Of a DNA stretch of 51,561 nt, positions 1-51,561 are shown piece by piece. Source of the DNA: a virus. A program made the translations under genes and the position numbers. The notes under the pieces are model-generated. The model searched no databases, had not been told where the DNA came from, and worked only from the letters and a program-made list of their open reading frames with translations. How positions within the stretch are numbered: position 1 is the stretch's first letter; each line of letters opens with the position of its first letter. The stretch covers positions 1 to 51,561 of IMG/VR virus record IMGVR_UViG_3300028558_000035. The stretch is one strand, 5' to 3'.

Positions 1-10
1 GGGGGGGGGG
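1..10. other. G homopolymer at left contig edge
   Basis: The window opens with ten G residues, and a run of sixteen G lies close to the other edge (51524-51539). The surrounding DNA is ordinary coding sequence, and the reading frame of the left-edge gene runs straight into the tract. This looks like a sequencing or assembly artefact at contig termini rather than biology. Confidence 0.6.
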
Positions 11-320
11 TATACTCGCCTTCACGCAACCTACGGTTAATTCGATCTTCGGTGGCTTGGCGCTCCGCGCGCCGAAGCATCAGCGACTCGGCGCGAAGTG
101 CGCCGTCGCGCGTCAGCGTGTAGAAAGGTCCCTCTGGTCTGCCGCGTTGAATGTTTTGCCGGTGCCAGATGTGCAGCAAGCCGAGGCGGCAAAGACCGCC
201 CGCGAGCTCGCGTGCTCCTGACAGCAGTGAGACGGGCATAGTGGCGCCACCGACCCGCAGTAGATGGACGACGATGTCGATCTCGGCCCGGGTGAGGGGG
301 CGGTCGGCTGCGCGGCTCAT
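1..320 (-). CDS. Putative winged-helix DNA-binding protein, 3'-truncated by contig edge
   Basis: An open frame reads leftwards from an ATG at 320 to the edge with no stop, giving at least 105 residues. The translation begins MSRAADRPLTRAEIDIVVHL, then a helical stretch, then GPFYTLTRDGALRAESL, which has the look of the wing and recognition region of a winged-helix protein. The last codons fall in the C tract (antisense of the G run) and are unreliable. The ATG overlaps the stop of the upstream gene (317-547) in ATGA fashion, so the pair is probably translationally coupled. Function is inferred only from fold-like pattern; the C-terminus is missing. Confidence 0.55.
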   Translation of the reverse strand, partial: MSRAADRPLTRAEIDIVVHLLRVGGATMPVSLLSGARELAGGLCRLGLLHIWHRQNIQRGRPEGPFYTLTRDGALRAESLMLRRAERQATEDRINRRLREGEYTPP

Positions 321-547
321 GCTGTCACCCGCGCACTCTCGGGAAGCGCGCGGCCGTCCCGCGTCTGGAAGATCAGTCGGGGAGAAGCGTGCCAGCCGAT
401 GTAGCCAGCGCCGGCATGCAGCGTGCCGTGCCGTCCGATGAAGCGCCGGTTCGACGGGCAGTAAAAAACGAACACCGGCGTCTCGTGGCCCGCGATGTCG
501 CGCCAGATGGCGATAATCTCGCGACCGTCCTGCGGCGCCTCGGTCAT
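317..547 (-). CDS. Conserved-looking small phage protein, 76 aa
   Basis: ATG at 547 gives a 76-residue protein starting MTEAPQDGREIIAIWRDIAG, with VFVFYCPSNRRFIGRHGTLH and GWHASPRLIF later on. An alternative ATG lies at 556. The gene begins immediately beyond the leftmost predicted integrase arm site, so its 5' side borders attP. It is coupled to the next gene by ATGA. I do not recognise the family; aromatic and glycine placement suggests a small beta-rich domain. No function is assigned. Confidence 0.55.
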   Translation of the reverse strand: MTEAPQDGREIIAIWRDIAGHETPVFVFYCPSNRRFIGRHGTLHAGAGYIGWHASPRLIFQTRDGRALPESARVTA

Positions 548-565
548 CGCCCGCATGGGCGCGCT

Positions 566-751
566 GTCAGAATCGCACCCCGGCTTTACCCGGGACTCGC
601 CCCGGTTGCGGCCCGGTTTGTCAGAATCACCGGTAGTAAAATCAATGGGTTGATGCAGGTTCGAATCCTGCTGCCCCGACCAAAATTCCCTAGTCATTTC
701 AAGCTCCGATTCTGACCTAAAGGCCGGTGATTCTGACCGGCGGTTCTGACC
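566..751. repeat. Predicted integrase arm-type binding sites flanking attP core
   Basis: The 9-mer GTCAGAATC occurs at 566-574 and 620-628. Its reverse complement GATTCTGAC occurs at 708-716 and 729-737, and a one-mismatch version GGTTCTGAC occurs at 742-750. The inner pair extends to a perfect 14-bp inverted repeat, GTCAGAATCACCGG at 620-633 against CCGGTGATTCTGAC at 724-737, placed nearly symmetrically around the tRNA-like core. Repeats in opposite orientation on the two sides of a core are typical of arm sites of tyrosine integrases. The repeats are seen directly; binding by the integrase is inferred. Confidence 0.65.
655..682 (+). other. attP core: 3' end of a tRNA gene (T-arm, acceptor strand, CCA)
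   Basis: The segment reads as a tRNA 3' end: T-stem GCAGG (655-659), T-loop TTCGAAT (660-666), T-stem CCTGC (667-671), acceptor strand TGCCCCG (672-678), discriminator A and CCA (680-682). No D-arm or anticodon arm precedes it, so it is not a complete tRNA gene. It lies just beyond the 3' end of the integrase gene, the classic place for attP, and would restore the host tRNA after integration. The implied C1-G72 pair with A73 fits tRNA-Pro, but the anticodon is absent, so the identity is a guess. Confidence 0.85.
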
Positions 752-1019
752 TCGTTCTCGCCGGCGCCAGGGCGCGCTCCCTGAGGAGCTTGGCGAGCGT
801 GGCGCGGCGGGCGATCCGCAGCGGCGGTCCGGTGTGCACGGCCTCGAAGATGAGGTCGGTGCCGGTGGTGTCGAAAAAATTGACCGCGCCGTAGAACTCA
901 AAGCCATTGCGTTCCAAGGCGCGCCGGAACTCGGCATCGGTCCAGTCGCGGCGCGCTCCACGGGGCTCTTCGACCGTCCGGAGGACACCGGGCAGGGCAA
1001 GCTGGCGCTTCCTAGCCAT
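717..1019 (-). CDS. Small protein downstream of integrase, 100 aa
   Basis: The chosen start is the ATG at 1019 (MARKRQLALPGVLRTVEEPR), which overlaps the integrase stop by 8 nt; a second in-frame ATG lies at 1031. The middle reads FEFYGAVNFFDTTGTDLIFE, a compact alpha/beta-looking stretch. The last codons coincide with the right-hand arm repeats of attP, so the C-terminal RSEPPVRITGL may be shaped by those sites. I do not recognise the family. The overlap and direction suggest co-transcription with the integrase. Confidence 0.6.
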   Translation of the reverse strand: MARKRQLALPGVLRTVEEPRGARRDWTDAEFRRALERNGFEFYGAVNFFDTTGTDLIFEAVHTGPPLRIARRATLAKLLRERALAPARTRSEPPVRITGL

Positions 1020-2370
1020 TGGCCCCTCCATCGATCGCGCGCTTGCGCCGGCGGGCGTGCGCTACGCTGGCGATCGCCTGCTCAGTCGCCTTGATGTAGC
1101 GGCCGGTGGTGCGCTCGTTGGTGTGCGTGAGCGCAGCCGAGACGAGCTTGCGGTCGACGCCGGCTTCCTCGGCCTCTGTGGCGCCGCCGGCGCGGCTGTC
1201 CATCAGCCAGACCTCGTCGGGGATGTTCGCGATGCGGGCGATCTGCCGGAACCATTTCCGGTAGCTGCGCTCCTGGATCGGCAGGCCGTGTTCGCCCTTC
1301 ACGATGGCGCCGTGGCGCTCCTCGTGCGGCACGAGCTCGAGCAGCGGGAAGAGCAGGTCGTAGTTCGTTAGCGTGAACACCGCCGCCTGGCGGTACTTCG
1401 ATTTTGACGTGCGGGTGCGCCATCGCCAGCCCGGGATATTCTCCCAGGTATAGGTGCCGGCCCACGGCCGATCGCCGCCATCGAGGACAGTCGCGCCGTT
1501 GCGCCTCGCCTTCTCGAGATCCGCGGCGTTCTTCGGCCGCTCGCCGATGGTGTCCCTCTGGCGCAGCGTCGTCTCGAACTGAGTGGCGACGCCGATCGCC
1601 ATGTAGAGGCCGCGCAGGCCTGGCAGTATGCCGCGCGCCTGCAGATCGAGCGCAGTGCGGATGAAGTCGCGTGTCTGCGCGTAGGTCAGCTCTTGGTTGC
1701 GCGCGCCGCCCTTCTCGAAATTGGTGAGGCTGGTCGCCTTCTCGAGGTCCTCGATCAGCTGCTTGCAGTCTGCCCGGCGCAGCGCCGCGTTGAACCGCAG
1801 CACGGTCTTGACCATGGCGACCGCGTCGTGGGCGCGCTTGATGCGCTCGGGCCCGACCGTTTCGTTGCCCTGCTCGTCGACGTACACCACGGGCTTGCGC
1901 CATTCCTCGTACCAGTGCTGCACGTCGAGGATCGTGAGATTGCGGATAAGGCGCTTGCCGACCGTGGGGCGGATCACCTTCAGGCTGTCGAGGTAGGTCT
2001 TGCGCGTGTTGCCTTTGACGGTACGGAAGCGCGAGCGTGGATGGAGCTCATACCAGTCGCAGGCCGAGTCGATCGTGCCGGTGTAGGGCGGCAGCGCCGG
2101 CAGCGCCTCGGCGTCGTCCTGCTGCCCAGCCTTCGCCTGTGCGTCGAGCCAGGCGTTGAGACGCGCGGTGTGCCGCCGGCAGAGCTCAGCGAGCTCTTCC
2201 TCGCTCGCCTCGGGGGGCAAAGGGATGCACGGATCCGGAAACAGGTCCTTGATCTCGCGGTACTGATCCGCCGGCAAGATCTGACTCGCCATCCAATAGG
2301 GCAGCCGCCGGCCGAGCTCGGGCCGGAAGCGGCCGCCTTTGAGGCCTGGGGTTTTGCCGCGCGGGGGCAT
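1012..2370 (-). CDS. int: Tyrosine-type phage integrase, 452 aa
   Basis: This gene should catalyse integration of the phage at a host tRNA gene. The N-terminal part has the FPDPCIPLPPEAS and CRRHTARLNAWL stretch, followed by a core-binding helical region around residues 95-215. Candidate catalytic residues are R270 (QFETTLRQRD), a lysine near K323-K325 (RTSKSKYR), R393 in MDSRAGG, H416 (THTNERTTG) and Y425 (GRYI). The usual HxxR box is replaced by D-S-R, a variant I believe is common in Rhizobiales phage integrases. The predicted attP lies just past its 3' end. The ATG at 2370 was chosen; the N-terminus overlaps the upstream gene by 185 nt, so a later start (2292) remains possible. Confidence 0.9.
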   Translation of the reverse strand: MPPRGKTPGLKGGRFRPELGRRLPYWMASQILPADQYREIKDLFPDPCIPLPPEASEEELAELCRRHTARLNAWLDAQAKAGQQDDAEALPALPPYTGTIDSACDWYELHPRSRFRTVKGNTRKTYLDSLKVIRPTVGKRLIRNLTILDVQHWYEEWRKPVVYVDEQGNETVGPERIKRAHDAVAMVKTVLRFNAALRRADCKQLIEDLEKATSLTNFEKGGARNQELTYAQTRDFIRTALDLQARGILPGLRGLYMAIGVATQFETTLRQRDTIGERPKNAADLEKARRNGATVLDGGDRPWAGTYTWENIPGWRWRTRTSKSKYRQAAVFTLTNYDLLFPLLELVPHEERHGAIVKGEHGLPIQERSYRKWFRQIARIANIPDEVWLMDSRAGGATEAEEAGVDRKLVSAALTHTNERTTGRYIKATEQAIASVAHARRRKRAIDGGANG

Positions 2371-2668
2371 TGAAGTCTTCCGGTCCGTCCTCCTGGACGG
2401 GTTCGGGTGCTGGTCCGGCAGCATTGCGGGCAACCCCTTCGTGATGGTCAAGCCAGGCTTTGACCTTCTCCCAGTTTCGGCCCTTCCAGAGGGCGCTTTC
2501 CCTGGGGAAAGTCGGATCACGCTCGCACTCACGCAACGCGGCACGGAAGCTCTCCCACCCCATGTGCGGGGCGATTCGCAGATGCAGCTGTCGCTCGGTG
2601 ACGTAGAGGCCATTGGCCTGCGCCTCCTTGCGGGCCTCGCGGGCGTCAGCTGCAGCGGCGTCTGTCAT
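2186..2668 (-). CDS. Putative winged-helix protein upstream of integrase, 160 aa
   Basis: The ATG at 2668 sits in an ATGA overlap with the stop of the ACP-like gene. The first 90 residues look genuine: YVTERQLHLRIAPHMGWESF followed by LWKGRNWEKVKAWLDHHEG, a pattern of a small helix-turn-helix or excisionase-like protein. The last 60 residues are arginine and proline rich and overlap the integrase N-terminus in another frame. The true protein may therefore end earlier through a frameshift, or the overlap may be real. Being directly upstream of int suggests a recombination-directionality or regulatory role, but this is inference. Confidence 0.5.
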   Translation of the reverse strand: MTDAAAADAREARKEAQANGLYVTERQLHLRIAPHMGWESFRAALRECERDPTFPRESALWKGRNWEKVKAWLDHHEGVARNAAGPAPEPVQEDGPEDFNAPARQNPRPQRRPLPARARPAAALLDGESDLAGGSVPRDQGPVSGSVHPFAPRGERGRAR

Positions 2669-2919
2669 GCGGCATCCCGCGAAAGGTCGCGCAGGATCCC
2701 GACGATGTCGTCGATCGTCTTGAAGCCGCCGGCGAACTCGTCGTCGCGCAGGTCGATGCCGAAGCGCTCCTCGATCGCCATGCCGATCTCGAGGACGTCG
2801 AGCGCATCGCCGCCGAGATCCTGGACGATGTCCGCGCCAGGCCGGCAGTCCTCGATCGCGCGATTGAGTTGCCGGGCCACGATCGCGGTTACCGCGTCGC
2901 GCAAGTTCTGCTTTTCCAT
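2665..2919 (-). CDS. Acyl-carrier-protein-like protein lacking the phosphopantetheine serine, 84 aa
   Basis: The 84 residues match the four-helix acyl carrier protein pattern in length and order: an acidic first helix, then DLGGDALDVLEIGMAIEERF, then GIDLRDDEF and FKTIDDIVGILRDL. In ordinary ACPs the second helix opens with D-S-L, where serine carries the phosphopantetheine arm. Here the codon is GCG, giving D38-A39-L40, so the protein should be unable to carry an acyl group. It is ATGA-coupled to both neighbours in the leftward operon. Possible roles include a structural partner or a decoy of host ACP-binding enzymes; these are guesses. The family resemblance is strong by eye. Confidence 0.75.
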   Translation of the reverse strand: MEKQNLRDAVTAIVARQLNRAIEDCRPGADIVQDLGGDALDVLEIGMAIEERFGIDLRDDEFAGGFKTIDDIVGILRDLSRDAA

Positions 2920-3164
2920 CACGCGGCCTCTCGGTCGATCCGGGTTTCGCCGCAACGGACACAACGCGCGGTGATCGTATCGATGTAAAGAAAGCTGTGC
3001 GCGCACAGCAGCGCCGGCCCGGTTTCCTCCTCGTAATTGAAATCGCCGTCCGCGCACGCGCTGCAGAGTGGCGGATCGAGCGAGGCCCAGCTGCAGGGGC
3101 CGTTCTCGGTCATGCAAGCGCGATCGTCGGTGCAGCCGCAGCCTTCGCAAATGAGCATCGTCAT
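2919..3164 (-). CDS. Cysteine-rich, probably zinc-binding protein, 81 aa
   Basis: Ten cysteines fall within 81 residues: C6, C9, C11, C17, C24, C34, C37, C54, C68 and C71. They are arranged as CEGCGCTDDRAC, PLCSAC and CVRC, so one or two zinc ribbons or knuckles are likely. The N-terminal half, with DDRAC and GPCSWA, looks like a motif seen in small phage proteins. The gene overlaps both neighbours by ATGA and is expressed with the ACP-like gene. A nucleic-acid or protein-binding role is plausible; no function is known to me. Confidence 0.65.
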   Translation of the reverse strand: MTMLICEGCGCTDDRACMTENGPCSWASLDPPLCSACADGDFNYEEETGPALLCAHSFLYIDTITARCVRCGETRIDREAA

Positions 3165-3523
3165 GCCTCCTCGGGTTGGCGCGCGTGGGCACGTTGACGA
3201 TCGACGAGGCGCCGGCGCAGGTCGACGGACAGCGAGCGCAGGTCGACGAGCACAAGCGCCTCGTTCAAGCGCCAGGCGGCGGCCGTAGCGGCGGCATTGT
3301 CGCCGGCGGCGTGCGCGGCGCGCACGTGAGCCAGTGCCATTGCCGCCTCATCCAGCGGAGCAGCAATCCGCCGGAGTCCTTCGGACACGGGATCCGTCGG
3401 CGCTGCGGCCGCCGCCTCGGGGGTCCGCCCGGCGGCCTCGTCGCCCGTTCGTTCGGGAGGAAGGAACGGGGCGTCGTCGCGATCGCCGGGCGGAAGGGAA
3501 AACGCAGCGTTATTGCGAGACAT
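3161..3523 (-). CDS. Unknown alanine-rich helical protein, 120 aa
   Basis: The ATG at 3523 (MSRNNAAFSLPPGDRDDAPF) is preferred over one at 3553 because it sits at the usual short overlap with the preceding gene. The first 50 residues are disordered-looking and rich in proline, alanine and acid. The rest (residues 55-115) is strongly helical, with AAPLDEAAMALAHVRAAHAA and LRSLSVDLRRRLVDRQRA. I do not recognise it. It is part of the tightly overlapping chain of small early leftward genes. Confidence 0.55.
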   Translation of the reverse strand: MSRNNAAFSLPPGDRDDAPFLPPERTGDEAAGRTPEAAAAAPTDPVSEGLRRIAAPLDEAAMALAHVRAAHAAGDNAAATAAAWRLNEALVLVDLRSLSVDLRRRLVDRQRAHARQPEEA

Positions 3524-3707
3524 GGCGAAGCTCCTTCTGTTGGAGACGCTCACTCACGCGGTGGTCGGGAGGGCAGCCGGCGGCATCGCGCACGCGATCG
3601 AGCGCGGCCAGGGCGAAGGTGTTGTCGGCTTCCAGCGCGCGCTCCATTTCGGTGCGCAGCACGAGCTCGACGTAGGTGCGGGGCAGGGTCTGCAGCGCCA
3701 TCGTCAA
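3510..3707 (-). CDS. Small helical protein, 65 aa
   Basis: The translation starts MTMALQTLPRTYVELVLRTE and continues with EADNTFALAALDRVRDAAG, giving two predicted amphipathic helices. Starts at 3707 and 3701 are both possible; 3707 gives the ATGA overlap with the upstream gene. It overlaps the downstream gene by 14 nt. No family is recognised. Size, coupling and lack of cysteines or membrane segments suggest a small regulatory or adaptor protein. Confidence 0.55.
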   Translation of the reverse strand: MTMALQTLPRTYVELVLRTEMERALEADNTFALAALDRVRDAAGCPPDHRVSERLQQKELRHVSQ

Positions 3708-3901
3708 TCCCGCCGGTAGAAGGGATAGAGGCGCTTGATGTCCTCGCGGGCAAATCCGTGCGCCGCAAGCACCAGCAGGATGTAGCCGTCGGGCATGTCG
3801 CGATGCAGGTAGGTGCGCGCGACGCGCCGCAGGCGCGCCGCTTCGAGCACGTCGCGGTGGCGCTGCTCCCTTTCGGCGATATGCTGCGCGAGATCGCTCA
3901 T
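3704..3901 (-). CDS. Small basic helical protein, 65 aa
   Basis: The ATG at 3901 (MSDLAQHIAEREQRHRDVLE) overlaps the stop of the upstream gene, while the longer open frame upstream of it reads like non-coding shadow. The protein is helical and charged, with RRVARTYLHRDMPDGYILLV followed by HGFAREDIKRLYPF, which has a helix-turn-helix flavour. It lies in the leftward chain of overlapping small genes. No function is recognised. Confidence 0.55.
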   Translation of the reverse strand: MSDLAQHIAEREQRHRDVLEAARLRRVARTYLHRDMPDGYILLVLAAHGFAREDIKRLYPFYRRD

Positions 3902-4125
3902 GGCGTCCGATCCAGCGCGCGGTGGTACAGTCTGACTTGCGTCGTGCTGTTTAGGTCGACCAGCGTCGATGCCGCGCGGCCCTGCACTTCTAGGGCTTGC
4001 AGCATCTGCTTCACGTGCGAACGCGACCAGCAATCGACCATGGTGTGCACCCGCGTGGCATCAAGTCCGGGTGCATCCTCCGGCAGCAGCTCTTCGATCG
4101 TGCTGAGGAAATCGTCGGCGGCCAC
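3898..4125 (-). CDS. Small unknown protein, 75 aa
   Basis: The protein begins MAADDFLSTIEELLPEDAPG and contains VHTMVDCWSRSHVKQMLQAL, a good amphipathic helix, then VDLNSTTQVRLYHRALDR. It follows the XRE regulator with a 4-nt gap and overlaps the next gene by ATGA. The family is not recognised; it may act with the adjacent regulator, but nothing in the sequence proves that. Confidence 0.55.
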   Translation of the reverse strand: MAADDFLSTIEELLPEDAPGLDATRVHTMVDCWSRSHVKQMLQALEVQGRAASTLVDLNSTTQVRLYHRALDRTP

Positions 4126-4129
4126 GGGT

Positions 4130-4543
4130 TTACTCCGCTGCCTGGCTGAGCGCGCGGGTGCGGCCGGCGAGCCCGCGGGCGACGTCGATCAGCGCGCGGC
4201 GGTCCGCGTTGAGAGTGATTGCCGTGAAGTGCTCGGCGAGTTCGTTGGCGCCGGTGATCGTGAAGAAGTCCGTGATCAGATCGGGTGCGCTGGTGGGTGC
4301 ATTCGGGCCTCGTCCGGGCTGGCCCTCGAAAAAGAATGATACGGGCACCGTGAGCGCGTCGGCGATCTGCTGCAGCCTGCTCGAGCCAACGCGATTGGTG
4401 CCGCGCTCGTACTTCTGCACCTGCTGGAAGGTGAGGCCGATCGCGTCACCGAGCTTCTCCTGGCTCAGGCTGAGCATCATGCGGCGCATGCGGATGCGGG
4501 TGCCGACGTGCTTGTCGATCGGGTTCGGGGATTTCTTCGCCAT
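4130..4543 (-). CDS. XRE-family transcriptional regulator, 137 aa
   Basis: A helix-turn-helix domain of the Cro/CI/XRE family spans about residues 12-70. MLSLSQEKLGDAIGLTFQQV forms the first helices and VQKYERGTNRVGSSRLQQIA the recognition and following helix, then VPVSFFFEG. The C-terminal half has no peptidase signature, so it is not a LexA-like self-cleaving repressor. Near-identical domain architecture is abundant in Rhizobiales genomes, which supports that host group. It is the third gene of the leftward operon and may regulate that operon or host genes. It is distinct from the switch repressor at 5912-6232. Confidence 0.85.
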   Translation of the reverse strand: MAKKSPNPIDKHVGTRIRMRRMMLSLSQEKLGDAIGLTFQQVQKYERGTNRVGSSRLQQIADALTVPVSFFFEGQPGRGPNAPTSAPDLITDFFTITGANELAEHFTAITLNADRRALIDVARGLAGRTRALSQAAE

Positions 4544-4555
4544 TGACGCTACTCC

Positions 4556-5083
4556 CTACGGTTTGGCGGATGCGAGCGACGTGCGCCCGCGGTGGGGCGC
4601 ATGCGCGGTGAGACGGCCGAGATCGATGTGGCCGCAGTCGCTGAACGAGCAGCCGTTACGGAGCCCGTATTTTCTGGTGAGATCGCCGACGCGATACATG
4701 ACGGGGTTTGTGGTGACGTGCCGCGCGCCCTTCGCCCAATGCTGCGCGAAGTCGCAGGCGTCGCCGCTGTGGTGCAGGGAATTAGGGCGGTGCGATTTCG
4801 CCCAGGAATAGCAGTGCACCTTGCCCTTGAAGCCGCGCGCGACGACGTCGGCGATGAACGGCGCGATCTTCGGCGCGAAGTCGGACGACACCGTGATCGG
4901 CCCGGCGGCGCTGTCGATCGTCACGAGCTCGCCGGCGTTTGCCTTCGTGGCGAAGACGAAGGCGCCGATCGCGATGATGGCGCCGATCGTTGCTATGGTG
5001 GCCAGCACCACAGGCACTGTGACGTCGGCAGCTTCCCTCAAAAGATACTCGGCACGCTCACTGTTGAAGTGGCGCGGTGTCAT
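4556..5083 (-). CDS. Membrane-anchored M15-type peptidase (D,D-peptidase-like), 175 aa
   Basis: A transmembrane segment at residues 21-47 (VTVPVVLATIATIGAIIAIG) precedes a domain with the M15 zinc-peptidase pattern: H104-H105-S-G-D108-A-C-D111 and later C150-G-H152-I-D154-L-G. These peptidases cut peptide crosslinks of peptidoglycan; the anchor would place the domain in the periplasm. It resembles a signal-anchor endolysin but lies in the early leftward operon, far from the lysis cassette. It could assist lysis, remodel the wall or alter the lysogen surface. Its ATG overlaps the stop of the HNH gene. Confidence 0.7.
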   Translation of the reverse strand: MTPRHFNSERAEYLLREAADVTVPVVLATIATIGAIIAIGAFVFATKANAGELVTIDSAAGPITVSSDFAPKIAPFIADVVARGFKGKVHCYSWAKSHRPNSLHHSGDACDFAQHWAKGARHVTTNPVMYRVGDLTRKYGLRNGCSFSDCGHIDLGRLTAHAPHRGRTSLASAKP

Positions 5084-5523
5084 GACTGCTCCTGTAGGAA
5101 CTGGTAGCGACGCGCCATGAAGGCGGCGTGCTTCTCCGCGTGCGTCAGGCGCGGCTTCACGGGGCCGGAGACGCTCTTGCTGAGCCGCGAGCGGCGACCG
5201 GCAGGCAGCGAATGAGCGCCTAGCCCCGGGCCGGTGACGCCGAGATTACGCAGGCGAATGCGCTTCACCTTGGCGACGGTGGGAGTGACGTTTTTCGCGC
5301 CGTCCAGGCGATTGCAGATCAGGTGGCCGACGCCGGTGCTCTTGCCGCCGAGCGCCTTCGGCGTACCGATGTGGCTCTCGTCCCAGGCCTGGCCGGGCGT
5401 CACCGGGAGCTGGCAGTGGACGCAGATGGGGTGTTCGCCGAGGCCGGCGAGATGCGCTGCAAGGCGCTCGCGGCTGTAAAGCTCGTCCCGCTTCTTGGTG
5501 CCAAAACGCGGTTTGTACGCCAT
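5080..5523 (-). CDS. HNH-type endonuclease-like protein, 147 aa
   Basis: The start at 5523 (MAYKPRFGTKKRDELYSRER) was chosen because the longer frame runs through the operator region. The zinc-binding CVHC pair (C34, C37), D48-E-S-H51 and G66-HLICNR with H67 and N71 match the ordering of an HNH beta-beta-alpha metal domain. A basic C-terminal tail follows. It is the first gene of the leftward operon, directly behind the PL-type promoter. HNH proteins at such positions can act in packaging, homing or restriction; which applies here cannot be told. Confidence 0.65.
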   Translation of the reverse strand: MAYKPRFGTKKRDELYSRERLAAHLAGLGEHPICVHCQLPVTPGQAWDESHIGTPKALGGKSTGVGHLICNRLDGAKNVTPTVAKVKRIRLRNLGVTGPGLGAHSLPAGRRSRLSKSVSGPVKPRLTHAEKHAAFMARRYQFLQEQS

Positions 5524-5557
5524 CGCCGAATCCCCTGCGCGATTTGATTCGGCTGTC

Positions 5558-5607
5558 AGCTTACAGTTGAGCTGTATACTCGTCAAATAAAATACAGCTA
5601 GACTGTA
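5558..5607 (-). promoter_or_regulatory. PL-like leftward promoter with two operators (TACAG-N5-CTGTA)
   Basis: Two perfect dyads of the form TACAG-N5-CTGTA lie at 5562-5576 and 5593-5607, 31 bp apart (about three helical turns). Read leftwards, TTGACG (complement of 5581-5586) and TAAGCT (complement of 5558-5563) form a -35/-10 pair with 17-bp spacing, and the first operator fills the space between them. The second operator covers the region upstream of -35. A further CTGTAA/TTACAG arrangement continues to 5620. The same layout recurs at 6289-6316 before cro, so one regulator probably controls both promoters. Confidence 0.75.
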
Positions 5608-5727
5608 AGTCAGTTTACAGGGCGGCGGCGCGTTAACCGCTTCGGCAAATATACCGGCTTGCCGCCCGCAGGGTTGAGAGCGGACGATTTACAGCCCGCG
5701 GACGGGCATCGTGCATAGGGGTGGGTT

Positions 5728-5925
5728 ATGAGTAGCGTGTTGGATTACGAAAAGCGGTCAGCCGCGCTGAAACCGAAGGAAGGTCACGAAAGCTGGTATC
5801 TGCGTCAGGCGGCGCAGATCGTCGCGCAGCTCCCGGACGACGATAAGGCGGCGCTTTGCATCCTGGCCTGGGCGGCCGCGATGGTGAACCTCGCAAGATC
5901 CGGCGGGGTCATCACGCCCGTTTAG
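5728..5925 (+). CDS. Small unknown protein between PL and the repressor, 65 aa
   Basis: The ATG at 5728 is preceded by an aggggtggg Shine-Dalgarno-like stretch. The product starts MSSVLDYEKRSAALKPKEGH and has a helical core LRQAAQIVAQLPDDDKAAL followed by CILAWAAAMVNLA. It is transcribed towards the repressor gene and overlaps its 3' end by 14 nt. Its transcript would be antisense to the end of the repressor message, which could matter for the switch. No family is recognised. Confidence 0.5.
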   Translation: MSSVLDYEKRSAALKPKEGHESWYLRQAAQIVAQLPDDDKAALCILAWAAAMVNLARSGGVITPV

Positions 5926-6232
5926 CGAGGCCGGCCTTCTCGAGACGCTCGATCTCGATGGCGAGCGCGTGTGGAAGACCCGCGCGCTCGCCGAAATAGA
6001 TGAAATCCAGGCTGGCACCTGTGCGGCGCACCACCGCCATCGCGTTGTCGATCCCGATCCTGTTGTCGCCGGTTTCGGCGTTGTTCCACGCCGAGATGCC
6101 TATGCCACAGGTCCGCGCAAACTCCGACTGGCTGATCTCCCGTTCTCGCCGCTGCAGCACACCGTAGGCTCGGCGAATCAAGCCGAGGCGCTCGCCAATG
6201 GCCTTCGGGGAATCGAGACGCGGGGCTGCCAT
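5912..6232 (-). CDS. CI-like phage repressor (XRE family), 106 aa
   Basis: The ATG at 6232 gives MAAPRLDSPKAIGERLGLIR followed by an XRE helix-turn-helix (about residues 30-60: ISQSEFARTCGIGISAWNNA, then ETGDNRIGIDNAM) and a short tail ending DFIYFGERAGLPHALAIEIE. There is no self-cleavage domain, so induction would need an antirepressor or another route. It faces away from the Cro-like gene with the shared operator at 6298-6312 between them, the standard lysis-lysogeny arrangement. Repression of PL and PR is inferred from the identical operators. Confidence 0.8.
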   Translation of the reverse strand: MAAPRLDSPKAIGERLGLIRRAYGVLQRREREISQSEFARTCGIGISAWNNAETGDNRIGIDNAMAVVRRTGASLDFIYFGERAGLPHALAIEIERLEKAGLAKRA

Positions 6233-6288
6233 AATGGTCGGCAGCGTTTCAAACTGCGCGCGAAGCGGCCATCGCGCAGACGCCAAAC

Positions 6289-6316
6289 TTGACACTATAC
6301 AGTCCCGCTGTAAATC
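6289..6316 (+). promoter_or_regulatory. PR-like promoter and switch operator
   Basis: TTGACA (6289-6294) is followed by the dyad TACAG-tcccg-CTGTA (6298-6312) and a weak -10 around TAAATC (6311-6316). The arrangement matches the PL-like promoter almost position for position: a TTGAC hexamer, TATACAG-N5-CTGTAA, then the -10. The start of cro at 6326 is so close to the -10 that the mRNA may be nearly leaderless. On the other strand TATAGT (complement of 6294-6299) could serve as the -10 of the repressor promoter, also covered by the operator. Confidence 0.7.
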
Positions 6317-6325
6317 TTCGACGCC

Positions 6326-6556
6326 ATGAAGATTCGGCGCCTCCAAAACGTTCCTCAGTGCATCGAAGCGATCGGCCCCGAGCGGGTGAAACTGCTCACG
6401 GGCAAGCGCAGTCAGAACCTCACAAACTGGAAGGCCTCGGGTTTTTTCCCTCCGGAGACCTTCGTGGTGCTGACCGACGCTCTTCGAAGCATCAACTGCA
6501 CCGCGCCCCCGTCGCTTTGGCGAATGATCCGCCCGACGAGGGCGCGTGCGGCCTGA
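6326..6556 (+). CDS. cro: Cro-like repressor, 76 aa
   Basis: The protein begins MKIRRLQNVPQCIEAIGPER and has a compact helix-turn-helix: VKLLTGKRSQNLTNWKASG with FFPPETFVVLTDALRS behind it. This pattern is typical of Cro/YdaS-like regulators of about 70 residues. It is the first gene of the rightward unit, divergent from the repressor, with the operator between -35 and -10 of its own promoter. It is expected to repress the repressor promoter and tune PL/PR; this follows from position and fold-like pattern. Confidence 0.75.
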   Translation: MKIRRLQNVPQCIEAIGPERVKLLTGKRSQNLTNWKASGFFPPETFVVLTDALRSINCTAPPSLWRMIRPTRARAA

Positions 6557-6704
6557 TTAGTCGCGGCTGTCAAGCGGAGAGTCGAGTCGAATTCGGCCGT
6601 CGAACGGGGTCCGCACCCCCCTGTGAATTGGTGTGGATGCCTGTGAATTTCGTCAGTTGCGTGCGTCGCGTCGATCGTTTTCTCACTCTCCGCGGGACCC
6701 GCAC

Positions 6705-6812
6705 ATGGCTGACGGCCGTATCGAAATCGTCGATGGCGACGAGCACCAATCGATGGTGGTGGCGCTGATCCCGAAACGCTTGGCCGAGCGGATGGCACGG
6801 GTGCTCTCGTGA
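6705..6812 (+). CDS. Very small ORF, 35 aa
   Basis: ATG at 6705 to TGA at 6812 encodes [20 protein letters not shown] and a helical end [15 protein letters not shown]. The stop overlaps a GTG start of the next small ORF (GTGA), which supports coding in this tightly packed early region. It is too short for family recognition. The 148 nt between cro and this ORF show no clear gene. Confidence 0.45.
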
Positions 6813-6946
6813 GCCTGGCAGAGAAATCCCCGCGCGCGCGGCCTTCGTTCGTCGGCAATGCCGCACTCGTGCTGATCGTCTTCGGGCTCATCGTCGCCAT
6901 GGCAGCCGTGCTGCGGGATGCCTGCTCGCTAGGGTGTCCGCGATGA
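6809..6946 (+). CDS. Small single-span membrane protein, 45 aa
   Basis: GTG at 6809 overlaps the preceding stop and TGA at 6944-6946 overlaps the ATG of the GapR-like gene. The product has a basic N-terminus ([11 protein letters not shown]), one hydrophobic span at about residues 18-35 ([19 protein letters not shown]) and a short tail with two cysteines (ACSLGC). Overlaps on both sides make it likely to be translated. A small early inner-membrane protein of unknown role; such peptides often modulate host membrane processes, but that is speculation. Confidence 0.5.
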
Positions 6947-7212
6947 CGCGCCCCGCGGCAGCAGCACAGGCGAACGAAAACTTCGCCCGCGACCAGCTCA
7001 AGGCGATCATCGAGCGCATCGAGCGGCTCGAGGAGGAGAAGAAGGCAACCTCCGACGACATCCGGGACGTCTACGCGGAGGCCAAGGGCAACGGCTTCGA
7101 CGTCAAGGCGCTCCGCAAGATCGTGCAGCTGCGCAAGCAGGATCCCGACGAGCGGCGCGAGGATGAAGCCGTGCTCGAAACATACATGGTCGCGCTCGGG
7201 ATGCTGCAATGA
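6943..7212 (+). CDS. GapR-like nucleoid-associated protein (DUF2312), 89 aa
   Basis: The sequence closely follows the GapR/DUF2312 pattern: an N-terminal helix with [20 protein letters not shown], then [20 protein letters not shown], then [14 protein letters not shown] and the ending YMVALGMLQ. In Caulobacter GapR is an essential protein that binds overtwisted AT-rich DNA and helps topoisomerases during replication. A phage copy could coat phage DNA, replace host GapR or alter host replication. The ATG at 6943 is favoured for its TGA overlap with the upstream ORF. The parS-like site lies 250 bp downstream. Confidence 0.9.
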
Positions 7213-7436
7213 GAGCAGCCTGGCGCCACCCGTTTGCGTCGGTGCGGGCTGCACACCGCAGCCGGCTCTCGCGGCCCCGAGGGGTGCCGCCGGAGCTTCC
7301 ATCCGCTAAACGCGCCGACGCTGATCGGCCCCACTCCGAGACCGTCGTTAGCCTCGTCGGTGCGGGTGGGGCCGATCGCGTACCGCTCATCCTGCTGGCC
7401 ATCCGACGCGCCGGCCAGAAGGCGCAGCCTCCTTAA
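7209..7436 (+). CDS. Hypothetical basic protein, 75 aa
   Basis: An ATG in an ATGA overlap with the GapR stop opens a 75-codon frame with mostly G or C in third positions, as expected for a real gene here. The product is basic, starting [20 protein letters not shown], with a short hydrophobic stretch [12 protein letters not shown] near the end. Another frame (7234-7485) is also open across the parS site, so the assignment is uncertain. No family is recognised. Confidence 0.4.
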
Positions 7437-7461
7437 GCGTCCCCAAAATCGGGGAGTTAAG
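7432..7461. repeat. Interrupted inverted repeat abutting the parS site
   Basis: CTTAA (7432-7436) and TCCCC (7440-7444) pair with GGGGA (7451-7455) and TTAAG (7457-7461), with the loop aaaatc between. The dyad shares its last base with the parS palindrome that follows. There is no T tract, so a rho-independent terminator is unlikely. It may be a DNA or RNA hairpin in the leader of the methyltransferase gene. Confidence 0.5.
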
Positions 7462-7474
7462 TTTCACGTGAAAC
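7461..7474. promoter_or_regulatory. parS: parS-like ParB-binding site (perfect 14-bp core)
   Basis: GTTTCACGTGAAAC is a perfect palindrome identical to the core of the chromosomal centromere site parS recognised by ParB/Spo0J across most bacteria, Caulobacter included. It lies in the short gap between the 75-aa ORF and the TTG start of the methyltransferase gene. A chance match to a defined 14-mer in a window this size is of the order of one in ten thousand. No parA or parB gene was seen, so host ParB would be the ligand. It is the only full match I found. Confidence 0.85.
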
Positions 7475-7489
7475 GACGGGGGTAGGCCG

Positions 7490-8164
7490 TTGCAACCACA
7501 AGAAAATACGCCAGCCGCAACGTGGCCTTTCGGCGCGCTTCGGCCGTTCAGCTACGACCTCGCCATGGTCGATCCGCCCTGGCCGACCGAAATGCGGTCG
7601 GCGAAGGGCGAGGGCAAGAGCTTCGCGCGGCACTACGGCGCCATGACGTTTGATGCGATCGCGGCGCTGCCGATCGGACAGCTGCTCAAGCGCGATGCCG
7701 TCGTCTTCCTGTGGTGCACCTGGCCGCTGCTGCTCGATGGCGGCGACGCGAAGCGCCACTTCCGCGACCACAACGCCGGGCGCTCTCGCGTCGGTGAGTG
7801 TCTGCAGCGCTGGGGCCTGCGCTACGTCACCGGCGGCGCCTGGCACAAGCAGACGATCACCGGCAAGACCGCCTTCGGTACGGGCTACGCGGTGCGCTCC
7901 GCCTGCGAGCCGTTTCTGATCGCCAAGCTCGGGTGCCCTCGGCACAGCCGCTCGGAGCGCAACCTCATCGCCGGTCTGGCGCGCGAGCACTCGCGTAAGC
8001 CTGACGAGGCGTTCGCCTGGTGCGAGCGCTACATGGGCCCGCACGCGCGCCTGGTCGAACTCTTTTCGCGCGAGAACCGTCCCTATTGGGACAGCTGGGG
8101 CTTCGAGACCGGCAAGTTCGATCCGGTGGTCAGTGAGAATGCGGCGCCGGCGGTGGCCGCATGA
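7490..8164 (+). CDS. MT-A70 family N6-adenine DNA methyltransferase, 224 aa
   Basis: The catalytic motif D28-P-P-W31 (LAMVDPPWPTEM) identifies the MT-A70 group of adenine-N6 methyltransferases. VVFLWCTWPLLL and the later RSACEPFLIAKLG and HSRKPDEAFAWCERY fit the S-adenosylmethionine-binding core. The TTG start at 7490 has a gggggtagg ribosome-binding stretch just upstream. No partner restriction enzyme is seen, so it is an orphan methyltransferase, perhaps protecting phage DNA or altering host regulation. The parS site lies 15 bp before its start codon, so bound ParB could affect its expression. Confidence 0.88.
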   Translation: MQPQENTPAATWPFGALRPFSYDLAMVDPPWPTEMRSAKGEGKSFARHYGAMTFDAIAALPIGQLLKRDAVVFLWCTWPLLLDGGDAKRHFRDHNAGRSRVGECLQRWGLRYVTGGAWHKQTITGKTAFGTGYAVRSACEPFLIAKLGCPRHSRSERNLIAGLAREHSRKPDEAFAWCERYMGPHARLVELFSRENRPYWDSWGFETGKFDPVVSENAAPAVAA

Positions 8165-8589
8165 GACGCGGGGCATGCGGCCGGGGCGACGCCTGCGAGT
8201 GCACCGGCGATCGGGCGATGCTGCGCGGTTTCTGCCCCGACTTTCGTCTCGAGGAGCGCGCGCCTGAGCAGATCGAGCTCGAGTCGGTCGCCTGCTTCGG
8301 CCGGCTGTCCGAACATCAGCAGCTCGCCTGTCTCGCCGCGCTGAAGCTGTCCGTTCCCAAATTGGTCCGCGATCGCTGGCGCGACCAGGCGGCGCGCGGC
8401 ATGCGCGTCGGCTCCGAAGATCCGCGCTTCCATTTCGGCGTCGGGATGGAGGTGCGCAACACGCTGCGCAAGGTGCTGGCGGACAAGGAGCTGCCGCCGG
8501 TGGCCTATCCCGAGGGCGGTGAGCACAGCAACTGGGACGATTACTATTACGGCGCGCTCGACGCGCTGGCGCGCAGTGAGGCGCCATGA
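8161..8589 (+). CDS. Conserved-looking phage protein, 142 aa
   Basis: Coupled to the methyltransferase by an ATGA overlap. The N-terminus is cysteine-containing (RRGACGRGDACECTGDRAML), the middle is helical (LSEHQQLACLAALKLSVPKL), and the C-terminus holds FHFGVGMEVRNTLRKVLAD and SNWDDYYYGALDALA. The HFGxGMxxRN pattern recalls a small uncharacterised domain found in many bacterial and phage proteins. No enzymatic role can be assigned. It is followed by the putative replication protein, again with overlap. Confidence 0.6.
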   Translation: MRRGACGRGDACECTGDRAMLRGFCPDFRLEERAPEQIELESVACFGRLSEHQQLACLAALKLSVPKLVRDRWRDQAARGMRVGSEDPRFHFGVGMEVRNTLRKVLADKELPPVAYPEGGEHSNWDDYYYGALDALARSEAP

Positions 8590-9527
8590 AGGCGTGGCCG
8601 CAGAAGGCTCTTGCTGCCGCCGACGAGGAGCTGCGGAAGGCACCGCCGCGCCCGCTCAAGCCGACGCTGAAGCGCTACAGCTGGTCGCGCCTGCACGCCG
8701 ACGTCCTCTCGAGCGACGTGTGGGGCTTGGTCGCCGAAATGGCTAAGACGAGCCGTGACCGCGTCGAGGCGTTCGTCGCCAGGCTCGACGTCTATGCCAG
8801 CGGCAATCAGCCTCGCGGTTCGGTCGAGGGCTTTCCCCTGCGGGCGCTCGCGGTCACCTGGCGCTGCGACGCCGAGGAGCTCGCCCGCATCTACGCGGCG
8901 CTCGAGGATCCCGAGATCGGCTGGCTCGACCAGGACCACGTCGTCACCTTCTGGGAGCGCAATCCGGACCAGGAGGATCCGACTGCGGCCGAGCGCATGC
9001 GCCGGCACCGCGCACGCAAAAAAAACGCCCAGCTGCAGACCAAGCGGCGCGACCTGGGCGAGACTTCTCCACAGGCCGAGAGCGTTACGCGTAACACCGT
9101 AACGGTTACGACCAGAGCAGATCACACAGATACAGGCGAAGGGTCGGGGAGAACTTCGGCCGATGCGCCCGCGGGAGCGCCGCAGGCTGTCCAAAGGGAC
9201 AGCGGGACTTCCGGGGATAGCCTCAGCGCCGCGGAAGCGGCCGAACTTTGGCTTTCCACAGATGGTCTTCGGCTCGTCGTCGAGCGCACCGAGTGCATCC
9301 CGGCCGTCGCGCAGCACCGCATGGGCGACTGGCGCAGGTCGCTCGGCGGCGATCCGGTCGCGCTCCGGGAGACCTTGGCTGGGCTTGGGGAAACCGGGAT
9401 CCGGTCCGGGCGATTCCTGACGCTCGTCGACGACGAGATCGCCCGCCGCAAGCATCTTGCGCAGGGGCCGCCGCTGCCGCTCGGCCCTGCGATCGCCACC
9501 GGCAGCAGGAGGAAAGGTCATGGGTGA
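8586..9527 (+). CDS. Putative replication initiation/organiser protein, 313 aa
   Basis: The N-terminal 115 residues form a helical, winged-helix-like domain (SRLHADVLSSDVWGLVAEMA, LRALAVTWRCDAEELARIYA, GWLDQDHVVTFWERN). A basic linker RMRRHRARKKNAQLQ follows, then a long disordered region, and a second helical domain (residues 218-300). An N-terminal DNA-binding domain with an RxRRxRARK-type linker is typical of phage O/DnaT-like replication organisers. The gene lies where replication genes are expected, and no polymerase or replicative helicase is present. A run of eight A at 9018-9025 in the linker could be slippage-prone. Confidence 0.6.
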   Translation: MKAWPQKALAAADEELRKAPPRPLKPTLKRYSWSRLHADVLSSDVWGLVAEMAKTSRDRVEAFVARLDVYASGNQPRGSVEGFPLRALAVTWRCDAEELARIYAALEDPEIGWLDQDHVVTFWERNPDQEDPTAAERMRRHRARKKNAQLQTKRRDLGETSPQAESVTRNTVTVTTRADHTDTGEGSGRTSADAPAGAPQAVQRDSGTSGDSLSAAEAAELWLSTDGLRLVVERTECIPAVAQHRMGDWRRSLGGDPVALRETLAGLGETGIRSGRFLTLVDDEIARRKHLAQGPPLPLGPAIATGSRRKGHG

Positions 9528-9861
9528 CGCGAACGATCAGGGCGAACGACTCGTCCAGGAAGTATCCGAGGTCGTGAGGACGTTCGCGCCGGCGCAGGTC
9601 CGGCGGGCCGCTCGCGGTCCTGTGCAGGTGCAGCTCGACCGGCTGTTGGCTGCGCAGGGCCGCGTCGCGATGGCGGCGGGCAAGATCAGCCGCTCACGCG
9701 AGGCCATCTGCGGTCCGCGCCCGGGCGCCGGGCGGGACATCATGCGCGGTCCGACCAGCGCCACGGACCTGCTGACGGCGCTTGCCGCGCTGGCGGACCG
9801 CGAGGAGCAGCTCGCCGGCGAGCTGGAGACGGACGCCCAGGAGATCGGCTCGCTGTTCTAG
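9520..9861 (+). CDS. Unknown helical protein, 113 aa
   Basis: ATG at 9520 is preceded by aggaggaaaggtc, a strong ribosome-binding site inside the end of the replication gene. The protein starts MGDANDQGERLVQEVSEVVR and has two helical blocks, VRRAARGPVQVQLDRLLAA and LLTALAALADREEQLAGELE, separated by a glycine/proline-rich segment. It could partner with the replication protein through a helical bundle. No family is recognised. Confidence 0.6.
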   Translation: MGDANDQGERLVQEVSEVVRTFAPAQVRRAARGPVQVQLDRLLAAQGRVAMAAGKISRSREAICGPRPGAGRDIMRGPTSATDLLTALAALADREEQLAGELETDAQEIGSLF

Positions 9862-9906
9862 TGGCGCTTCAACCGGGCGTCACAAGCCGCTGGCGAAGCA
9901 GGTAGA

Positions 9907-9926
9907 ACGGGTATAAGTCTACCCGT
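9907..9926. repeat. Small inverted repeat in gap between early genes
   Basis: ACGGGTA (9907-9913) and TACCCGT (9920-9926) are perfect 7-bp arms separated by taagtc. A second dyad, GTGCCG/CGGCAC, follows at 9925-9940. The stretch between the preceding stop (9861) and the next ATG (9952) is otherwise featureless. It could be an operator or an mRNA hairpin; there is no T tract for a terminator. Confidence 0.4.
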
Positions 9927-9951
9927 GCCGCGAGCGGCACAGGGGCAAGAC

Positions 9952-10323
9952 ATGGCGCACCGAGGCCTCGACCGGGGGGCTGCGATCCGTGTGGGGCGTG
10001 AGGAAAACCTCCCGAAGTCTGCGCAGGTTCTGCACTACGAGAGCGGGCCGGTCACTTACCGGCAGTTCTCCCGCGCCGGCGAACCCTGGCTCGCCGTCTA
10101 TGAGGCCGCGCACGATGGCGTTGGCTGGCTCGTCTTCAGGTCGACCTGCCGGCCGATCTTCTTCCTCGACGGCGACCACGTGCACTGCCGGTTCCGGTTC
10201 CTGGAGGACCGTGGCAGCACAGTCGTTGTGGAACAGCGGCGGGGCGGCATGACGCGCGCCGTCGAAATCGACCGCGACCAGGTCGTGTTCATCGAAGAGG
10301 CCGTCGCCTCAACGAATGCCTGA
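9952..10323 (+). CDS. Unknown early protein, 123 aa
   Basis: The ATG at 9952 (MAHRGLDRGAAIRVGREENL) follows aggggcaagac; a GTG at 9925 would add nine residues. The body looks beta-rich: VTYRQFSRAGEPWLAVYEAA, GWLVFRSTCRPIFFLDGD, CRFRFLEDRGSTVVVEQRR. Alternating hydrophobic and charged residues suggest a small beta-barrel or sandwich. No family is recognised and the context gives no strong clue. Confidence 0.55.
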   Translation: MAHRGLDRGAAIRVGREENLPKSAQVLHYESGPVTYRQFSRAGEPWLAVYEAAHDGVGWLVFRSTCRPIFFLDGDHVHCRFRFLEDRGSTVVVEQRRGGMTRAVEIDRDQVVFIEEAVASTNA

Positions 10324-10385
10324 GGTTTGGCCGTTAAGTCCCTCGCAACGTTAGCGTGTCAGAGGAGTCGCGTGGGGTCGGTGCC

Positions 10386-10778
10386 ATGCGTCCCGTCCGC
10401 GAGCCCTATCGATTGAGCTTTCTGCTGCCCCCCGGCGCCATGGCCGGGAATCTTCCGGTCGTGGCGCCACCTGCGCAGCACGGTTGCGAGGTCAGTGTGT
10501 ACCGTGCCGGCCTGGTGGTGATCCTCGGTCCCTCCCGCGACGCCGTCTTCGAATGCGCGGGCGCAGCGCTGCGCGACGCCTGTCGCTCGATCACGCCGGT
10601 GTCGGTTGCTGCCGTGCTGATGACGCCGGGCCGCGGTTTCTGCGGCAGCGATTCCTGGTCGATCATCCTCGGCGCCGACGTCGCCTTCTCGCCGACCGGA
10701 CTGCCTCCCTGGCTCCCGCAAACGCTGGCACGCTCGCCGCCTCGCGTCGTCTCGATCGACGGGAGACGCACGAACTAA
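10386..10778 (+). CDS. Unknown early protein, 130 aa
   Basis: ATG at 10386 gives MRPVREPYRLSFLLPPGAMA. A GTG at 10356 is a possible earlier start, since an agaggag stretch lies between them. The middle is hydrophobic and beta-like (CEVSVYRAGLVVILGPSRDA, VSVAAVLMTPGRGFCG, SWSIILGADVAFS). No signal peptide or clear transmembrane helix is seen. Function unknown. Confidence 0.5.
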   Translation: MRPVREPYRLSFLLPPGAMAGNLPVVAPPAQHGCEVSVYRAGLVVILGPSRDAVFECAGAALRDACRSITPVSVAAVLMTPGRGFCGSDSWSIILGADVAFSPTGLPPWLPQTLARSPPRVVSIDGRRTN

Positions 10779-10796
10779 CAACAGCGGGACGGCGCC

Positions 10797-11492
10797 ATGG
10801 GATTGCAAAGAACGCGGCAGCGGGTCGACACAGAGAAGCTGCTGCAGTGGGCGCTGCGCGACGAGATCCCGAAGCGGACGATCGGCGATATGCCCGGTTA
10901 CGTCTCGCCGCTCGGCCGCCTTGTCGACATGGGCACCAACATCGATGAGACCGCCGGCGAGCCGGGGTTTCCCGCGGCGCTCGGCGAGCCGCATCCCGAC
11001 GCACTGATCATCGAACACGCCATCCTGTCGCTTGATGACGCAGCGATCGACTGGCCGGCGACGCGCGTCAGCCTGGTGGGCCCGCTCGGCGGGCTGCTGA
11101 CCGACCATGAGATCACCTTGGCGCGCCTGACGATCGGCTGCCCGGGCCTGGTGGCGATGCACGCGCGCATGGGCACGCGGCCGCGATGGTCGCGAGATCC
11201 CGAGCCGGAGCCGCTGATCGGCCGCAACGGCAAGCCGGTCATTCAATTCGAGGACGAGGCCGGGCGAGTCGTCGAAGGCCGGCGCGGCCGGCACTACGGA
11301 CCGACGGCGCGCTGTCCGCTGCGCTGGTTTCCCGAGCCGCGCGAGGCGGCGTTCGAACGCATCGAATACTCGATCTGGTGGCAGGCGCTCGACACGCTGG
11401 CCGATCATCTGCGCCCGCTGCTGATGAGCTTTGAGGCGCTGCCGCCGGCGGCGCATCCTTCACCTTGGGTTAACCACGTCGCTCGGTGCTGA
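10797..11492 (+). CDS. Unknown phage protein, 231 aa
   Basis: The ATG at 10797 opens MGLQRTRQRVDTEKLLQWAL, followed by RDEIPKRTIGDMPGYVSPLG. The C-terminal half carries charged and aromatic blocks such as RCPLRWFPEPREAAFERIEY and SIWWQALDTLADHLRPLL. The residue pattern resembles proteins seen near replication or recombination genes of alphaproteobacterial phages, but I cannot name the family. It ends about 50 bp before a strong terminator, so it may close an early transcription block. Confidence 0.6.
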   Translation: MGLQRTRQRVDTEKLLQWALRDEIPKRTIGDMPGYVSPLGRLVDMGTNIDETAGEPGFPAALGEPHPDALIIEHAILSLDDAAIDWPATRVSLVGPLGGLLTDHEITLARLTIGCPGLVAMHARMGTRPRWSRDPEPEPLIGRNGKPVIQFEDEAGRVVEGRRGRHYGPTARCPLRWFPEPREAAFERIEYSIWWQALDTLADHLRPLLMSFEALPPAAHPSPWVNHVARC

Positions 11493-11540
11493 TGGACATG
11501 CGCCTGGAGCTTGACGAGGATCGGACGATCGAAAGTTCAC

Positions 11541-11570
11541 CCCGGAGCCGGCGACGGCTGCCGGGTTTTT
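11541..11570 (+). terminator. Rho-independent terminator of early block
   Basis: CCCGGAGCC (11541-11549) pairs with GGCTGCCGGG (11556-11565), leaving one bulged base and a loop ggcgac, followed directly by TTTTT and then gcgTTTT. This is a good intrinsic terminator on the plus strand, 49 bp after the 231-aa gene. Since late genes follow with no obvious new promoter, antitermination or host promoters may be needed. Confidence 0.7.
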
Positions 11571-11587
11571 GCGTTTTGGGGGATGCA

Positions 11588-11821
11588 ATGTCCTGGTCCA
11601 TTTCCTTCGCCGGCCGCAGCAAGCGCAGCGTCATCGAGCAGGCCGAGAAGGCCTACGCTCCGCTCGCCGTGAAGCTGCTGATCGTCGACGCCGTGAAGGG
11701 CATCAACGGCTCGTTCGACGCCATCACCGTGTCAGGCCACGGCCACCAGGCCGACGGAAGCAGCTGCGACCAATCGAGCTGCACGCTCGAGGTGAAGCCC
11801 ATCTCGCTGCCGAAGGAATAG
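11588..11821 (+). CDS. Small protein, 77 aa
   Basis: ATG at 11588, with tttgggggatgca as ribosome-binding region. The protein starts MSWSISFAGRSKRSVIEQAE and has VKLLIVDAVKGINGSFDAIT followed by VSGHGHQADGSSCDQSSCTL. The alpha-beta pattern with a short C-terminal cysteine pair is seen in small phage proteins; I cannot assign a name. It lies directly behind the terminator, so it may be the first gene of a later transcript. Confidence 0.6.
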   Translation: MSWSISFAGRSKRSVIEQAEKAYAPLAVKLLIVDAVKGINGSFDAITVSGHGHQADGSSCDQSSCTLEVKPISLPKE

Positions 11822-11827
11822 CGCGCG

Positions 11828-12061
11828 GTGAGCGCGCAGCTCGCGATCGAGCTGGACGCGCTGGCCGAACGGATCAGGCGCATCCGCGCCGTCGGTCGCA
11901 ACGGCGACCTCGAGCCCTTTCACCTTGACCGCTCCCAGGCGCGCCAGGATGCCGTGCAGCTCGCCGAATGGGCGCGCACCGGCAAGCGGCCAGGCTCTTA
12001 CGAACTCGCCGCCGATCGCGGCCGCGCCGACGAGTCACGTACGCGGTATAGCCAGCGATGA
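11828..12061 (+). CDS. Small helical protein, 77 aa
   Basis: GTG at 11828 with only 6 nt between it and the previous stop. The product is helical and charged: SAQLAIELDALAERIRRIRA, then SQARQDAVQLAEWARTGKRP and a basic, polar tail. Its ATGA overlap with the following gene supports translation. Unknown function. Confidence 0.5.
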   Translation: MSAQLAIELDALAERIRRIRAVGRNGDLEPFHLDRSQARQDAVQLAEWARTGKRPGSYELAADRGRADESRTRYSQR

Positions 12062-12264
12062 GCCGGGAAAATCTGTGGGCATGCACCGAGCCGGGCGCTT
12101 CGTATCCGGGCTTTATCTCGGTGAACCGCTTGCCTGACGGACGCGTTGCCTTTCTCGTTCGCACGCCGTCGCCGAAGGGTGGCATCGGCCACACCGCCGA
12201 GATGGAGCTGAGGCCGGACCAGGCCCGCGAGCTCGCGCACGCCATCCTTTCTGGTGTCCGATAA
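12058..12264 (+). CDS. Small protein, 68 aa
   Basis: The ATG overlaps the preceding stop. The product MSRENLWACTEPGASYPGFI continues with SVNRLPDGRVAFLVRTPSP and a final helix AEMELRPDQARELAHAILSG. The beta-hairpin plus helix layout is common to small phage proteins of unknown role. The next 144 nt hold no gene but carry the inverted-repeat array. Confidence 0.6.
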   Translation: MSRENLWACTEPGASYPGFISVNRLPDGRVAFLVRTPSPKGGIGHTAEMELRPDQARELAHAILSGVR

Positions 12265-12293
12265 GCGTCAGTCTCGGACGCTAGCCGACACGT

Positions 12294-12349
12294 GTTCGCA
12301 CCCTGGTGCGAACCGCAGTTCGTACGGGGTGCGAACCGCAGTTCGCACC
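12294..12349. repeat. Array of four GTTCGCACC/GGTGCGAAC half-sites upstream of second recombinase
   Basis: Half-sites lie at 12294-12302 (GTTCGCACC), 12305-12313 (GGTGCGAAC), 12328-12336 (GGTGCGAAC) and 12341-12349 (GTTCGCACC), plus a partial GTTCG at 12318-12322. The first two face each other across 2 bp; the last two form a perfect dyad with 9-bp arms and the loop cgca. An 18-bp direct repeat links 12305-12322 to 12328-12345. The array sits 60 bp before the recombinase start at 12409. It could be a recombination site or an operator. Confidence 0.65.
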
Positions 12350-12408
12350 TGAACAAAACGAGTCTTCTGGGTTCGTTCGACCCCTCAGATGCCGGGGCAA
12401 AATGGGAC

Positions 12409-13332
12409 ATGGGCGAGCTCGTTGATCCGCTCGCCTCGGTCCGGGCCTATCTGTCGGCCGAGAAATCCGACAACACGCGGCGGGCCTACGCGAGCGACTT
12501 CGCCCACTATACCGCCTGGTGTGATGCTCACGATCTCCGGGCAATGCCCGGCGATCCGGTTTCCGTTGCAAGGTATATAGCCGAGCTCGCCGACTGCGGG
12601 CTGAAGGCCTCCTCGATAGAGCGGCGCTGCGCCGCCATCCGCTACGCCCACAAGGCGGCCGGCCACGAACCGCCGACCGGCGCCGAGGGCGTCAAGGCGG
12701 TGCTGCGTGGGATCCGCCGGTCGAAGGGCGTCAAGCCGACGCGCAAGGCGCCGGCCGACGCCGCGGCGATCGGCGCCATGCTCGAGCAGCTACCGGCGAC
12801 ACTCGCCGGGATCCGCGATCGCGCGCTGCTGCTGATCGGATTGTCGGCCGCGCTGAGGCGGTCGGAGCTTGTTGACTTAAAAGTCAACGACGTCGAGCGC
12901 CGCGGCGCCGGCGTCATCCTCCACATCCGTAGATCGAAGACGGACCAGGAGGGCAGGGGTCACCGGATCCCGGTGCCGGCCGGCCGCAAGCTCAGGCCGG
13001 TCGCCGCGCTCGAGGCCTGGCTCGAAGCCGCCTGCATTACGCAGGGGCCTATCTTTCGTGAGATCGATCGCCACGGCCACGTCGGCCAGGCGGCGCTGTC
13101 GGGGCGGTCGGTTGCGCGCATCGTCAAGCGCGCAGCGCGCGCAGCGGGGCTGGATGAGGCGATCTTCTCCGGTCACTCGCTGCGCGCCGGTTTCGTGACG
13201 CAGGCCCTGGCCGATGGAGTCGACACATTAAAGGCGATGAAGATCACGCGTCACGCGGATCCGCGCTCCCTGGCGATCTACGATCGCCGCGAAGCCGAGC
13301 TCGAGGACCACGCGGGAAAGGGCTTTCTGTGA
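12409..13332 (+). CDS. Second tyrosine recombinase (XerD-like), 307 aa
   Basis: The N-terminal SAM-like core-binding domain spans residues 9-105 (NTRRAYASDFAHYTAWCDAH). The catalytic domain shows all expected residues: R150 (ALRRSEL), K177 (SKTDQEG), H256-S-L-R259, H282 and Y291 (LAIYDRR). The open frame extends upstream to 12292 through the inverted-repeat array, but the ATG at 12409 fits the domain start better. Unlike the first integrase it lies in the rightward early block, away from attP. It might resolve multimers, act at a second site or drive inversion; no invertible segment was evident. Confidence 0.85.
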   Translation: MGELVDPLASVRAYLSAEKSDNTRRAYASDFAHYTAWCDAHDLRAMPGDPVSVARYIAELADCGLKASSIERRCAAIRYAHKAAGHEPPTGAEGVKAVLRGIRRSKGVKPTRKAPADAAAIGAMLEQLPATLAGIRDRALLLIGLSAALRRSELVDLKVNDVERRGAGVILHIRRSKTDQEGRGHRIPVPAGRKLRPVAALEAWLEAACITQGPIFREIDRHGHVGQAALSGRSVARIVKRAARAAGLDEAIFSGHSLRAGFVTQALADGVDTLKAMKITRHADPRSLAIYDRREAELEDHAGKGFL

Positions 13333-13523
13333 CCGCGGGATCCGCGCCGAAGGAATTGCCTCCTCGCCGTAGCTCGGTCGTGCACTGCTGGGTCACTGCC
13401 GCGATTGCTGAGGCACTCAGCAAAGAGGCCCGTCGCCGCGGTGTCCACCCGGATCGGCTCGCCGCCGATCTTCTGACCATCTTTGTCGGCGAGAATTGGA
13501 TTTCGGACATCGTCGAGCGCTGA
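13329..13523 (+). CDS. Small ribbon-helix-helix-like protein, 64 aa
   Basis: A GTG start at 13329 overlaps the recombinase stop. After a proline-rich leader, the sequence SSVVHCWVTAAIAEALSKEA then RRRGVHPDRLAADLLTIFV fits a short strand followed by two helices, as in Arc/MetJ-type DNA-binding proteins. The stop overlaps the start of the small terminase gene (TGATG). A regulatory role for the late genes is possible but unproven. Confidence 0.5.
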   Translation: MTAGSAPKELPPRRSSVVHCWVTAAIAEALSKEARRRGVHPDRLAADLLTIFVGENWISDIVER

Positions 13524-14200
13524 TGCCGATCCTCAAAAACGCCAAGCATGAAGCCGTTTTAGCGGCCTTTATTGCAAATTCGGATCGCGTCGGTTGGCGC
13601 GCGTATCGGTCCGTCTACCCGAAATCGTCGCAGCGCGCGGCGGAGACGGCGTGGTCGCGGCTGATGAAGGATGCTGAGTTCTCAGCACGCCACGACGAGC
13701 TCGTCGGGGCGGTCACCGAAGAGGCCAAGCGGGCCGCGGTGATGGATCTCACCGAGGTGCTCGAGGAGCTCTCGAAGCTCGGCCGATCGAACATCCAGAA
13801 CGTCGTCGCCGGCGGCGACACCACGGCCGATGTGATCCAGGCGCTGCGCGACATGGCGCCGGAGCATGCTGCGGCGATCAAGACGCTGATCACCGAGACC
13901 TACATGGAAGGGTCCGGTGATGACGCGCGCGAAGTGAAGCGCGTGAAGGTCGAACTGCACGACAAGAAGGGCGCTCTCTCGGAGCTGCGCCGGCATTTCG
14001 AACCGGACAAGCACGAGCACACGGGCAAGGATGGCAAGCCGATCGAGGTTGCCGACGCGACCGAGCCGCTCGACGAATTGGATGTGGCGCGCCGCATCGC
14101 GTTCCTGCTGGAGCGCGCTGCGCGTGCGCCGGTAAAGCCTGCAGCTGCGGCCAAGGCCGGTGCGAAGGCAAAGCCGAAGCCGAAGGCAAAAGCGAGGTAG
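13523..14200 (+). CDS. terS: Terminase small subunit, 225 aa
   Basis: The protein begins MPILKNAKHEAVLAAFIANS and continues with the classic small-terminase helix-turn-helix region (WRAYRSVYPKSSQRAAETAW, SRLMKDAEFSARHDELV). A central helical oligomerisation region follows, with LHDKKGALSELRRHFEPDKH, and the protein ends in an alanine-lysine-proline tail (AKAGAKAKPKPKAKAR). It should recognise the phage packaging site and load the large subunit. Three small genes separate it from terL, which is unusual. The ATG at 13523 overlaps the previous stop. Confidence 0.85.
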   Translation: MPILKNAKHEAVLAAFIANSDRVGWRAYRSVYPKSSQRAAETAWSRLMKDAEFSARHDELVGAVTEEAKRAAVMDLTEVLEELSKLGRSNIQNVVAGGDTTADVIQALRDMAPEHAAAIKTLITETYMEGSGDDAREVKRVKVELHDKKGALSELRRHFEPDKHEHTGKDGKPIEVADATEPLDELDVARRIAFLLERAARAPVKPAAAAKAGAKAKPKPKAKAR

Positions 14201-14203
14201 ATT

Positions 14204-14554
14204 ATGGCCAATGTGCTGAATTCGCTCGCGACGATCTGCGTCGAAGAGCCGGGCTGCAATCCGCGTTCGGCGCCGAGCTACGTGTCGTCGCGCCTGCTTG
14301 CGGCAGCGACTGCGGAGTCGATCACCATTCCGGCTGGCTCGGCGTACGTGCGCCTCGCCGGCACGGCGGACTTTTACTACGTCTTTGGTGCGGGACCGGC
14401 CACGGTGCCGGGCGACATCGACGACGGCACGGCCTGCGAGCTCGTGAAGCAGCAGGGCGATGCGGACTGGCTCATCATTCCGCCGGGCGCGACCACGATG
14501 AGCGTCATCAGCGCCGGCACGCCGATCGTTACGGCGAGCTTCTACAAGACCTGA
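14204..14554 (+). CDS. Putative virion-associated protein, 116 aa
   Basis: The sequence MANVLNSLATICVEEPGCNP continues with beta-rich segments ESITIPAGSAYVRLAGTADF, YYVFGAGPATVPGDIDDG and WLIIPPGATTMSVISAGTP. This reads like a small beta-sandwich structural protein, such as a head decoration protein. It lies between the terminase genes with 3 nt after terS. No name can be given; structural assignment rests on composition and position. Confidence 0.55.
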   Translation: MANVLNSLATICVEEPGCNPRSAPSYVSSRLLAAATAESITIPAGSAYVRLAGTADFYYVFGAGPATVPGDIDDGTACELVKQQGDADWLIIPPGATTMSVISAGTPIVTASFYKT

Positions 14555-14616
14555 CCTGATTTCCGCGCCGCGCGGATCTTCGCGGCTCCCCTACATCAGC
14601 TCTCGAGGAGACTGCG

Positions 14617-14973
14617 ATGGCTCTGCAAAACCTTGCGGACAAGGTCCTGCTTTGGCTCCACGGCCGCCGGCTCGGTATCGTTGGCGACGGTCAGACGGGC
14701 GGCCAGTCGGCCCTCGTGCTCGACGGCGTGCCGATCGCGTGCACGCGCTCGGACATCGTCGTCACCACGCTCGGCCACAACGGCGCCGGCGCCGTCGCGG
14801 TTGCCGGCGTGCAGGTCGGCGACAACGTCCTCAACGTCACCAACCTGACCACGCCCGGCGACGTCACCGCGAGCTTCGAGTCGACGGCGACCGTGGCCGG
14901 CCAGGTGCAGCAGACCGCGGCGACCGACCTCTCGGCCGCGGTGCTGATGTTCCAGGTCCAGCCGCAGAGCTGA
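14617..14973 (+). CDS. Putative structural protein, 118 aa
   Basis: A tcgaggagactgcg ribosome-binding region precedes ATG at 14617. The protein (MALQNLADKVLLWLHGRRLG) has a repetitive beta-sandwich-like body with DIVVTTLGHNGAGAVAVAGV and VGDNVLNVTNLTTPGDVTAS, resembling immunoglobulin-like or decoration proteins. It could decorate the head or tail. The family is not recognised. The 163 nt after it (14974-15136) contain no gene I can support. Confidence 0.55.
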   Translation: MALQNLADKVLLWLHGRRLGIVGDGQTGGQSALVLDGVPIACTRSDIVVTTLGHNGAGAVAVAGVQVGDNVLNVTNLTTPGDVTASFESTATVAGQVQQTAATDLSAAVLMFQVQPQS

Positions 14974-15136
14974 TCCAGATCGCCGCGGCGTAAGCCGCGC
15001 AGTAGGTCCGCTTCAGACCAGCCGGAGAATGGCCCTGGCGCCTGAAGGTCGGGATGCCGGTCACGCGTGCTCCACGCGCGCTCACTGACCGGCCGGCCCC
15101 GGCAGCGGCGGAATTCCTTCAACCTGAGGAGAGCAC

Positions 15137-15553
15137 ATGAGCCTGGTAGCGAAAGTCGAGCAGCTCTACGCCGAAGCCGGCGATGGTCTGCTGAACGCGT
15201 TGAAGCATGTCGCCGGCGAGGTCGAGAAGATCGGCGGCGGCGGTGTCGACGTCGCGAAGCTCGAGGCCGAGATCAAAACGGCGTTCGAGGCGAAGACGAG
15301 CGAGATGCTTGCGTCGCTGCACGACCAGGTCGCCAAGGAGATGGCCGCCATCGCCGGCGGCGTGGGCGATCTGCAGGTGCGTATCGCTGCGCTCGAGCAT
15401 CAGGTGCCGCAGCTGCCGCAGGAGCCGCCGGTGAACACTGGCTCTGGCCAGTCGCAGGAGCATCAGCCGGCCGATCCTGCTCAGGTTCAGCCGCAGTCCG
15501 GCACGCCGCCGGCGCAGACCACCGGCACTGCGCAGGGCGGCAATCCGACCTGA
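15137..15553 (+). CDS. Coiled-coil protein with disordered tail, 138 aa
   Basis: A tgaggagagcac site precedes ATG at 15137. Residues 1-95 are helical (MSLVAKVEQLYAEAGDGLLN, ALKHVAGEVEKIGGGGVDVA, EAKTSEMLASLHDQVAKEMA) with a coiled-coil end (LQVRIAALEHQVPQL). The last 40 residues are proline/glutamine-rich and likely disordered. It lies just before the large terminase. It may be a packaging accessory or minor virion protein; the role is unknown. Confidence 0.6.
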   Translation: MSLVAKVEQLYAEAGDGLLNALKHVAGEVEKIGGGGVDVAKLEAEIKTAFEAKTSEMLASLHDQVAKEMAAIAGGVGDLQVRIAALEHQVPQLPQEPPVNTGSGQSQEHQPADPAQVQPQSGTPPAQTTGTAQGGNPT

Positions 15554-15558
15554 TCTGA

Positions 15559-17118
15559 ATGAGCGCGCTTGACGAGCTGCTCGCGCGCGTCAAAGCACTC
15601 CCTGCGAAGGAACGCGAGGCGATCGAGCGCGAGGCGCTCGCGGCGACCGCCTCGCATCGCTGGGTCCCAAACGTCGGGCCTCAGACGGCCGCGTATTTCT
15701 GCGAGGCGGATGAGCTGCTGTATGGCGGCGAGGCCGGCGGCGGAAAGAGCGACCTGCTGCTCGGCCTGGCGCTCAACGAGCACACGCGGGCCCGCGTTCT
15801 CCGCCGCATCGACGCCGACGCCGGCGATCTCGGCAATCGGCTCGTCGAGATCCTCGGCACGAATACCGGGTATCGGTCGACGCCACCGACCTGGCGGCAG
15901 GGCCAGAAATTCGTCGAGCTGCGCGGTTGCCAGCTCGAGCGCGACAAGCAGCGCTTCAAGGGCAAGGCGCGAGACTTCATCGGCTACGATGAGCTCGCCG
16001 ACTTCCTCGAGAGCCAGTACGTCTTCATCAACACCTGGAACCGGTCGACCAACCCGAGCCAGCGCTGCCGCGTTGTCGGCGCCACTAACGGGCCGACGAC
16101 GGCGGAAGGGCAGTGGATCCTGCGGCGCTGGGCGCCGTGGCTCGATCCGAAACATCCGCGGCCTGCCAAGGACGGCGAGCTGCGCTGGTTCCTGCAGATG
16201 GGGGGCCAGGACACCGAGGTCGACGGGCCCGGCCCGCATGACGTCGGCGGCCGCATGCTGCGCGCGACGTCGCGCACGTTCATTCGCTCGCGGCTGTCGG
16301 ACAATCCCGACCTCGCGCGCACCGATTACGCCACCAAGCTTGATGGCCTGCCGGAGGAGCTGCGGCGCGTCTACCGCGACGGCGACTTCACGGTCGGCCT
16401 GAAGGACAGCGACTATCAGGTCATTCCCACGGCCTGGGTCGAAGCGGCGATGCAGCGCTGGTCGGAGAAGCCTCCGGCGCGCCTGGCAATGAGTGCGGTC
16501 GCGGTCGACGTCGCGCCTGGTGGCGGCGACAACCGCGTCATCGGCTATCGCTACGGCGCCTGGGTTGGGCCGCTCGACTCGGAAAAGCAGGTCGATCGCA
16601 CCGGCCGCATCACGGCCGCGAAGGTTGTGGAGGTCCGGCGCGATCGCTGCCCGGTCATCGTCGACGTCGGCGGCGGGTGGGGCGGCGACACCGTCATCGC
16701 GCTCAAGGACAACGGCATCGAGAACGTGGTCGCCTTCAACGGCGTGGTGCAGTCGACCGCCAAGACGCGCGACGGCAAGCTCGGCTTCTACAACAAGCGC
16801 GCCGAGTCCTACTGGCGCCTGCGCGAGGAGCTCGACCCGTCCCAGGAGGGCGGCTCGGCGATCGCGTTGCCGCCGGATCAGGAGCTCAAGGGTGACCTGA
16901 CCGCGGTCCATTGGAAGCTTACGACGCGCGGGATCTTGCTCGAGGACAAGAAAGACATCGTCGAGCTGCTCGGCCGATCGCCGGACAAGGGCGACACGGT
17001 CGCGATGCTGGTGTCAGAAGGCAATCGCGCGATCGCACGCGCGGTCCGCGCTGGCCAGCAAGGCAACCGGCCGCAGACCGCGAACGTCGGCTTCTCGCAG
17101 TTCAAGAACCGCCGATGA
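15559..17118 (+). CDS. terL: Terminase large subunit, 519 aa
   Basis: This is the packaging motor and nuclease. Walker A is G57-E-A-G-G-G-K63-S64 (YGGEAGGGKSDLLLG). Walker B is about D144-E145 (DFIGYDELADF). Motif III-like VVGATNGP follows. The nuclease domain begins near D317 (VAVDVAPGGGDNRVIGYRYG), with a second acidic strand VIVDVGGGWGGDTVIALKD. The length is normal for podovirus terminases. Translation starts 5 nt after the preceding stop and its stop overlaps the next ATG. Confidence 0.93.
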   Translation: MSALDELLARVKALPAKEREAIEREALAATASHRWVPNVGPQTAAYFCEADELLYGGEAGGGKSDLLLGLALNEHTRARVLRRIDADAGDLGNRLVEILGTNTGYRSTPPTWRQGQKFVELRGCQLERDKQRFKGKARDFIGYDELADFLESQYVFINTWNRSTNPSQRCRVVGATNGPTTAEGQWILRRWAPWLDPKHPRPAKDGELRWFLQMGGQDTEVDGPGPHDVGGRMLRATSRTFIRSRLSDNPDLARTDYATKLDGLPEELRRVYRDGDFTVGLKDSDYQVIPTAWVEAAMQRWSEKPPARLAMSAVAVDVAPGGGDNRVIGYRYGAWVGPLDSEKQVDRTGRITAAKVVEVRRDRCPVIVDVGGGWGGDTVIALKDNGIENVVAFNGVVQSTAKTRDGKLGFYNKRAESYWRLREELDPSQEGGSAIALPPDQELKGDLTAVHWKLTTRGILLEDKKDIVELLGRSPDKGDTVAMLVSEGNRAIARAVRAGQQGNRPQTANVGFSQFKNRR

Positions 17119-17381
17119 CGCGCTTCCTCAACGGCAGCGAGTCGGCGGTGCCGTTCTCGGATCGCAAGCTCGAGACCGATGGTGATCGCGTCCCATGGAC
17201 GCTCGAGGAGCTGGTCGAAGCCCAGTGCATGGGCTGCGCCGGTGCGAGCTCGGCCGAGATCGCCGAGCGCCTTGGCCGTGGCGTGGGCGATGTCGAGCGC
17301 AAGCTCAACGTCGATCGCGTGCCGCGGCCGCCGCGCGAAACGACCGCCGGCGTGGGATTCCCTAACCTGAAGAGGCGCTGA
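17115..17381 (+). CDS. Small helix-turn-helix-like protein, 88 aa
   Basis: The ATG at 17115 overlaps the terL stop. The sequence MTRFLNGSESAVPFSDRKLE is followed by WTLEELVEAQCMGCAGASSA and EIAERLGRGVGDVERKLNVD. The latter looks like a sigma-region-4-type helix-turn-helix. It could be a late regulator or DNA-binding packaging accessory. Evidence is limited to the HTH pattern and position. Confidence 0.55.
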   Translation: MTRFLNGSESAVPFSDRKLETDGDRVPWTLEELVEAQCMGCAGASSAEIAERLGRGVGDVERKLNVDRVPRPPRETTAGVGFPNLKRR

Positions 17382-17842
17382 TGAGCGAAGCTCGCAAGAC
17401 CGGGCTCGACGATCCGCTGCTCGCCGCGCTCGTGGCAAAGCTGCCGGCGCCGGGCAATCCGTGGCCGCGCGGGCAGCGCGTCAACTGGATGCGCATGATC
17501 GCGATGGCGCTCAACGAGGCCTATGGCCTCGAGGAGCCGATTGTCATCACCGACATCGAGCCGGCGCGTACGCCGCTGTCGCGCAGCCTGCGCATCGTCA
17601 CCGACGATGCCGATGGCGCCGCAGCGCCCGTCGCTGTGGCGCGGCCGCGCTACGTCATCGATCCGCAGGGTTTTGCGCTCTGTGACAGCAAGGCGATCGA
17701 CCCCGAGGACGTGCCCGCCGGCGAGGTCCTCGTCGACGAGCGCAGCGCCGCAGAGCAGGGCGATCTGAGCACCGTCTACTGGAAGACGGGCGGTGTGCGG
17801 AAGCCCGAGGCGATCACCAATCTGAAACTGAGGGCCGCGTAA
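17381..17842 (+). CDS. Unknown virion-region protein, 153 aa
   Basis: ATG at 17381 overlaps the previous stop. The N-terminal 55 residues resemble a helical motif also seen next to phage terminases (LLAALVAKLPAPGNPWPRGQ, RVNWMRMIAMALNEAYGL). The rest is beta-rich (YVIDPQGFALCDSKAIDPED and VYWKTGGVRKPEA). No family is recognised. Its stop overlaps the ATG of the proline-rich gene. Confidence 0.6.
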   Translation: MSEARKTGLDDPLLAALVAKLPAPGNPWPRGQRVNWMRMIAMALNEAYGLEEPIVITDIEPARTPLSRSLRIVTDDADGAAAPVAVARPRYVIDPQGFALCDSKAIDPEDVPAGEVLVDERSAAEQGDLSTVYWKTGGVRKPEAITNLKLRAA

Positions 17843-18105
17843 TGACCCAGATGTTCACCAAGGCGCAGACGCCGGCGGACGTGCCGCCGCCGCCGCCTCC
17901 GACGCCGACGCCTCCGCCGCCGATGCCCGATCCCTATGGCGTTGCGAGCAAGGAAGCCTCGCGCCAGGCGGCGCTGACCGCCGCGGGCCGATCGGGTCGT
18001 AGCGCCAGCATCCTCACCACGGCCCAGGGTCGCTCGACGATCGCCGGCGGCGGGAGCAGCAGCTCTGCCGCGCCGTATTCGAGCCCGGTGCTCGGCGGCA
18101 AATGA
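17842..18105 (+). CDS. Proline-rich protein before portal, 87 aa
   Basis: The N-terminus is almost pure proline (residues 14-31), followed by MPDPYGVASKEASRQAALTA and a serine/glycine tail with TAQGRSTIAGGGSSSSAA. Short proteins of this composition often precede the portal gene in BPP-1/T7-like phages. The polyproline stretch suggests a flexible scaffold-like linker. The stop overlaps the portal ATG. Confidence 0.6.
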   Translation: MTQMFTKAQTPADVPPPPPPTPTPPPPMPDPYGVASKEASRQAALTAAGRSGRSASILTTAQGRSTIAGGGSSSSAAPYSSPVLGGK

Positions 18106-19808
18106 AATCACGCTGCCGCGAGCTGATCGAGATCGGCGATCGCGAATTCTCGAAGCGTTTCCCGCTGCTGACGCTGTGGCAGACGTTCGCCGAGAACTTC
18201 TATCCGATCCGCGCCGACTTCACGCGCGCGCGCTACATCTCCGAGGAATTCGCCAGCTACCTCATGACCGGCCGCCCGGTGCTGGCGCATCGTGAGCTCT
18301 CGAGCTCGCTGAGCGCCATCCTGCGCCCGCCGGGCATGCCCTGGTCGAAGGCGCAGACCGACATCGATGCGGTCAACAAGGACCGCTCGTCGGCCGCGTG
18401 GCTCGCCGGTTGCGACGACGTCATGCGCGGCGTCTTCAACGATCGGCGCTCGCAGTTCAAGCGCGCCACCAAGGAAGGCGACGCGGACTACGTGCTGACC
18501 GGGCAGTGCGTGATCGAGCCGCGCATCAACGCCATGCGCGACGGCATGTTGTTCCGCTGCTGGCACCTGCGCGATTGCGTTTGGACGGAGAGCGCCGAGC
18601 TCGTCATCGACAGCTTTCACCGCAAGTGGGCGCCGGAGGCGCGCCAGCTGCAGCGCTTCGGCGCGTCGCAGAACTGGCAGATGAGCAGCCAGCTCGACGA
18701 CAAGGTCAAGAAGGACCCGGGCCGCAAGATCAACTGCCGCGCCATCGTGCTGCCGGCTGATGAGTACGACTCGTTCGGCAAGGACGAGGAGGGCTACACC
18801 CGCAAGCGCAATCCGAAGATGCCGTTCGTGAGCATCGTCGTCGACGAGGAGCACGACACGATCCTCGAGGAGGTGCCGCAGCGCAAGCTCGGCTACGTCG
18901 TGCCGCGCTGGGTGACGATCGGCGGCTTCTCGCAATACGCCTATTCGCCGTCGGCGATCGTGGCGCTGCCCGATGGCCGGATGCTTCAGCAAATGACGCT
19001 GATGCTGCTGGAGATCGGCTCGAAGATCGTCGACCCGCCGATGAAGGCCGTCGGCGACGCCATCCAGGGCGGCGTGAACCTCTACGCCGGCGCCATCAAC
19101 TGGGTCGATCCGGACTACGACGAGCGCACCGGCTCGGTGCTCGAGCCCATGCAGTTCCACCCGGAAGGGCTCAACTGGGGCACCGAATACGAGGACAAGA
19201 TCGAGAAGGTCATCAACGAGGCCTTCTACCTCAACGTGCTCAATCTGCCTGAGTACGACGAGAAGGAGATGACGGCGTTCGAATACGGCGAGCGGATGAA
19301 GCAGTTCATCCGTCGCGCGACGCCGCTCTTCGACCCGATCCGCGAGGAATACAACGGCGCGCTCTGCGACGACGTCTTCGACACCTTGCTGCACATGGGC
19401 GCGTTCGGTTCGCCGCTCGACATGCCGCCGGCGCTGCGCGGGCGCGAGGTCAGCTTCAAGTTCCGCGATCCGCTCGTGGCGGCCGAGGAAGAGGGCACCA
19501 CCAACAGCTTCAAGAACCTCGCCCAGCTGCTCGGCGCGGCGATGCAGATCGATCCGACGCTGGCGGCCGACGTCGACACCGACACGGCCTTCCGCGATGC
19601 GGTGCCGGGCACCGGTGCAAAGCCGACCTGGCTGCGCGACAGGGACCAGGCCGACCAGCTCAAGGCGCAGCAGCGTCAGCAGCAGCAGCAGGACGCTGCG
19701 GCGGCCCGCCTCGGCGCCGTCGCGGACAACGGCAGCAAGATGGCGAACGCCGTCGAGAACGTCGGCGACGCCGCCACCGCGCTGCAGAAGGCGGGGCTGA
19801 CACAGTGA
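18102..19808 (+). CDS. Portal protein (T7-like head-to-tail connector), 568 aa
   Basis: The whole sequence follows the podovirus head-to-tail connecting protein: FENFYPIRADFT-type N-terminus (FAENFYPIRADFTRARYISE), HRELSSSLSAILRPPGMPW, MLFRCWHLRDCVWTE, the central DEEHDTILEEVPQRKLGYVV segment, WVDPDYDERTGSVLEPMQ, and LPEYDEKEMTAFEYGERMKQ near the C-terminus, ending in a glutamine-rich coil. It forms the dodecameric ring through which DNA is packaged and to which the tail binds. It is translationally coupled to its neighbours by overlaps on both sides. Confidence 0.93.
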   Translation: MKSRCRELIEIGDREFSKRFPLLTLWQTFAENFYPIRADFTRARYISEEFASYLMTGRPVLAHRELSSSLSAILRPPGMPWSKAQTDIDAVNKDRSSAAWLAGCDDVMRGVFNDRRSQFKRATKEGDADYVLTGQCVIEPRINAMRDGMLFRCWHLRDCVWTESAELVIDSFHRKWAPEARQLQRFGASQNWQMSSQLDDKVKKDPGRKINCRAIVLPADEYDSFGKDEEGYTRKRNPKMPFVSIVVDEEHDTILEEVPQRKLGYVVPRWVTIGGFSQYAYSPSAIVALPDGRMLQQMTLMLLEIGSKIVDPPMKAVGDAIQGGVNLYAGAINWVDPDYDERTGSVLEPMQFHPEGLNWGTEYEDKIEKVINEAFYLNVLNLPEYDEKEMTAFEYGERMKQFIRRATPLFDPIREEYNGALCDDVFDTLLHMGAFGSPLDMPPALRGREVSFKFRDPLVAAEEEGTTNSFKNLAQLLGAAMQIDPTLAADVDTDTAFRDAVPGTGAKPTWLRDRDQADQLKAQQRQQQQQDAAAARLGAVADNGSKMANAVENVGDAATALQKAGLTQ

Positions 19809-20071
19809 CCGCCGCCGTCGAGCTCACGCCCTGGGAGCACGTCGAGCACGTCCGGCCGACGGCCGAGCTCGAGAAGCTCGTCGGCGAGCCGAACAGCTTT
19901 GCCTCCTGGCCGCCCTTCTACCGGGCGCAGGCGCTCAAATCGTTCAAGCGCGGCGCCGAGATCGGCCACGTCGCCAGCGACTTCGATCAATCGACGATCG
20001 TCGGCACGGTGGATTACCGGCAGGCCGACACGCTGGAGCTGCGCGCCCGCTGGGCGCCGCCGGTGAGCTGA
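19805..20071 (+). CDS. Small virion-region protein, 88 aa
   Basis: The GTG at 19805 overlaps the portal stop. The sequence includes TAELEKLVGEPNSFASWPPF, YRAQALKSFKRGAEIGHVAS and VGTVDYRQADTLELRARWAP. I do not recognise the family. Position between portal and the Bbp19-like gene suggests a minor head or assembly protein. Confidence 0.55.
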   Translation: MTAAVELTPWEHVEHVRPTAELEKLVGEPNSFASWPPFYRAQALKSFKRGAEIGHVASDFDQSTIVGTVDYRQADTLELRARWAPPVS

Positions 20072-20072
20072 C

Positions 20073-20429
20073 ATGCGCGCACCTCGCGGGTCCGTAGCGC
20101 CACCGCCGCGCAAGCCGAAAGCGACTGACGGCAAGCTGCGCATGCCGTGGCAGATGCCGAACGGCCCGCTGGCGATCGAGGACGCAGACATCTTCGCCCT
20201 GCAGGCGCTGCAGCAGGGCAAGGCAAACGCCGGCCAACAGCAGCGCGTCCTGACGCTCATCATCGACAAGCTCTGCGAGGAAAGCCGGATGAGCTTTTAC
20301 CCGGGCGGCGATGACGGCCGCCGGGCGTCCGACTTTGCCGAGGGCAAGCGCTGGCCCGCGTCGCAGATCAAGCGGCTGCTGCGCATGCGGCCGGACCATC
20401 GCGACCAATCTCCGCCGAGCGGCGAATAG
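20073..20429 (+). CDS. Bbp19-like phage protein, 118 aa
   Basis: The C-terminal half, with QQRVLTLIIDKLCEESRMSF, YPGGDDGRRASDFAEGKRW and SQIKRLLRM, matches from memory the small Bbp19-type proteins found between portal and scaffold genes in BPP-1-like podoviruses. Their exact role is unknown. The N-terminal 50 residues are proline/lysine-rich. ATG lies 1 nt after the previous stop. Confidence 0.65.
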   Translation: MRAPRGSVAPPPRKPKATDGKLRMPWQMPNGPLAIEDADIFALQALQQGKANAGQQQRVLTLIIDKLCEESRMSFYPGGDDGRRASDFAEGKRWPASQIKRLLRMRPDHRDQSPPSGE

Positions 20430-20461
20430 CCGGCGGACCTGACTAACCTGGGAGACTATCC

Positions 20462-21541
20462 ATGAGCTGGCTTCTGCGGTCTCAACTGCTCGGCACGACG
20501 CCGTTCGCTGGAATGATCATGCGCGCGCCCGATGACGGCGCCGGTGCTGCAGCTGCTGCGGCTGCTGCGCCAGCTGCTGGCGCGCCGGCCGCTGGTGCTG
20601 CTGCAGCAGCTGCGGCGCCTGCCGCGGGTGCTGCTGCCGCCGAGCCGGCCAAGGGCGCGGGCACGATCGCAGCCGGCGCGGATGCGCCGGCGATCACCGC
20701 GGCCGCGAAGTGGCCTGATAATTGGCGCGACGAGCTCGCCGGTGGCGACCAGGCGAAGCTGAACATCCTCAAGCGCTACGATTCGCCGGCGGCCTTTGCT
20801 GCGTCGGGTTTCGAGCTGCGCGGCAAGATGGACCGGGGCGAGCTCAAGGCTCCCGCGGCGCCGCTGCCGGCGAATGCGACCGACGAACAGAAGGCGGCCT
20901 GGCGCGAGGCGCAGGGGCTGCCGAAAGACGCCGCCGGCTATCTCGGCGCGCTCAAGCTTTCCGACGGCCTGGTGATCGGCGAGACCGACAAGCCGCTGGT
21001 CGAAGGCTTCGTGAAGGACGTCGCGCTCGAGGCCGGCCTTTCGCCCGATGCCGCGAACAAGGCCGTCGACTGGTACTTCAAGCAGCAGGAGGCTGCGAAG
21101 CAGCAGCAGGTTGCTGCCGACGGCCAATTTAAGCAGGCGGCGCTCGTCGAGCTCGGCCAGGAGTGGGGCAAGGACTTCACGGCGAACAACAACGCCGTCA
21201 CCGGCCTCATCAACATGATGCCGGAGGCGATCCGCGATCGCCTGCTGACGGCGCGCACACCGGATGGTCGCATGCTCGGCGACGATCCGAACTTCAACCG
21301 CGCGATGCTGATGCTGGCCAAAGAGATCAATCCTGCGGCCGCGGTGCTGCCGGCGACGGCGGGCGGCGGCCTCACCGGCGTCGAGACGCGCATCGCCGAG
21401 ATCGAGACGAAGTACATGAAGGCGCAGCAGGGCACGCCGGAGTGGAACCAGTACTGGAAGAGCGCGGCGATGCAGAACGAGTATCGCGAGCTCCTCGGCG
21501 CGCGCGAGACGATGAAGGATCGCGCGAAGTCGGCGGCCTAA
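20462..21541 (+). CDS. Putative scaffolding protein, 359 aa
   Basis: A cctgggagactatcc site precedes the ATG. Residues 22-75 are a long alanine/glycine/proline low-complexity stretch; the rest is helical and charged with a KAADWYFKQQE-like block (ANKAVDWYFKQQEAAKQQQV) and a helical C-terminus (YRELLGARETMKDRAKSAA). This architecture and the position directly ahead of the capsid gene fit a T7-like scaffolding protein. Such proteins chaperone capsid assembly and leave the prohead. No sequence-level homology is claimed. Confidence 0.7.
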   Translation: MSWLLRSQLLGTTPFAGMIMRAPDDGAGAAAAAAAAPAAGAPAAGAAAAAAAPAAGAAAAEPAKGAGTIAAGADAPAITAAAKWPDNWRDELAGGDQAKLNILKRYDSPAAFAASGFELRGKMDRGELKAPAAPLPANATDEQKAAWREAQGLPKDAAGYLGALKLSDGLVIGETDKPLVEGFVKDVALEAGLSPDAANKAVDWYFKQQEAAKQQQVAADGQFKQAALVELGQEWGKDFTANNNAVTGLINMMPEAIRDRLLTARTPDGRMLGDDPNFNRAMLMLAKEINPAAAVLPATAGGGLTGVETRIAEIETKYMKAQQGTPEWNQYWKSAAMQNEYRELLGARETMKDRAKSAA

Positions 21542-21544
21542 CGC

Positions 21545-22024
21545 ATGCGCGTCGTCAAAGCCTTCCCGCCGATCTACGCGGAGATCCTCGCGGCCTTCCC
21601 GGAAGCCGCGCACCGCAAGCCGATCTTCGCGTGGGGCGACATCATCTACAATCCGCACGGGATTGAGGTGACGCGTGAGCTGCAGGTGCACGAGAAGGTG
21701 CATGGTGATCGGCAGCTTGGCACGGCCGTGAACGGCACCGCACGCGGCGAGGATGCCATCCGCGTGTGGTGGCACCGCTACCTCACCAATCCCGGCTTCC
21801 GGCTGATGGAGGAGCTGCTCGCGCACGCGGCGGAATACCGCGCCTGGTGCGAGAGCTCGAAGATCACGCGCAACCAGCGCCGGCTCGTGCTGCGCTCGCT
21901 GGCGCAGCGCTGCGCCTCGCCGCTCTACGGCTCCCTGATCTCGGTGAACGACGCGAAGATCGCGATCGCCGAGCCGGGCAAGCCCTTCAAGACGCGCATC
22001 GTCGGATCGACGAGCGCGGCCTAG
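21545..22024 (+). CDS. HExxH-containing protein between scaffold and capsid, 159 aa
   Basis: Residues H49-E-K-V-H53 (LQVHEKVHGDRQ) form a zincin HExxH motif, preceded by IFAWGDIIYNPHG and followed by VWWHRYLTNPGFRLMEELLA and HAAEYRAW, where E or H could supply the third zinc ligand. Proteins of this kind occur in many podovirus genomes but have no known function to me. The place between scaffold and capsid genes is where capsid proteases lie in other phages. A metalloprotease or structural zinc role is possible. ATG is 3 nt after the scaffold stop. Confidence 0.65.
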   Translation: MRVVKAFPPIYAEILAAFPEAAHRKPIFAWGDIIYNPHGIEVTRELQVHEKVHGDRQLGTAVNGTARGEDAIRVWWHRYLTNPGFRLMEELLAHAAEYRAWCESSKITRNQRRLVLRSLAQRCASPLYGSLISVNDAKIAIAEPGKPFKTRIVGSTSAA

Positions 22025-22202
22025 CAATTCGCGTTCACCGGGCACCCCGCCTCAAGCGGCTCCGGTTGAGCGAATACACCCGCCAATGTGAAGCCCCGAG
22101 CGAATGCCGATGGCCCGCGCCCTCAAGCGCGGCACCCCGGAGGTCTGCGCGCGGACACCCCGAACGGAGGCTCGACCATGATGCTCATCGGAGTATTGGA
22201 CC

Positions 22203-23036
22203 ATGGCCGACTCGGCCTTCCAAATCCAATACCGCCAGGAATTCATCGCGCAGTTCGAGCAGGGCCAGAGCTGGCTTCGCACGACCGCGACCACCGAGGC
22301 GGTGATCAAGGGTAACCAGGCGCAGTTCCTGGTTGCCGGTTCCGGCGGCGCTACCGCCGTCACTCGCGGCCTGAACGGCAACATCCCTCCGCGCGTCGAC
22401 TCCCTCGCCACGGTCCCGACGACCCTGGTCGAGTGGCACGACAAGCCGCAGCGCACCGAGTTCAACATCTTCGCCTCGCAGGGCGATGGCCGCCGCATCA
22501 TGCAGATGTCGACGGTCAAGGTGCTGAACCGGAAGATCGACCAGGACATCATCTCCGCCCTGGCGACCGGCACCAACAATCTGGGCACCGCCCAGACCTT
22601 CACCCTTGCTCTCGCGATGCGCGCGATGAGCAAGCTCGACCTCAACGACGTCGACACGACCGAAGAGGACAACCTCTTCTTCGCCGTGACTCCCGCTGCG
22701 TGGGCCTACCTCATGCAGGTCAAGGAGTTCAACGACGCCGATCTCGTCGAGATCAAGCCGCTTTCCGGGCCGGCGCGCCGCTTCCGCCGCTGGGCCGGTT
22801 TCAACTGGATCAAGCATCCGCATCTTCCCGGCGTGGGCACGAACAGCGAGAGCTGCTTCGCGTACCACCGCGCGGCCCTCGGCCACGCGGTCAACTCCGG
22901 CGAGATGGATGTCCGCGCGGGCTACAACGAAGAGAACGCCTACTACTGGGCGCGCTCCTCGATCTTCATGGGCTCGTCGGTGCTCCAGAACGCCGGCATC
23001 GTCGTGGTCACCCACGACGGCTCGAAGTACACGTAA
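22203..23036 (+). CDS. Major capsid protein, 277 aa
   Basis: The sequence begins MADSAFQIQYRQEFIAQFEQ and continues GQSWLRTTATTEAVIKGNQA, a pattern typical of BPP-1/T7-like capsid proteins with the HK97 fold. Other hallmarks are TALVEWHDKP-like VPTTLVEWHDKPQRTEFNIF, a long central helix region (KVLNRKIDQDIISALATGTN) and a C-terminal YYWARSSIFMGSSVLQNAGI. The length is close to the family norm. The preceding 178 nt (22025-22202) hold no gene; repeated CACCCC and GAGCGAAT words are seen there, and a promoter could lie in it. A strong terminator follows the next gene, as expected for high expression. Confidence 0.88.
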   Translation: MADSAFQIQYRQEFIAQFEQGQSWLRTTATTEAVIKGNQAQFLVAGSGGATAVTRGLNGNIPPRVDSLATVPTTLVEWHDKPQRTEFNIFASQGDGRRIMQMSTVKVLNRKIDQDIISALATGTNNLGTAQTFTLALAMRAMSKLDLNDVDTTEEDNLFFAVTPAAWAYLMQVKEFNDADLVEIKPLSGPARRFRRWAGFNWIKHPHLPGVGTNSESCFAYHRAALGHAVNSGEMDVRAGYNEENAYYWARSSIFMGSSVLQNAGIVVVTHDGSKYT

Positions 23037-23109
23037 CCAGCAGCTGAGCCTGGCGCTTCGCCCCGCTCGCGCAGCGCTAGGTCTCCGCGCGTAACAGAGG
23101 GTCACAATC

Positions 23110-23379
23110 GTGGCTTACACTCCCGACACCCTGACGCTGCTGGTCTCCGGCGGCATCGAAGGTCGCGTCCCGCAGATCTGGACGTATTCGACCGCGGACG
23201 CCGACGCGACCATCGTCGGCGCCAGCTACTTCGCGGACGCCTACAACAAGGGCATGCGCGTGGGCGATCTCGTCGACGCGGTGAACCCCACCGGTCCGAA
23301 GTACAAGCGCTACCAGTGCTCCGCGGTCAACGCGACCACCGGTGCCGCCACCGTTGCCGCGCCGACCGCGATCACCTGA
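23110..23379 (+). CDS. Putative head decoration/stabilisation protein, 89 aa
   Basis: GTG start at 23110 after a purine-rich acagagggtcacaatc. The protein (AYTPDTLTLLVSGGIEGRVP) continues with QIWTYSTADADATIVGASYF and ADAYNKGMRVGDLVDAVNP, a pattern found in small proteins following the capsid gene in podoviruses. It likely decorates or cements the head. It ends 24 nt before a strong terminator, grouping it with the capsid. Confidence 0.7.
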   Translation: MAYTPDTLTLLVSGGIEGRVPQIWTYSTADADATIVGASYFADAYNKGMRVGDLVDAVNPTGPKYKRYQCSAVNATTGAATVAAPTAIT

Positions 23380-23402
23380 TCGCTGGCCGGACTGGCACAG
23401 AG

Positions 23403-23430
23403 AGCCCGGCGTTTCGGCGCCGGGCTTTTT
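23403..23430 (+). terminator. Strong rho-independent terminator after capsid genes
   Basis: AGCCCGGCG (23403-23411) pairs perfectly with CGCCGGGCT (23418-23426) across the loop tttcgg, followed by a five-T run. This is a textbook intrinsic terminator. It would reduce read-through from capsid expression into the tail genes. Confidence 0.9.
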
Positions 23431-23452
23431 AATTTCCTGAGGAGGATCCCGC

Positions 23453-23677
23453 ATGGGCCTGTTCAAGCCGCGGAGCGCGCTTCAGCGCACGATCGCCGAG
23501 CATCTGCAGGACCACATGCGCGAGATCAAGGAGCTCTTCCCGGGCGCAAAGCTGACGCTGATCATCCGGACCGACGCGCTCGAAAAGCCGGTGATCCTGT
23601 CGAATGACGAACAGGCCGAGGCCATCAAAGCCATGCGCGAGATGATGGCCGGCAAGGGCGGCATTCTGCTCAACTGA
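23453..23677 (+). CDS. Small protein after capsid block, 74 aa
   Basis: A tgaggaggatcccgc Shine-Dalgarno precedes ATG at 23453. The protein MGLFKPRSALQRTIAEHLQD continues with HMREIKELFPGAKLTLIIRT and NDEQAEAIKAMREMMAGKGG. A helix-strand-helix pattern is apparent. No family is recognised; a minor virion or assembly role is likely by position. Confidence 0.6.
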   Translation: MGLFKPRSALQRTIAEHLQDHMREIKELFPGAKLTLIIRTDALEKPVILSNDEQAEAIKAMREMMAGKGGILLN

Positions 23678-23702
23678 ACCTGCAACCGAGAGGTGCTCTG
23701 CA

Positions 23703-24200
23703 ATGGCTAAAGCTGCAACCCTGGAGAAGACGGAGACGGCGGTGCCTGATCTGCCGCGCGCTCTGTCCGAGAGTCGTCTGAAGCTGGTGGGCGCGAGCGG
23801 CGCCGACATCCAGAACCATTTCGCGGCGGTGACGCCGCAAGGCACGCCGTTCGAGCACGTGCTCGAGCCGGAGTTCTGGGCGCATTGTGCCTACAAGCTG
23901 CGCCCGTGCGATCTCATCACCGTGCACACCGACGACATGACCTACCTCGGCCGTCTCTACGTGCGGTCGGTGTCGGCGCCGGCGCGCGACCGCCCGAACA
24001 ACCGCGCCACCGTCGCCAAGCTCGAATATCACGAGTTCGGCGCGGCCCCGAAGGACCTGCGCGGCAAGAACCACGAGGTCCGCTTCATGGGCCCGCACCT
24101 GAAGTGGTGCGTCGTGTCGCTTACCGACGAGCGTGTCCTCAAGGATGGCTGCGGCACCTCGGAAGAGGCTGCCCAGTGGATGCGGACGCAGGTCGGCTGA
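23703..24200 (+). CDS. Unknown virion-region protein, 165 aa
   Basis: ATG at 23703 follows accgagaggtgctctgca. The central part looks like a small beta-barrel (PFEHVLEPEFWAHCAYKLRP, CDLITVHTDDMTYLGRLYVR, VSAPARDRPNNRATVAKLEY). The C-terminus has HEVRFMGPHLKWCVVSLTDE and CGTSEEAAQWMRTQVG. A similar layout is found in small proteins near tail genes of podoviruses, but no name can be given. A terminator follows. Confidence 0.6.
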   Translation: MAKAATLEKTETAVPDLPRALSESRLKLVGASGADIQNHFAAVTPQGTPFEHVLEPEFWAHCAYKLRPCDLITVHTDDMTYLGRLYVRSVSAPARDRPNNRATVAKLEYHEFGAAPKDLRGKNHEVRFMGPHLKWCVVSLTDERVLKDGCGTSEEAAQWMRTQVG

Positions 24201-24225
24201 AGCCAGCAAGAACGGATTGAGCGAG

Positions 24226-24253
24226 GGCCGCCCGGTGGGCGGCCTTTGCATTT
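24226..24253 (+). terminator. Rho-independent terminator before tail genes
   Basis: GGCCGCCC (24226-24233) pairs perfectly with GGGCGGCC (24237-24244) around ggt, followed by TTTGCATTT. The stem is strong and the U-tract moderate. It separates the head block from the tail block. Confidence 0.8.
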
Positions 24254-24268
24254 CCGGCGGAGGGTAGC

Positions 24269-24904
24269 GTGGCCACCAAGCTCGGCGTCTACAACAAGGC
24301 GTGCGTCCACATCGAGGAGCGGGTGCTCGCCTCGCTCACCGAGCAGTGCGAGCGCAAGCGCGTGTTCGACGCGCTCTGGGATGACGTGGTGGCCTATTGC
24401 CTGGGGCAGGGGCTCTTTCGGTTCGCGAAGCGCTCAATCTCGATCGACGCCTCGAGCACCGTCACGCCGGCCTTCGGCTGGGACAACGCCTTCACGATCC
24501 CCGACGACTGGATGCGCACCGTCGTCGTCTCGGCCGCGCCGCAGCTCGATCCGCCGCTGCTGCAATACGCCGAAGAGGCCGGCTACTGGTATGCCAACGC
24601 GACGCCGCTCTATGTGAGCTACGTCTCGAAGGATCCGCTGTACGGGCTCAACCTCGGCGCCTGGCCGCAGAACTTCACCGAATACGTCGGCTATCGCCTG
24701 GCGCAGCAGAGCTGCGGCCGCATCACCGGCAAAGGCGATCTCGCCGACAAGCTGCAGCTGAAAGAGGACAAGGCGCGGCGCAACGCCAAGGGCACCGACG
24801 CCATGAACGATCCGCCCGGGCTGCCGCCCGTGCCGTTCCTCGTTCGCTCGCGCCGCGGCGCCTTCGGGCCCGGCGGCCTGCGGTTCGGCTCCGGCGAGGG
24901 TTGA
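24269..24904 (+). CDS. Tail tubular protein A-like (gp11-type), 211 aa
   Basis: GTG at 24269 after ggcggagggtagc. The sequence ATKLGVYNKACVHIEERVLA, FDALWDDVVAYCLGQGLFRF and WDNAFTIPDDWMRTVVVSAA fits the T7 gp11/tail tubular protein A family, which forms the upper ring of the short tail below the portal. The C-terminus is glycine/arginine-rich and probably flexible. It precedes the large nozzle gene, as in T7-like tails. Confidence 0.85.
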   Translation: MATKLGVYNKACVHIEERVLASLTEQCERKRVFDALWDDVVAYCLGQGLFRFAKRSISIDASSTVTPAFGWDNAFTIPDDWMRTVVVSAAPQLDPPLLQYAEEAGYWYANATPLYVSYVSKDPLYGLNLGAWPQNFTEYVGYRLAQQSCGRITGKGDLADKLQLKEDKARRNAKGTDAMNDPPGLPPVPFLVRSRRGAFGPGGLRFGSGEG

Positions 24905-24907
24905 CGG

Positions 24908-27871
24908 GTGCCCGCCGGTAATTTCCCCCTCTACGCTCTCAACCAGGGCGAGGTGTCGAAGATCGCGCTGGCGCGCGTCGACGTCGCCAAGATGCGCCTC
25001 GCCGCGGCCTGCCAGGTCAACTGGTTGCCCTTCGTGCTGGGCCCGATGATGCTGCGGCCCGGTCTGCAGCAGATGGGCGGCGTCCTGGGCGACCAGCCGA
25101 CGAAGCTCGTGCGCTTTGCCTATTCGAAGACCGACACGGCGTTGCTCGAGCTCACGCCCGGCTTCATGCGGATCTGGATCCAGGACGAGCTGCTCTCGCG
25201 CGTCGCCGTGGGCACCACGATCTCGGACCCGAACTTCACCGGCGGGGGCACCTGGAGCACGGCCGACACGACGGCCGGGGCGTCGGTGACCATTGGTGGC
25301 GGGACCTGCTCGCTTGCATGCGCGCCGGTCGGCGGCCTGGCGCGCGTCAAGCAGGCGATCGGCGTTGCCGCCGGCGACTTCGGCAAAGAGCACGGCCTGC
25401 GCCTGGTCGTGCAGAACGGCCCGGTTACGGTGCGCGCGGGCTCGGGCGATGGTCTTGCGGATTATATCTCACAGACGATCCTCGACACCGGCACACATTC
25501 GCTCGTCCTGACGCCGACGTCGGCGAACATCTACCTGCAGATCGAGTCGACCGACGCCCGCACGAAGTCGCTTAGCCAGGCGTCGATCGAGCCGGCCGGC
25601 GTCGTGGCCCTGCAGACGCCATGGCAGGGCACGGATCTTCCCAACGTCCGCTACGATCAGTCGGGCGATATCATCTATGAGGCGAGCTACGGCCTGCAGC
25701 AGTACAAGGTCGAGCGCCGCGGCGAACGGCCGAACGCGCATGGCTGGTCGATCGTGCTCTACCGGTCGAACAACGGTCCCTTCCAGCCTTCCGCGGGCAT
25801 TCTCGCCAACTTCACGCCGTCGGCCTATTACGGCAACGGCACGCTCACCTCGGATCGAGCGTGGTTTCAGACTTCGCATGTCGGCGCGCTGTTTCGGCTG
25901 TTCTCGAATGGCCAGTTCAATCAGACCGTGCTCGGCAATCAGAACGCCTTCTCGCCGGCGGTGCGCGTCGTCGGCGTCGGCACGGCCTCGCGGAATTACT
26001 CCTGGACGATCTCAGGCAGCTGGACCGGGACCATCACGCTGCAGCGGTCCTTCGACGGGCCCGATTCCGGGTTCGTCGACGTTTCGACGCTGACGTCGAA
26101 CGGCACGATCGCGTCCTCGACCGGCGGCTCAGCTGGCACGCCGAACCTCGACAACGTGATTGCGTGGGAGCGTGTTGGCTTCAAAGGCGGTGGCTACGGC
26201 TCCGGCTCGGCCACCGTGGTCTCCGCCTATGCCGGCGGTGGTGGCTACGGCCTCTGCCGCGTCACCGGCTACAATTCGCCGACGTCGGTCAACATCGAGA
26301 TCCTGCAGGCCTTCAGCTCGCTCACCGCGACGAACGACTGGGTCGAGTCGGATTGGTCGGGTGTTGTCGGCTGGCCGAGTACGGTGGCCTTCCACGAGGG
26401 CCGGCTCGGCTTTGCCGGGCGTGACGAGATCTGGCTCTCGCACTCGGACGGCTTTGACGACTTCCGCGATATCGACAATCAGGGCGATGCGATCGGCGAC
26501 GCCGGCGCGATCATTGAAGCGATGGGCTCGGGCCCCGTCGACTCGATCTCGTGGTTGCTTTCGCTCTCGCGCCTGCAGATCGGCCGCGAACAGAGCATCG
26601 GCTCGGCGCGGAGCTCGAACTTCGACCAGCCTTTGACCCCGACGGGCATCGTCATTCGCGACTCGTCCGACCAGGGCGCGGCGCGGCTGCCGGCGCTCAA
26701 GTGCGGCAAGCGCGGGATCTACGTCGGGCAGAACAATCGCGTTTACGAGCTCGCCTTCAACGCGCAGGAGATGGACTACGACGAGCGCGACCTGACGCGG
26801 CTCAACCTCGACATCATCCAGCCGGGCTTCGTCGACGCCGACAAGGCGACGCATCCGGATAAGCAGGTCGTGCTGCCGCGCACGGACGGCCAGGCGGCCG
26901 TGCTGCTCTACGACGTCAAGGACGAGGTCGAGGCCTGGTGGCGGATGCAGACCCTTGGCGTCATCGAGAACTATTGCGTGCTGCCGCAGGCGGGCGTCGA
27001 GGATGCGCAGTACTTCGTCGTGAGGCGCACGATCAACGGCGTTACTCGCCGCTTCATCGAGAAGCTCGCGCTGCGCGCCAACTGCGCCGGCGGTGCGATC
27101 AATCAGCAGCTCGACTGCCACATGGTTTACCAGGGCGCGCCCGTCTCGACGGTGCAGCTGCCCTGGCTGCCGAATACCGAGGTTGCGGTCTGGGCCGATG
27201 GCCAGTCGATCGGCACGACCACCACCGACGGCGCCGGCAACTGTGCGATGCCGGACGGCCTAGCGCACTCGAATATCGTCGCGGGCCTGGGCGGCAAGGT
27301 CGTGCGCGGCTCGGTCAGTCACTTGCTCGGCGACAACACGAAGCCGGACCAGGTCTTCGCCCAGAATTCGACGACGCTCACGGTCGGGCCGGGTTACGAG
27401 GGTTATCCGGCCGAGGTGTTTGCCGACATCGGCGGCACGGGACGGCCGAAGCACATCGGCACGCTGATCGTCTCCGGCGGCGTCGTCACGCTGCCGAACC
27501 TGCAGTCGGCTTCGACCATCGTTGCGTGCCTGGGCTACGTGGCGCCGTTCATGTCCGCGAAGCTCGCCTATGCGGCGGCCGCCGGGACCGCGCTAACGCA
27601 GAAGAAGCGCATCACGCATTGCGGTCTGGTCATGTTCGACACCGACGCGCAGGGCATCACGTTCGGCCAGCGCTTCGACATCATGGACTCGCTCCCGCAG
27701 ATGGAAGCCGGGCAGGTGACGCCGCCCGGCACCGTCTGGTGGGAGTACGACGAGCCGGCGATCGCCATGCCGGGCGAATGGGACACCGACGCGCGGCTCT
27801 GCCTGCTGGCGCAGGCGCCGCGGCCCTGCACGGTCGGTGGCGTCGTCGTCGGCGTGGATACGAGCGGATGA
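24908..27871 (+). CDS. Tail tubular protein B-like nozzle protein (gp12-type), 987 aa
   Basis: GTG at 24908 lies 3 nt after the preceding stop. The N-terminus (NFPLYALNQGEVSKIALARV) and LPFVLGPMMLRPGLQQMGG match the start of the large podovirus nozzle proteins, as does WPSTVAFHEGRLGFAGRDEI with WLSHSDGFDDFRD in the middle. These proteins form the lower tail tube. The protein is beta-rich throughout and at 987 residues is longer than T7 gp12, as is usual in BPP-1-like phages. Its stop overlaps the next ATG. Confidence 0.85.
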   Translation: MPAGNFPLYALNQGEVSKIALARVDVAKMRLAAACQVNWLPFVLGPMMLRPGLQQMGGVLGDQPTKLVRFAYSKTDTALLELTPGFMRIWIQDELLSRVAVGTTISDPNFTGGGTWSTADTTAGASVTIGGGTCSLACAPVGGLARVKQAIGVAAGDFGKEHGLRLVVQNGPVTVRAGSGDGLADYISQTILDTGTHSLVLTPTSANIYLQIESTDARTKSLSQASIEPAGVVALQTPWQGTDLPNVRYDQSGDIIYEASYGLQQYKVERRGERPNAHGWSIVLYRSNNGPFQPSAGILANFTPSAYYGNGTLTSDRAWFQTSHVGALFRLFSNGQFNQTVLGNQNAFSPAVRVVGVGTASRNYSWTISGSWTGTITLQRSFDGPDSGFVDVSTLTSNGTIASSTGGSAGTPNLDNVIAWERVGFKGGGYGSGSATVVSAYAGGGGYGLCRVTGYNSPTSVNIEILQAFSSLTATNDWVESDWSGVVGWPSTVAFHEGRLGFAGRDEIWLSHSDGFDDFRDIDNQGDAIGDAGAIIEAMGSGPVDSISWLLSLSRLQIGREQSIGSARSSNFDQPLTPTGIVIRDSSDQGAARLPALKCGKRGIYVGQNNRVYELAFNAQEMDYDERDLTRLNLDIIQPGFVDADKATHPDKQVVLPRTDGQAAVLLYDVKDEVEAWWRMQTLGVIENYCVLPQAGVEDAQYFVVRRTINGVTRRFIEKLALRANCAGGAINQQLDCHMVYQGAPVSTVQLPWLPNTEVAVWADGQSIGTTTTDGAGNCAMPDGLAHSNIVAGLGGKVVRGSVSHLLGDNTKPDQVFAQNSTTLTVGPGYEGYPAEVFADIGGTGRPKHIGTLIVSGGVVTLPNLQSASTIVACLGYVAPFMSAKLAYAAAAGTALTQKKRITHCGLVMFDTDAQGITFGQRFDIMDSLPQMEAGQVTPPGTVWWEYDEPAIAMPGEWDTDARLCLLAQAPRPCTVGGVVVGVDTSG

Positions 27872-28227
27872 GGGTCCGCTTTCGGCCGAGCGAGCCGGCG
27901 GACTTCATCGCGCTTCTCGGGCAGCTGCCGGTTCACCGCACGCGCGGGATTACAGCGCTCGCCGGCGACGAGCTGCTTGGCATCGGCGGATTGATCATGG
28001 CGCCCGACGGAAGCGTGTGGGCGTCCTGCTTCATCAGCGACGCGGGACGGACGTTTCCGCGGGCGGTGCACCGCGCGGGGCTGGAGCTGATGAAGCTGGC
28101 GCGGTCCACCGGCTACGCGCGGGTGTTTGCGACCGCCGAGGATCGGCCTGGTGCTGCGCGGTGGCTCCTGGCGCTTGGATTTCATTTTGTTCCTGAAAAA
28201 TTGCTGTTCGTCTGGGAGTGCGCCTAA
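27868..28227 (+). CDS. GNAT-like protein (gp13-type), 119 aa
   Basis: The ATG at 27868 overlaps the nozzle stop. The sequence MRVRFRPSEPADFIALLGQL, GITALAGDELLGIGGLIMAP and MKLARSTGYARVFATAEDRP then ARWLLALGFHFV has the strand-helix order and the xxGF ending of the GNAT acetyltransferase fold. Small GNAT-like proteins at this position in T7-like genomes (gp13 type) act in virion assembly rather than as proven enzymes. A true acetyltransferase activity cannot be excluded. Confidence 0.65.
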   Translation: MRVRFRPSEPADFIALLGQLPVHRTRGITALAGDELLGIGGLIMAPDGSVWASCFISDAGRTFPRAVHRAGLELMKLARSTGYARVFATAEDRPGAARWLLALGFHFVPEKLLFVWECA

Positions 28228-28781
28228 TGGCGACCGCGCTAATGGCCGGTACGATGGCCCTGACGGCCGCCGGCACGGCCATGTCAGCGTCGTCGACGAT
28301 CGCCGGCGGCAATGCCGCCGCGCGTGCCGGCCTGATGCAGCAGAACGCCGACAACTATCAGGCCGCGCAGCTCAACGAGAATGCTCCGGGCGAGATCGGC
28401 GCCGCGCAGCGCACGATGCTCGACACGCAGCTCAAGACGAAGCAGCTGCAGTCGACGATCGAGGCGAATGCCGCCGGCGGCGGCGTCAATGCCGCGGTTG
28501 GGTCCCCGGTCGCGGCTGAGAAAGAGATCGCCGGCCGAGGCACCTATCAGTCGCTGATGGATCTGTTCAACGGTCAGAACAAGGCGACCGGCGAAGAGAA
28601 CGAGGCGCAGGGCGCGACGTACTCCGGCGTGATTGCTAACGAGGGCGGACAGATGCAGCAGCGCGCCGCAAACCTCAACGCCATGGCGACGATCGCCGGC
28701 GGCGGCGCGAGCATGATGCGCAGCGCCGGCGCCTATTTCTATCCCAACCAGTTCGGACGTCCGGGTGTCGGTTATGGCTAA
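28227..28781 (+). CDS. Internal virion protein (gp14-like), 184 aa
   Basis: ATG at 28227 overlaps the preceding TAA. The N-terminal segment MATALMAGTMALTAAGTAMS is hydrophobic and alanine-rich, followed by an all-helical glutamine/asparagine-rich body and a C-terminal YFYPNQFGRPGVGYG. T7 gp14-like internal core proteins, ejected first and inserted into the outer membrane, have this look. The following gene starts inside its end. Confidence 0.7.
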   Translation: MATALMAGTMALTAAGTAMSASSTIAGGNAAARAGLMQQNADNYQAAQLNENAPGEIGAAQRTMLDTQLKTKQLQSTIEANAAGGGVNAAVGSPVAAEKEIAGRGTYQSLMDLFNGQNKATGEENEAQGATYSGVIANEGGQMQQRAANLNAMATIAGGGASMMRSAGAYFYPNQFGRPGVGYG

Positions 28782-31380
28782 GCTTCCGGACTGGTCCGAC
28801 CTCGGAGCGACGCCGAACGTCACGGGCTCGCGCCCGATCGGCAGCTATGACGTCAGTCCTTACGCGCGCGGCGCCGCGGCTGAGGCGGCTGCCGGAGCTA
28901 ATCTTGGCAAAGCGGTGGCCGATGTCGGTGCCGCCGGCAGCGACGTTCTCCTCGACCAGGCGCGCTACCAATACGCGACAGCCCACGCGGACTTCCTGTC
29001 GAAGAGCATCGACCTGAAGTCGTCGCTGGCGAACGACACCGACTATTCGACGATCGAGCAGCGCTACACCGACGGCATCAACAAGATCCGCGACGAGGCG
29101 GCCTCGAACATCAGCCTGCCCGGGATGCGCGCGCGGTTCGTCGACCTGGCGCAGCCGGAGATCGAGCAGGGCGTCGCAGGCATCCGGCAGCACGCCTTCA
29201 AGCTCGAGGGCGACGCCAACGTCGCCGACGTGCAGCAGCAGGGCTCGAAGTTCATCGACCAGGGCACGGCGGCGCCCGGCGACTCGCAGATGCAGCAGAA
29301 GCTGATCGGAGCCTATGGCGCCCGCGTCGACGGCCTGGCTGCGCGCGGCTGGATCTCCCAGGAAGCCGCGCTCAAGATGAAGCAGGACTGGGCGCATCAG
29401 TACGCGCTCGCCGACGGCGTCGCGCGCTCGAGCACGGATCCGCAGGGCGTCATCAACGACCTGCGCGCGGCGCCGGGCTCGCCCGATCAGATCGACAACC
29501 GCATCGTCCAGATCGAGAGCAACGGCAACCCGCTGGCGCGATCGAAGACCTCGAGCGCCTACGGCCTTGGACAGTTCGAGCCGGGCACCTGGCTGCCGCT
29601 GATCCGGCAAGCGCATCCCGAGCTCGCCGACAAGTCGGACGCGGACCTCCTGGCGCTGCGCGCCGATCGCGGCCTCAACATGGAAATGCTGGCGCTCAAT
29701 CGTCGGCAGAACACGGACTATCTGACGAAGAACGGCGTCGAGGCTTCGCCCGGCAACATCTACCTCGCGCATTTCCTCGGACCGGCCGGCGCCGCAGCCG
29801 TGGCGAAGGCCTCGCCGACGGCGCCGATCGGCGACGTGCTGGCCTCCGCCGTCGGCAAGGACCAGGCCGCGAAGATGATCGCGGCGAACGGCTCGATCCT
29901 CAACGGACAGACCGCCGGCGGCGTCGCGCAATGGGCGAGCGACAAGATGGGCGGCGTCGGTCCTGGCGGCGGCCACATCTACGACATCCTGCGGCCGGAC
30001 CAGCGCGCAATGCTGCTCGACCATGCGCAGACCGCGCTGCAGCGTCAGACCGTCACCGACTTCTCGGACTTTCAGGGCCGCGTGAAGGACAGCGAGGCGG
30101 AAGCCGCGCGCACGGGCAACGTCACCAATCCGATTGGGCCGGAAGAATTCGTTGCGCGCGCCGGGCCGGTGGCCGGACCGCAGGCCTATCAGCAGTACCA
30201 GGCCAACATCCAGCTCGGCCGCGACGTCTCGCGCGTGGCGAAGCTCGATCCGCAGGAACAAGCGCAGCTCATCCAGAGCTACGAGCCGAAGGCTGGAGAT
30301 CCTGGCTACGCCGATGCGGTGCAGCGTCAGAACATCCTGACGAAGGCGATCAAGCAATCCGAGGCTGAAAGGAAGGCCGATCCCGCGCAGTTTGCGATCA
30401 ACCGTCTTGCTGCGAGCGGTCCGGCCTACGACGCGCTGCAGAAGGCGACCGATCCGGCTGCCAAGACTGCGGCCGCGCGAAACTACGCCTCGACGACCCT
30501 GATGGAGCAGGACCACATCGGCCTGCCGCCCGAACAGCAGCACATCCTGCCGAAGGCCTATGCCGACGGCTTCAACAAGGCGATCGAGAAGGCGTCTTCA
30601 GCCACCGATCCGCAATCGCGCGTCGCGCTCATCAATGTGGTGCGGCAGGAAGCCTCGACCTGGGGTGAATACTGGCCGCAGGTGATGCGCGAGCTCTCGC
30701 CCGGCGTGCAGCCGGTGGTGCGCGCGATCGCCGCCGGCGCCGACGATACGGCGATGACGCGGATCCTCCGGCTCGATCCGAAGGACAACATGAAGAGCCT
30801 GCTGAGCGATCAGCCGGACACCAAGGTCTCCGCGGCTGCAGCTGCGGTCGACACGGCGATGGCGCCGCTGCGCGCGACGCTGCTGCCGAGCCAGCGCGAC
30901 GGCAAGAACAGCGATTTCGAGGCCTACTCCGGTCTCGCCGGCAAGCTGACCGCGCTCTATGTGCGCGACGGCGACGATGCGACGACGGCCGCGACGAAGG
31001 CCTTCAATGCGCTGATCGGCAATCGGTACGACTTCCGCGACACCTACCGAATTCCCAAGAGCGCCGGCGTCCTGCCTGATGACGTGCAGGCCGGCGCGCA
31101 GGTCGCCCGCGGCAAGCTCGGCGAGCTAGGCGTGCAGCCGGCGGTGAACGACATCGGCGTGTCGAACGCTGCAGCCGACTCGATCCCGAAGTTTGCGCGC
31201 GACGGGAAGTGGGTCACCGCGCCCGACAATTCCGGGCTCAATCTCGCGTACGGCGACAAGTTCGTGCGCCGGACCGATGGTCAGCCGCTGAAGCTGAGCT
31301 GGTCGCAGCTCTCCGACATGGCCAAGGCCAACCGGGCGGCGTCCGCGGCTGATCCGCAGTCGATGGTGATCACGCCGTGA
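28774..31380 (+). CDS. Internal virion protein with lytic transglycosylase domain, 868 aa
   Basis: The ATG at 28774 overlaps the gp14-like stop. A soluble lytic transglycosylase domain lies at about residues 240-360: the catalytic glutamate is E248 (IVQIESNGNPLA), followed by SSAYGLGQFEPGTW and NGVEASPGNIYLAHFLGP. The long flanks are helical and alanine/glutamine-rich. In T7-like phages such a protein is ejected with the DNA and opens the peptidoglycan locally. Here the SLT domain sits well inside the chain rather than at its end. Confidence 0.88.
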   Translation: MAKLPDWSDLGATPNVTGSRPIGSYDVSPYARGAAAEAAAGANLGKAVADVGAAGSDVLLDQARYQYATAHADFLSKSIDLKSSLANDTDYSTIEQRYTDGINKIRDEAASNISLPGMRARFVDLAQPEIEQGVAGIRQHAFKLEGDANVADVQQQGSKFIDQGTAAPGDSQMQQKLIGAYGARVDGLAARGWISQEAALKMKQDWAHQYALADGVARSSTDPQGVINDLRAAPGSPDQIDNRIVQIESNGNPLARSKTSSAYGLGQFEPGTWLPLIRQAHPELADKSDADLLALRADRGLNMEMLALNRRQNTDYLTKNGVEASPGNIYLAHFLGPAGAAAVAKASPTAPIGDVLASAVGKDQAAKMIAANGSILNGQTAGGVAQWASDKMGGVGPGGGHIYDILRPDQRAMLLDHAQTALQRQTVTDFSDFQGRVKDSEAEAARTGNVTNPIGPEEFVARAGPVAGPQAYQQYQANIQLGRDVSRVAKLDPQEQAQLIQSYEPKAGDPGYADAVQRQNILTKAIKQSEAERKADPAQFAINRLAASGPAYDALQKATDPAAKTAAARNYASTTLMEQDHIGLPPEQQHILPKAYADGFNKAIEKASSATDPQSRVALINVVRQEASTWGEYWPQVMRELSPGVQPVVRAIAAGADDTAMTRILRLDPKDNMKSLLSDQPDTKVSAAAAAVDTAMAPLRATLLPSQRDGKNSDFEAYSGLAGKLTALYVRDGDDATTAATKAFNALIGNRYDFRDTYRIPKSAGVLPDDVQAGAQVARGKLGELGVQPAVNDIGVSNAAADSIPKFARDGKWVTAPDNSGLNLAYGDKFVRRTDGQPLKLSWSQLSDMAKANRAASAADPQSMVITP

Positions 31381-34175
31381 CCTTCGCCGACAATTTCGCC
31401 GTGCCGGACGATACGGGACCGATCCGCGCGTCGGAGCTGCACGCGTCGCTCGGCGAAAGCCTCGGCGCGCAAGCGTCGGAAGCGCTCGATGCGCAGTCGG
31501 GCATTTCGGCGATGCAGCTGTGGCGTCGCGCCAAGAGCGCGATGGCCGGCGGCGATATGGTGCCGGGGCTCAATGCGCCCGATGCGCCGTTGCCGGAGGA
31601 CATCGCCAACTTCGACCAGGCGAAGGCCGAGATCCCGGACGTGTCGATCGCCGACGCGAAGGCGCGTGTGAAGCAGGAGGGTCTCGACGGGGCACTGCCG
31701 CTGCCGGACCAGCCGAGCATTAAGGCGCCCGTGCTGGATCTGATGATCCAGGAGGCGCAGGAGCACCGCGATCGCGAGGCAGCGATCGCGCGCGGACCGC
31801 ACGGGTTCTTTTCGGGTGCGCTCGGCTTCGCGACGTCGATCGGCGCCGGGATGATCGACCCGGTCAACATGGCCGCGTTCTCGATCCCGGTCCTCGGTGA
31901 GGCCCGGTGGGGCAAGCTGCTGGCGAATGCCGGGGACAGCCTCTTTGCGCGCGCCGGCGTCAGGGCGGTGCAGGGCGCGGCGCAGGGCGCCGTCGGCACC
32001 GCGGCGCTGCAGCCGCTCGATTACCTGATGCACACGGCCGACGGCCGGGATTACACGATGGCCGATGCGCTCAAGTCGGTGATCATGGGCGCCGGGATGG
32101 GCGCGGCGTTTCACGCCGGCATCGGTGGCGTCAGCGACGTCGCGGCCCGGTTCGGTGGCAGGGCACTGCCGGGCGCAGCTGATGGGCCTGGCGCGGCGGC
32201 AGTACAGCCGATTGGCGAAACTCAATTAGAAGGCCGTGGAGAGGCGTTCGGCACTCCCGGCGAGGAAGTGCCGGGTGTGACAGCGCCCAGCGCGCCGGCT
32301 GCGGCCGCGCCGGAGGCTGACGAGGCTTTCCGGGATATGCCTGACGCATATCCCCCGGACCATCCGGCGAGCGTGCTGGCGGATCTGCCGCCTGGCGCCC
32401 GCGAGGACGTGGCTCGTGCGGCCATGGCCGACGTGATCAACGGCCGGCCCGTTCGGGCCGCGGAGATGCTCCAGGAGGCGGCCAAGGTCGACCCGCGGAT
32501 CGCGGAGACGATCGACGCCTGGCACGGTTCGCCGCATGACTTTGACGCCTTCGACATTGCCCGGATTGGGGATGGCGAGGGCGCCCAGTCGTTCGGTCAT
32601 GGGCTCTACTTTGCCGAGAACGAGGGTGTTGCTCGTCGATATCGCGTTACGACGTCCGACGCGTCCTTCATTCGGAAGGTCCAGGATATCTACGACGAGT
32701 CCTCGTCACCGGATGAGGCGGCAGAAGCGATCCGTGACAGTACGACCTTCAATGCGGGCGAGAAGCGCCTGCTGACGGCGCTTCAGCACGATGACTGGCT
32801 GGGATTCGATTATCCGCATCAAGCGGTGTCGGCTGCGCTGCGTCAGCCTCGCAATTTCGATCTTTCGCCCGAAAGGCAAAAAGCGCTCGCCGATCTCGGC
32901 CGCGTGTACCGCGTAAAGATCCGGGCGCGCCCAGAGCAGCTGCTCGACTGGGACAAGCCGCTGGCTGAGCAGAGCCCGGAAGTGAAGGAAGCTGTCTCGA
33001 AGCTGCTGCCCGAAGGCAAGACGAAGTGGGGCTTTGAGCCGCGTACGGGTGAGGACTTTGCTCGCGCAATGCCGGACCACCTCGGTGAGCCCGGTCCCAC
33101 CACGAAGATCGCCAATCGAGCCAAGGCCTCGGAGGCGATGCGCAACGCGGGCATCCTCGGCATCAAATACCTGGATCAGGGATCCCGCGCGCGCGGAGAA
33201 GGCACACGTAATTTCGTCGTGTTCTCTGACCGCGACGTCGAGATCACGCACAAGAACGGCATCCCGGTCTCGCGTGCGGAAGCGAAAGCGATCAAGGCGG
33301 AGAAGCGCGCGGCAAAACCGCAGTCGCTGCTCGAATTCATCCGCGCCAAGGGCGGCGTGAGCGAGGACGATCCGCTTGCGGCCGACCTGTTGCAGTCCTT
33401 CGGCGGCGAAAACCCGAACATCCGCGGCAAGGGCAAGCTGGTGCGGCCGGAGGGGCTTAGCCTCGACCGGTTGCGCGAGGCCGCGGTCGAAGCTGGCTAT
33501 CTGCACGATCATGGCGACGAAACCGGCGGTGCTTCACAGAGCACTATCCAGGACCTGCTCGACTCGGTCGATCGAGAGGCGAGGGGCGAGAAGCAGTACC
33601 CGCGCGGCGAGGAGCTCGCCGGCGTCGACGAGAACGCCGCGCACCTGGCGGAGCGCAGCGAGGCGGAACGCGAGATCTTCTTCCACCAGGCCGGCGAAGA
33701 CATCGACCGCCTGCTGGACCAGAACGGCGTGACGGCCATCCGTCCGCAGATCAAGAACTTCGCGCTGCGCCTGCTCGAGCGCGGCAAGGCGCGGGATGCG
33801 GAAGACGCCTTCCATCAATCGCTCGACAACTTCGACATGCTCGGCGATCGGCCGCAGATGGGCGATGCCGACATGGCGGACTGGCAGCAGTTCGCCAATG
33901 CGCCGGCCGACTATGAGGATCCCGAGTTCGTGGCGCAGTCGAAACAAGCGGCTGCGACGCCCGAGCCCGCGTCGGTGGATCCGGCAAAGGCGCCGTCGGC
34001 GGCCGAGCAAGCTGCAGCTGAGGCCGACAAGGTCCTCGAGGACATGCGGCCGATGCTGACCGAGGAAGAGCGCACGCAGATCGACGAGCTGCTCGGCCAG
34101 CTCGATCGCGACCGTGAAGAGCGCGGCAGCATCATCAAGGAAGGCGCGGCCTGTCTCGCCGCGGCGGTGGCTTAG
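31377..34175 (+). CDS. Large internal virion protein with ADP-ribosyltransferase-like domain, 932 aa
   Basis: GTG at 31377 overlaps the previous stop. The N-terminal 270 residues include hydrophobic glycine/alanine stretches (FSGALGFATSIGAGMIDPVN). From residue 381, AWHGSPHDFDAFDIARIGDG, then H408-G-L-Y411-F-A-E (GHGLYFAENEGVARRYR), and later GIKYLDQGSRARGEGTRNF with VVFSDRDVEIT match the ADP-ribosyltransferase domain of phage polyvalent proteins. The C-terminal 300 residues are helical. Ejected into the host, this domain could modify host proteins early in infection. The domain call is from motif memory; activity is untested. Confidence 0.75.
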   Translation: MTFADNFAVPDDTGPIRASELHASLGESLGAQASEALDAQSGISAMQLWRRAKSAMAGGDMVPGLNAPDAPLPEDIANFDQAKAEIPDVSIADAKARVKQEGLDGALPLPDQPSIKAPVLDLMIQEAQEHRDREAAIARGPHGFFSGALGFATSIGAGMIDPVNMAAFSIPVLGEARWGKLLANAGDSLFARAGVRAVQGAAQGAVGTAALQPLDYLMHTADGRDYTMADALKSVIMGAGMGAAFHAGIGGVSDVAARFGGRALPGAADGPGAAAVQPIGETQLEGRGEAFGTPGEEVPGVTAPSAPAAAAPEADEAFRDMPDAYPPDHPASVLADLPPGAREDVARAAMADVINGRPVRAAEMLQEAAKVDPRIAETIDAWHGSPHDFDAFDIARIGDGEGAQSFGHGLYFAENEGVARRYRVTTSDASFIRKVQDIYDESSSPDEAAEAIRDSTTFNAGEKRLLTALQHDDWLGFDYPHQAVSAALRQPRNFDLSPERQKALADLGRVYRVKIRARPEQLLDWDKPLAEQSPEVKEAVSKLLPEGKTKWGFEPRTGEDFARAMPDHLGEPGPTTKIANRAKASEAMRNAGILGIKYLDQGSRARGEGTRNFVVFSDRDVEITHKNGIPVSRAEAKAIKAEKRAAKPQSLLEFIRAKGGVSEDDPLAADLLQSFGGENPNIRGKGKLVRPEGLSLDRLREAAVEAGYLHDHGDETGGASQSTIQDLLDSVDREARGEKQYPRGEELAGVDENAAHLAERSEAEREIFFHQAGEDIDRLLDQNGVTAIRPQIKNFALRLLERGKARDAEDAFHQSLDNFDMLGDRPQMGDADMADWQQFANAPADYEDPEFVAQSKQAAATPEPASVDPAKAPSAAEQAAAEADKVLEDMRPMLTEEERTQIDELLGQLDRDREERGSIIKEGAACLAAAVA

Positions 34176-36916
34176 TGGCGCGCTCACGCAAGGACTGCCT
34201 TGACGAGATCGCCCGCAAAGCCGGGCGTTCGCGCAAGGATGTCGAGGACGTCCTCGACGACATCCTCGAGCGCGCCGATCAATACGAGCACGACGGCATG
34301 TCGCCGGACGAGTCGTACGCGAAGGCGCGCGACGAGATGCTGCAGGAGATCGGCGAGCAGGCGGCGCTCCGCCGGCGGGCCGAGATCCTTGACCTGCGGA
34401 AGATGGCGTCGCGGCATCGCTACTACGCGCAGACCGCGGCCGAGGTGAAAGCTCTGGCGCCGAAGCTCGCAGCCGAAGGGCCGAAGCTGGCGCTCGAGGC
34501 CAAGCTCGTCGGCATCAACCTGCCGGTCACGCGTGGCCGCATGTCGGTCGACGCGCAGTATGTGGCGCTGCGCCGCGACTGGGTCGGCGGCTTTGCGCGG
34601 GATCTCGAGCAGGGCGGCCTGATGAAGGTCTTCGCGTCTCGCGCGCTCGAGGAGAAATGGACGGACGAGCTCTTCGAGCTCAACCGCGGCCGTGACGGCA
34701 ACCCGGGCATCACCAAGGACAAGCAGGCGCTAGAGATCGCGCGCACGATCCAGAAGTGGCAGCGGGTCGGCATGGCTGCGATCAACCGCGAAGGCGGATG
34801 GGTGCGGTCGTATTCCGGCTACATCACCAAGTCGTCGCACGACGCCGACGCCATCCGCCGCGCGGGTCCGCTGCAGTGGGCGGCCGACGTCCTGCCGAAG
34901 CTGGATCTGCGGCGCACCTTCGGCACCGCCGATCGGCAGCAGGCGCTCGACGCGCTGCATCAGATGTTCGATCCGCTGTCGAAGGGCAACCATTTCGATT
35001 ACGGCCGACCGGTGGAAGAGCCGCTCTATCCGAACGTGGCCTCGAAGGCCTCGGCCACGCGCGAGTTGCACTTCCGATCGGGCAAGGACTGGCGGGCCTA
35101 TAACGAGAAATACGGCGTTTCCAATCCGACGCACACGGTGGTGCAGGCACTCTCGATCGGCGCCAGGCGCACCGCACTCCTGAAGGAATTCGGGTCGAAG
35201 CCGGCCGAGGCCTTCGAGAAGGACGTCCAGTTCATCAAAGCGACGCTGAAGGCTGAGAGCAAGGGCGCGCTGTCGAAGATGTCCGCGCTCGAGGCGCGGC
35301 TGAGCTCGCCCGGTCTCGACGCGGCGACCAAGCCGAAGCTCGAGGCCGACATTGCGGAGCTGCGCGGCAAGGTCGACGAGTCGGTCGCCAAGTTTCAGGA
35401 TTTCGAGGCCTTCACCGGCAAGGACACCGTGTTCGGCTCGGCCGCGCACAATCGCTTCGCGCAGATCGACGGCACCTCGCAGAAGCCGGTCAACCGCACG
35501 ATGGCGAACGTCGCCTCGGGCTGGATGGCCATTCAGCGCATGGCCAAGCTCGGCCGCGTTGCGCTCACGCACTTTGCTTCGCTGCCGACCAAGGCGATGG
35601 AAGCCCGCTACTGGGGCATTCCGTTCGCCGAGCGGTATAGGTCGCTGATCCGTGGCCTGACGCAGGGCACCGACGGTTCGGTGAAGCGCCAGGCGCTTGA
35701 TGCGACGCTGGTCGCATTCGAGAACCGGCTCGGTCACATGATGTCGATGTACGACGTCGCCGACGCGCCCGCCGGCGCGCTGGCAAAATGGGAGACGACG
35801 TTCTTCAAGCTGACCGGCGTCTCGAGCGTCATCGACAATCAGCGCGGCGATGCGGAGGCGATGTTCGCCTCGCACATCGGCGCCAAGCGCGGGCAGGCCT
35901 GGGCCGACGTCGGCCGCAAGGAACAGCGTGTCCTTAAAGGCTTCGGCATCGGCGAGGCCGAATGGAAAGCGCTGCACGGCGTCGAATGGAGCAAGCTGGG
36001 CGATCGCACCTATCTGTTCCCGGCCGATGCGATGAAGCTCTCGGACGATCAGATTCGGGCCTACGTGAAAGAAGCCCGGCCCGGCGGGATAGCCGAACGC
36101 GCAAACGACGTCGACGTGGCGAAGGCGCGCGAGGATCTCGCGCTGCAGCTCGCCGCCGCCTACAGCGATCGGGCTGGCTTCGCGGTGCCAATGCCGTCGG
36201 CGCGTATCCGCGCCATGCTGTTTCAGAAGGCATTCGAGCCCGGCACCGGTCTGAACACCGCGCTGCGGCTGCTTTACCAGTTTAAAATCTGGCCGGCCGA
36301 CATGGTTGTGCGCGCCTGGGGCCGCGAGATCTACGGCACGATCGGCGACGGCCGCATGGATCGCGTCGCCGGCCTGGCGGAAGCCGCGGTCGGCGCCATC
36401 GTGTTCGGCGTGGCCTCGGAAGCGGTGCGCGAAGCCATCCAGGGCCGCGATCCGATCGCGGAGATGCAGCACAACCCGATCGGCGCAATCGTCAAGGGCG
36501 GCCAGCGCTCGGGCTTCGGCTCGCTGGTCGGTGACTTCTTGCTCGGCGAGTTCGATCGGCACGGCTTCTCGGCCGTCGGCTCGCTGGCCGGCCCGACCTT
36601 CAGCCAGATCGACACGCTCGTCGATCTGCTGCATGCCGGCGGCCGCACGAAGGATGGGACGTTTGGCGCCACGGCGATGCGCGAGCGTGGGGCGGACTTG
36701 ATCAAGCTGGCCCGCGACAACACGCCCTTTATGAACCTCTGGGCAACGTCCTGGGCGATGAACGCACTCGTCTGGCATCGCCTGCAGGAATGGATCAGCC
36801 CGGGATATCTGCAGCGCGCCGAACAGCGGCAGAAGCAGCAGGAGGGTGCGCACTTCCTCATCTCGCCGGCGAAGACCGATCAGTTCATCACCGGCCGCGC
36901 GCCGAGCCCCTTCTAG
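34175..36916 (+). CDS. Largest internal virion/ejection protein, 913 aa
   Basis: GTG at 34175 overlaps the preceding TAG. The chain is helical with coiled-coil blocks (KAESKGALSKMSALEARLSS, LEADIAELRGKVDESVAKFQ). A hydrophobic glycine/alanine region lies near residues 725-760 (AGLAEAAVGAIVFGVASEAV). Position and size match the gp15/gp16-type ejection proteins of T7-like phages, which form the conduit across the periplasm and inner membrane. No enzymatic motif was seen. Confidence 0.7.
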   Translation: MARSRKDCLDEIARKAGRSRKDVEDVLDDILERADQYEHDGMSPDESYAKARDEMLQEIGEQAALRRRAEILDLRKMASRHRYYAQTAAEVKALAPKLAAEGPKLALEAKLVGINLPVTRGRMSVDAQYVALRRDWVGGFARDLEQGGLMKVFASRALEEKWTDELFELNRGRDGNPGITKDKQALEIARTIQKWQRVGMAAINREGGWVRSYSGYITKSSHDADAIRRAGPLQWAADVLPKLDLRRTFGTADRQQALDALHQMFDPLSKGNHFDYGRPVEEPLYPNVASKASATRELHFRSGKDWRAYNEKYGVSNPTHTVVQALSIGARRTALLKEFGSKPAEAFEKDVQFIKATLKAESKGALSKMSALEARLSSPGLDAATKPKLEADIAELRGKVDESVAKFQDFEAFTGKDTVFGSAAHNRFAQIDGTSQKPVNRTMANVASGWMAIQRMAKLGRVALTHFASLPTKAMEARYWGIPFAERYRSLIRGLTQGTDGSVKRQALDATLVAFENRLGHMMSMYDVADAPAGALAKWETTFFKLTGVSSVIDNQRGDAEAMFASHIGAKRGQAWADVGRKEQRVLKGFGIGEAEWKALHGVEWSKLGDRTYLFPADAMKLSDDQIRAYVKEARPGGIAERANDVDVAKAREDLALQLAAAYSDRAGFAVPMPSARIRAMLFQKAFEPGTGLNTALRLLYQFKIWPADMVVRAWGREIYGTIGDGRMDRVAGLAEAAVGAIVFGVASEAVREAIQGRDPIAEMQHNPIGAIVKGGQRSGFGSLVGDFLLGEFDRHGFSAVGSLAGPTFSQIDTLVDLLHAGGRTKDGTFGATAMRERGADLIKLARDNTPFMNLWATSWAMNALVWHRLQEWISPGYLQRAEQRQKQQEGAHFLISPAKTDQFITGRAPSPF

Positions 36917-36928
36917 TGGAGCTGCTCG

Positions 36929-37696
36929 ATGGCAACCCTTGATCGCCGCGGCGTCGTCGTCTCGGCGACCGATCCCGCGCAGGCGTCGGATCCAAATCCC
37001 GGGCTCGCCATCAAGGTCGCCGTCGCGACGTCGACGACGGCCGATATCGTGCTCAACGGTCTGCAGACGCTGGATGCCGTCGTGCTCGGTGAGGGCGATC
37101 GCGTGCTGGTCAAGGACCAGACGGACCCGACGCAGAACGGGATCTACAACGCCTCGAGCGGCAACTGGCCGCGCGCCGCGGACGCAGACAAGACGTCGGA
37201 TTTTGCGCCGGGCATGCGCGTCGAGGTGATGGGCGGCACGCTCAACGGCGGCAAGGCCTACAAGCTCACCTCGGCGTCGCCGGTGGTGATTGGCACGTCG
37301 GCCATCACCTGGGCGGTGGTGACCTATCCGAATTCCGCGATCGAGTGGCAGTTCGGCGGCGACGCCAGCGGGGGTGCCATCATTCTGCCGGGTCTGGGCC
37401 CGGCGCTCGAGGTGCCGTTCCAGTGCACGATCGTGCGGGCGCGGCTGTCGGCCGACCGCGTGGGCTCATTCCAGGTGGATCTGTGGAAGACCGCCTTCGG
37501 CGTGGTGCCGAGCTCGGCGAACAGCATCTGCGCCGCGGACCTGCCGACCTTGTCGAATGCGCAGTTTGCCGAGAACATTGCGCTTCCGGGTTGGACCACG
37601 ATGCTCAACGAGGGCGACTTCATCACGCCGAACATCGTGAGCTCGTCCGTCGTGCGACTTTTGACGCTGTCGCTTCAGCTTTCGCGGTTCAACTGA
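36929..37696 (+). CDS. Tail fibre/tip protein with shared N-terminal adaptor domain, 255 aa
   Basis: The N-terminal 110 residues (VAVATSTTADIVLNGLQTLD, LGEGDRVLVKDQTDPTQNGI, then YNASSGNWPRAADADKTSDF) form a repeat domain widely found in phage fibres, and the same domain opens the 606-aa fibre at 40540. The C-terminal 140 residues are a separate beta-sandwich (WQFGGDASGGAIILPGLGPA). The shared part probably binds the tail, and the unique part may touch the receptor. It starts 12 nt after the ejection-protein gene. Confidence 0.75.
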   Translation: MATLDRRGVVVSATDPAQASDPNPGLAIKVAVATSTTADIVLNGLQTLDAVVLGEGDRVLVKDQTDPTQNGIYNASSGNWPRAADADKTSDFAPGMRVEVMGGTLNGGKAYKLTSASPVVIGTSAITWAVVTYPNSAIEWQFGGDASGGAIILPGLGPALEVPFQCTIVRARLSADRVGSFQVDLWKTAFGVVPSSANSICAADLPTLSNAQFAENIALPGWTTMLNEGDFITPNIVSSSVVRLLTLSLQLSRFN

Positions 37697-37699
37697 CGC

Positions 37700-38485
37700 A
37701 TGTCCTATTCGATCACGGATCTCGGCGGCGTTTTCGGCGTCACGACGACGTCGATCTCTCTGTCGGGCCTGACTGTTCCTGCCGGATCGCTGATCTGCGC
37801 GCTCGCGCAGTGCAATGGTGACGTGCCGGCCTCCTTCAGCATCACCGATGGTGCCGGCAACATCTACGGGCAGATCGGCACCTTGCTGCCAAACGGCGCC
37901 GCAACTGCGAACGGAGCGTTGTATTACGTCTGGAACTGCGCAGCGCTGTCGGGCGCGTCAATCAGCTTCTCGCACGGCAGCGCGAACAATTTTGGATGCA
38001 GTCTTTCCGCATTCTATGCGACCGGCGTCCTCGCGGCCTCGGACCCGCACGATGCTGGCGTCGATGTCGTGACCACGGGGTCCGGTACGAGCGAAAGCTG
38101 CACGTCGGGTGCTCCGGCCGGTGCCAACGAGCTCTTTGTGGCGGCGAGCTGCTACTGGTCCGACTCGACTTTCAACCAGGACACGGGCCACGGCTGGGGT
38201 GCACCCTTCACGCCGGTTCATAATTCGCTCGTGACGATGGGCTCCGCCGGCGGCACGCTGATTAACGTCGGCTCGGGTGCAAAGACCTACGCGCCGACAA
38301 CGGCCGCAGGCGTGCAATGGGCAGTGCGCGTCGCGGCCTTTAAGCCGGCTTCTGAAGTATTTGTCCCCTACGCACCGATGCAGCAGCTCGGCCCGATCCT
38401 CGCCCAGTGTAGGGCGATCGGCCGGTCCTTCAGCGGGTGGCGGAAGCGTCGCTCCGGTCTCCTCACTCCCGCCTGGAGCATGTGA
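37700..38485 (+). CDS. Putative tail fibre/receptor-binding protein, 261 aa
   Basis: ATG at 37700, 3 nt after the previous stop. Residues 1-220 read as a repetitive beta-sandwich (TTTSISLSGLTVPAGSLICA, NGALYYVWNCAALSGASISF), a composition typical of phage fibre and adhesin domains. The last 40 residues are different, basic and helical (GRSFSGWRKRRSGLLTPAWS). No specific name can be given. The stop overlaps the next ATG. Confidence 0.6.
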   Translation: MSYSITDLGGVFGVTTTSISLSGLTVPAGSLICALAQCNGDVPASFSITDGAGNIYGQIGTLLPNGAATANGALYYVWNCAALSGASISFSHGSANNFGCSLSAFYATGVLAASDPHDAGVDVVTTGSGTSESCTSGAPAGANELFVAASCYWSDSTFNQDTGHGWGAPFTPVHNSLVTMGSAGGTLINVGSGAKTYAPTTAAGVQWAVRVAAFKPASEVFVPYAPMQQLGPILAQCRAIGRSFSGWRKRRSGLLTPAWSM

Positions 38486-38790
38486 TGCAGGCGTTCCCGC
38501 ACTACGACCTCAGGCAGTTTCCCTTCATGAAGCCGCAGGGGCCGCACATGCCGGTCTCCGAGGCCTACGTCTGCATCCCGCCGGCGCTGGTGATTACCGA
38601 CGGCGAGGGCGCACTCTGGACGCTCGGCTTCGACCAGGGCGGCTGGCGCACGGGCGAGTTCGAGTTCGACGTCGTGCGCAACGGCCGCAAAACCGGCGAG
38701 CACGCCTGCCGCATCGAATATCGCGGCGGCAAGGTGCGGATCTTCGGCGAGGCCGGCTGGCGCACCTGGAACGGCCGCACCTTCATCTGA
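38485..38790 (+). CDS. Small structural-region protein, 101 aa
   Basis: ATG at 38485 overlaps the TGA of the preceding gene. The product (MQAFPHYDLRQFPFMKPQGP) contains VITDGEGALWTLGFDQGGWR, TGEFEFDVVRNGRKTGEHAC and FGEAGWRTWNGRTFI, a compact beta-rich fold with tryptophans. It may be a fibre-tip or assembly protein. The 92 nt after it show no gene. Confidence 0.55.
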   Translation: MQAFPHYDLRQFPFMKPQGPHMPVSEAYVCIPPALVITDGEGALWTLGFDQGGWRTGEFEFDVVRNGRKTGEHACRIEYRGGKVRIFGEAGWRTWNGRTFI

Positions 38791-38882
38791 AATCCCGCCG
38801 GCAACGGCGGCGATGCCCACAATAACGCCCTTGGGCAGGGCGCCGGCGGTGAGATGCCGCGTATCATCAATGGAGTCGCTCT

Positions 38883-39371
38883 ATGCGCGAGTTTAAAATC
38901 TCGGCGGCCGGTATCACTGTTGCCGGCGCCACCACGCTGCTCTTCCTCAACCCGGCGGCCGCGCCGAACCCGAACATCGAGTTCCTGCGTCACTGGATCG
39001 GCCAGTCCGCGAACGCGACGTCGGCGCAGCAGCGCGTGCAGCTCGTCGAGCAGACGACGGCTTTCCCGACGCTGACCTCGGCGACGCCGACCAAGACCAA
39101 GCCGGCCGATCCGAACGCGTCAGTGATCGCCGGCGGCACCGCTGGCGCTGCGGGCACCTCCGGCATCAACGCGTCGGCCGAGGGTGCCGGCACCAAGACC
39201 GTGGTGCACGAGGACGCGTTCAACGTGCTCAACGGCTGGCTGTTCGTGCCGACGCCGCCGGAGACGATCGTCATGCCGGCCGGTTACACCAAGGGCCACG
39301 GCATGTTCTTCCCGATCGCGCCGGCAACGCTCACCAACTGGGCGTTCGGCAGCGTCTTCCGCGAGGTGTAA
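38883..39371 (+). CDS. Putative structural protein, 162 aa
   Basis: ATG at 38883 after gtatcatcaatggagtcgct. The sequence MREFKISAAGITVAGATTLL and LFLNPAAAPNPNIEFLRHWI, then QSANATSAQQRVQLVEQTTA, ends in ETIVMPAGYTKGHGMFFPIA and LTNWAFGSVFREV. This pattern resembles small virion proteins found near fibres in alphaproteobacterial podoviruses and prophages. Function unknown; a structural role is inferred from position and beta composition. Confidence 0.6.
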   Translation: MREFKISAAGITVAGATTLLFLNPAAAPNPNIEFLRHWIGQSANATSAQQRVQLVEQTTAFPTLTSATPTKTKPADPNASVIAGGTAGAAGTSGINASAEGAGTKTVVHEDAFNVLNGWLFVPTPPETIVMPAGYTKGHGMFFPIAPATLTNWAFGSVFREV

Positions 39372-39414
39372 TCGCGGCAGCCGTTCATCTTCCACGCAAC
39401 GAGGATCTCCAGCT

Positions 39415-39648
39415 ATGAGCGACTTTAACAGCACGATCACGCATGTGGTCGCCGAGCGCGCCGCCGACGGCAAGAAATTCCGTTCGGAACACGGCGAGGC
39501 TCACAACGGCAAGGCCTGCAAGAAGGTCTGCGCCTTGACCAAGGACCATCCGACGCTTGGCAAGCACTGGAACGTCGAGATCGGTCAGACCGTCGTCGAG
39601 CTCGAGGACGGCACTCTGATCGCCGTCCTCAACGACGAAGTCCGCTGA
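39415..39648 (+). CDS. Small protein, 77 aa
   Basis: A gaggatctccagct site precedes ATG at 39415. The product MSDFNSTITHVVAERAADGK is followed by FRSEHGEAHNGKACKKVCAL, TLGKHWNVEIGQTVVELEDG and TLIAVLNDEVR. It has a beta-rich layout with a short cysteine pair. Position among fibre genes suggests a minor tail component; no family is recognised. Confidence 0.55.
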   Translation: MSDFNSTITHVVAERAADGKKFRSEHGEAHNGKACKKVCALTKDHPTLGKHWNVEIGQTVVELEDGTLIAVLNDEVR

Positions 39649-39659
39649 GCAGCTGACGG

Positions 39660-40532
39660 ATGTCGATCTTCTTCCCGCCCCCACCGCCGATGATGGGGGC
39701 GGGACAGCCTTTCGCGCCGCGCAAGCTTCCGCCGGCGCTCGAGGCCGTCAGGGTCGATAATCCACCATCGACGCTCGGCGGCCCGGTGGCTATCGGCGCC
39801 GAGATCGTTGCGCGGGCGCAGCCGGATCCGTGGATCAACACGCCGCTGGGTCGCCAGGCCTACGAGCAGCGCAAGCTCGTCCCCGGCGTGCCCGGTCAGT
39901 CGATCGACAATCCGCCGCCCTCGCACCACGGGCGCGGCGTGCGCTTCGCGGCGATCGTGGCGGCGTGGCAGCCGGATCCGTGGATCTACGCACCCGTGGG
40001 CCGCCAGGCGTACGAGCAGCGGAAGCTGGTCCCGGGCATTCCCGGGCAGTCAGTCAACAACCCGCCGTTTTCGCTCGGCGGCCCGGTGGCTATCGGCGCC
40101 GAGATCGTTGCGCGGGCGCAGCCGGATCCGTGGACCTATACCTATTTCGGCCGCGGCCAGCCGTTCGGGCCCGCGAAGATGGCGCCTGGCATCCCCGGGC
40201 AGTCGACCAACAATCCGCCGATCGTTTTCGGTGGCCCGTACGCAATGAAGGCCGAGATCCTCGCGATCGAGCAGCCGGCCTGGACCTACTCGCCGTGGCC
40301 GTACGTCTTCATGGGTCGCGGGCAGCCCTATGGCGGCCGCGTTGCGGCGCCGCGTTTGATCAGCGTGGCCGTCGACGAGCCGCCTTACAGCCACCCGGCG
40401 CGGACGGCCGCACAGATGGCCATCATCGACTCGTGGCGGCCGCCGCCGCCGTTCTTCCACCTGCAGCTCTACAGCTCGCGGCCGGCGCCGCAGCGGCTGC
40501 GACCGACGGCCCGCGGCTACATCATCCTCTGA
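39660..40532 (+). CDS. Proline/tryptophan-rich tandem-repeat protein, 290 aa
   Basis: The protein consists of about five imperfect repeats of roughly 50 residues. Each contains a Q-[PA]-[FY]-x-x-[RA]-K motif (QPFAPRKL, QAYEQRKLVPG twice, QPFGPAKMAPG, QPYGGRVAAPR), an xxNNPP turn, and an AEIVARAQPDPW-like helix end. Two of the repeats share 63 identical bases. It lies between fibre genes, so a structural or fibre-associated role is likely, but the composition matches no family I know. Confidence 0.7.
   Translation: MSIFFPPPPPMMGAGQPFAPRKLPPALEAVRVDNPPSTLGGPVAIGAEIVARAQPDPWINTPLGRQAYEQRKLVPGVPGQSIDNPPPSHHGRGVRFAAIVAAWQPDPWIYAPVGRQAYEQRKLVPGIPGQSVNNPPFSLGGPVAIGAEIVARAQPDPWTYTYFGRGQPFGPAKMAPGIPGQSTNNPPIVFGGPYAMKAEILAIEQPAWTYSPWPYVFMGRGQPYGGRVAAPRLISVAVDEPPYSHPARTAAQMAIIDSWRPPPPFFHLQLYSSRPAPQRLRPTARGYIIL
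39772..40134 (+). repeat. Exact 63-bp direct repeat inside the tandem-repeat gene
   Basis: Bases 39772-39834 and 40072-40134 are identical over 63 bp and lie exactly 300 bp (100 codons) apart, with the intervening repeat unit more diverged. The exact match means a recent duplication or gene conversion. Recombination between the copies would delete or add 100 codons in frame. Confidence 0.85.
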
Positions 40533-40539
40533 GGCATTC

Positions 40540-42360
40540 ATGAACGCGATCTCGCGCACCGGGAACATCTTCGAGGATGTCGCCATCAAGGCGCCCGTGC
40601 GAGTCGCGACGACCGCGGAGATCGTGCTCTCCGGCCTGCAGACGATCGACGATGCGGTGCTCATCGAGGGTGATCGCGTCCTGGTGAAAGACCAGCCCGA
40701 CGAAACGCAGAACGGGATCTACGGCGCCTCGAGCGGCAACTGGCAGCGCACCGTCGATGCCAGCAAAAATACCGACTTCGTGCAGGGCACCCTCGTGCCC
40801 GTCGCGACCGGCACGGACAACGGCGGCGTCATCTACGCGCAGCAATGCGCGGACAGCCCGGTGGTGATCGGCACATCGCTGATCACCTTTGTCGACCAGA
40901 CCGACATCACCGGCCAGCAGATGGCGGCGACGTCGACGACGTCGCTGGCGATCGGCATGGGCGCGATGACCTTTGCCACCCAGGCCGGCAAGCGTTTCGC
41001 GGCAGATCAGTGGGTGCTCGCGTTCTCGGCGGCCAATCCGAACAACGCGGTGCTCGCGCAGATCACGAGCTATGCCGGCACGGCGCTGGTTGTGGACAGC
41101 ATCGCGACGGGCGGCGCCGGCACGGTCGACGACTGGCAGATCGTGCTCGCGAACTCGCCGGCCTCGGCCGGGCGCGTGCCGCCGGTCGGCACCGGCAACG
41201 TGTCGGGGCCTGGCGTCGCCGTCTCAGGCAACCTGGCGGCGTTCGACGGTCCGACCGGGAAGGTGGTCAAGGACACCGGCATTCCTGCTGGCACTCTCGC
41301 GGGCCGGAATCAGCTTCTCGCGGGTGATGCGGGGCCGGCGTCGATCGCCGGCAGCAACCTCGCGCCTGGGGCGGTGGGCGTGCCGTACATCGCACCGCAG
41401 CTCGCCGACAACCTGATCCTGTCGAACAGTTCGACGTCGCCCAACACGACCATCAACATTTCGCCTGGGCGCGTCGTGTCAGACGATGGCTCGGCCTTCC
41501 TCGTGCTGGCCGGCAGCCTGTCGAAGCGGCTCGATCAGGCCTGGACGGCCGGCGGTACGACCGGCGCGCCCGCCGGCGGGGCGGATAGCGGCGTTCTCGG
41601 CGCCAGCCAGACCTGGCATTTCTATCTGATCGGCCGCATCGGAATTGCCGCTACCTCATGGTCGCGCACGTCGAACGTTGTCACCGTGCTGGCTCCGTCG
41701 CACGGGCTCGGCGTCGGCGGGACGGTGCGGCTGCGCAACTTCGGCGGCGGCCTCGACGGTGAGAACGTGATCTCCGGAGTGCCGGATGCAAACCATCTGT
41801 CCTTCGCGAACAATGGCGCCGACGTCGGTGCGACCGCGGTCACGGCGCTTTGCGATGGCTTCGACGTGCTCGCCTCGAATCAGGCGCTGAACGCCTATCC
41901 GACGCCGGCGATGCCATCCGGGTGGGTCGTGAAGCAGTGCCTTGGCTCGGTGCTGAGCGATGGCTCCGGCAACGTGATTCAGTTCATGCAGACCGGCGAC
42001 CGCTTCGTGTTCTCGCCGAGCGTGTCGGACGTGAATTTGACCGATCCCGGGCTGGCCGCCACGACCTTGGCGCTGACGCTGCCCACGGGTGTCAGGGTCA
42101 TGGGCGAGATCTCCATTGGATTACTGTCGGCGGGTGGTACAGAGACCCACGCGCTGGTCACGTCGCTCGAAGGCTCCGCCGAAGCGGTCGGTAGCGGCAA
42201 CGGCGATCTCGGGGCAACGGCCACCACGGCTCAAACCACCAAATTTGTTCGGACAAACACTCAAGCGCAGGTGCAGGCGCTCGTTAGCTTTAGCAACGCA
42301 AATGTCCACTTGTTGCTGCGCACGCGTGGCTGGGTTGATCCGCGCCGGCGGCTGTTCTAG
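40540..42360 (+). CDS. Tail fibre protein, 606 aa
   Basis: Residues 18-120 carry the same adaptor-like domain as the 255-aa protein (VRVATTAEIVLSGLQTIDDA, IEGDRVLVKDQPDETQNGIY). The remainder is a long beta-rich, glycine/alanine/threonine-rich fibre (TSTTSLAIGMGAMTFATQAG, STSPNTTINISPGRVVSDDG), ending ALVSFSNANVHLLLRTRGW. It is the largest fibre candidate and a good candidate receptor-binding protein. Its stop overlaps the end of the leftward acyltransferase gene. Confidence 0.8.
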   Translation: MNAISRTGNIFEDVAIKAPVRVATTAEIVLSGLQTIDDAVLIEGDRVLVKDQPDETQNGIYGASSGNWQRTVDASKNTDFVQGTLVPVATGTDNGGVIYAQQCADSPVVIGTSLITFVDQTDITGQQMAATSTTSLAIGMGAMTFATQAGKRFAADQWVLAFSAANPNNAVLAQITSYAGTALVVDSIATGGAGTVDDWQIVLANSPASAGRVPPVGTGNVSGPGVAVSGNLAAFDGPTGKVVKDTGIPAGTLAGRNQLLAGDAGPASIAGSNLAPGAVGVPYIAPQLADNLILSNSSTSPNTTINISPGRVVSDDGSAFLVLAGSLSKRLDQAWTAGGTTGAPAGGADSGVLGASQTWHFYLIGRIGIAATSWSRTSNVVTVLAPSHGLGVGGTVRLRNFGGGLDGENVISGVPDANHLSFANNGADVGATAVTALCDGFDVLASNQALNAYPTPAMPSGWVVKQCLGSVLSDGSGNVIQFMQTGDRFVFSPSVSDVNLTDPGLAATTLALTLPTGVRVMGEISIGLLSAGGTETHALVTSLEGSAEAVGSGNGDLGATATTAQTTKFVRTNTQAQVQALVSFSNANVHLLLRTRGWVDPRRRLF

Positions 42361-42887
42361 GCGACTGCCCGACCTTCCGTGCCGGGCACGCCGATCAGGC
42401 GCGGTGAAGAGGCAACGATCTTGCCTCCAGCTGGAACATCGCGGTTTACGAAGGTGAGCGCACCGATCGCGGCGCCATCGCCCACGACGAGGCCTTTTGC
42501 GATCACTGCGTTCGGACCGATGAAGCAATGATTGCCGATGTGGGTGGGCGCGCGCTCGTACGCGGCGTCGCCGCCCGACAAGGCCCATTTGACCGAGTCG
42601 TGCGAGTAGATCTGCGCGCCGGCGCCGATCGTGCAGTTCTCGCCAATTTCGAGGCCGCCGGATCCGTCGAGCACGACGTTGGGGCCGATCCAAGTGTTCT
42701 TGCCGACTTTGACATCGCCAATGATGAGCACGCTGTCGTAGCAGCTGACTCCTTCGCCGAAGCCGTACGCGCGGGCGTTCTGCCAGCGATCGGTGAGGAG
42801 ATCGCCGAGCGGCACCCGGCGTTTGTGCTGGGCCATTTTCTCGCTTTGGAGGCGGCCGAGCAGCCGTCTCAAGAGTCGCTCGAACAT
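42357..42887 (-). CDS. Hexapeptide-repeat O-acyltransferase-like protein, 176 aa
   Basis: Left-handed beta-helix hexapeptide repeats run from residue 52 (VLIIGDVKVGKNTWIGPNVV, LEIGENCTIGAGAQIYSHDS, THIGNHCFIGPNAVIAKGLV, VVGDGAAIGALTFV). The catalytic-histidine region is IYSHDSVKWALSGG. This is the pattern of O-acetyltransferases acting on sugars or polysaccharides. It points leftwards against the surrounding late genes, so it has its own promoter or is expressed in the lysogen. A likely role is lysogenic conversion by acetylating surface polysaccharide; the substrate is unknown. Confidence 0.85.
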   Translation of the reverse strand: MFERLLRRLLGRLQSEKMAQHKRRVPLGDLLTDRWQNARAYGFGEGVSCYDSVLIIGDVKVGKNTWIGPNVVLDGSGGLEIGENCTIGAGAQIYSHDSVKWALSGGDAAYERAPTHIGNHCFIGPNAVIAKGLVVGDGAAIGALTFVNRDVPAGGKIVASSPRLIGVPGTEGRAVA

Positions 42888-42990
42888 GATGCTTTCCCTC
42901 CGCGGCGGAGGCGAAGGCTAGCGCGAATGCAACCGCGTGTGAAGGCGCGGAGCGGTCCGTCCACAGTCCCTAAAATTCAAGGAGATTTAG

Positions 42991-43323
42991 ATGTTCGCCA
43001 CTCTCTGGGCGCGCCTGCGCGCGCACCTTGCACCCTTCGCCGACGCCCGCGCCTGGGTGCTGATTCTGGGCCTCTCGATCGCCTACATGGTCTTCATCGA
43101 CCCCGTGATGTTCAAGGCGGTGATGTCGTGGGTGCCGCAGTGGCTGGCGTTCCCGGCACTGCTGGTGATCGTCAGCCGCTACATCTTCCCGATGATCTCG
43201 CTGTCGAGCCTCATGGCGGAGGTCGATAAGGGAAACGTCGCGGCCGCGATCGTGGTGCTGTCGATCGTGCTGTTCGTGGCCATCGGCCTGATCAGCGTTT
43301 CGCTGTGGGGCCGCGTCGTCTGA
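42991..43323 (+). CDS. Putative holin, 110 aa
   Basis: An aaggagatttag site precedes ATG at 42991. Three hydrophobic segments are evident: AWVLILGLSIAYMVFI, WLAFPALLVIVSRYIFPM and AAAIVVLSIVLFVAIGLISV, with a short charged loop (SSLMAEVDKGN) and a small basic end. A three-span membrane protein directly ahead of the endolysin fits a class I holin. Its last base codes into the endolysin ATG (TGATG). Confidence 0.7.
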   Translation: MFATLWARLRAHLAPFADARAWVLILGLSIAYMVFIDPVMFKAVMSWVPQWLAFPALLVIVSRYIFPMISLSSLMAEVDKGNVAAAIVVLSIVLFVAIGLISVSLWGRVV

Positions 43324-44240
43324 TGCGGACCGTGCGCCGGCGCGTCTGCACTGCCATCGGCGTGGTGCTGGTCCTTGTCGGCTTCGCGTTCCTGCTCGGC
43401 GCCTGCGCCGGGCCGCAGCTGCAGCTGGCGCCGCCGGCGACGGCCGCGCCGCACGTTCCGGCGAAGATCGCGCAACCTCGTGCTCGAGTGCACGTGCGCC
43501 GGCCGGTGCGGGTGCCGCTGCCCAAGCCGAGGCCCGTGGTCGTGCAAAAGGCGCCGCCGGCGCCGGCCGTCCTGGCGCCGGCTGCTCGAGCTCCAGCCGG
43601 CCTCTTCGTGCCGCTCAAAGCGCACCGGTACGCGCCGGTGCTCGCGTCAAAGCAGCGATCGCTGTGGCCCGACGCGCCGGAGGGCTTTACGCTCGCCGGC
43701 CTTGTCGAGCAGGAAAGCTGCACCTCGCTGAAGTCGCCGCGCTGCTGGGATCCGCACGCGGAGCTCAAGACGCGGCGCGAGTACGGCTTTGGGCTCGGGC
43801 AGATCACGGTGGCTTATAAGGCCGATGGCTCCGAGCGCTTCAACAAGTTCAAGGAGCTGAAGGGCCAGTATGCCTCGCTGCACGCCTGGCGCTGGGAGGA
43901 TCGGTACGATCCCGGTTACCAGCTGACGGCGATCGTCGAGATGGTGCACGGGATCTGGCGCCGCATTCCGCCGGCGGACGGCGCCGACGCGCAGTGGGCC
44001 TTCACCCTCAATTCGTACAACGGCGGCCTCGGCGGTCTCCTGCAGGATCGGCGCTACTGCGCCTCGAGCCGCGGCTGCAATCCGAAGCTCTGGTTCGGCA
44101 ACATCGAGACGCACTCGCTAAAAAGCCGCGCGCCGCAGCCTGGCTACGGGGGCCAGTCGTGGTTCTCGATCACGCGCGGCTACGTGCGCAACGTGCTGAA
44201 GGTGCGCCGCGCGAAATACGCACAATTCTGGGAGGACTGA
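43323..44240 (+). CDS. Secreted endolysin-like muramidase/transglycosylase with lipoprotein signal, 305 aa
   Basis: ATG at 43323 overlaps the holin stop. A signal sequence with basic start (RTVRRR) and hydrophobic core ends in the lipobox L-G-A-C28, so export and lipidation are likely. After a proline-rich linker (residues 30-100), the catalytic region begins at FTLAGLVEQESCTSLKSPRC with a candidate catalytic glutamate, then EYGFGLGQITVAY and a helical lysozyme-like domain with FTLNSYNGGLGGLLQDRRYC. It sits between holin and spanins. A lipoprotein leader on an endolysin is unusual. Alternatively it is a host-type lytic transglycosylase adopted as endolysin. Confidence 0.75.
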   Translation: MRTVRRRVCTAIGVVLVLVGFAFLLGACAGPQLQLAPPATAAPHVPAKIAQPRARVHVRRPVRVPLPKPRPVVVQKAPPAPAVLAPAARAPAGLFVPLKAHRYAPVLASKQRSLWPDAPEGFTLAGLVEQESCTSLKSPRCWDPHAELKTRREYGFGLGQITVAYKADGSERFNKFKELKGQYASLHAWRWEDRYDPGYQLTAIVEMVHGIWRRIPPADGADAQWAFTLNSYNGGLGGLLQDRRYCASSRGCNPKLWFGNIETHSLKSRAPQPGYGGQSWFSITRGYVRNVLKVRRAKYAQFWED

Positions 44241-44752
44241 TGCTCGGCTTCCTCTGGCATGCGGCCACGGCCTGGGCCGGCATCGCGCTCGATTACGTCT
44301 GGGCGGCGCTGATGATTGCCGCGGGCTTCTACTTCGCCGAATTCTTCGACCTGGCGGCGAGTAATCCGCTCGCCTTCCTGCTGCGGCCGCTGCGGTACGG
44401 CGGCTATGCGCTGATCATCGTCGGCGCCGCGTTCGGCTACGGCACCTGGCGCGAGGCGCACGCGGTGAGCGACTGCATCTCGGCCGAGAAGCTGGCGGCG
44501 GTGGCGAGCCAACGCGACTCGCTTGCGGCCGAAGTGAACGGCTGGAAGCAGACCGCGGCGCTCAATCAGGCTGCCGCCGAAGGGGCACGGAAAGACAAGG
44601 AGCGAACGGATGCGCTGCTGGCACAATGGAAAGAGCGCCTCGGCAAGCTGTCGAAAGAGCAGCGTGCTGCTCGCGCTGCTACTGGCGACGATGACCGCCG
44701 GCTGTGCGGAATTGTCGAAGGTCGCGCCGCCGGCTGCGAGCTACGCCGCTAA
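44240..44752 (+). CDS. i-spanin-like protein (Rz), 170 aa
   Basis: ATG at 44240 overlaps the endolysin stop. Two hydrophobic regions at about residues 5-40 and 53-70 (YGGYALIIVGAAFGYGTW) are followed by a charged coiled-coil (AEKLAAVASQRDSLAAEVNG, ARKDKERTDALLAQWKERLG). That is the architecture of an inner-membrane spanin, though T7/lambda Rz usually has one span. The o-spanin gene is nested in its 3' part in another frame, a hallmark of spanin pairs. Confidence 0.75.
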   Translation: MLGFLWHAATAWAGIALDYVWAALMIAAGFYFAEFFDLAASNPLAFLLRPLRYGGYALIIVGAAFGYGTWREAHAVSDCISAEKLAAVASQRDSLAAEVNGWKQTAALNQAAAEGARKDKERTDALLAQWKERLGKLSKEQRAARAATGDDDRRLCGIVEGRAAGCELRR

Positions 44753-44918
44753 CTGCAAGCAGCCGGAGCTGGAATATCCTGCCGTCGTCAAGAAGCAGGA
44801 TCTCGGGGAGCGGACCGGCGAGTGGGCGGCGGTGGCCAAGGTCGGCCACGATCGCATCCAGGCCGAGAACGCCTGCGTCGACGCGGTGGCAACGATGAGC
44901 GGCAAACAGGAGAAGTGA
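44610..44918 (+). CDS. o-spanin-like lipoprotein (Rz1), nested in i-spanin gene, 102 aa
   Basis: The ATG at 44610 lies inside the i-spanin gene in a different frame; 143 nt overlap. The leader SSVLLALLLATMTAGC ends in the lipobox T-A-G-C32, and the mature protein is short and proline-containing (AELSKVAPPAASYAANCKQP). Outer-membrane lipoproteins embedded in the Rz frame complete the two-component spanin that fuses the membranes at lysis. The overlap is partial, with the gene running past the Rz stop. Confidence 0.75.
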   Translation: MRCWHNGKSASASCRKSSVLLALLLATMTAGCAELSKVAPPAASYAANCKQPELEYPAVVKKQDLGERTGEWAAVAKVGHDRIQAENACVDAVATMSGKQEK

Positions 44919-44919
44919 C

Positions 44920-45210
44920 GTGTCGGAAATGAAGATCGGGCACGAGAGCAAGGTCGGATCGTTGCTGCAGGCCTACTGGCCGGTGATGGTCGGCGCCGCA
45001 ATGATTGCGATGGCGTGGGGCGCGAACACCGCCCAGATCGGCTGGATCGCCGACGGCAACAAGGCCATCCTGGCGAAGCTCGACAAGCTGTCCGATCAGC
45101 AGGCGACCTTCCAGGCGACGGTGGCGGCCACGAGCGCGACCGAGAATTCGCTTGCGGGCAGCGTCACGGATCTGCGCGATCGCCTGGGCCGCCTCGAGGC
45201 GCGCCGTTAG
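44920..45210 (+). CDS. Small membrane/coiled-coil protein of the lysis cassette, 96 aa
   Basis: GTG at 44920, 1 nt after the o-spanin stop, following aggagaagtgac. A hydrophobic span (YWPVMVGAAMIAMAWGANTA) near residues 19-42 is followed by a coiled coil (ILAKLDKLSDQQATFQATVA, SLAGSVTDLRDRLGRLEAR). It could be a holin-like or antiholin-like accessory. The last four bases overlap the end of the convergent leftward gene. Confidence 0.6.
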   Translation: MSEMKIGHESKVGSLLQAYWPVMVGAAMIAMAWGANTAQIGWIADGNKAILAKLDKLSDQQATFQATVAATSATENSLAGSVTDLRDRLGRLEARR

Positions 45211-45494
45211 ACGGCTGGCGCGACGTCGCCCGGCGCGAAGAGGACCCGGTCACCGAGCATGAGGTCGACGCCGTCGATCGTAGAGAGCCCGGACATGTCA
45301 GCATTCGACAGGTGGAAGTTGATCCCGTTGAACGTCACCGCAGTAAAGACGTAAATGCCGTTTGCAACGCTCTCTAATGCGGTCGACACTGGCATCACGA
45401 TGCCGCGCACCGGCATCAACGACGCGACTCGTACGATCGCCGGCGCGGAGACGATGGCGGCTCCAAAACCCGTGAGGAAGCGGCGGCGGTGCAT
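45207..45494 (-). CDS. Tat-exported protein with fibre-like C-terminal segment, 95 aa
   Basis: The ATG at 45494 gives M-H-R-R-R-F-L-T-G, a twin-arginine motif with a hydrophobic core (GAAIVSAPAIVRVASLMP), so export by Tat is likely. Similar leaders are common in Rhizobiales proteins. The C-terminus, SGLSTIDGVDLMLGDRVL, aligns with the fibre adaptor domain (LSGLQTIDDAVLIEGDRVLV). The gene points leftwards against the late genes and faces a terminator at its 5' side. It may be a cargo gene expressed in the lysogen. Confidence 0.6.
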   Translation of the reverse strand: MHRRRFLTGFGAAIVSAPAIVRVASLMPVRGIVMPVSTALESVANGIYVFTAVTFNGINFHLSNADMSGLSTIDGVDLMLGDRVLFAPGDVAPAV

Positions 45495-45540
45495 CGTCAT
45501 GGTCATGGCCGCAGCCTAGCATAATCCACAGCCGGTGTCC

Positions 45541-45578
45541 GCCGCCGCTGGTCCCTCGGGGCCGGCGGCGGCCTTTTT
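45541..45578 (+). terminator. Terminator at end of lysis cassette
   Basis: GCCGCCGC (45541-45548) pairs with GCGGCGGC (45565-45572) around a 16-base loop, followed by cTTTTTcg. It should stop the rightward late transcript after the lysis genes. It is placed upstream of the Tat gene's start on the other strand. Confidence 0.75.
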
Positions 45579-45633
45579 CGTTTCTTAGCAAATCAGGTAT
45601 GCCATCCGGGCGTCAGCAACCCGGAGGGTGGCA

Positions 45634-45960
45634 ATGCCCGTGCACCTGGTCGGACCAGGAGGCCGCTTTAGCCGTGGCCAATCGGTTCTAGCCGTGTTCG
45701 GTGTTCATCAGCCGCATCCCGACGACCCACGTTATCCGAAGTGGAGCGCAACCAGGTGGCCGCATTTCTATATCGCCGAGAGCAATGGCTGGAGGGTCGT
45801 CAAATGGGAGTATTTCCCCGCGGAGTGGTTTGACGGAAATGAGGCGGCGCTGATCCGTCAGAATGAATTTAATCAGATCAGACAAGATGTGGAATCTCTC
45901 TACGGTCAGTGCGAACGGCACAACAGGGCTCGGCGCAGGAGGTTGCTCCGGACATCCTGA
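45634..45960 (+). CDS. Cargo gene bounded by terminators, 108 aa
   Basis: The ATG at 45634 lies behind ggagggtgg; a GTG at 45628 is an alternative. The product starts MPVHLVGPGGRFSRGQSVLA and contains HFYIAESNGWRVVKWEYFPA and FNQIRQDVESLYGQCERHN. Third positions are less GC-rich than in the neighbours. A terminator precedes it and another follows, so it looks like an autonomous moron with its own promoter in the 55 bp between. Function unknown. Confidence 0.6.
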   Translation: MPVHLVGPGGRFSRGQSVLAVFGVHQPHPDDPRYPKWSATRWPHFYIAESNGWRVVKWEYFPAEWFDGNEAALIRQNEFNQIRQDVESLYGQCERHNRARRRRLLRTS

Positions 45961-46177
45961 CACCTGCCAGACTGGATGCCGGCGCCGGTTCGTCGGCGCG
46001 GCCGGCGGCCTTTTTCGTTCGGATATCGGCGATGATGTCCTTCAACGGGCGCGGATCGTTAGCGACCTCGTCGGGCCATCCCAGCTTCGTTCGCCAGAAT
46101 TGGCGCGTCGTCGACAACGAGCTGTCCACGAGCTGCGCGCATTGCAGGACGAGCGCGTATTCGAGTGGCTGCCGCAT
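45878..46177 (-). CDS. Last leftward gene of right block, unknown, 99 aa
   Basis: ATG at 46177 gives MRQPLEYALVLQCAQLVDSS followed by LSTTRQFWRTKLGWPDEVAN and DPRPLKDIIADIRTKKAAGR, a plausible helical protein. The last 40 residues pass through the opposing terminator and the 3' end of the convergent cargo gene, so the true C-terminus is less certain. The start overlaps the preceding gene by 119 nt. No family is recognised. Confidence 0.45.
   Translation of the reverse strand: MRQPLEYALVLQCAQLVDSSLSTTRQFWRTKLGWPDEVANDPRPLKDIIADIRTKKAAGRADEPAPASSLAGVRMSGATSCAEPCCAVRTDRREIPHLV
45978..46015 (+). terminator. Terminator after the cargo gene
   Basis: A GC-rich imperfect hairpin (GCCGGCGCCGG at 45978-45988 against CCGGCGGCC at 46002-46010, with a bulge) leads into TTTTTCGTT. 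The end GGCGGCCTTTTTCGTT is identical to that of the terminator at 45541-45578, so the two probably share origin. It falls within the end of the opposing leftward gene. Confidence 0.65.
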
Positions 46178-46397
46178 GGGAGGCTTTCTCCTCGCTGAAG
46201 CGCAGCTCGAGCTGCCGTGTGACTTCCGCCGGCACGAGATTGGCGCGCGGGATCTCGACGATGCCTTTGCAGCCGGCGACGCGGACGTGCACCACGGTCT
46301 GCAGCGGGTGCATGCGCTCGAGCGGACAGACGGTGCAGGCCTGCTTGCCGCGGTGGGCGCCGCGGAGGATCCGGACGGGTGTCCGGAAGCCTGTCAG
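46059..46397 (-). CDS. Unknown protein with possible CTG start, about 112 aa
   Basis: The frame contains GAHRGKQACTVCPLERMHPL and VVHVRVAGCKGIVEIPRANL, a convincing small domain with a CxxC pair. There is no ATG, GTG or TTG near its beginning. A CTG at 46395-46397 overlaps the Gp49 stop as CTGA, mirroring the ATGA pattern of the operon. The first ATG (46313) would remove the CxxC motif. A frameshift joining it to Gp49 is another option. The last 40 residues overlap the next gene in another frame. Confidence 0.4.
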   Translation of the reverse strand: MTGFRTPVRILRGAHRGKQACTVCPLERMHPLQTVVHVRVAGCKGIVEIPRANLVPAEVTRQLELRFSEEKASHAAATRIRARPAMRAARGQLVVDDAPILANEAGMARRGR

Positions 46398-46756
46398 CTC
46401 GAGGCGCCGGCCGCCAGGCGGTCGCGGAGCGCAAAACCCATCAGCGGCCAGAGCTGGCGGACGGCGTCCTCGTACGCATACTGACGGCCGAGCTCGGCGT
46501 TGAAGTTCTCCGGCGACGCGGGCGCGCTCTTGCCAATCACCGTGAAGCCGTTCTTCATCACGAGCAGACAAATCGAAAGGTTCTCGACCGCTGTGAGCTG
46601 CTTGCCCCTACCGATGCCGAACACCAGTAGCGGCTGGTCGGCGGTGAAATGGTAGCGGTCGGCAATCGCTGCCTCGATGTCGGCGAGCTTCACGCGCGGT
46701 GCGACGGCGACGGCCGCACTCGCGGCTTCGGTGGCCTGCAGGCTGCTCGTCGTCAT
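46394..46756 (-). CDS. N4 Gp49/Sf6 Gp66-family protein, 120 aa
   Basis: The ATG at 46756 begins MTTSSLQATEAASAAVAVAP. The core, VENLSICLLVMKNGFTVIGK, SAPASPENFNAELGRQYAYE and DAVRQLWPLMGFALRDRL, closely follows the Gp49-family pattern (LKNGFxVxGxS, a conserved asparagine-phenylalanine, then ELGxxxAxxxAxxxxWPLxG). The family is widespread in phages and of unknown function. The gene is in the leftward right-end block. Confidence 0.8.
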   Translation of the reverse strand: MTTSSLQATEAASAAVAVAPRVKLADIEAAIADRYHFTADQPLLVFGIGRGKQLTAVENLSICLLVMKNGFTVIGKSAPASPENFNAELGRQYAYEDAVRQLWPLMGFALRDRLAAGASS

Positions 46757-46767
46757 GCAGCTTCTCC

Positions 46768-47178
46768 TCAGTAGGTGACCCAGTGCCGGCGCTTCTTCGG
46801 CTCGCGACCGATGCAGGCGTCGCGGTAGCTCGAGTGGAAATTGATGTCCCCTTCGTTCCTTGCGATAGGGCCGCAAATATGGGGCTGCTCGCGGTGCTTG
46901 CGCTTCGGCACCAGCTGCTGGTCGCCGCCCGGCTCGCCGATCGTCACGAGCTGCTCGCGTTCATGGTCATCCTCCATGACGCGATCGATATAGCCGCGCA
47001 TGCGGTTGTTCTCGGTCTCGGCCGCTGCGAGTCGCTCTTTGACCTCGTCGAGATCGGCGCGGAGCCTTCCGGCGCGATCGTCAGCGCGCTTGCACTCGCT
47101 GCGGGAGACTTCGAGATCGGACCGGAGTGCCGCGACCTCAGCCTCGAGCTGCTCGCGCGATTTGCGGGGCGGTTTCAT
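46768..47178 (-). CDS. Coiled-coil protein, 136 aa
   Basis: ATG at 47178 overlaps the stop of the upstream gene. Residues 1-75 form a continuous heptad-like coiled coil (SREQLEAEVAALRSDLEVSR, RLRADLDEVKERLAAAETEN). The C-terminal part is basic with histidines and one cysteine pair (REQPHICGPIARNEGDINFH, YRDACIGREPKKRRHWVTY). It may mediate oligomerisation with a DNA- or metal-binding tail. No family is recognised. Confidence 0.6.
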   Translation of the reverse strand: MKPPRKSREQLEAEVAALRSDLEVSRSECKRADDRAGRLRADLDEVKERLAAAETENNRMRGYIDRVMEDDHEREQLVTIGEPGGDQQLVPKRKHREQPHICGPIARNEGDINFHSSYRDACIGREPKKRRHWVTY

Positions 47179-47480
47179 GCGCCGCCCGCGAGCTTCTGCT
47201 CGAGCTGCTCGGTCTTCGCGGCCTGGCCCTTCTGGTAGGGCATCCACTCGGCGCAGCGCCGGCCCGGCTCGCGCGCCTGGTCGGCGGCGAGCAGTGTCAC
47301 ATTGCCCTGCGCAAACGAGTAGCCGCTGCTGTCGAACACGGTGAGGTTGACGAGCGTCGGGTCGAAGACGTGGGCGACGATCGCGGCGAGTGGCTTGCCG
47401 GTGTCGTGGTGTGCGCCGGGAAAGTTCTGGTCGGGCCAGAACAGGACGACTCGGCCGACGGTCGGCTCGATCGATGCCAT
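47175..47480 (-). CDS. Unknown phage protein, 101 aa
   Basis: ATG at 47480 overlaps the preceding TGA (TGATG). The product MASIEPTVGRVVLFWPDQNF, PGAHHDTGKPLAAIVAHVFD, LVNLTVFDSSGYSFAQGNVT is a beta-rich domain of the sort found in small phage proteins of unknown role. A C-terminal helix AAKTEQLEQKLAGG follows. Confidence 0.65.
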   Translation of the reverse strand: MASIEPTVGRVVLFWPDQNFPGAHHDTGKPLAAIVAHVFDPTLVNLTVFDSSGYSFAQGNVTLLAADQAREPGRRCAEWMPYQKGQAAKTEQLEQKLAGGA

Positions 47481-47860
47481 CAGAGCACCTTCACCGTCAC
47501 GCGGCCGTTCGAGGCTTTGCCCCATTGCTCGACCATCTTCACGAGGCCCGACTTCTCGAGGCGCTTGCGCTCGAGTGCCGACAAAGCGAGCCACGCTTCG
47601 GTCTGGATCTCGGGCACCTTGCCCTTGAACTCGGCTGAGACCGCGCCGGCTACCGCGACCGAACCGCGCTCGCCGAAGTCCTCCTTGAAGCTCTCGCCGG
47701 CGTCGGTGGCGAACTGCTTCAGCTGGGCGTCGAGCTTGCCCATCTCGGCGTAGGGCTCCGCGAGGGAGGCCTCGATCGTCAGGCGCCGATCGGCGGCGGC
47801 GCGGCGCGCCTTCAGGATCTTCGGGTCGGGTTTGGCCTTACGGCTGGTGGCGGTGGCCAT
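47480..47860 (-). CDS. Unknown helical phage protein, 126 aa
   Basis: ATG at 47860 opens MATATSRKAKPDPKILKARR, followed by AAADRRLTIEASLAEPYAEM and GKLDAQLKQFATDAGESFKE, then a beta-like segment AVAGAVSAEFKGKVPEIQTE and RKRLEKSGLVKMVEQWGKAS. The pattern (helical N-terminus, short central domain, C-terminal helix) recurs in phage genomes; its function is not known to me. The 61 nt upstream separate it from the previous gene. Confidence 0.65.
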   Translation of the reverse strand: MATATSRKAKPDPKILKARRAAADRRLTIEASLAEPYAEMGKLDAQLKQFATDAGESFKEDFGERGSVAVAGAVSAEFKGKVPEIQTEAWLALSALERKRLEKSGLVKMVEQWGKASNGRVTVKVL

Positions 47861-47921
47861 GCGTTGCTCCCGGTTCGGCGCCGGGAGAATTGCAGCGCAG
47901 GGTTAAAAGTTCCTGACAGCC

Positions 47922-48068
47922 CTATGATGTCGCTGGTTTTTCGGCCTCGCCGCCCGTCATCAGGTGCGGCAGATCGGGGAAATGCAGCCCGCACGGCGCC
48001 TGCATGTTGCCGTAGCGCGTGCAGCCGGCCTCGGCGGCCAGATGGGGCCAGAGGCGCGGGTCATTCAT
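47922..48068 (-). CDS. Very small protein, 48 aa
   Basis: ATG at 48068 overlaps the stop of the ATPase gene. The product MNDPRLWPHLAAEAGCTRYG continues NMQAPCGLHFPDLPHLMTGG, with two cysteines and two histidines that could bind a metal. Coupling to the ATPase supports translation. Unknown function. Confidence 0.5.
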   Translation of the reverse strand: MNDPRLWPHLAAEAGCTRYGNMQAPCGLHFPDLPHLMTGGEAEKPATS

Positions 48069-49897
48069 GCTGCGAGCCTCTCGCTCTCGACGATCCAGTC
48101 CTGCAGCTGGACCAGGCCCTTCGTGGGATAGTCGACCAGGTCCATCCTCTTTAGCTCGGAGAGGCGGTCCTTCAGGTTGCTCCCGTCCGGCGCCCAATTC
48201 AGATGTTGCGCGAGCGCGGCGCGCTCCACAGGCCCGCGCGGGAAGCTCAGCAGCGCGTCGAACAGTGCGGTCTGCGGTCCCGTGAGCACGGCGCGAATCC
48301 CGTCAACGACGGAGCCGCTCATGTCGGGATCCGGGGCGATCGCCGCGCCCTCGGCGGTGAAGCTGACGAAGCCTTCGCGCGGATAAAACACGAGTCCCTT
48401 GCCCTTCAATTCGGACAGGCGGTCTTTGAGGTTACTGCCGGTCGGCTTCCAGCGGCAGATCGCGGCGACCTGCCGGCGGTTGGGCTGGTCGTTGCCCATG
48501 TTCTTCCACCAGGCCAACGCGCGCAGGAGCGCGATCTGCGGGTTCGTCAGGACGCCCTCGATCTCCACCTGGCGCGGGATGGTGATCGGGGTAGCAGGCT
48601 TGGCAGAGGACGGCGATCGGGGTGGTACGGTTGGCACGGAGCGGGGCATAGGTGCCGCCGCGGCCGGCGGCGGCGTGTACACCGGTTTGAGCGCCTGGCG
48701 CTGGCCTCTGAGCGCGCGACTGCGGTCGGAGATAGCAAGGCGGACGTCGGCCAGCGCCTTGCGCAGCGCGACGTCGCACGCCGATAGATCCTGATCGAGT
48801 TCGCCGATCGCGGCCTCGATCAGCGCGTGCGCCGCCTTTGCCGCCTCGTTGCGCGCGCGCTCGAAACCGCGCTTCTCCGCAGCCTCGAGCGCGTCCTTGT
48901 CGGCGACCGGCTTGGCGGGAGCCTTGGCCGCCGCCGATTGCACCTGGCGCTCGAGCTTCGCCCTCTCTGCCTTTAGCCCGGCAATCTCGGCCCGCAGCTT
49001 CTTCGGATCGTTGGCCTTCGCCTCCTCCTCGATCGCCGCGAGCTGGCCCTTGAGCGCGCCGACGTCGACGGGCTTGAGCGCCGCTGTGCGCTTCTGCTTC
49101 TCGCCGCGCTTCGGTGTGCGGGAGGAATCGAAGGTCGCCTTCTGCGGAAACTTCGCGGTGCCGAGCACGCCGCGGCCGGGCAGCCACACGACGCCCTGGC
49201 CGACTTCCATCGCCGGCAGCGCGTCCTTGATCTCGCGGCCCTGCGCCTTGTCCGCCTGGCCCTCGATCCAGCTGTCGAGCGCATCGCGGTCCTGTGATGA
49301 CGTGAGCTTGAATGCGATCAGGCCGTCGACCTGGCTCAGCACGTTCTTGTTGAGCACGGCCGGGCGCTGGGAGATCAGCCAAGGGATGAAGCCCTTGACG
49401 CGGCCGCGGCGGACGATGTTCTCCATGTGGCCGAGCAGCGTCTCGTCACCGCCGGCGGGCTTCTGCGGCGCGAACAGGTCGGCCTCGTCGACGATCAGGT
49501 GAAAGGGCTCGCCGGTGGCCTTGCGGTAGATCGCGTCGAGGAAGGCCGTCATGAAGCGGCGCTCGGCCGACTTCGAACCGAGCTCGCGCAGGTCGAGGAT
49601 GCAGCTCTCCGCCATTGTCGCGGCAGTCTCGCCGATCAGCGCGCCGGCGTGCTCGGTCAGCGGCAGGTCGCCGCGCGGGCCGCCGAAGATCACGACGTTG
49701 AACGGCGACGCGTGCTTGCCGTCGGCGCTGAGACGCAGGCCCCACCACACGCCGAGCGTATCGACGATGACGACGCGCGCCTTCTTGCTCAGCAGGCGCT
49801 CGACCGCGACGCCGGCGTTGTAGGTCTTGCCACTTCCTGAGGTGCCCAGGAAGCCGAGACGATCGTCCAACGCTGCACTCGGGATGGGATGGCTCAC
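48065..49897 (-). CDS. HerA/FtsK-like P-loop ATPase with C-terminal winged-helix repeats, 610 aa
   Basis: Walker A is G18-T-S-G-S-G-K24-T25 (FLGTSGSGKTYNAG) and Walker B is LIVD137-E138-ADLF. A later WLISQRPAVLNKNVLSQVDG has the HerA/FtsK sensor character, and the ATPase domain ends near residue 250. A coiled coil follows (residues 290-400), then a proline-rich linker, and two related winged-helix units each containing GSNLKDRLSELK (about residues 486 and 571). Such DNA-translocating ATPases act in DNA processing, defence or segregation. No NurA-like nuclease partner is recognised next to it. It is coupled to the DUF6745-like gene by ATGA. Confidence 0.85.
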   Translation of the reverse strand: MSHPIPSAALDDRLGFLGTSGSGKTYNAGVAVERLLSKKARVVIVDTLGVWWGLRLSADGKHASPFNVVIFGGPRGDLPLTEHAGALIGETAATMAESCILDLRELGSKSAERRFMTAFLDAIYRKATGEPFHLIVDEADLFAPQKPAGGDETLLGHMENIVRRGRVKGFIPWLISQRPAVLNKNVLSQVDGLIAFKLTSSQDRDALDSWIEGQADKAQGREIKDALPAMEVGQGVVWLPGRGVLGTAKFPQKATFDSSRTPKRGEKQKRTAALKPVDVGALKGQLAAIEEEAKANDPKKLRAEIAGLKAERAKLERQVQSAAAKAPAKPVADKDALEAAEKRGFERARNEAAKAAHALIEAAIGELDQDLSACDVALRKALADVRLAISDRSRALRGQRQALKPVYTPPPAAAAPMPRSVPTVPPRSPSSAKPATPITIPRQVEIEGVLTNPQIALLRALAWWKNMGNDQPNRRQVAAICRWKPTGSNLKDRLSELKGKGLVFYPREGFVSFTAEGAAIAPDPDMSGSVVDGIRAVLTGPQTALFDALLSFPRGPVERAALAQHLNWAPDGSNLKDRLSELKRMDLVDYPTKGLVQLQDWIVESERLAA

Positions 49898-50967
49898 GTG
49901 CGCACCGCCTCGCGATAATGTTTGGGATTGATGCCGTAGCTGGCTGCGATCACCTCGGCCGGTGTGTCGCCGCGCATGGCGCCCAGGTGGAATTTCCGCC
50001 TGGTACCGTCCGGTTCGAGTGAACCGTTGAGCACTTCGACGACTCGTAGGCGATCGCCGGCGACGTCGAGCTCGAGCAGCCGACGCGGCTGGCCGTGCAG
50101 TTCGTCAGCGGCGATCACCTTCGCGTGCCGCTCGGCGAGATATTGTTCGAAGCCGAAGACCTCGAGCATCATCCGTCGAAGTTCGGCGTTACGCTCCCCT
50201 TCGATCGCCGCCGGCGTCAGCCTTGCACGCTCGCGGATGATCCATTCGTGCGAGCGCGGGATCTGCATGCCGTGCCAGAAGTACAGGTCCCAGCCATCGC
50301 TGTAGGCGATTGCGGGGCCATTCTCGGCGTGCAGGCGTCCCGCGGCGTTGCGCCGGAGGATGTGGGGTCGGTCACTGACCATCGCGTAGTCGGCGTGCAG
50401 GGAATAGGGGCCGCCCTGGCTGTGCGCGACCTCATAAGCCGCGAGCAGGTCGGCGGCTTCGATCTCGAGGTCGCAGACATCACGGAAGTAGGTGAGCCAT
50501 GACGCCCACCAGGGCCAGAGGTTGCCGCCCCAGTCCCACGCGGCATTCGCGCAGCGCAGCAGGAAGAGGGCGTTTTGATCGACCGCGCTGCCAACCGCGC
50601 TGCCAACCGCGCTGCCAACCGCGCTGCCAACCGCGCTGCCAACCGCGCTGCCAACCGCGCTGCGAACCGCGCTGCGAACCGCGCTGCCAACCGCGCTGCG
50701 CGGTGGGAAGCCGTGGCGCAGAGCGTGGACGGCACCCCCGGCGATGCCGAAGGCAATGCGCAGGGCGAACGGCGATGGTACAAAGATCACCGCCTTCGGC
50801 GCGGGTTGGCCGGCGCGCGTGTAGAAGACGCGCATCGCGGCTACCACCCTCTCGCGCTCCTGCGCATCCATCGGTCTCGTTGAGAGGCCGATGTCGATCC
50901 ACTTGTCGCGCCACTCGGGCATTCGCGCGGCCTGCGCCGGCGTGAGGCTTTCAATCCGTTTTGCCAT
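49894..50967 (-). CDS. DUF6745-like protein with VGSA tandem repeats, 357 aa
   Basis: The N-terminal part MAKRIESLTPAQAARMPEWR leads through a 10-unit S-A-V-[GR] repeat (about residues 88-130). The C-terminal 200 residues, with DRPHILRRNAAGRLHAENGP, AIAYSDGWDLYFWHGMQIPR and RRMMLEVFGFEQYLAERHAK, resemble the domain I recall as DUF6745. It appears in diverse bacteria and phages with repeat stretches of this type. Function is unknown. It is flanked by the ATPase and the GHHHH-motif protein, which I believe often accompanies it. Confidence 0.7.
   Translation of the reverse strand: MAKRIESLTPAQAARMPEWRDKWIDIGLSTRPMDAQERERVVAAMRVFYTRAGQPAPKAVIFVPSPFALRIAFGIAGGAVHALRHGFPPRSAVGSAVRSAVRSAVGSAVGSAVGSAVGSAVGSAVGSAVDQNALFLLRCANAAWDWGGNLWPWWASWLTYFRDVCDLEIEAADLLAAYEVAHSQGGPYSLHADYAMVSDRPHILRRNAAGRLHAENGPAIAYSDGWDLYFWHGMQIPRSHEWIIRERARLTPAAIEGERNAELRRMMLEVFGFEQYLAERHAKVIAADELHGQPRRLLELDVAGDRLRVVEVLNGSLEPDGTRRKFHLGAMRGDTPAEVIAASYGINPKHYREAVRT
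50581..50700 (-). repeat. 12-bp minisatellite, ten units, in frame
   Basis: Ten tandem copies of AACCGCGCTGCC (plus strand), six or seven of them essentially identical and the rest differing at one end base, encode S-A-V-G or S-A-V-R on the minus strand. Because the unit is a multiple of three, gain or loss of copies would change repeat length without breaking the frame. Confidence 0.95.
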
Positions 50968-50998
50968 GGCTCCTGTCCCTCTGTTTTTGCGCTGGCGA

Positions 50999-51499
50999 TC
51001 AATCGGCCACGACGCGTTCTTCGGCGCCGGCGCTCTCGATCTGCCGACCGATGAGATAATTGCCCGGCGGCACGCGGATGCTGTCGTGCTCCTGGTGTGC
51101 GATCGTCATCGTGCCGCCCTCGACGACGAGACAGCCCACGACAAGATCGGTGCGCATCAGAAGCCCGCGGTTCTGCATCTGAGCCGCGACGTTCGGATCG
51201 CGATAGAGCCGCGCGTGGCCGATGGCGACCTTGGCGCCGCCCAGCTTCTTGCGCAGCGAGGTGTCACGCACATGCAACACCGGATCGACCTGCACTTCAG
51301 TCTTCCTGAAGCGTCGATCGCGCGGCAACGTGATGTGGTGGTGATGGCCGGTCAGCTCGCCTTCCTGCAGGATGAGCTTGTTGTCGACCGGCCGGATTTC
51401 GTCGGTGGTCGACACCTTGATGCCGGCAGGAATCGGGATGATCGAAACATCGCCTTGGAACGCCTGACCCTTCGTGGGATCGAAATCATGAACGCGCAT
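50999..51499 (-). CDS. Partner protein of the DUF6745-like gene, GHHHH motif, 166 aa
   Basis: ATG at 51499 follows a GAGGAGACCGACA ribosome-binding site. Beta-rich sequence throughout: GDVSIIPIPAGIKVSTTDEI, ILQEGELTGHHHHITLPRDR, TMTIAHQEHDSIRVPPGNYL and IGRQIESAGAE. The histidine cluster (GHHHH) and H-Q-E-H could bind metal; the fold looks cupin-like. I recall this protein type beside DUF6745 genes. Function unknown. Confidence 0.65.
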   Translation of the reverse strand: MRVHDFDPTKGQAFQGDVSIIPIPAGIKVSTTDEIRPVDNKLILQEGELTGHHHHITLPRDRRFRKTEVQVDPVLHVRDTSLRKKLGGAKVAIGHARLYRDPNVAAQMQNRGLLMRTDLVVGCLVVEGGTMTIAHQEHDSIRVPPGNYLIGRQIESAGAEERVVAD

Positions 51500-51523
51500 T
51501 GTCGGTCTCCTCGTTCAATTCTC

Positions 51524-51561
51524 GGGGGGGGGGGGGGGGTAAAATAGCCTTAAACCAACCA
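51524..51561. other. G16 tract and AT-rich end at right contig edge
   Basis: Sixteen G residues (51524-51539) are followed by a 22-base AT-rich tail that has no counterpart in the rest of the GC-rich genome. Together with the G10 tract at base 1 this looks like a sequencing or assembly artefact at the ends, possibly including non-phage sequence. The 24 bases between the last ATG and the tract hold only the ribosome-binding site. Confidence 0.55.

Follow-up and report, generated by a model that had tools for sequence, protein, structure and literature searches.

An acyl carrier protein-like gene with alanine in place of the carrier serine in the integrase operon of a temperate phage

The window, meaning the whole 51,561-nucleotide stretch of DNA analysed here, is the record of a 51.6-kb virus with terminase, head, tail, integrase and repressor genes, and the phage is temperate. 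On the minus strand, at 2665..2919, lies a gene whose 84-residue product (MEKQNLRDAVTAIVARQLNRAIEDCRPGADIVQDLGGDALDVLEIGMAIEERFGIDLRDDEFAGGFKTIDDIVGILRDLSRDAA) resembles an acyl carrier protein (ACP) and contains the signature DLGGDALDVLE. The gene belongs to a leftward operon and is translationally coupled on both sides: its ATG is overlapped (TGATG) by the TGA of a small Cys-rich, zinc-ribbon-like gene upstream (2919..3164, minus strand), which has homologues in the close relative G016 and in the L036 phage, and its stop codon is overlapped (ATGA) by the ATG of a small downstream gene (2186..2668, minus strand), read from the sequence as a putative HTH or excisionase-like gene. The 3' end of the latter overlaps the integrase gene, and a gene of this type likewise lies upstream of the integrase in L036, L040 and L041. 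The tyrosine integrase (1012..2424, minus strand; start possibly at about 2371), identified by a profile match (phrog_1) and by its homologues L035-L041, is the last gene of the operon and stands near a probable attP core at 647..680, a tRNA 3'-end-like sequence (GGTTCGAATCC...) that was recognized by eye and is kept in G016; no complete tRNA was found there by ARAGORN. Elsewhere in the window, a second tyrosine recombinase (12409-13332; phrog_1, 7e-27) is conserved in G016 and G008. A poly-G tract (51524-51539 and 1-10) lies where the two ends of the circularly permuted genome meet; gene 50999-51499 (minus strand) lies approximately 25 bases downstream of it. G016 has an 11-G tract at the same place, and the tract may represent a phase-variable promoter element.

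The ACP-like open reading frame is no chance reading frame, as demonstrated by its profile, family and structure matches, its fold model and its genome-like codon-position GC content (72/38/87%, compared with 67/49/86% for the called genes of the window). The product passes the Pfam PP-binding profile PF00550 (3.8e-12; 46.7 bits, cut-off 20.8), matches the phrog_5934 acyl carrier protein profile over residues 2-79 of 84 (1e-12) and matches ACPs in the PDB by sequence (2.8e-12). The NCBIfam ACP match, at 9.7e-16, nevertheless falls under the curated cut-off, with 57.4 of the 71 bits needed for NF002148 and 54.4 of 70.45 for TIGR00517. An AlphaFold model built from an alignment of 55 ACP-like sequences (pLDDT 87.7) predicts a clear four-helix ACP fold in which helix II begins at residue 39, and its top Foldseek matches in the PDB are solved ACPs (TM about 0.8, rmsd about 1.1), several of them solved in complex with FabZ, FabG, AcpS or the ISD11 desulfurase. 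The helix layout and signature of an ACP, which the original prediction had recognized, are thus borne out by PF00550 and by structure prediction.

Residue-by-residue alignment places Ala39, encoded by the GCG codon at 2803..2805 (minus strand), at the phosphopantetheine site, opposite Ser36 of E. coli ACP, exactly the replacement that had been proposed; apart from S80, in the C-terminal tail, the protein contains no serine. Without the acceptor serine, an ACP cannot receive 4'-phosphopantetheine; the carrier role that had been denied to this protein is accordingly excluded by established ACP chemistry, and modification by AcpS is predicted to be impossible because the serine is missing. The acidic helix II, the surface that binds AcpS and other partners, is largely retained in the alignment, in which D38, D41, E44, M47, A48, E50, E51 and D59 correspond to D35, D38, E41, M44, A45, E47, E48 and D56 of E. 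coli ACP, residues that we take to be those contacting AcpS and other enzymes in ACP complexes. Some ACP contacts are changed, given the substitutions Gly46 (V43 in E. coli ACP), Arg52 (E49) and Arg58 (P55). It is very improbable that the true gene encodes Ser39 and that the alanine reflects a one-base sequencing or assembly error: the region derives from a single metagenomic record, and the part read of a near-identical contig, G017, stops short of it, but one-base assembly errors are rare and the genome agrees with another contig at 99.995% over 20 kb.

The position of the gene on the integrase side of the operon hints that it was gained, as an accessory gene, together with that cassette. 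G016 has most of its genome in common with the window, mostly at about 70-95% protein identity and including the gene upstream of the ACP-like gene; from that gene to attP, it instead carries another integrase together with a small Zn protein, and no ACP. The integrase cassette is exchanged as a whole (window 680-2990 versus G016 1-2298), the two genomes being otherwise colinear and the attP core being retained. Since G016 is colinear with the window and has a different integrase without the ACP, the ACP-like gene is probably an accessory gene that came with the integrase cassette.

Searches for homologues yielded no relative of the ACP-like protein in single-protein scans of viral and genome contigs, no orthologue among the phage neighbours found through the integrase, and no match among 18 capsid relatives (0/18). 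One integrase relative, L041, contains a diverged ACP-like open reading frame (Pfam E 0.035, with GDSEHPR where DSL stands) that folds as an ACP in single-sequence prediction (1/5 models good); as it occupies a different place in the operon, it was not counted as an orthologue. The nearest viral ACPs, approximately 40% identical, mostly have serine at the carrier site, and the branch of the window protein in a tree of 115 ACPs is long (0.92 changes per column). These observations, namely a single copy with empty orthologue searches, a long branch, serine in most of the nearest relatives and absence from G016, together with the single base that separates TCG from GCG, would fit a functionless passenger, a host ACP that was picked up together with the integrase cassette, lately lost its serine and is now decaying. 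Such decay is considered unlikely, since the reading frame, its overlaps and its codon composition are intact, the rest of helix II is conserved, and strong purifying selection acts on serine-less ACPs of other phages, as described below.

Loss of the carrier serine was surveyed with a search pattern in which the carrier residue was left free. The viral scan gave at least 115 ACP-like matches, and among the matches listed the residue is serine in 107/115 and another residue (Glu, Asp, Pro or Leu) in 8/115. The same pattern, run on 299 Pseudomonadota genomes, gave at least about 150 matches, which were read by eye; in the roughly 150 listed, the codon encodes serine in all but one Methylobacterium locus, whose gene is also present in a viral contig. 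The Methylobacterium genome was the centre of the Pseudomonadota search and the source from which that group was drawn; without it, a residue other than serine is commoner among the viral than among the Pseudomonadota matches listed (Fisher p about 0.001), the rates being approximate. Scans with the alanine form identified four distinct viral cases (L010, equal to L014; L020; L027; and L030). Across about 85,000 species genomes, this form gave just six loci that score as ACPs, the Methylobacterium locus among them; the majority of the stretches matching the alanine pattern are not ACPs. Separately, a Verrucomicrobiaceae MAG (L182:5448-5498) has alanine at the carrier site of an otherwise canonical ACP, for which an error or a second copy is possible. 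The window protein combines a non-serine carrier site with retained acidic helix II residues, as do serine-less phage ACPs, with the helix columns of the search pattern being retained by construction among its matches. The tree of 115 ACPs places serine loss at 14 changes, of which the starred branches force only 2, its resolution being too poor for a count of independent losses.

Two phage families show that the serine-less state persists. The first comprises Ackermannviridae-type phages, in which 269 records contain the protein; the carrier site is Glu or Asp in 11/11 sampled sequences (L219-L228 and L201), which span Agtrevirus, Kuttervirus, Limestonevirus and Taipeivirus, and a vWA gene adjoins the ACP in annotated members. 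Judged by this residue, the annotation of the Ackermannviridae protein as an acyl carrier protein appears misleading. The second is a marine-phage family (L275-L290) whose members are at least 85% identical to the query and whose carrier residue, over 16 loci, is Pro in 11, Ala in 2 and Ser in 3, so that 13/16 are serine-less. The serine-less members have a pN/pS of 0.087 and are under strong purifying selection. Single-base flips among Pro, Ala and Ser occur at the carrier site of this family, while the rest of the protein is nearly constant. Additionally, L027 (Ala) and L150 (Leu) form a pair in which both ACPs lie near a MazG-like gene. On another viral contig (L115:8119-8397), an Asp-bearing ACP lies between methyltransferase-like and radical-SAM-like genes, these names, like MazG-like, being given from sequence. 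The serine-less families are unlike one another in both carrier residue and gene context, and may not all serve one function.

The genomic settings of several phage ACPs also bear on the suggestion that the ACP fold now serves as a small acidic adaptor or structural module, binding a phage protein, for example in assembly or regulation, and unconnected to host lipid enzymes. In LIMEstone1, the vWA protein beside the Ackermannviridae ACP is annotated as a confirmed structural protein; the ACP of a marine family lies beside structural-looking genes; the P-HM2 ACP lies near gp5; and CsCl-purified virions yielded a single spectrum assigned to the Sajous1 ACP (PMC10892097), although this spectrum may be contamination, which is the authors' own view of low counts (PMC10892097). 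For the window gene this role seems rather unlikely, because the gene lies in an integrase and lysogeny operon away from virion genes and its product retains the ACP-enzyme contact residues in helix II.

The best reading, held tentatively and at a little below an even chance, is that the window protein is a non-carrier ACP mimic that acts by protein binding, as a competitor or an adaptor. It rests on the retained helix II residues and on the cyanobacterial ACP Ser39Ala, an obligate apo-ACP whose over-expression suppressed growth (PMC4736557). With alanine for the acceptor serine, the window protein would be permanently apo-like; it may offer its acidic helix II surface to one or more ACP-recognising proteins, for which host AcpS, glycerol-phosphate acyltransferases, lipid A acyltransferases and SpoT are candidates, and would thereby compete with or replace host ACP. 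The growth suppression agrees with Keating et al. 1995, as cited in PMC4736557, in which glycerol-3-phosphate acyltransferase is inhibited by apo-ACP. Not all ACP partners would be bound by an apo-like protein, given that ACP binding to IscS in a two-hybrid assay was lost on a Ser-to-Thr change (PMC13343975). The suggestion in the original prediction of a structural partner, an adaptor or a competitor for ACP-binding enzymes therefore stands in part: serine-less phage families under purifying selection and the growth-suppressing Ser-to-Ala apo-ACP favour it, whereas the altered helix II contacts, G016 without the gene and the finding of no close orthologue that keeps Ala39 count against a mimic. 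The operon reveals no partner for the ACP-like protein.

Phage ACPs are already known and have been treated as metabolic genes (PMC8224337, PMC5463345), and their classification as auxiliary metabolic genes presupposes acyl-chain carriage; in the open-access literature, no paper on phage ACPs without the carrier serine was found. Recurrent and selected serine loss would mean that a part of the phage ACP class, including the well-known Ackermannviridae, does something else, and serine-less ACPs suggest a simple phage route onto host lipid and stress pathways through binding alone. It is conceivable, albeit doubtful at present, that unrelated phages repeatedly strip the serine from the ACPs they capture, and that the resulting dominant-negative or adaptor mimics act through ACP-binding enzymes to redirect lipid synthesis or stress signalling in the host, with the window gene being a temperate phage's version.

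Compared with known systems, the window protein shares its size, four-helix fold, DLGxDxLDxxE motif and acidic helix II with the bacterial type II ACP (AcpP; PF00550), but has Ala39 where AcpP has Ser36 and carries substitutions in helix II and the loop after it, at the positions of V43, E49 and P55. Like the phage ACPs of phrog_5934 and phrog_4154, it is a stand-alone small ACP in a phage, whereas viral ACPs mostly keep the serine (the 107/115 among the matches listed). The ACP of the Ackermannviridae (SKML-39, Ag3, Maynard, LIMEstone1 and relatives) likewise has its carrier serine replaced, although it is about 105 residues long, lies beside a vWA gene, has Glu or Asp rather than Ala, and is only distant kin. 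The laboratory S39A ACP of S. elongatus (PMC4736557) carries the same Ser-to-Ala change at the same site, and differs from the window protein in being engineered, over-expressed and of non-phage origin.
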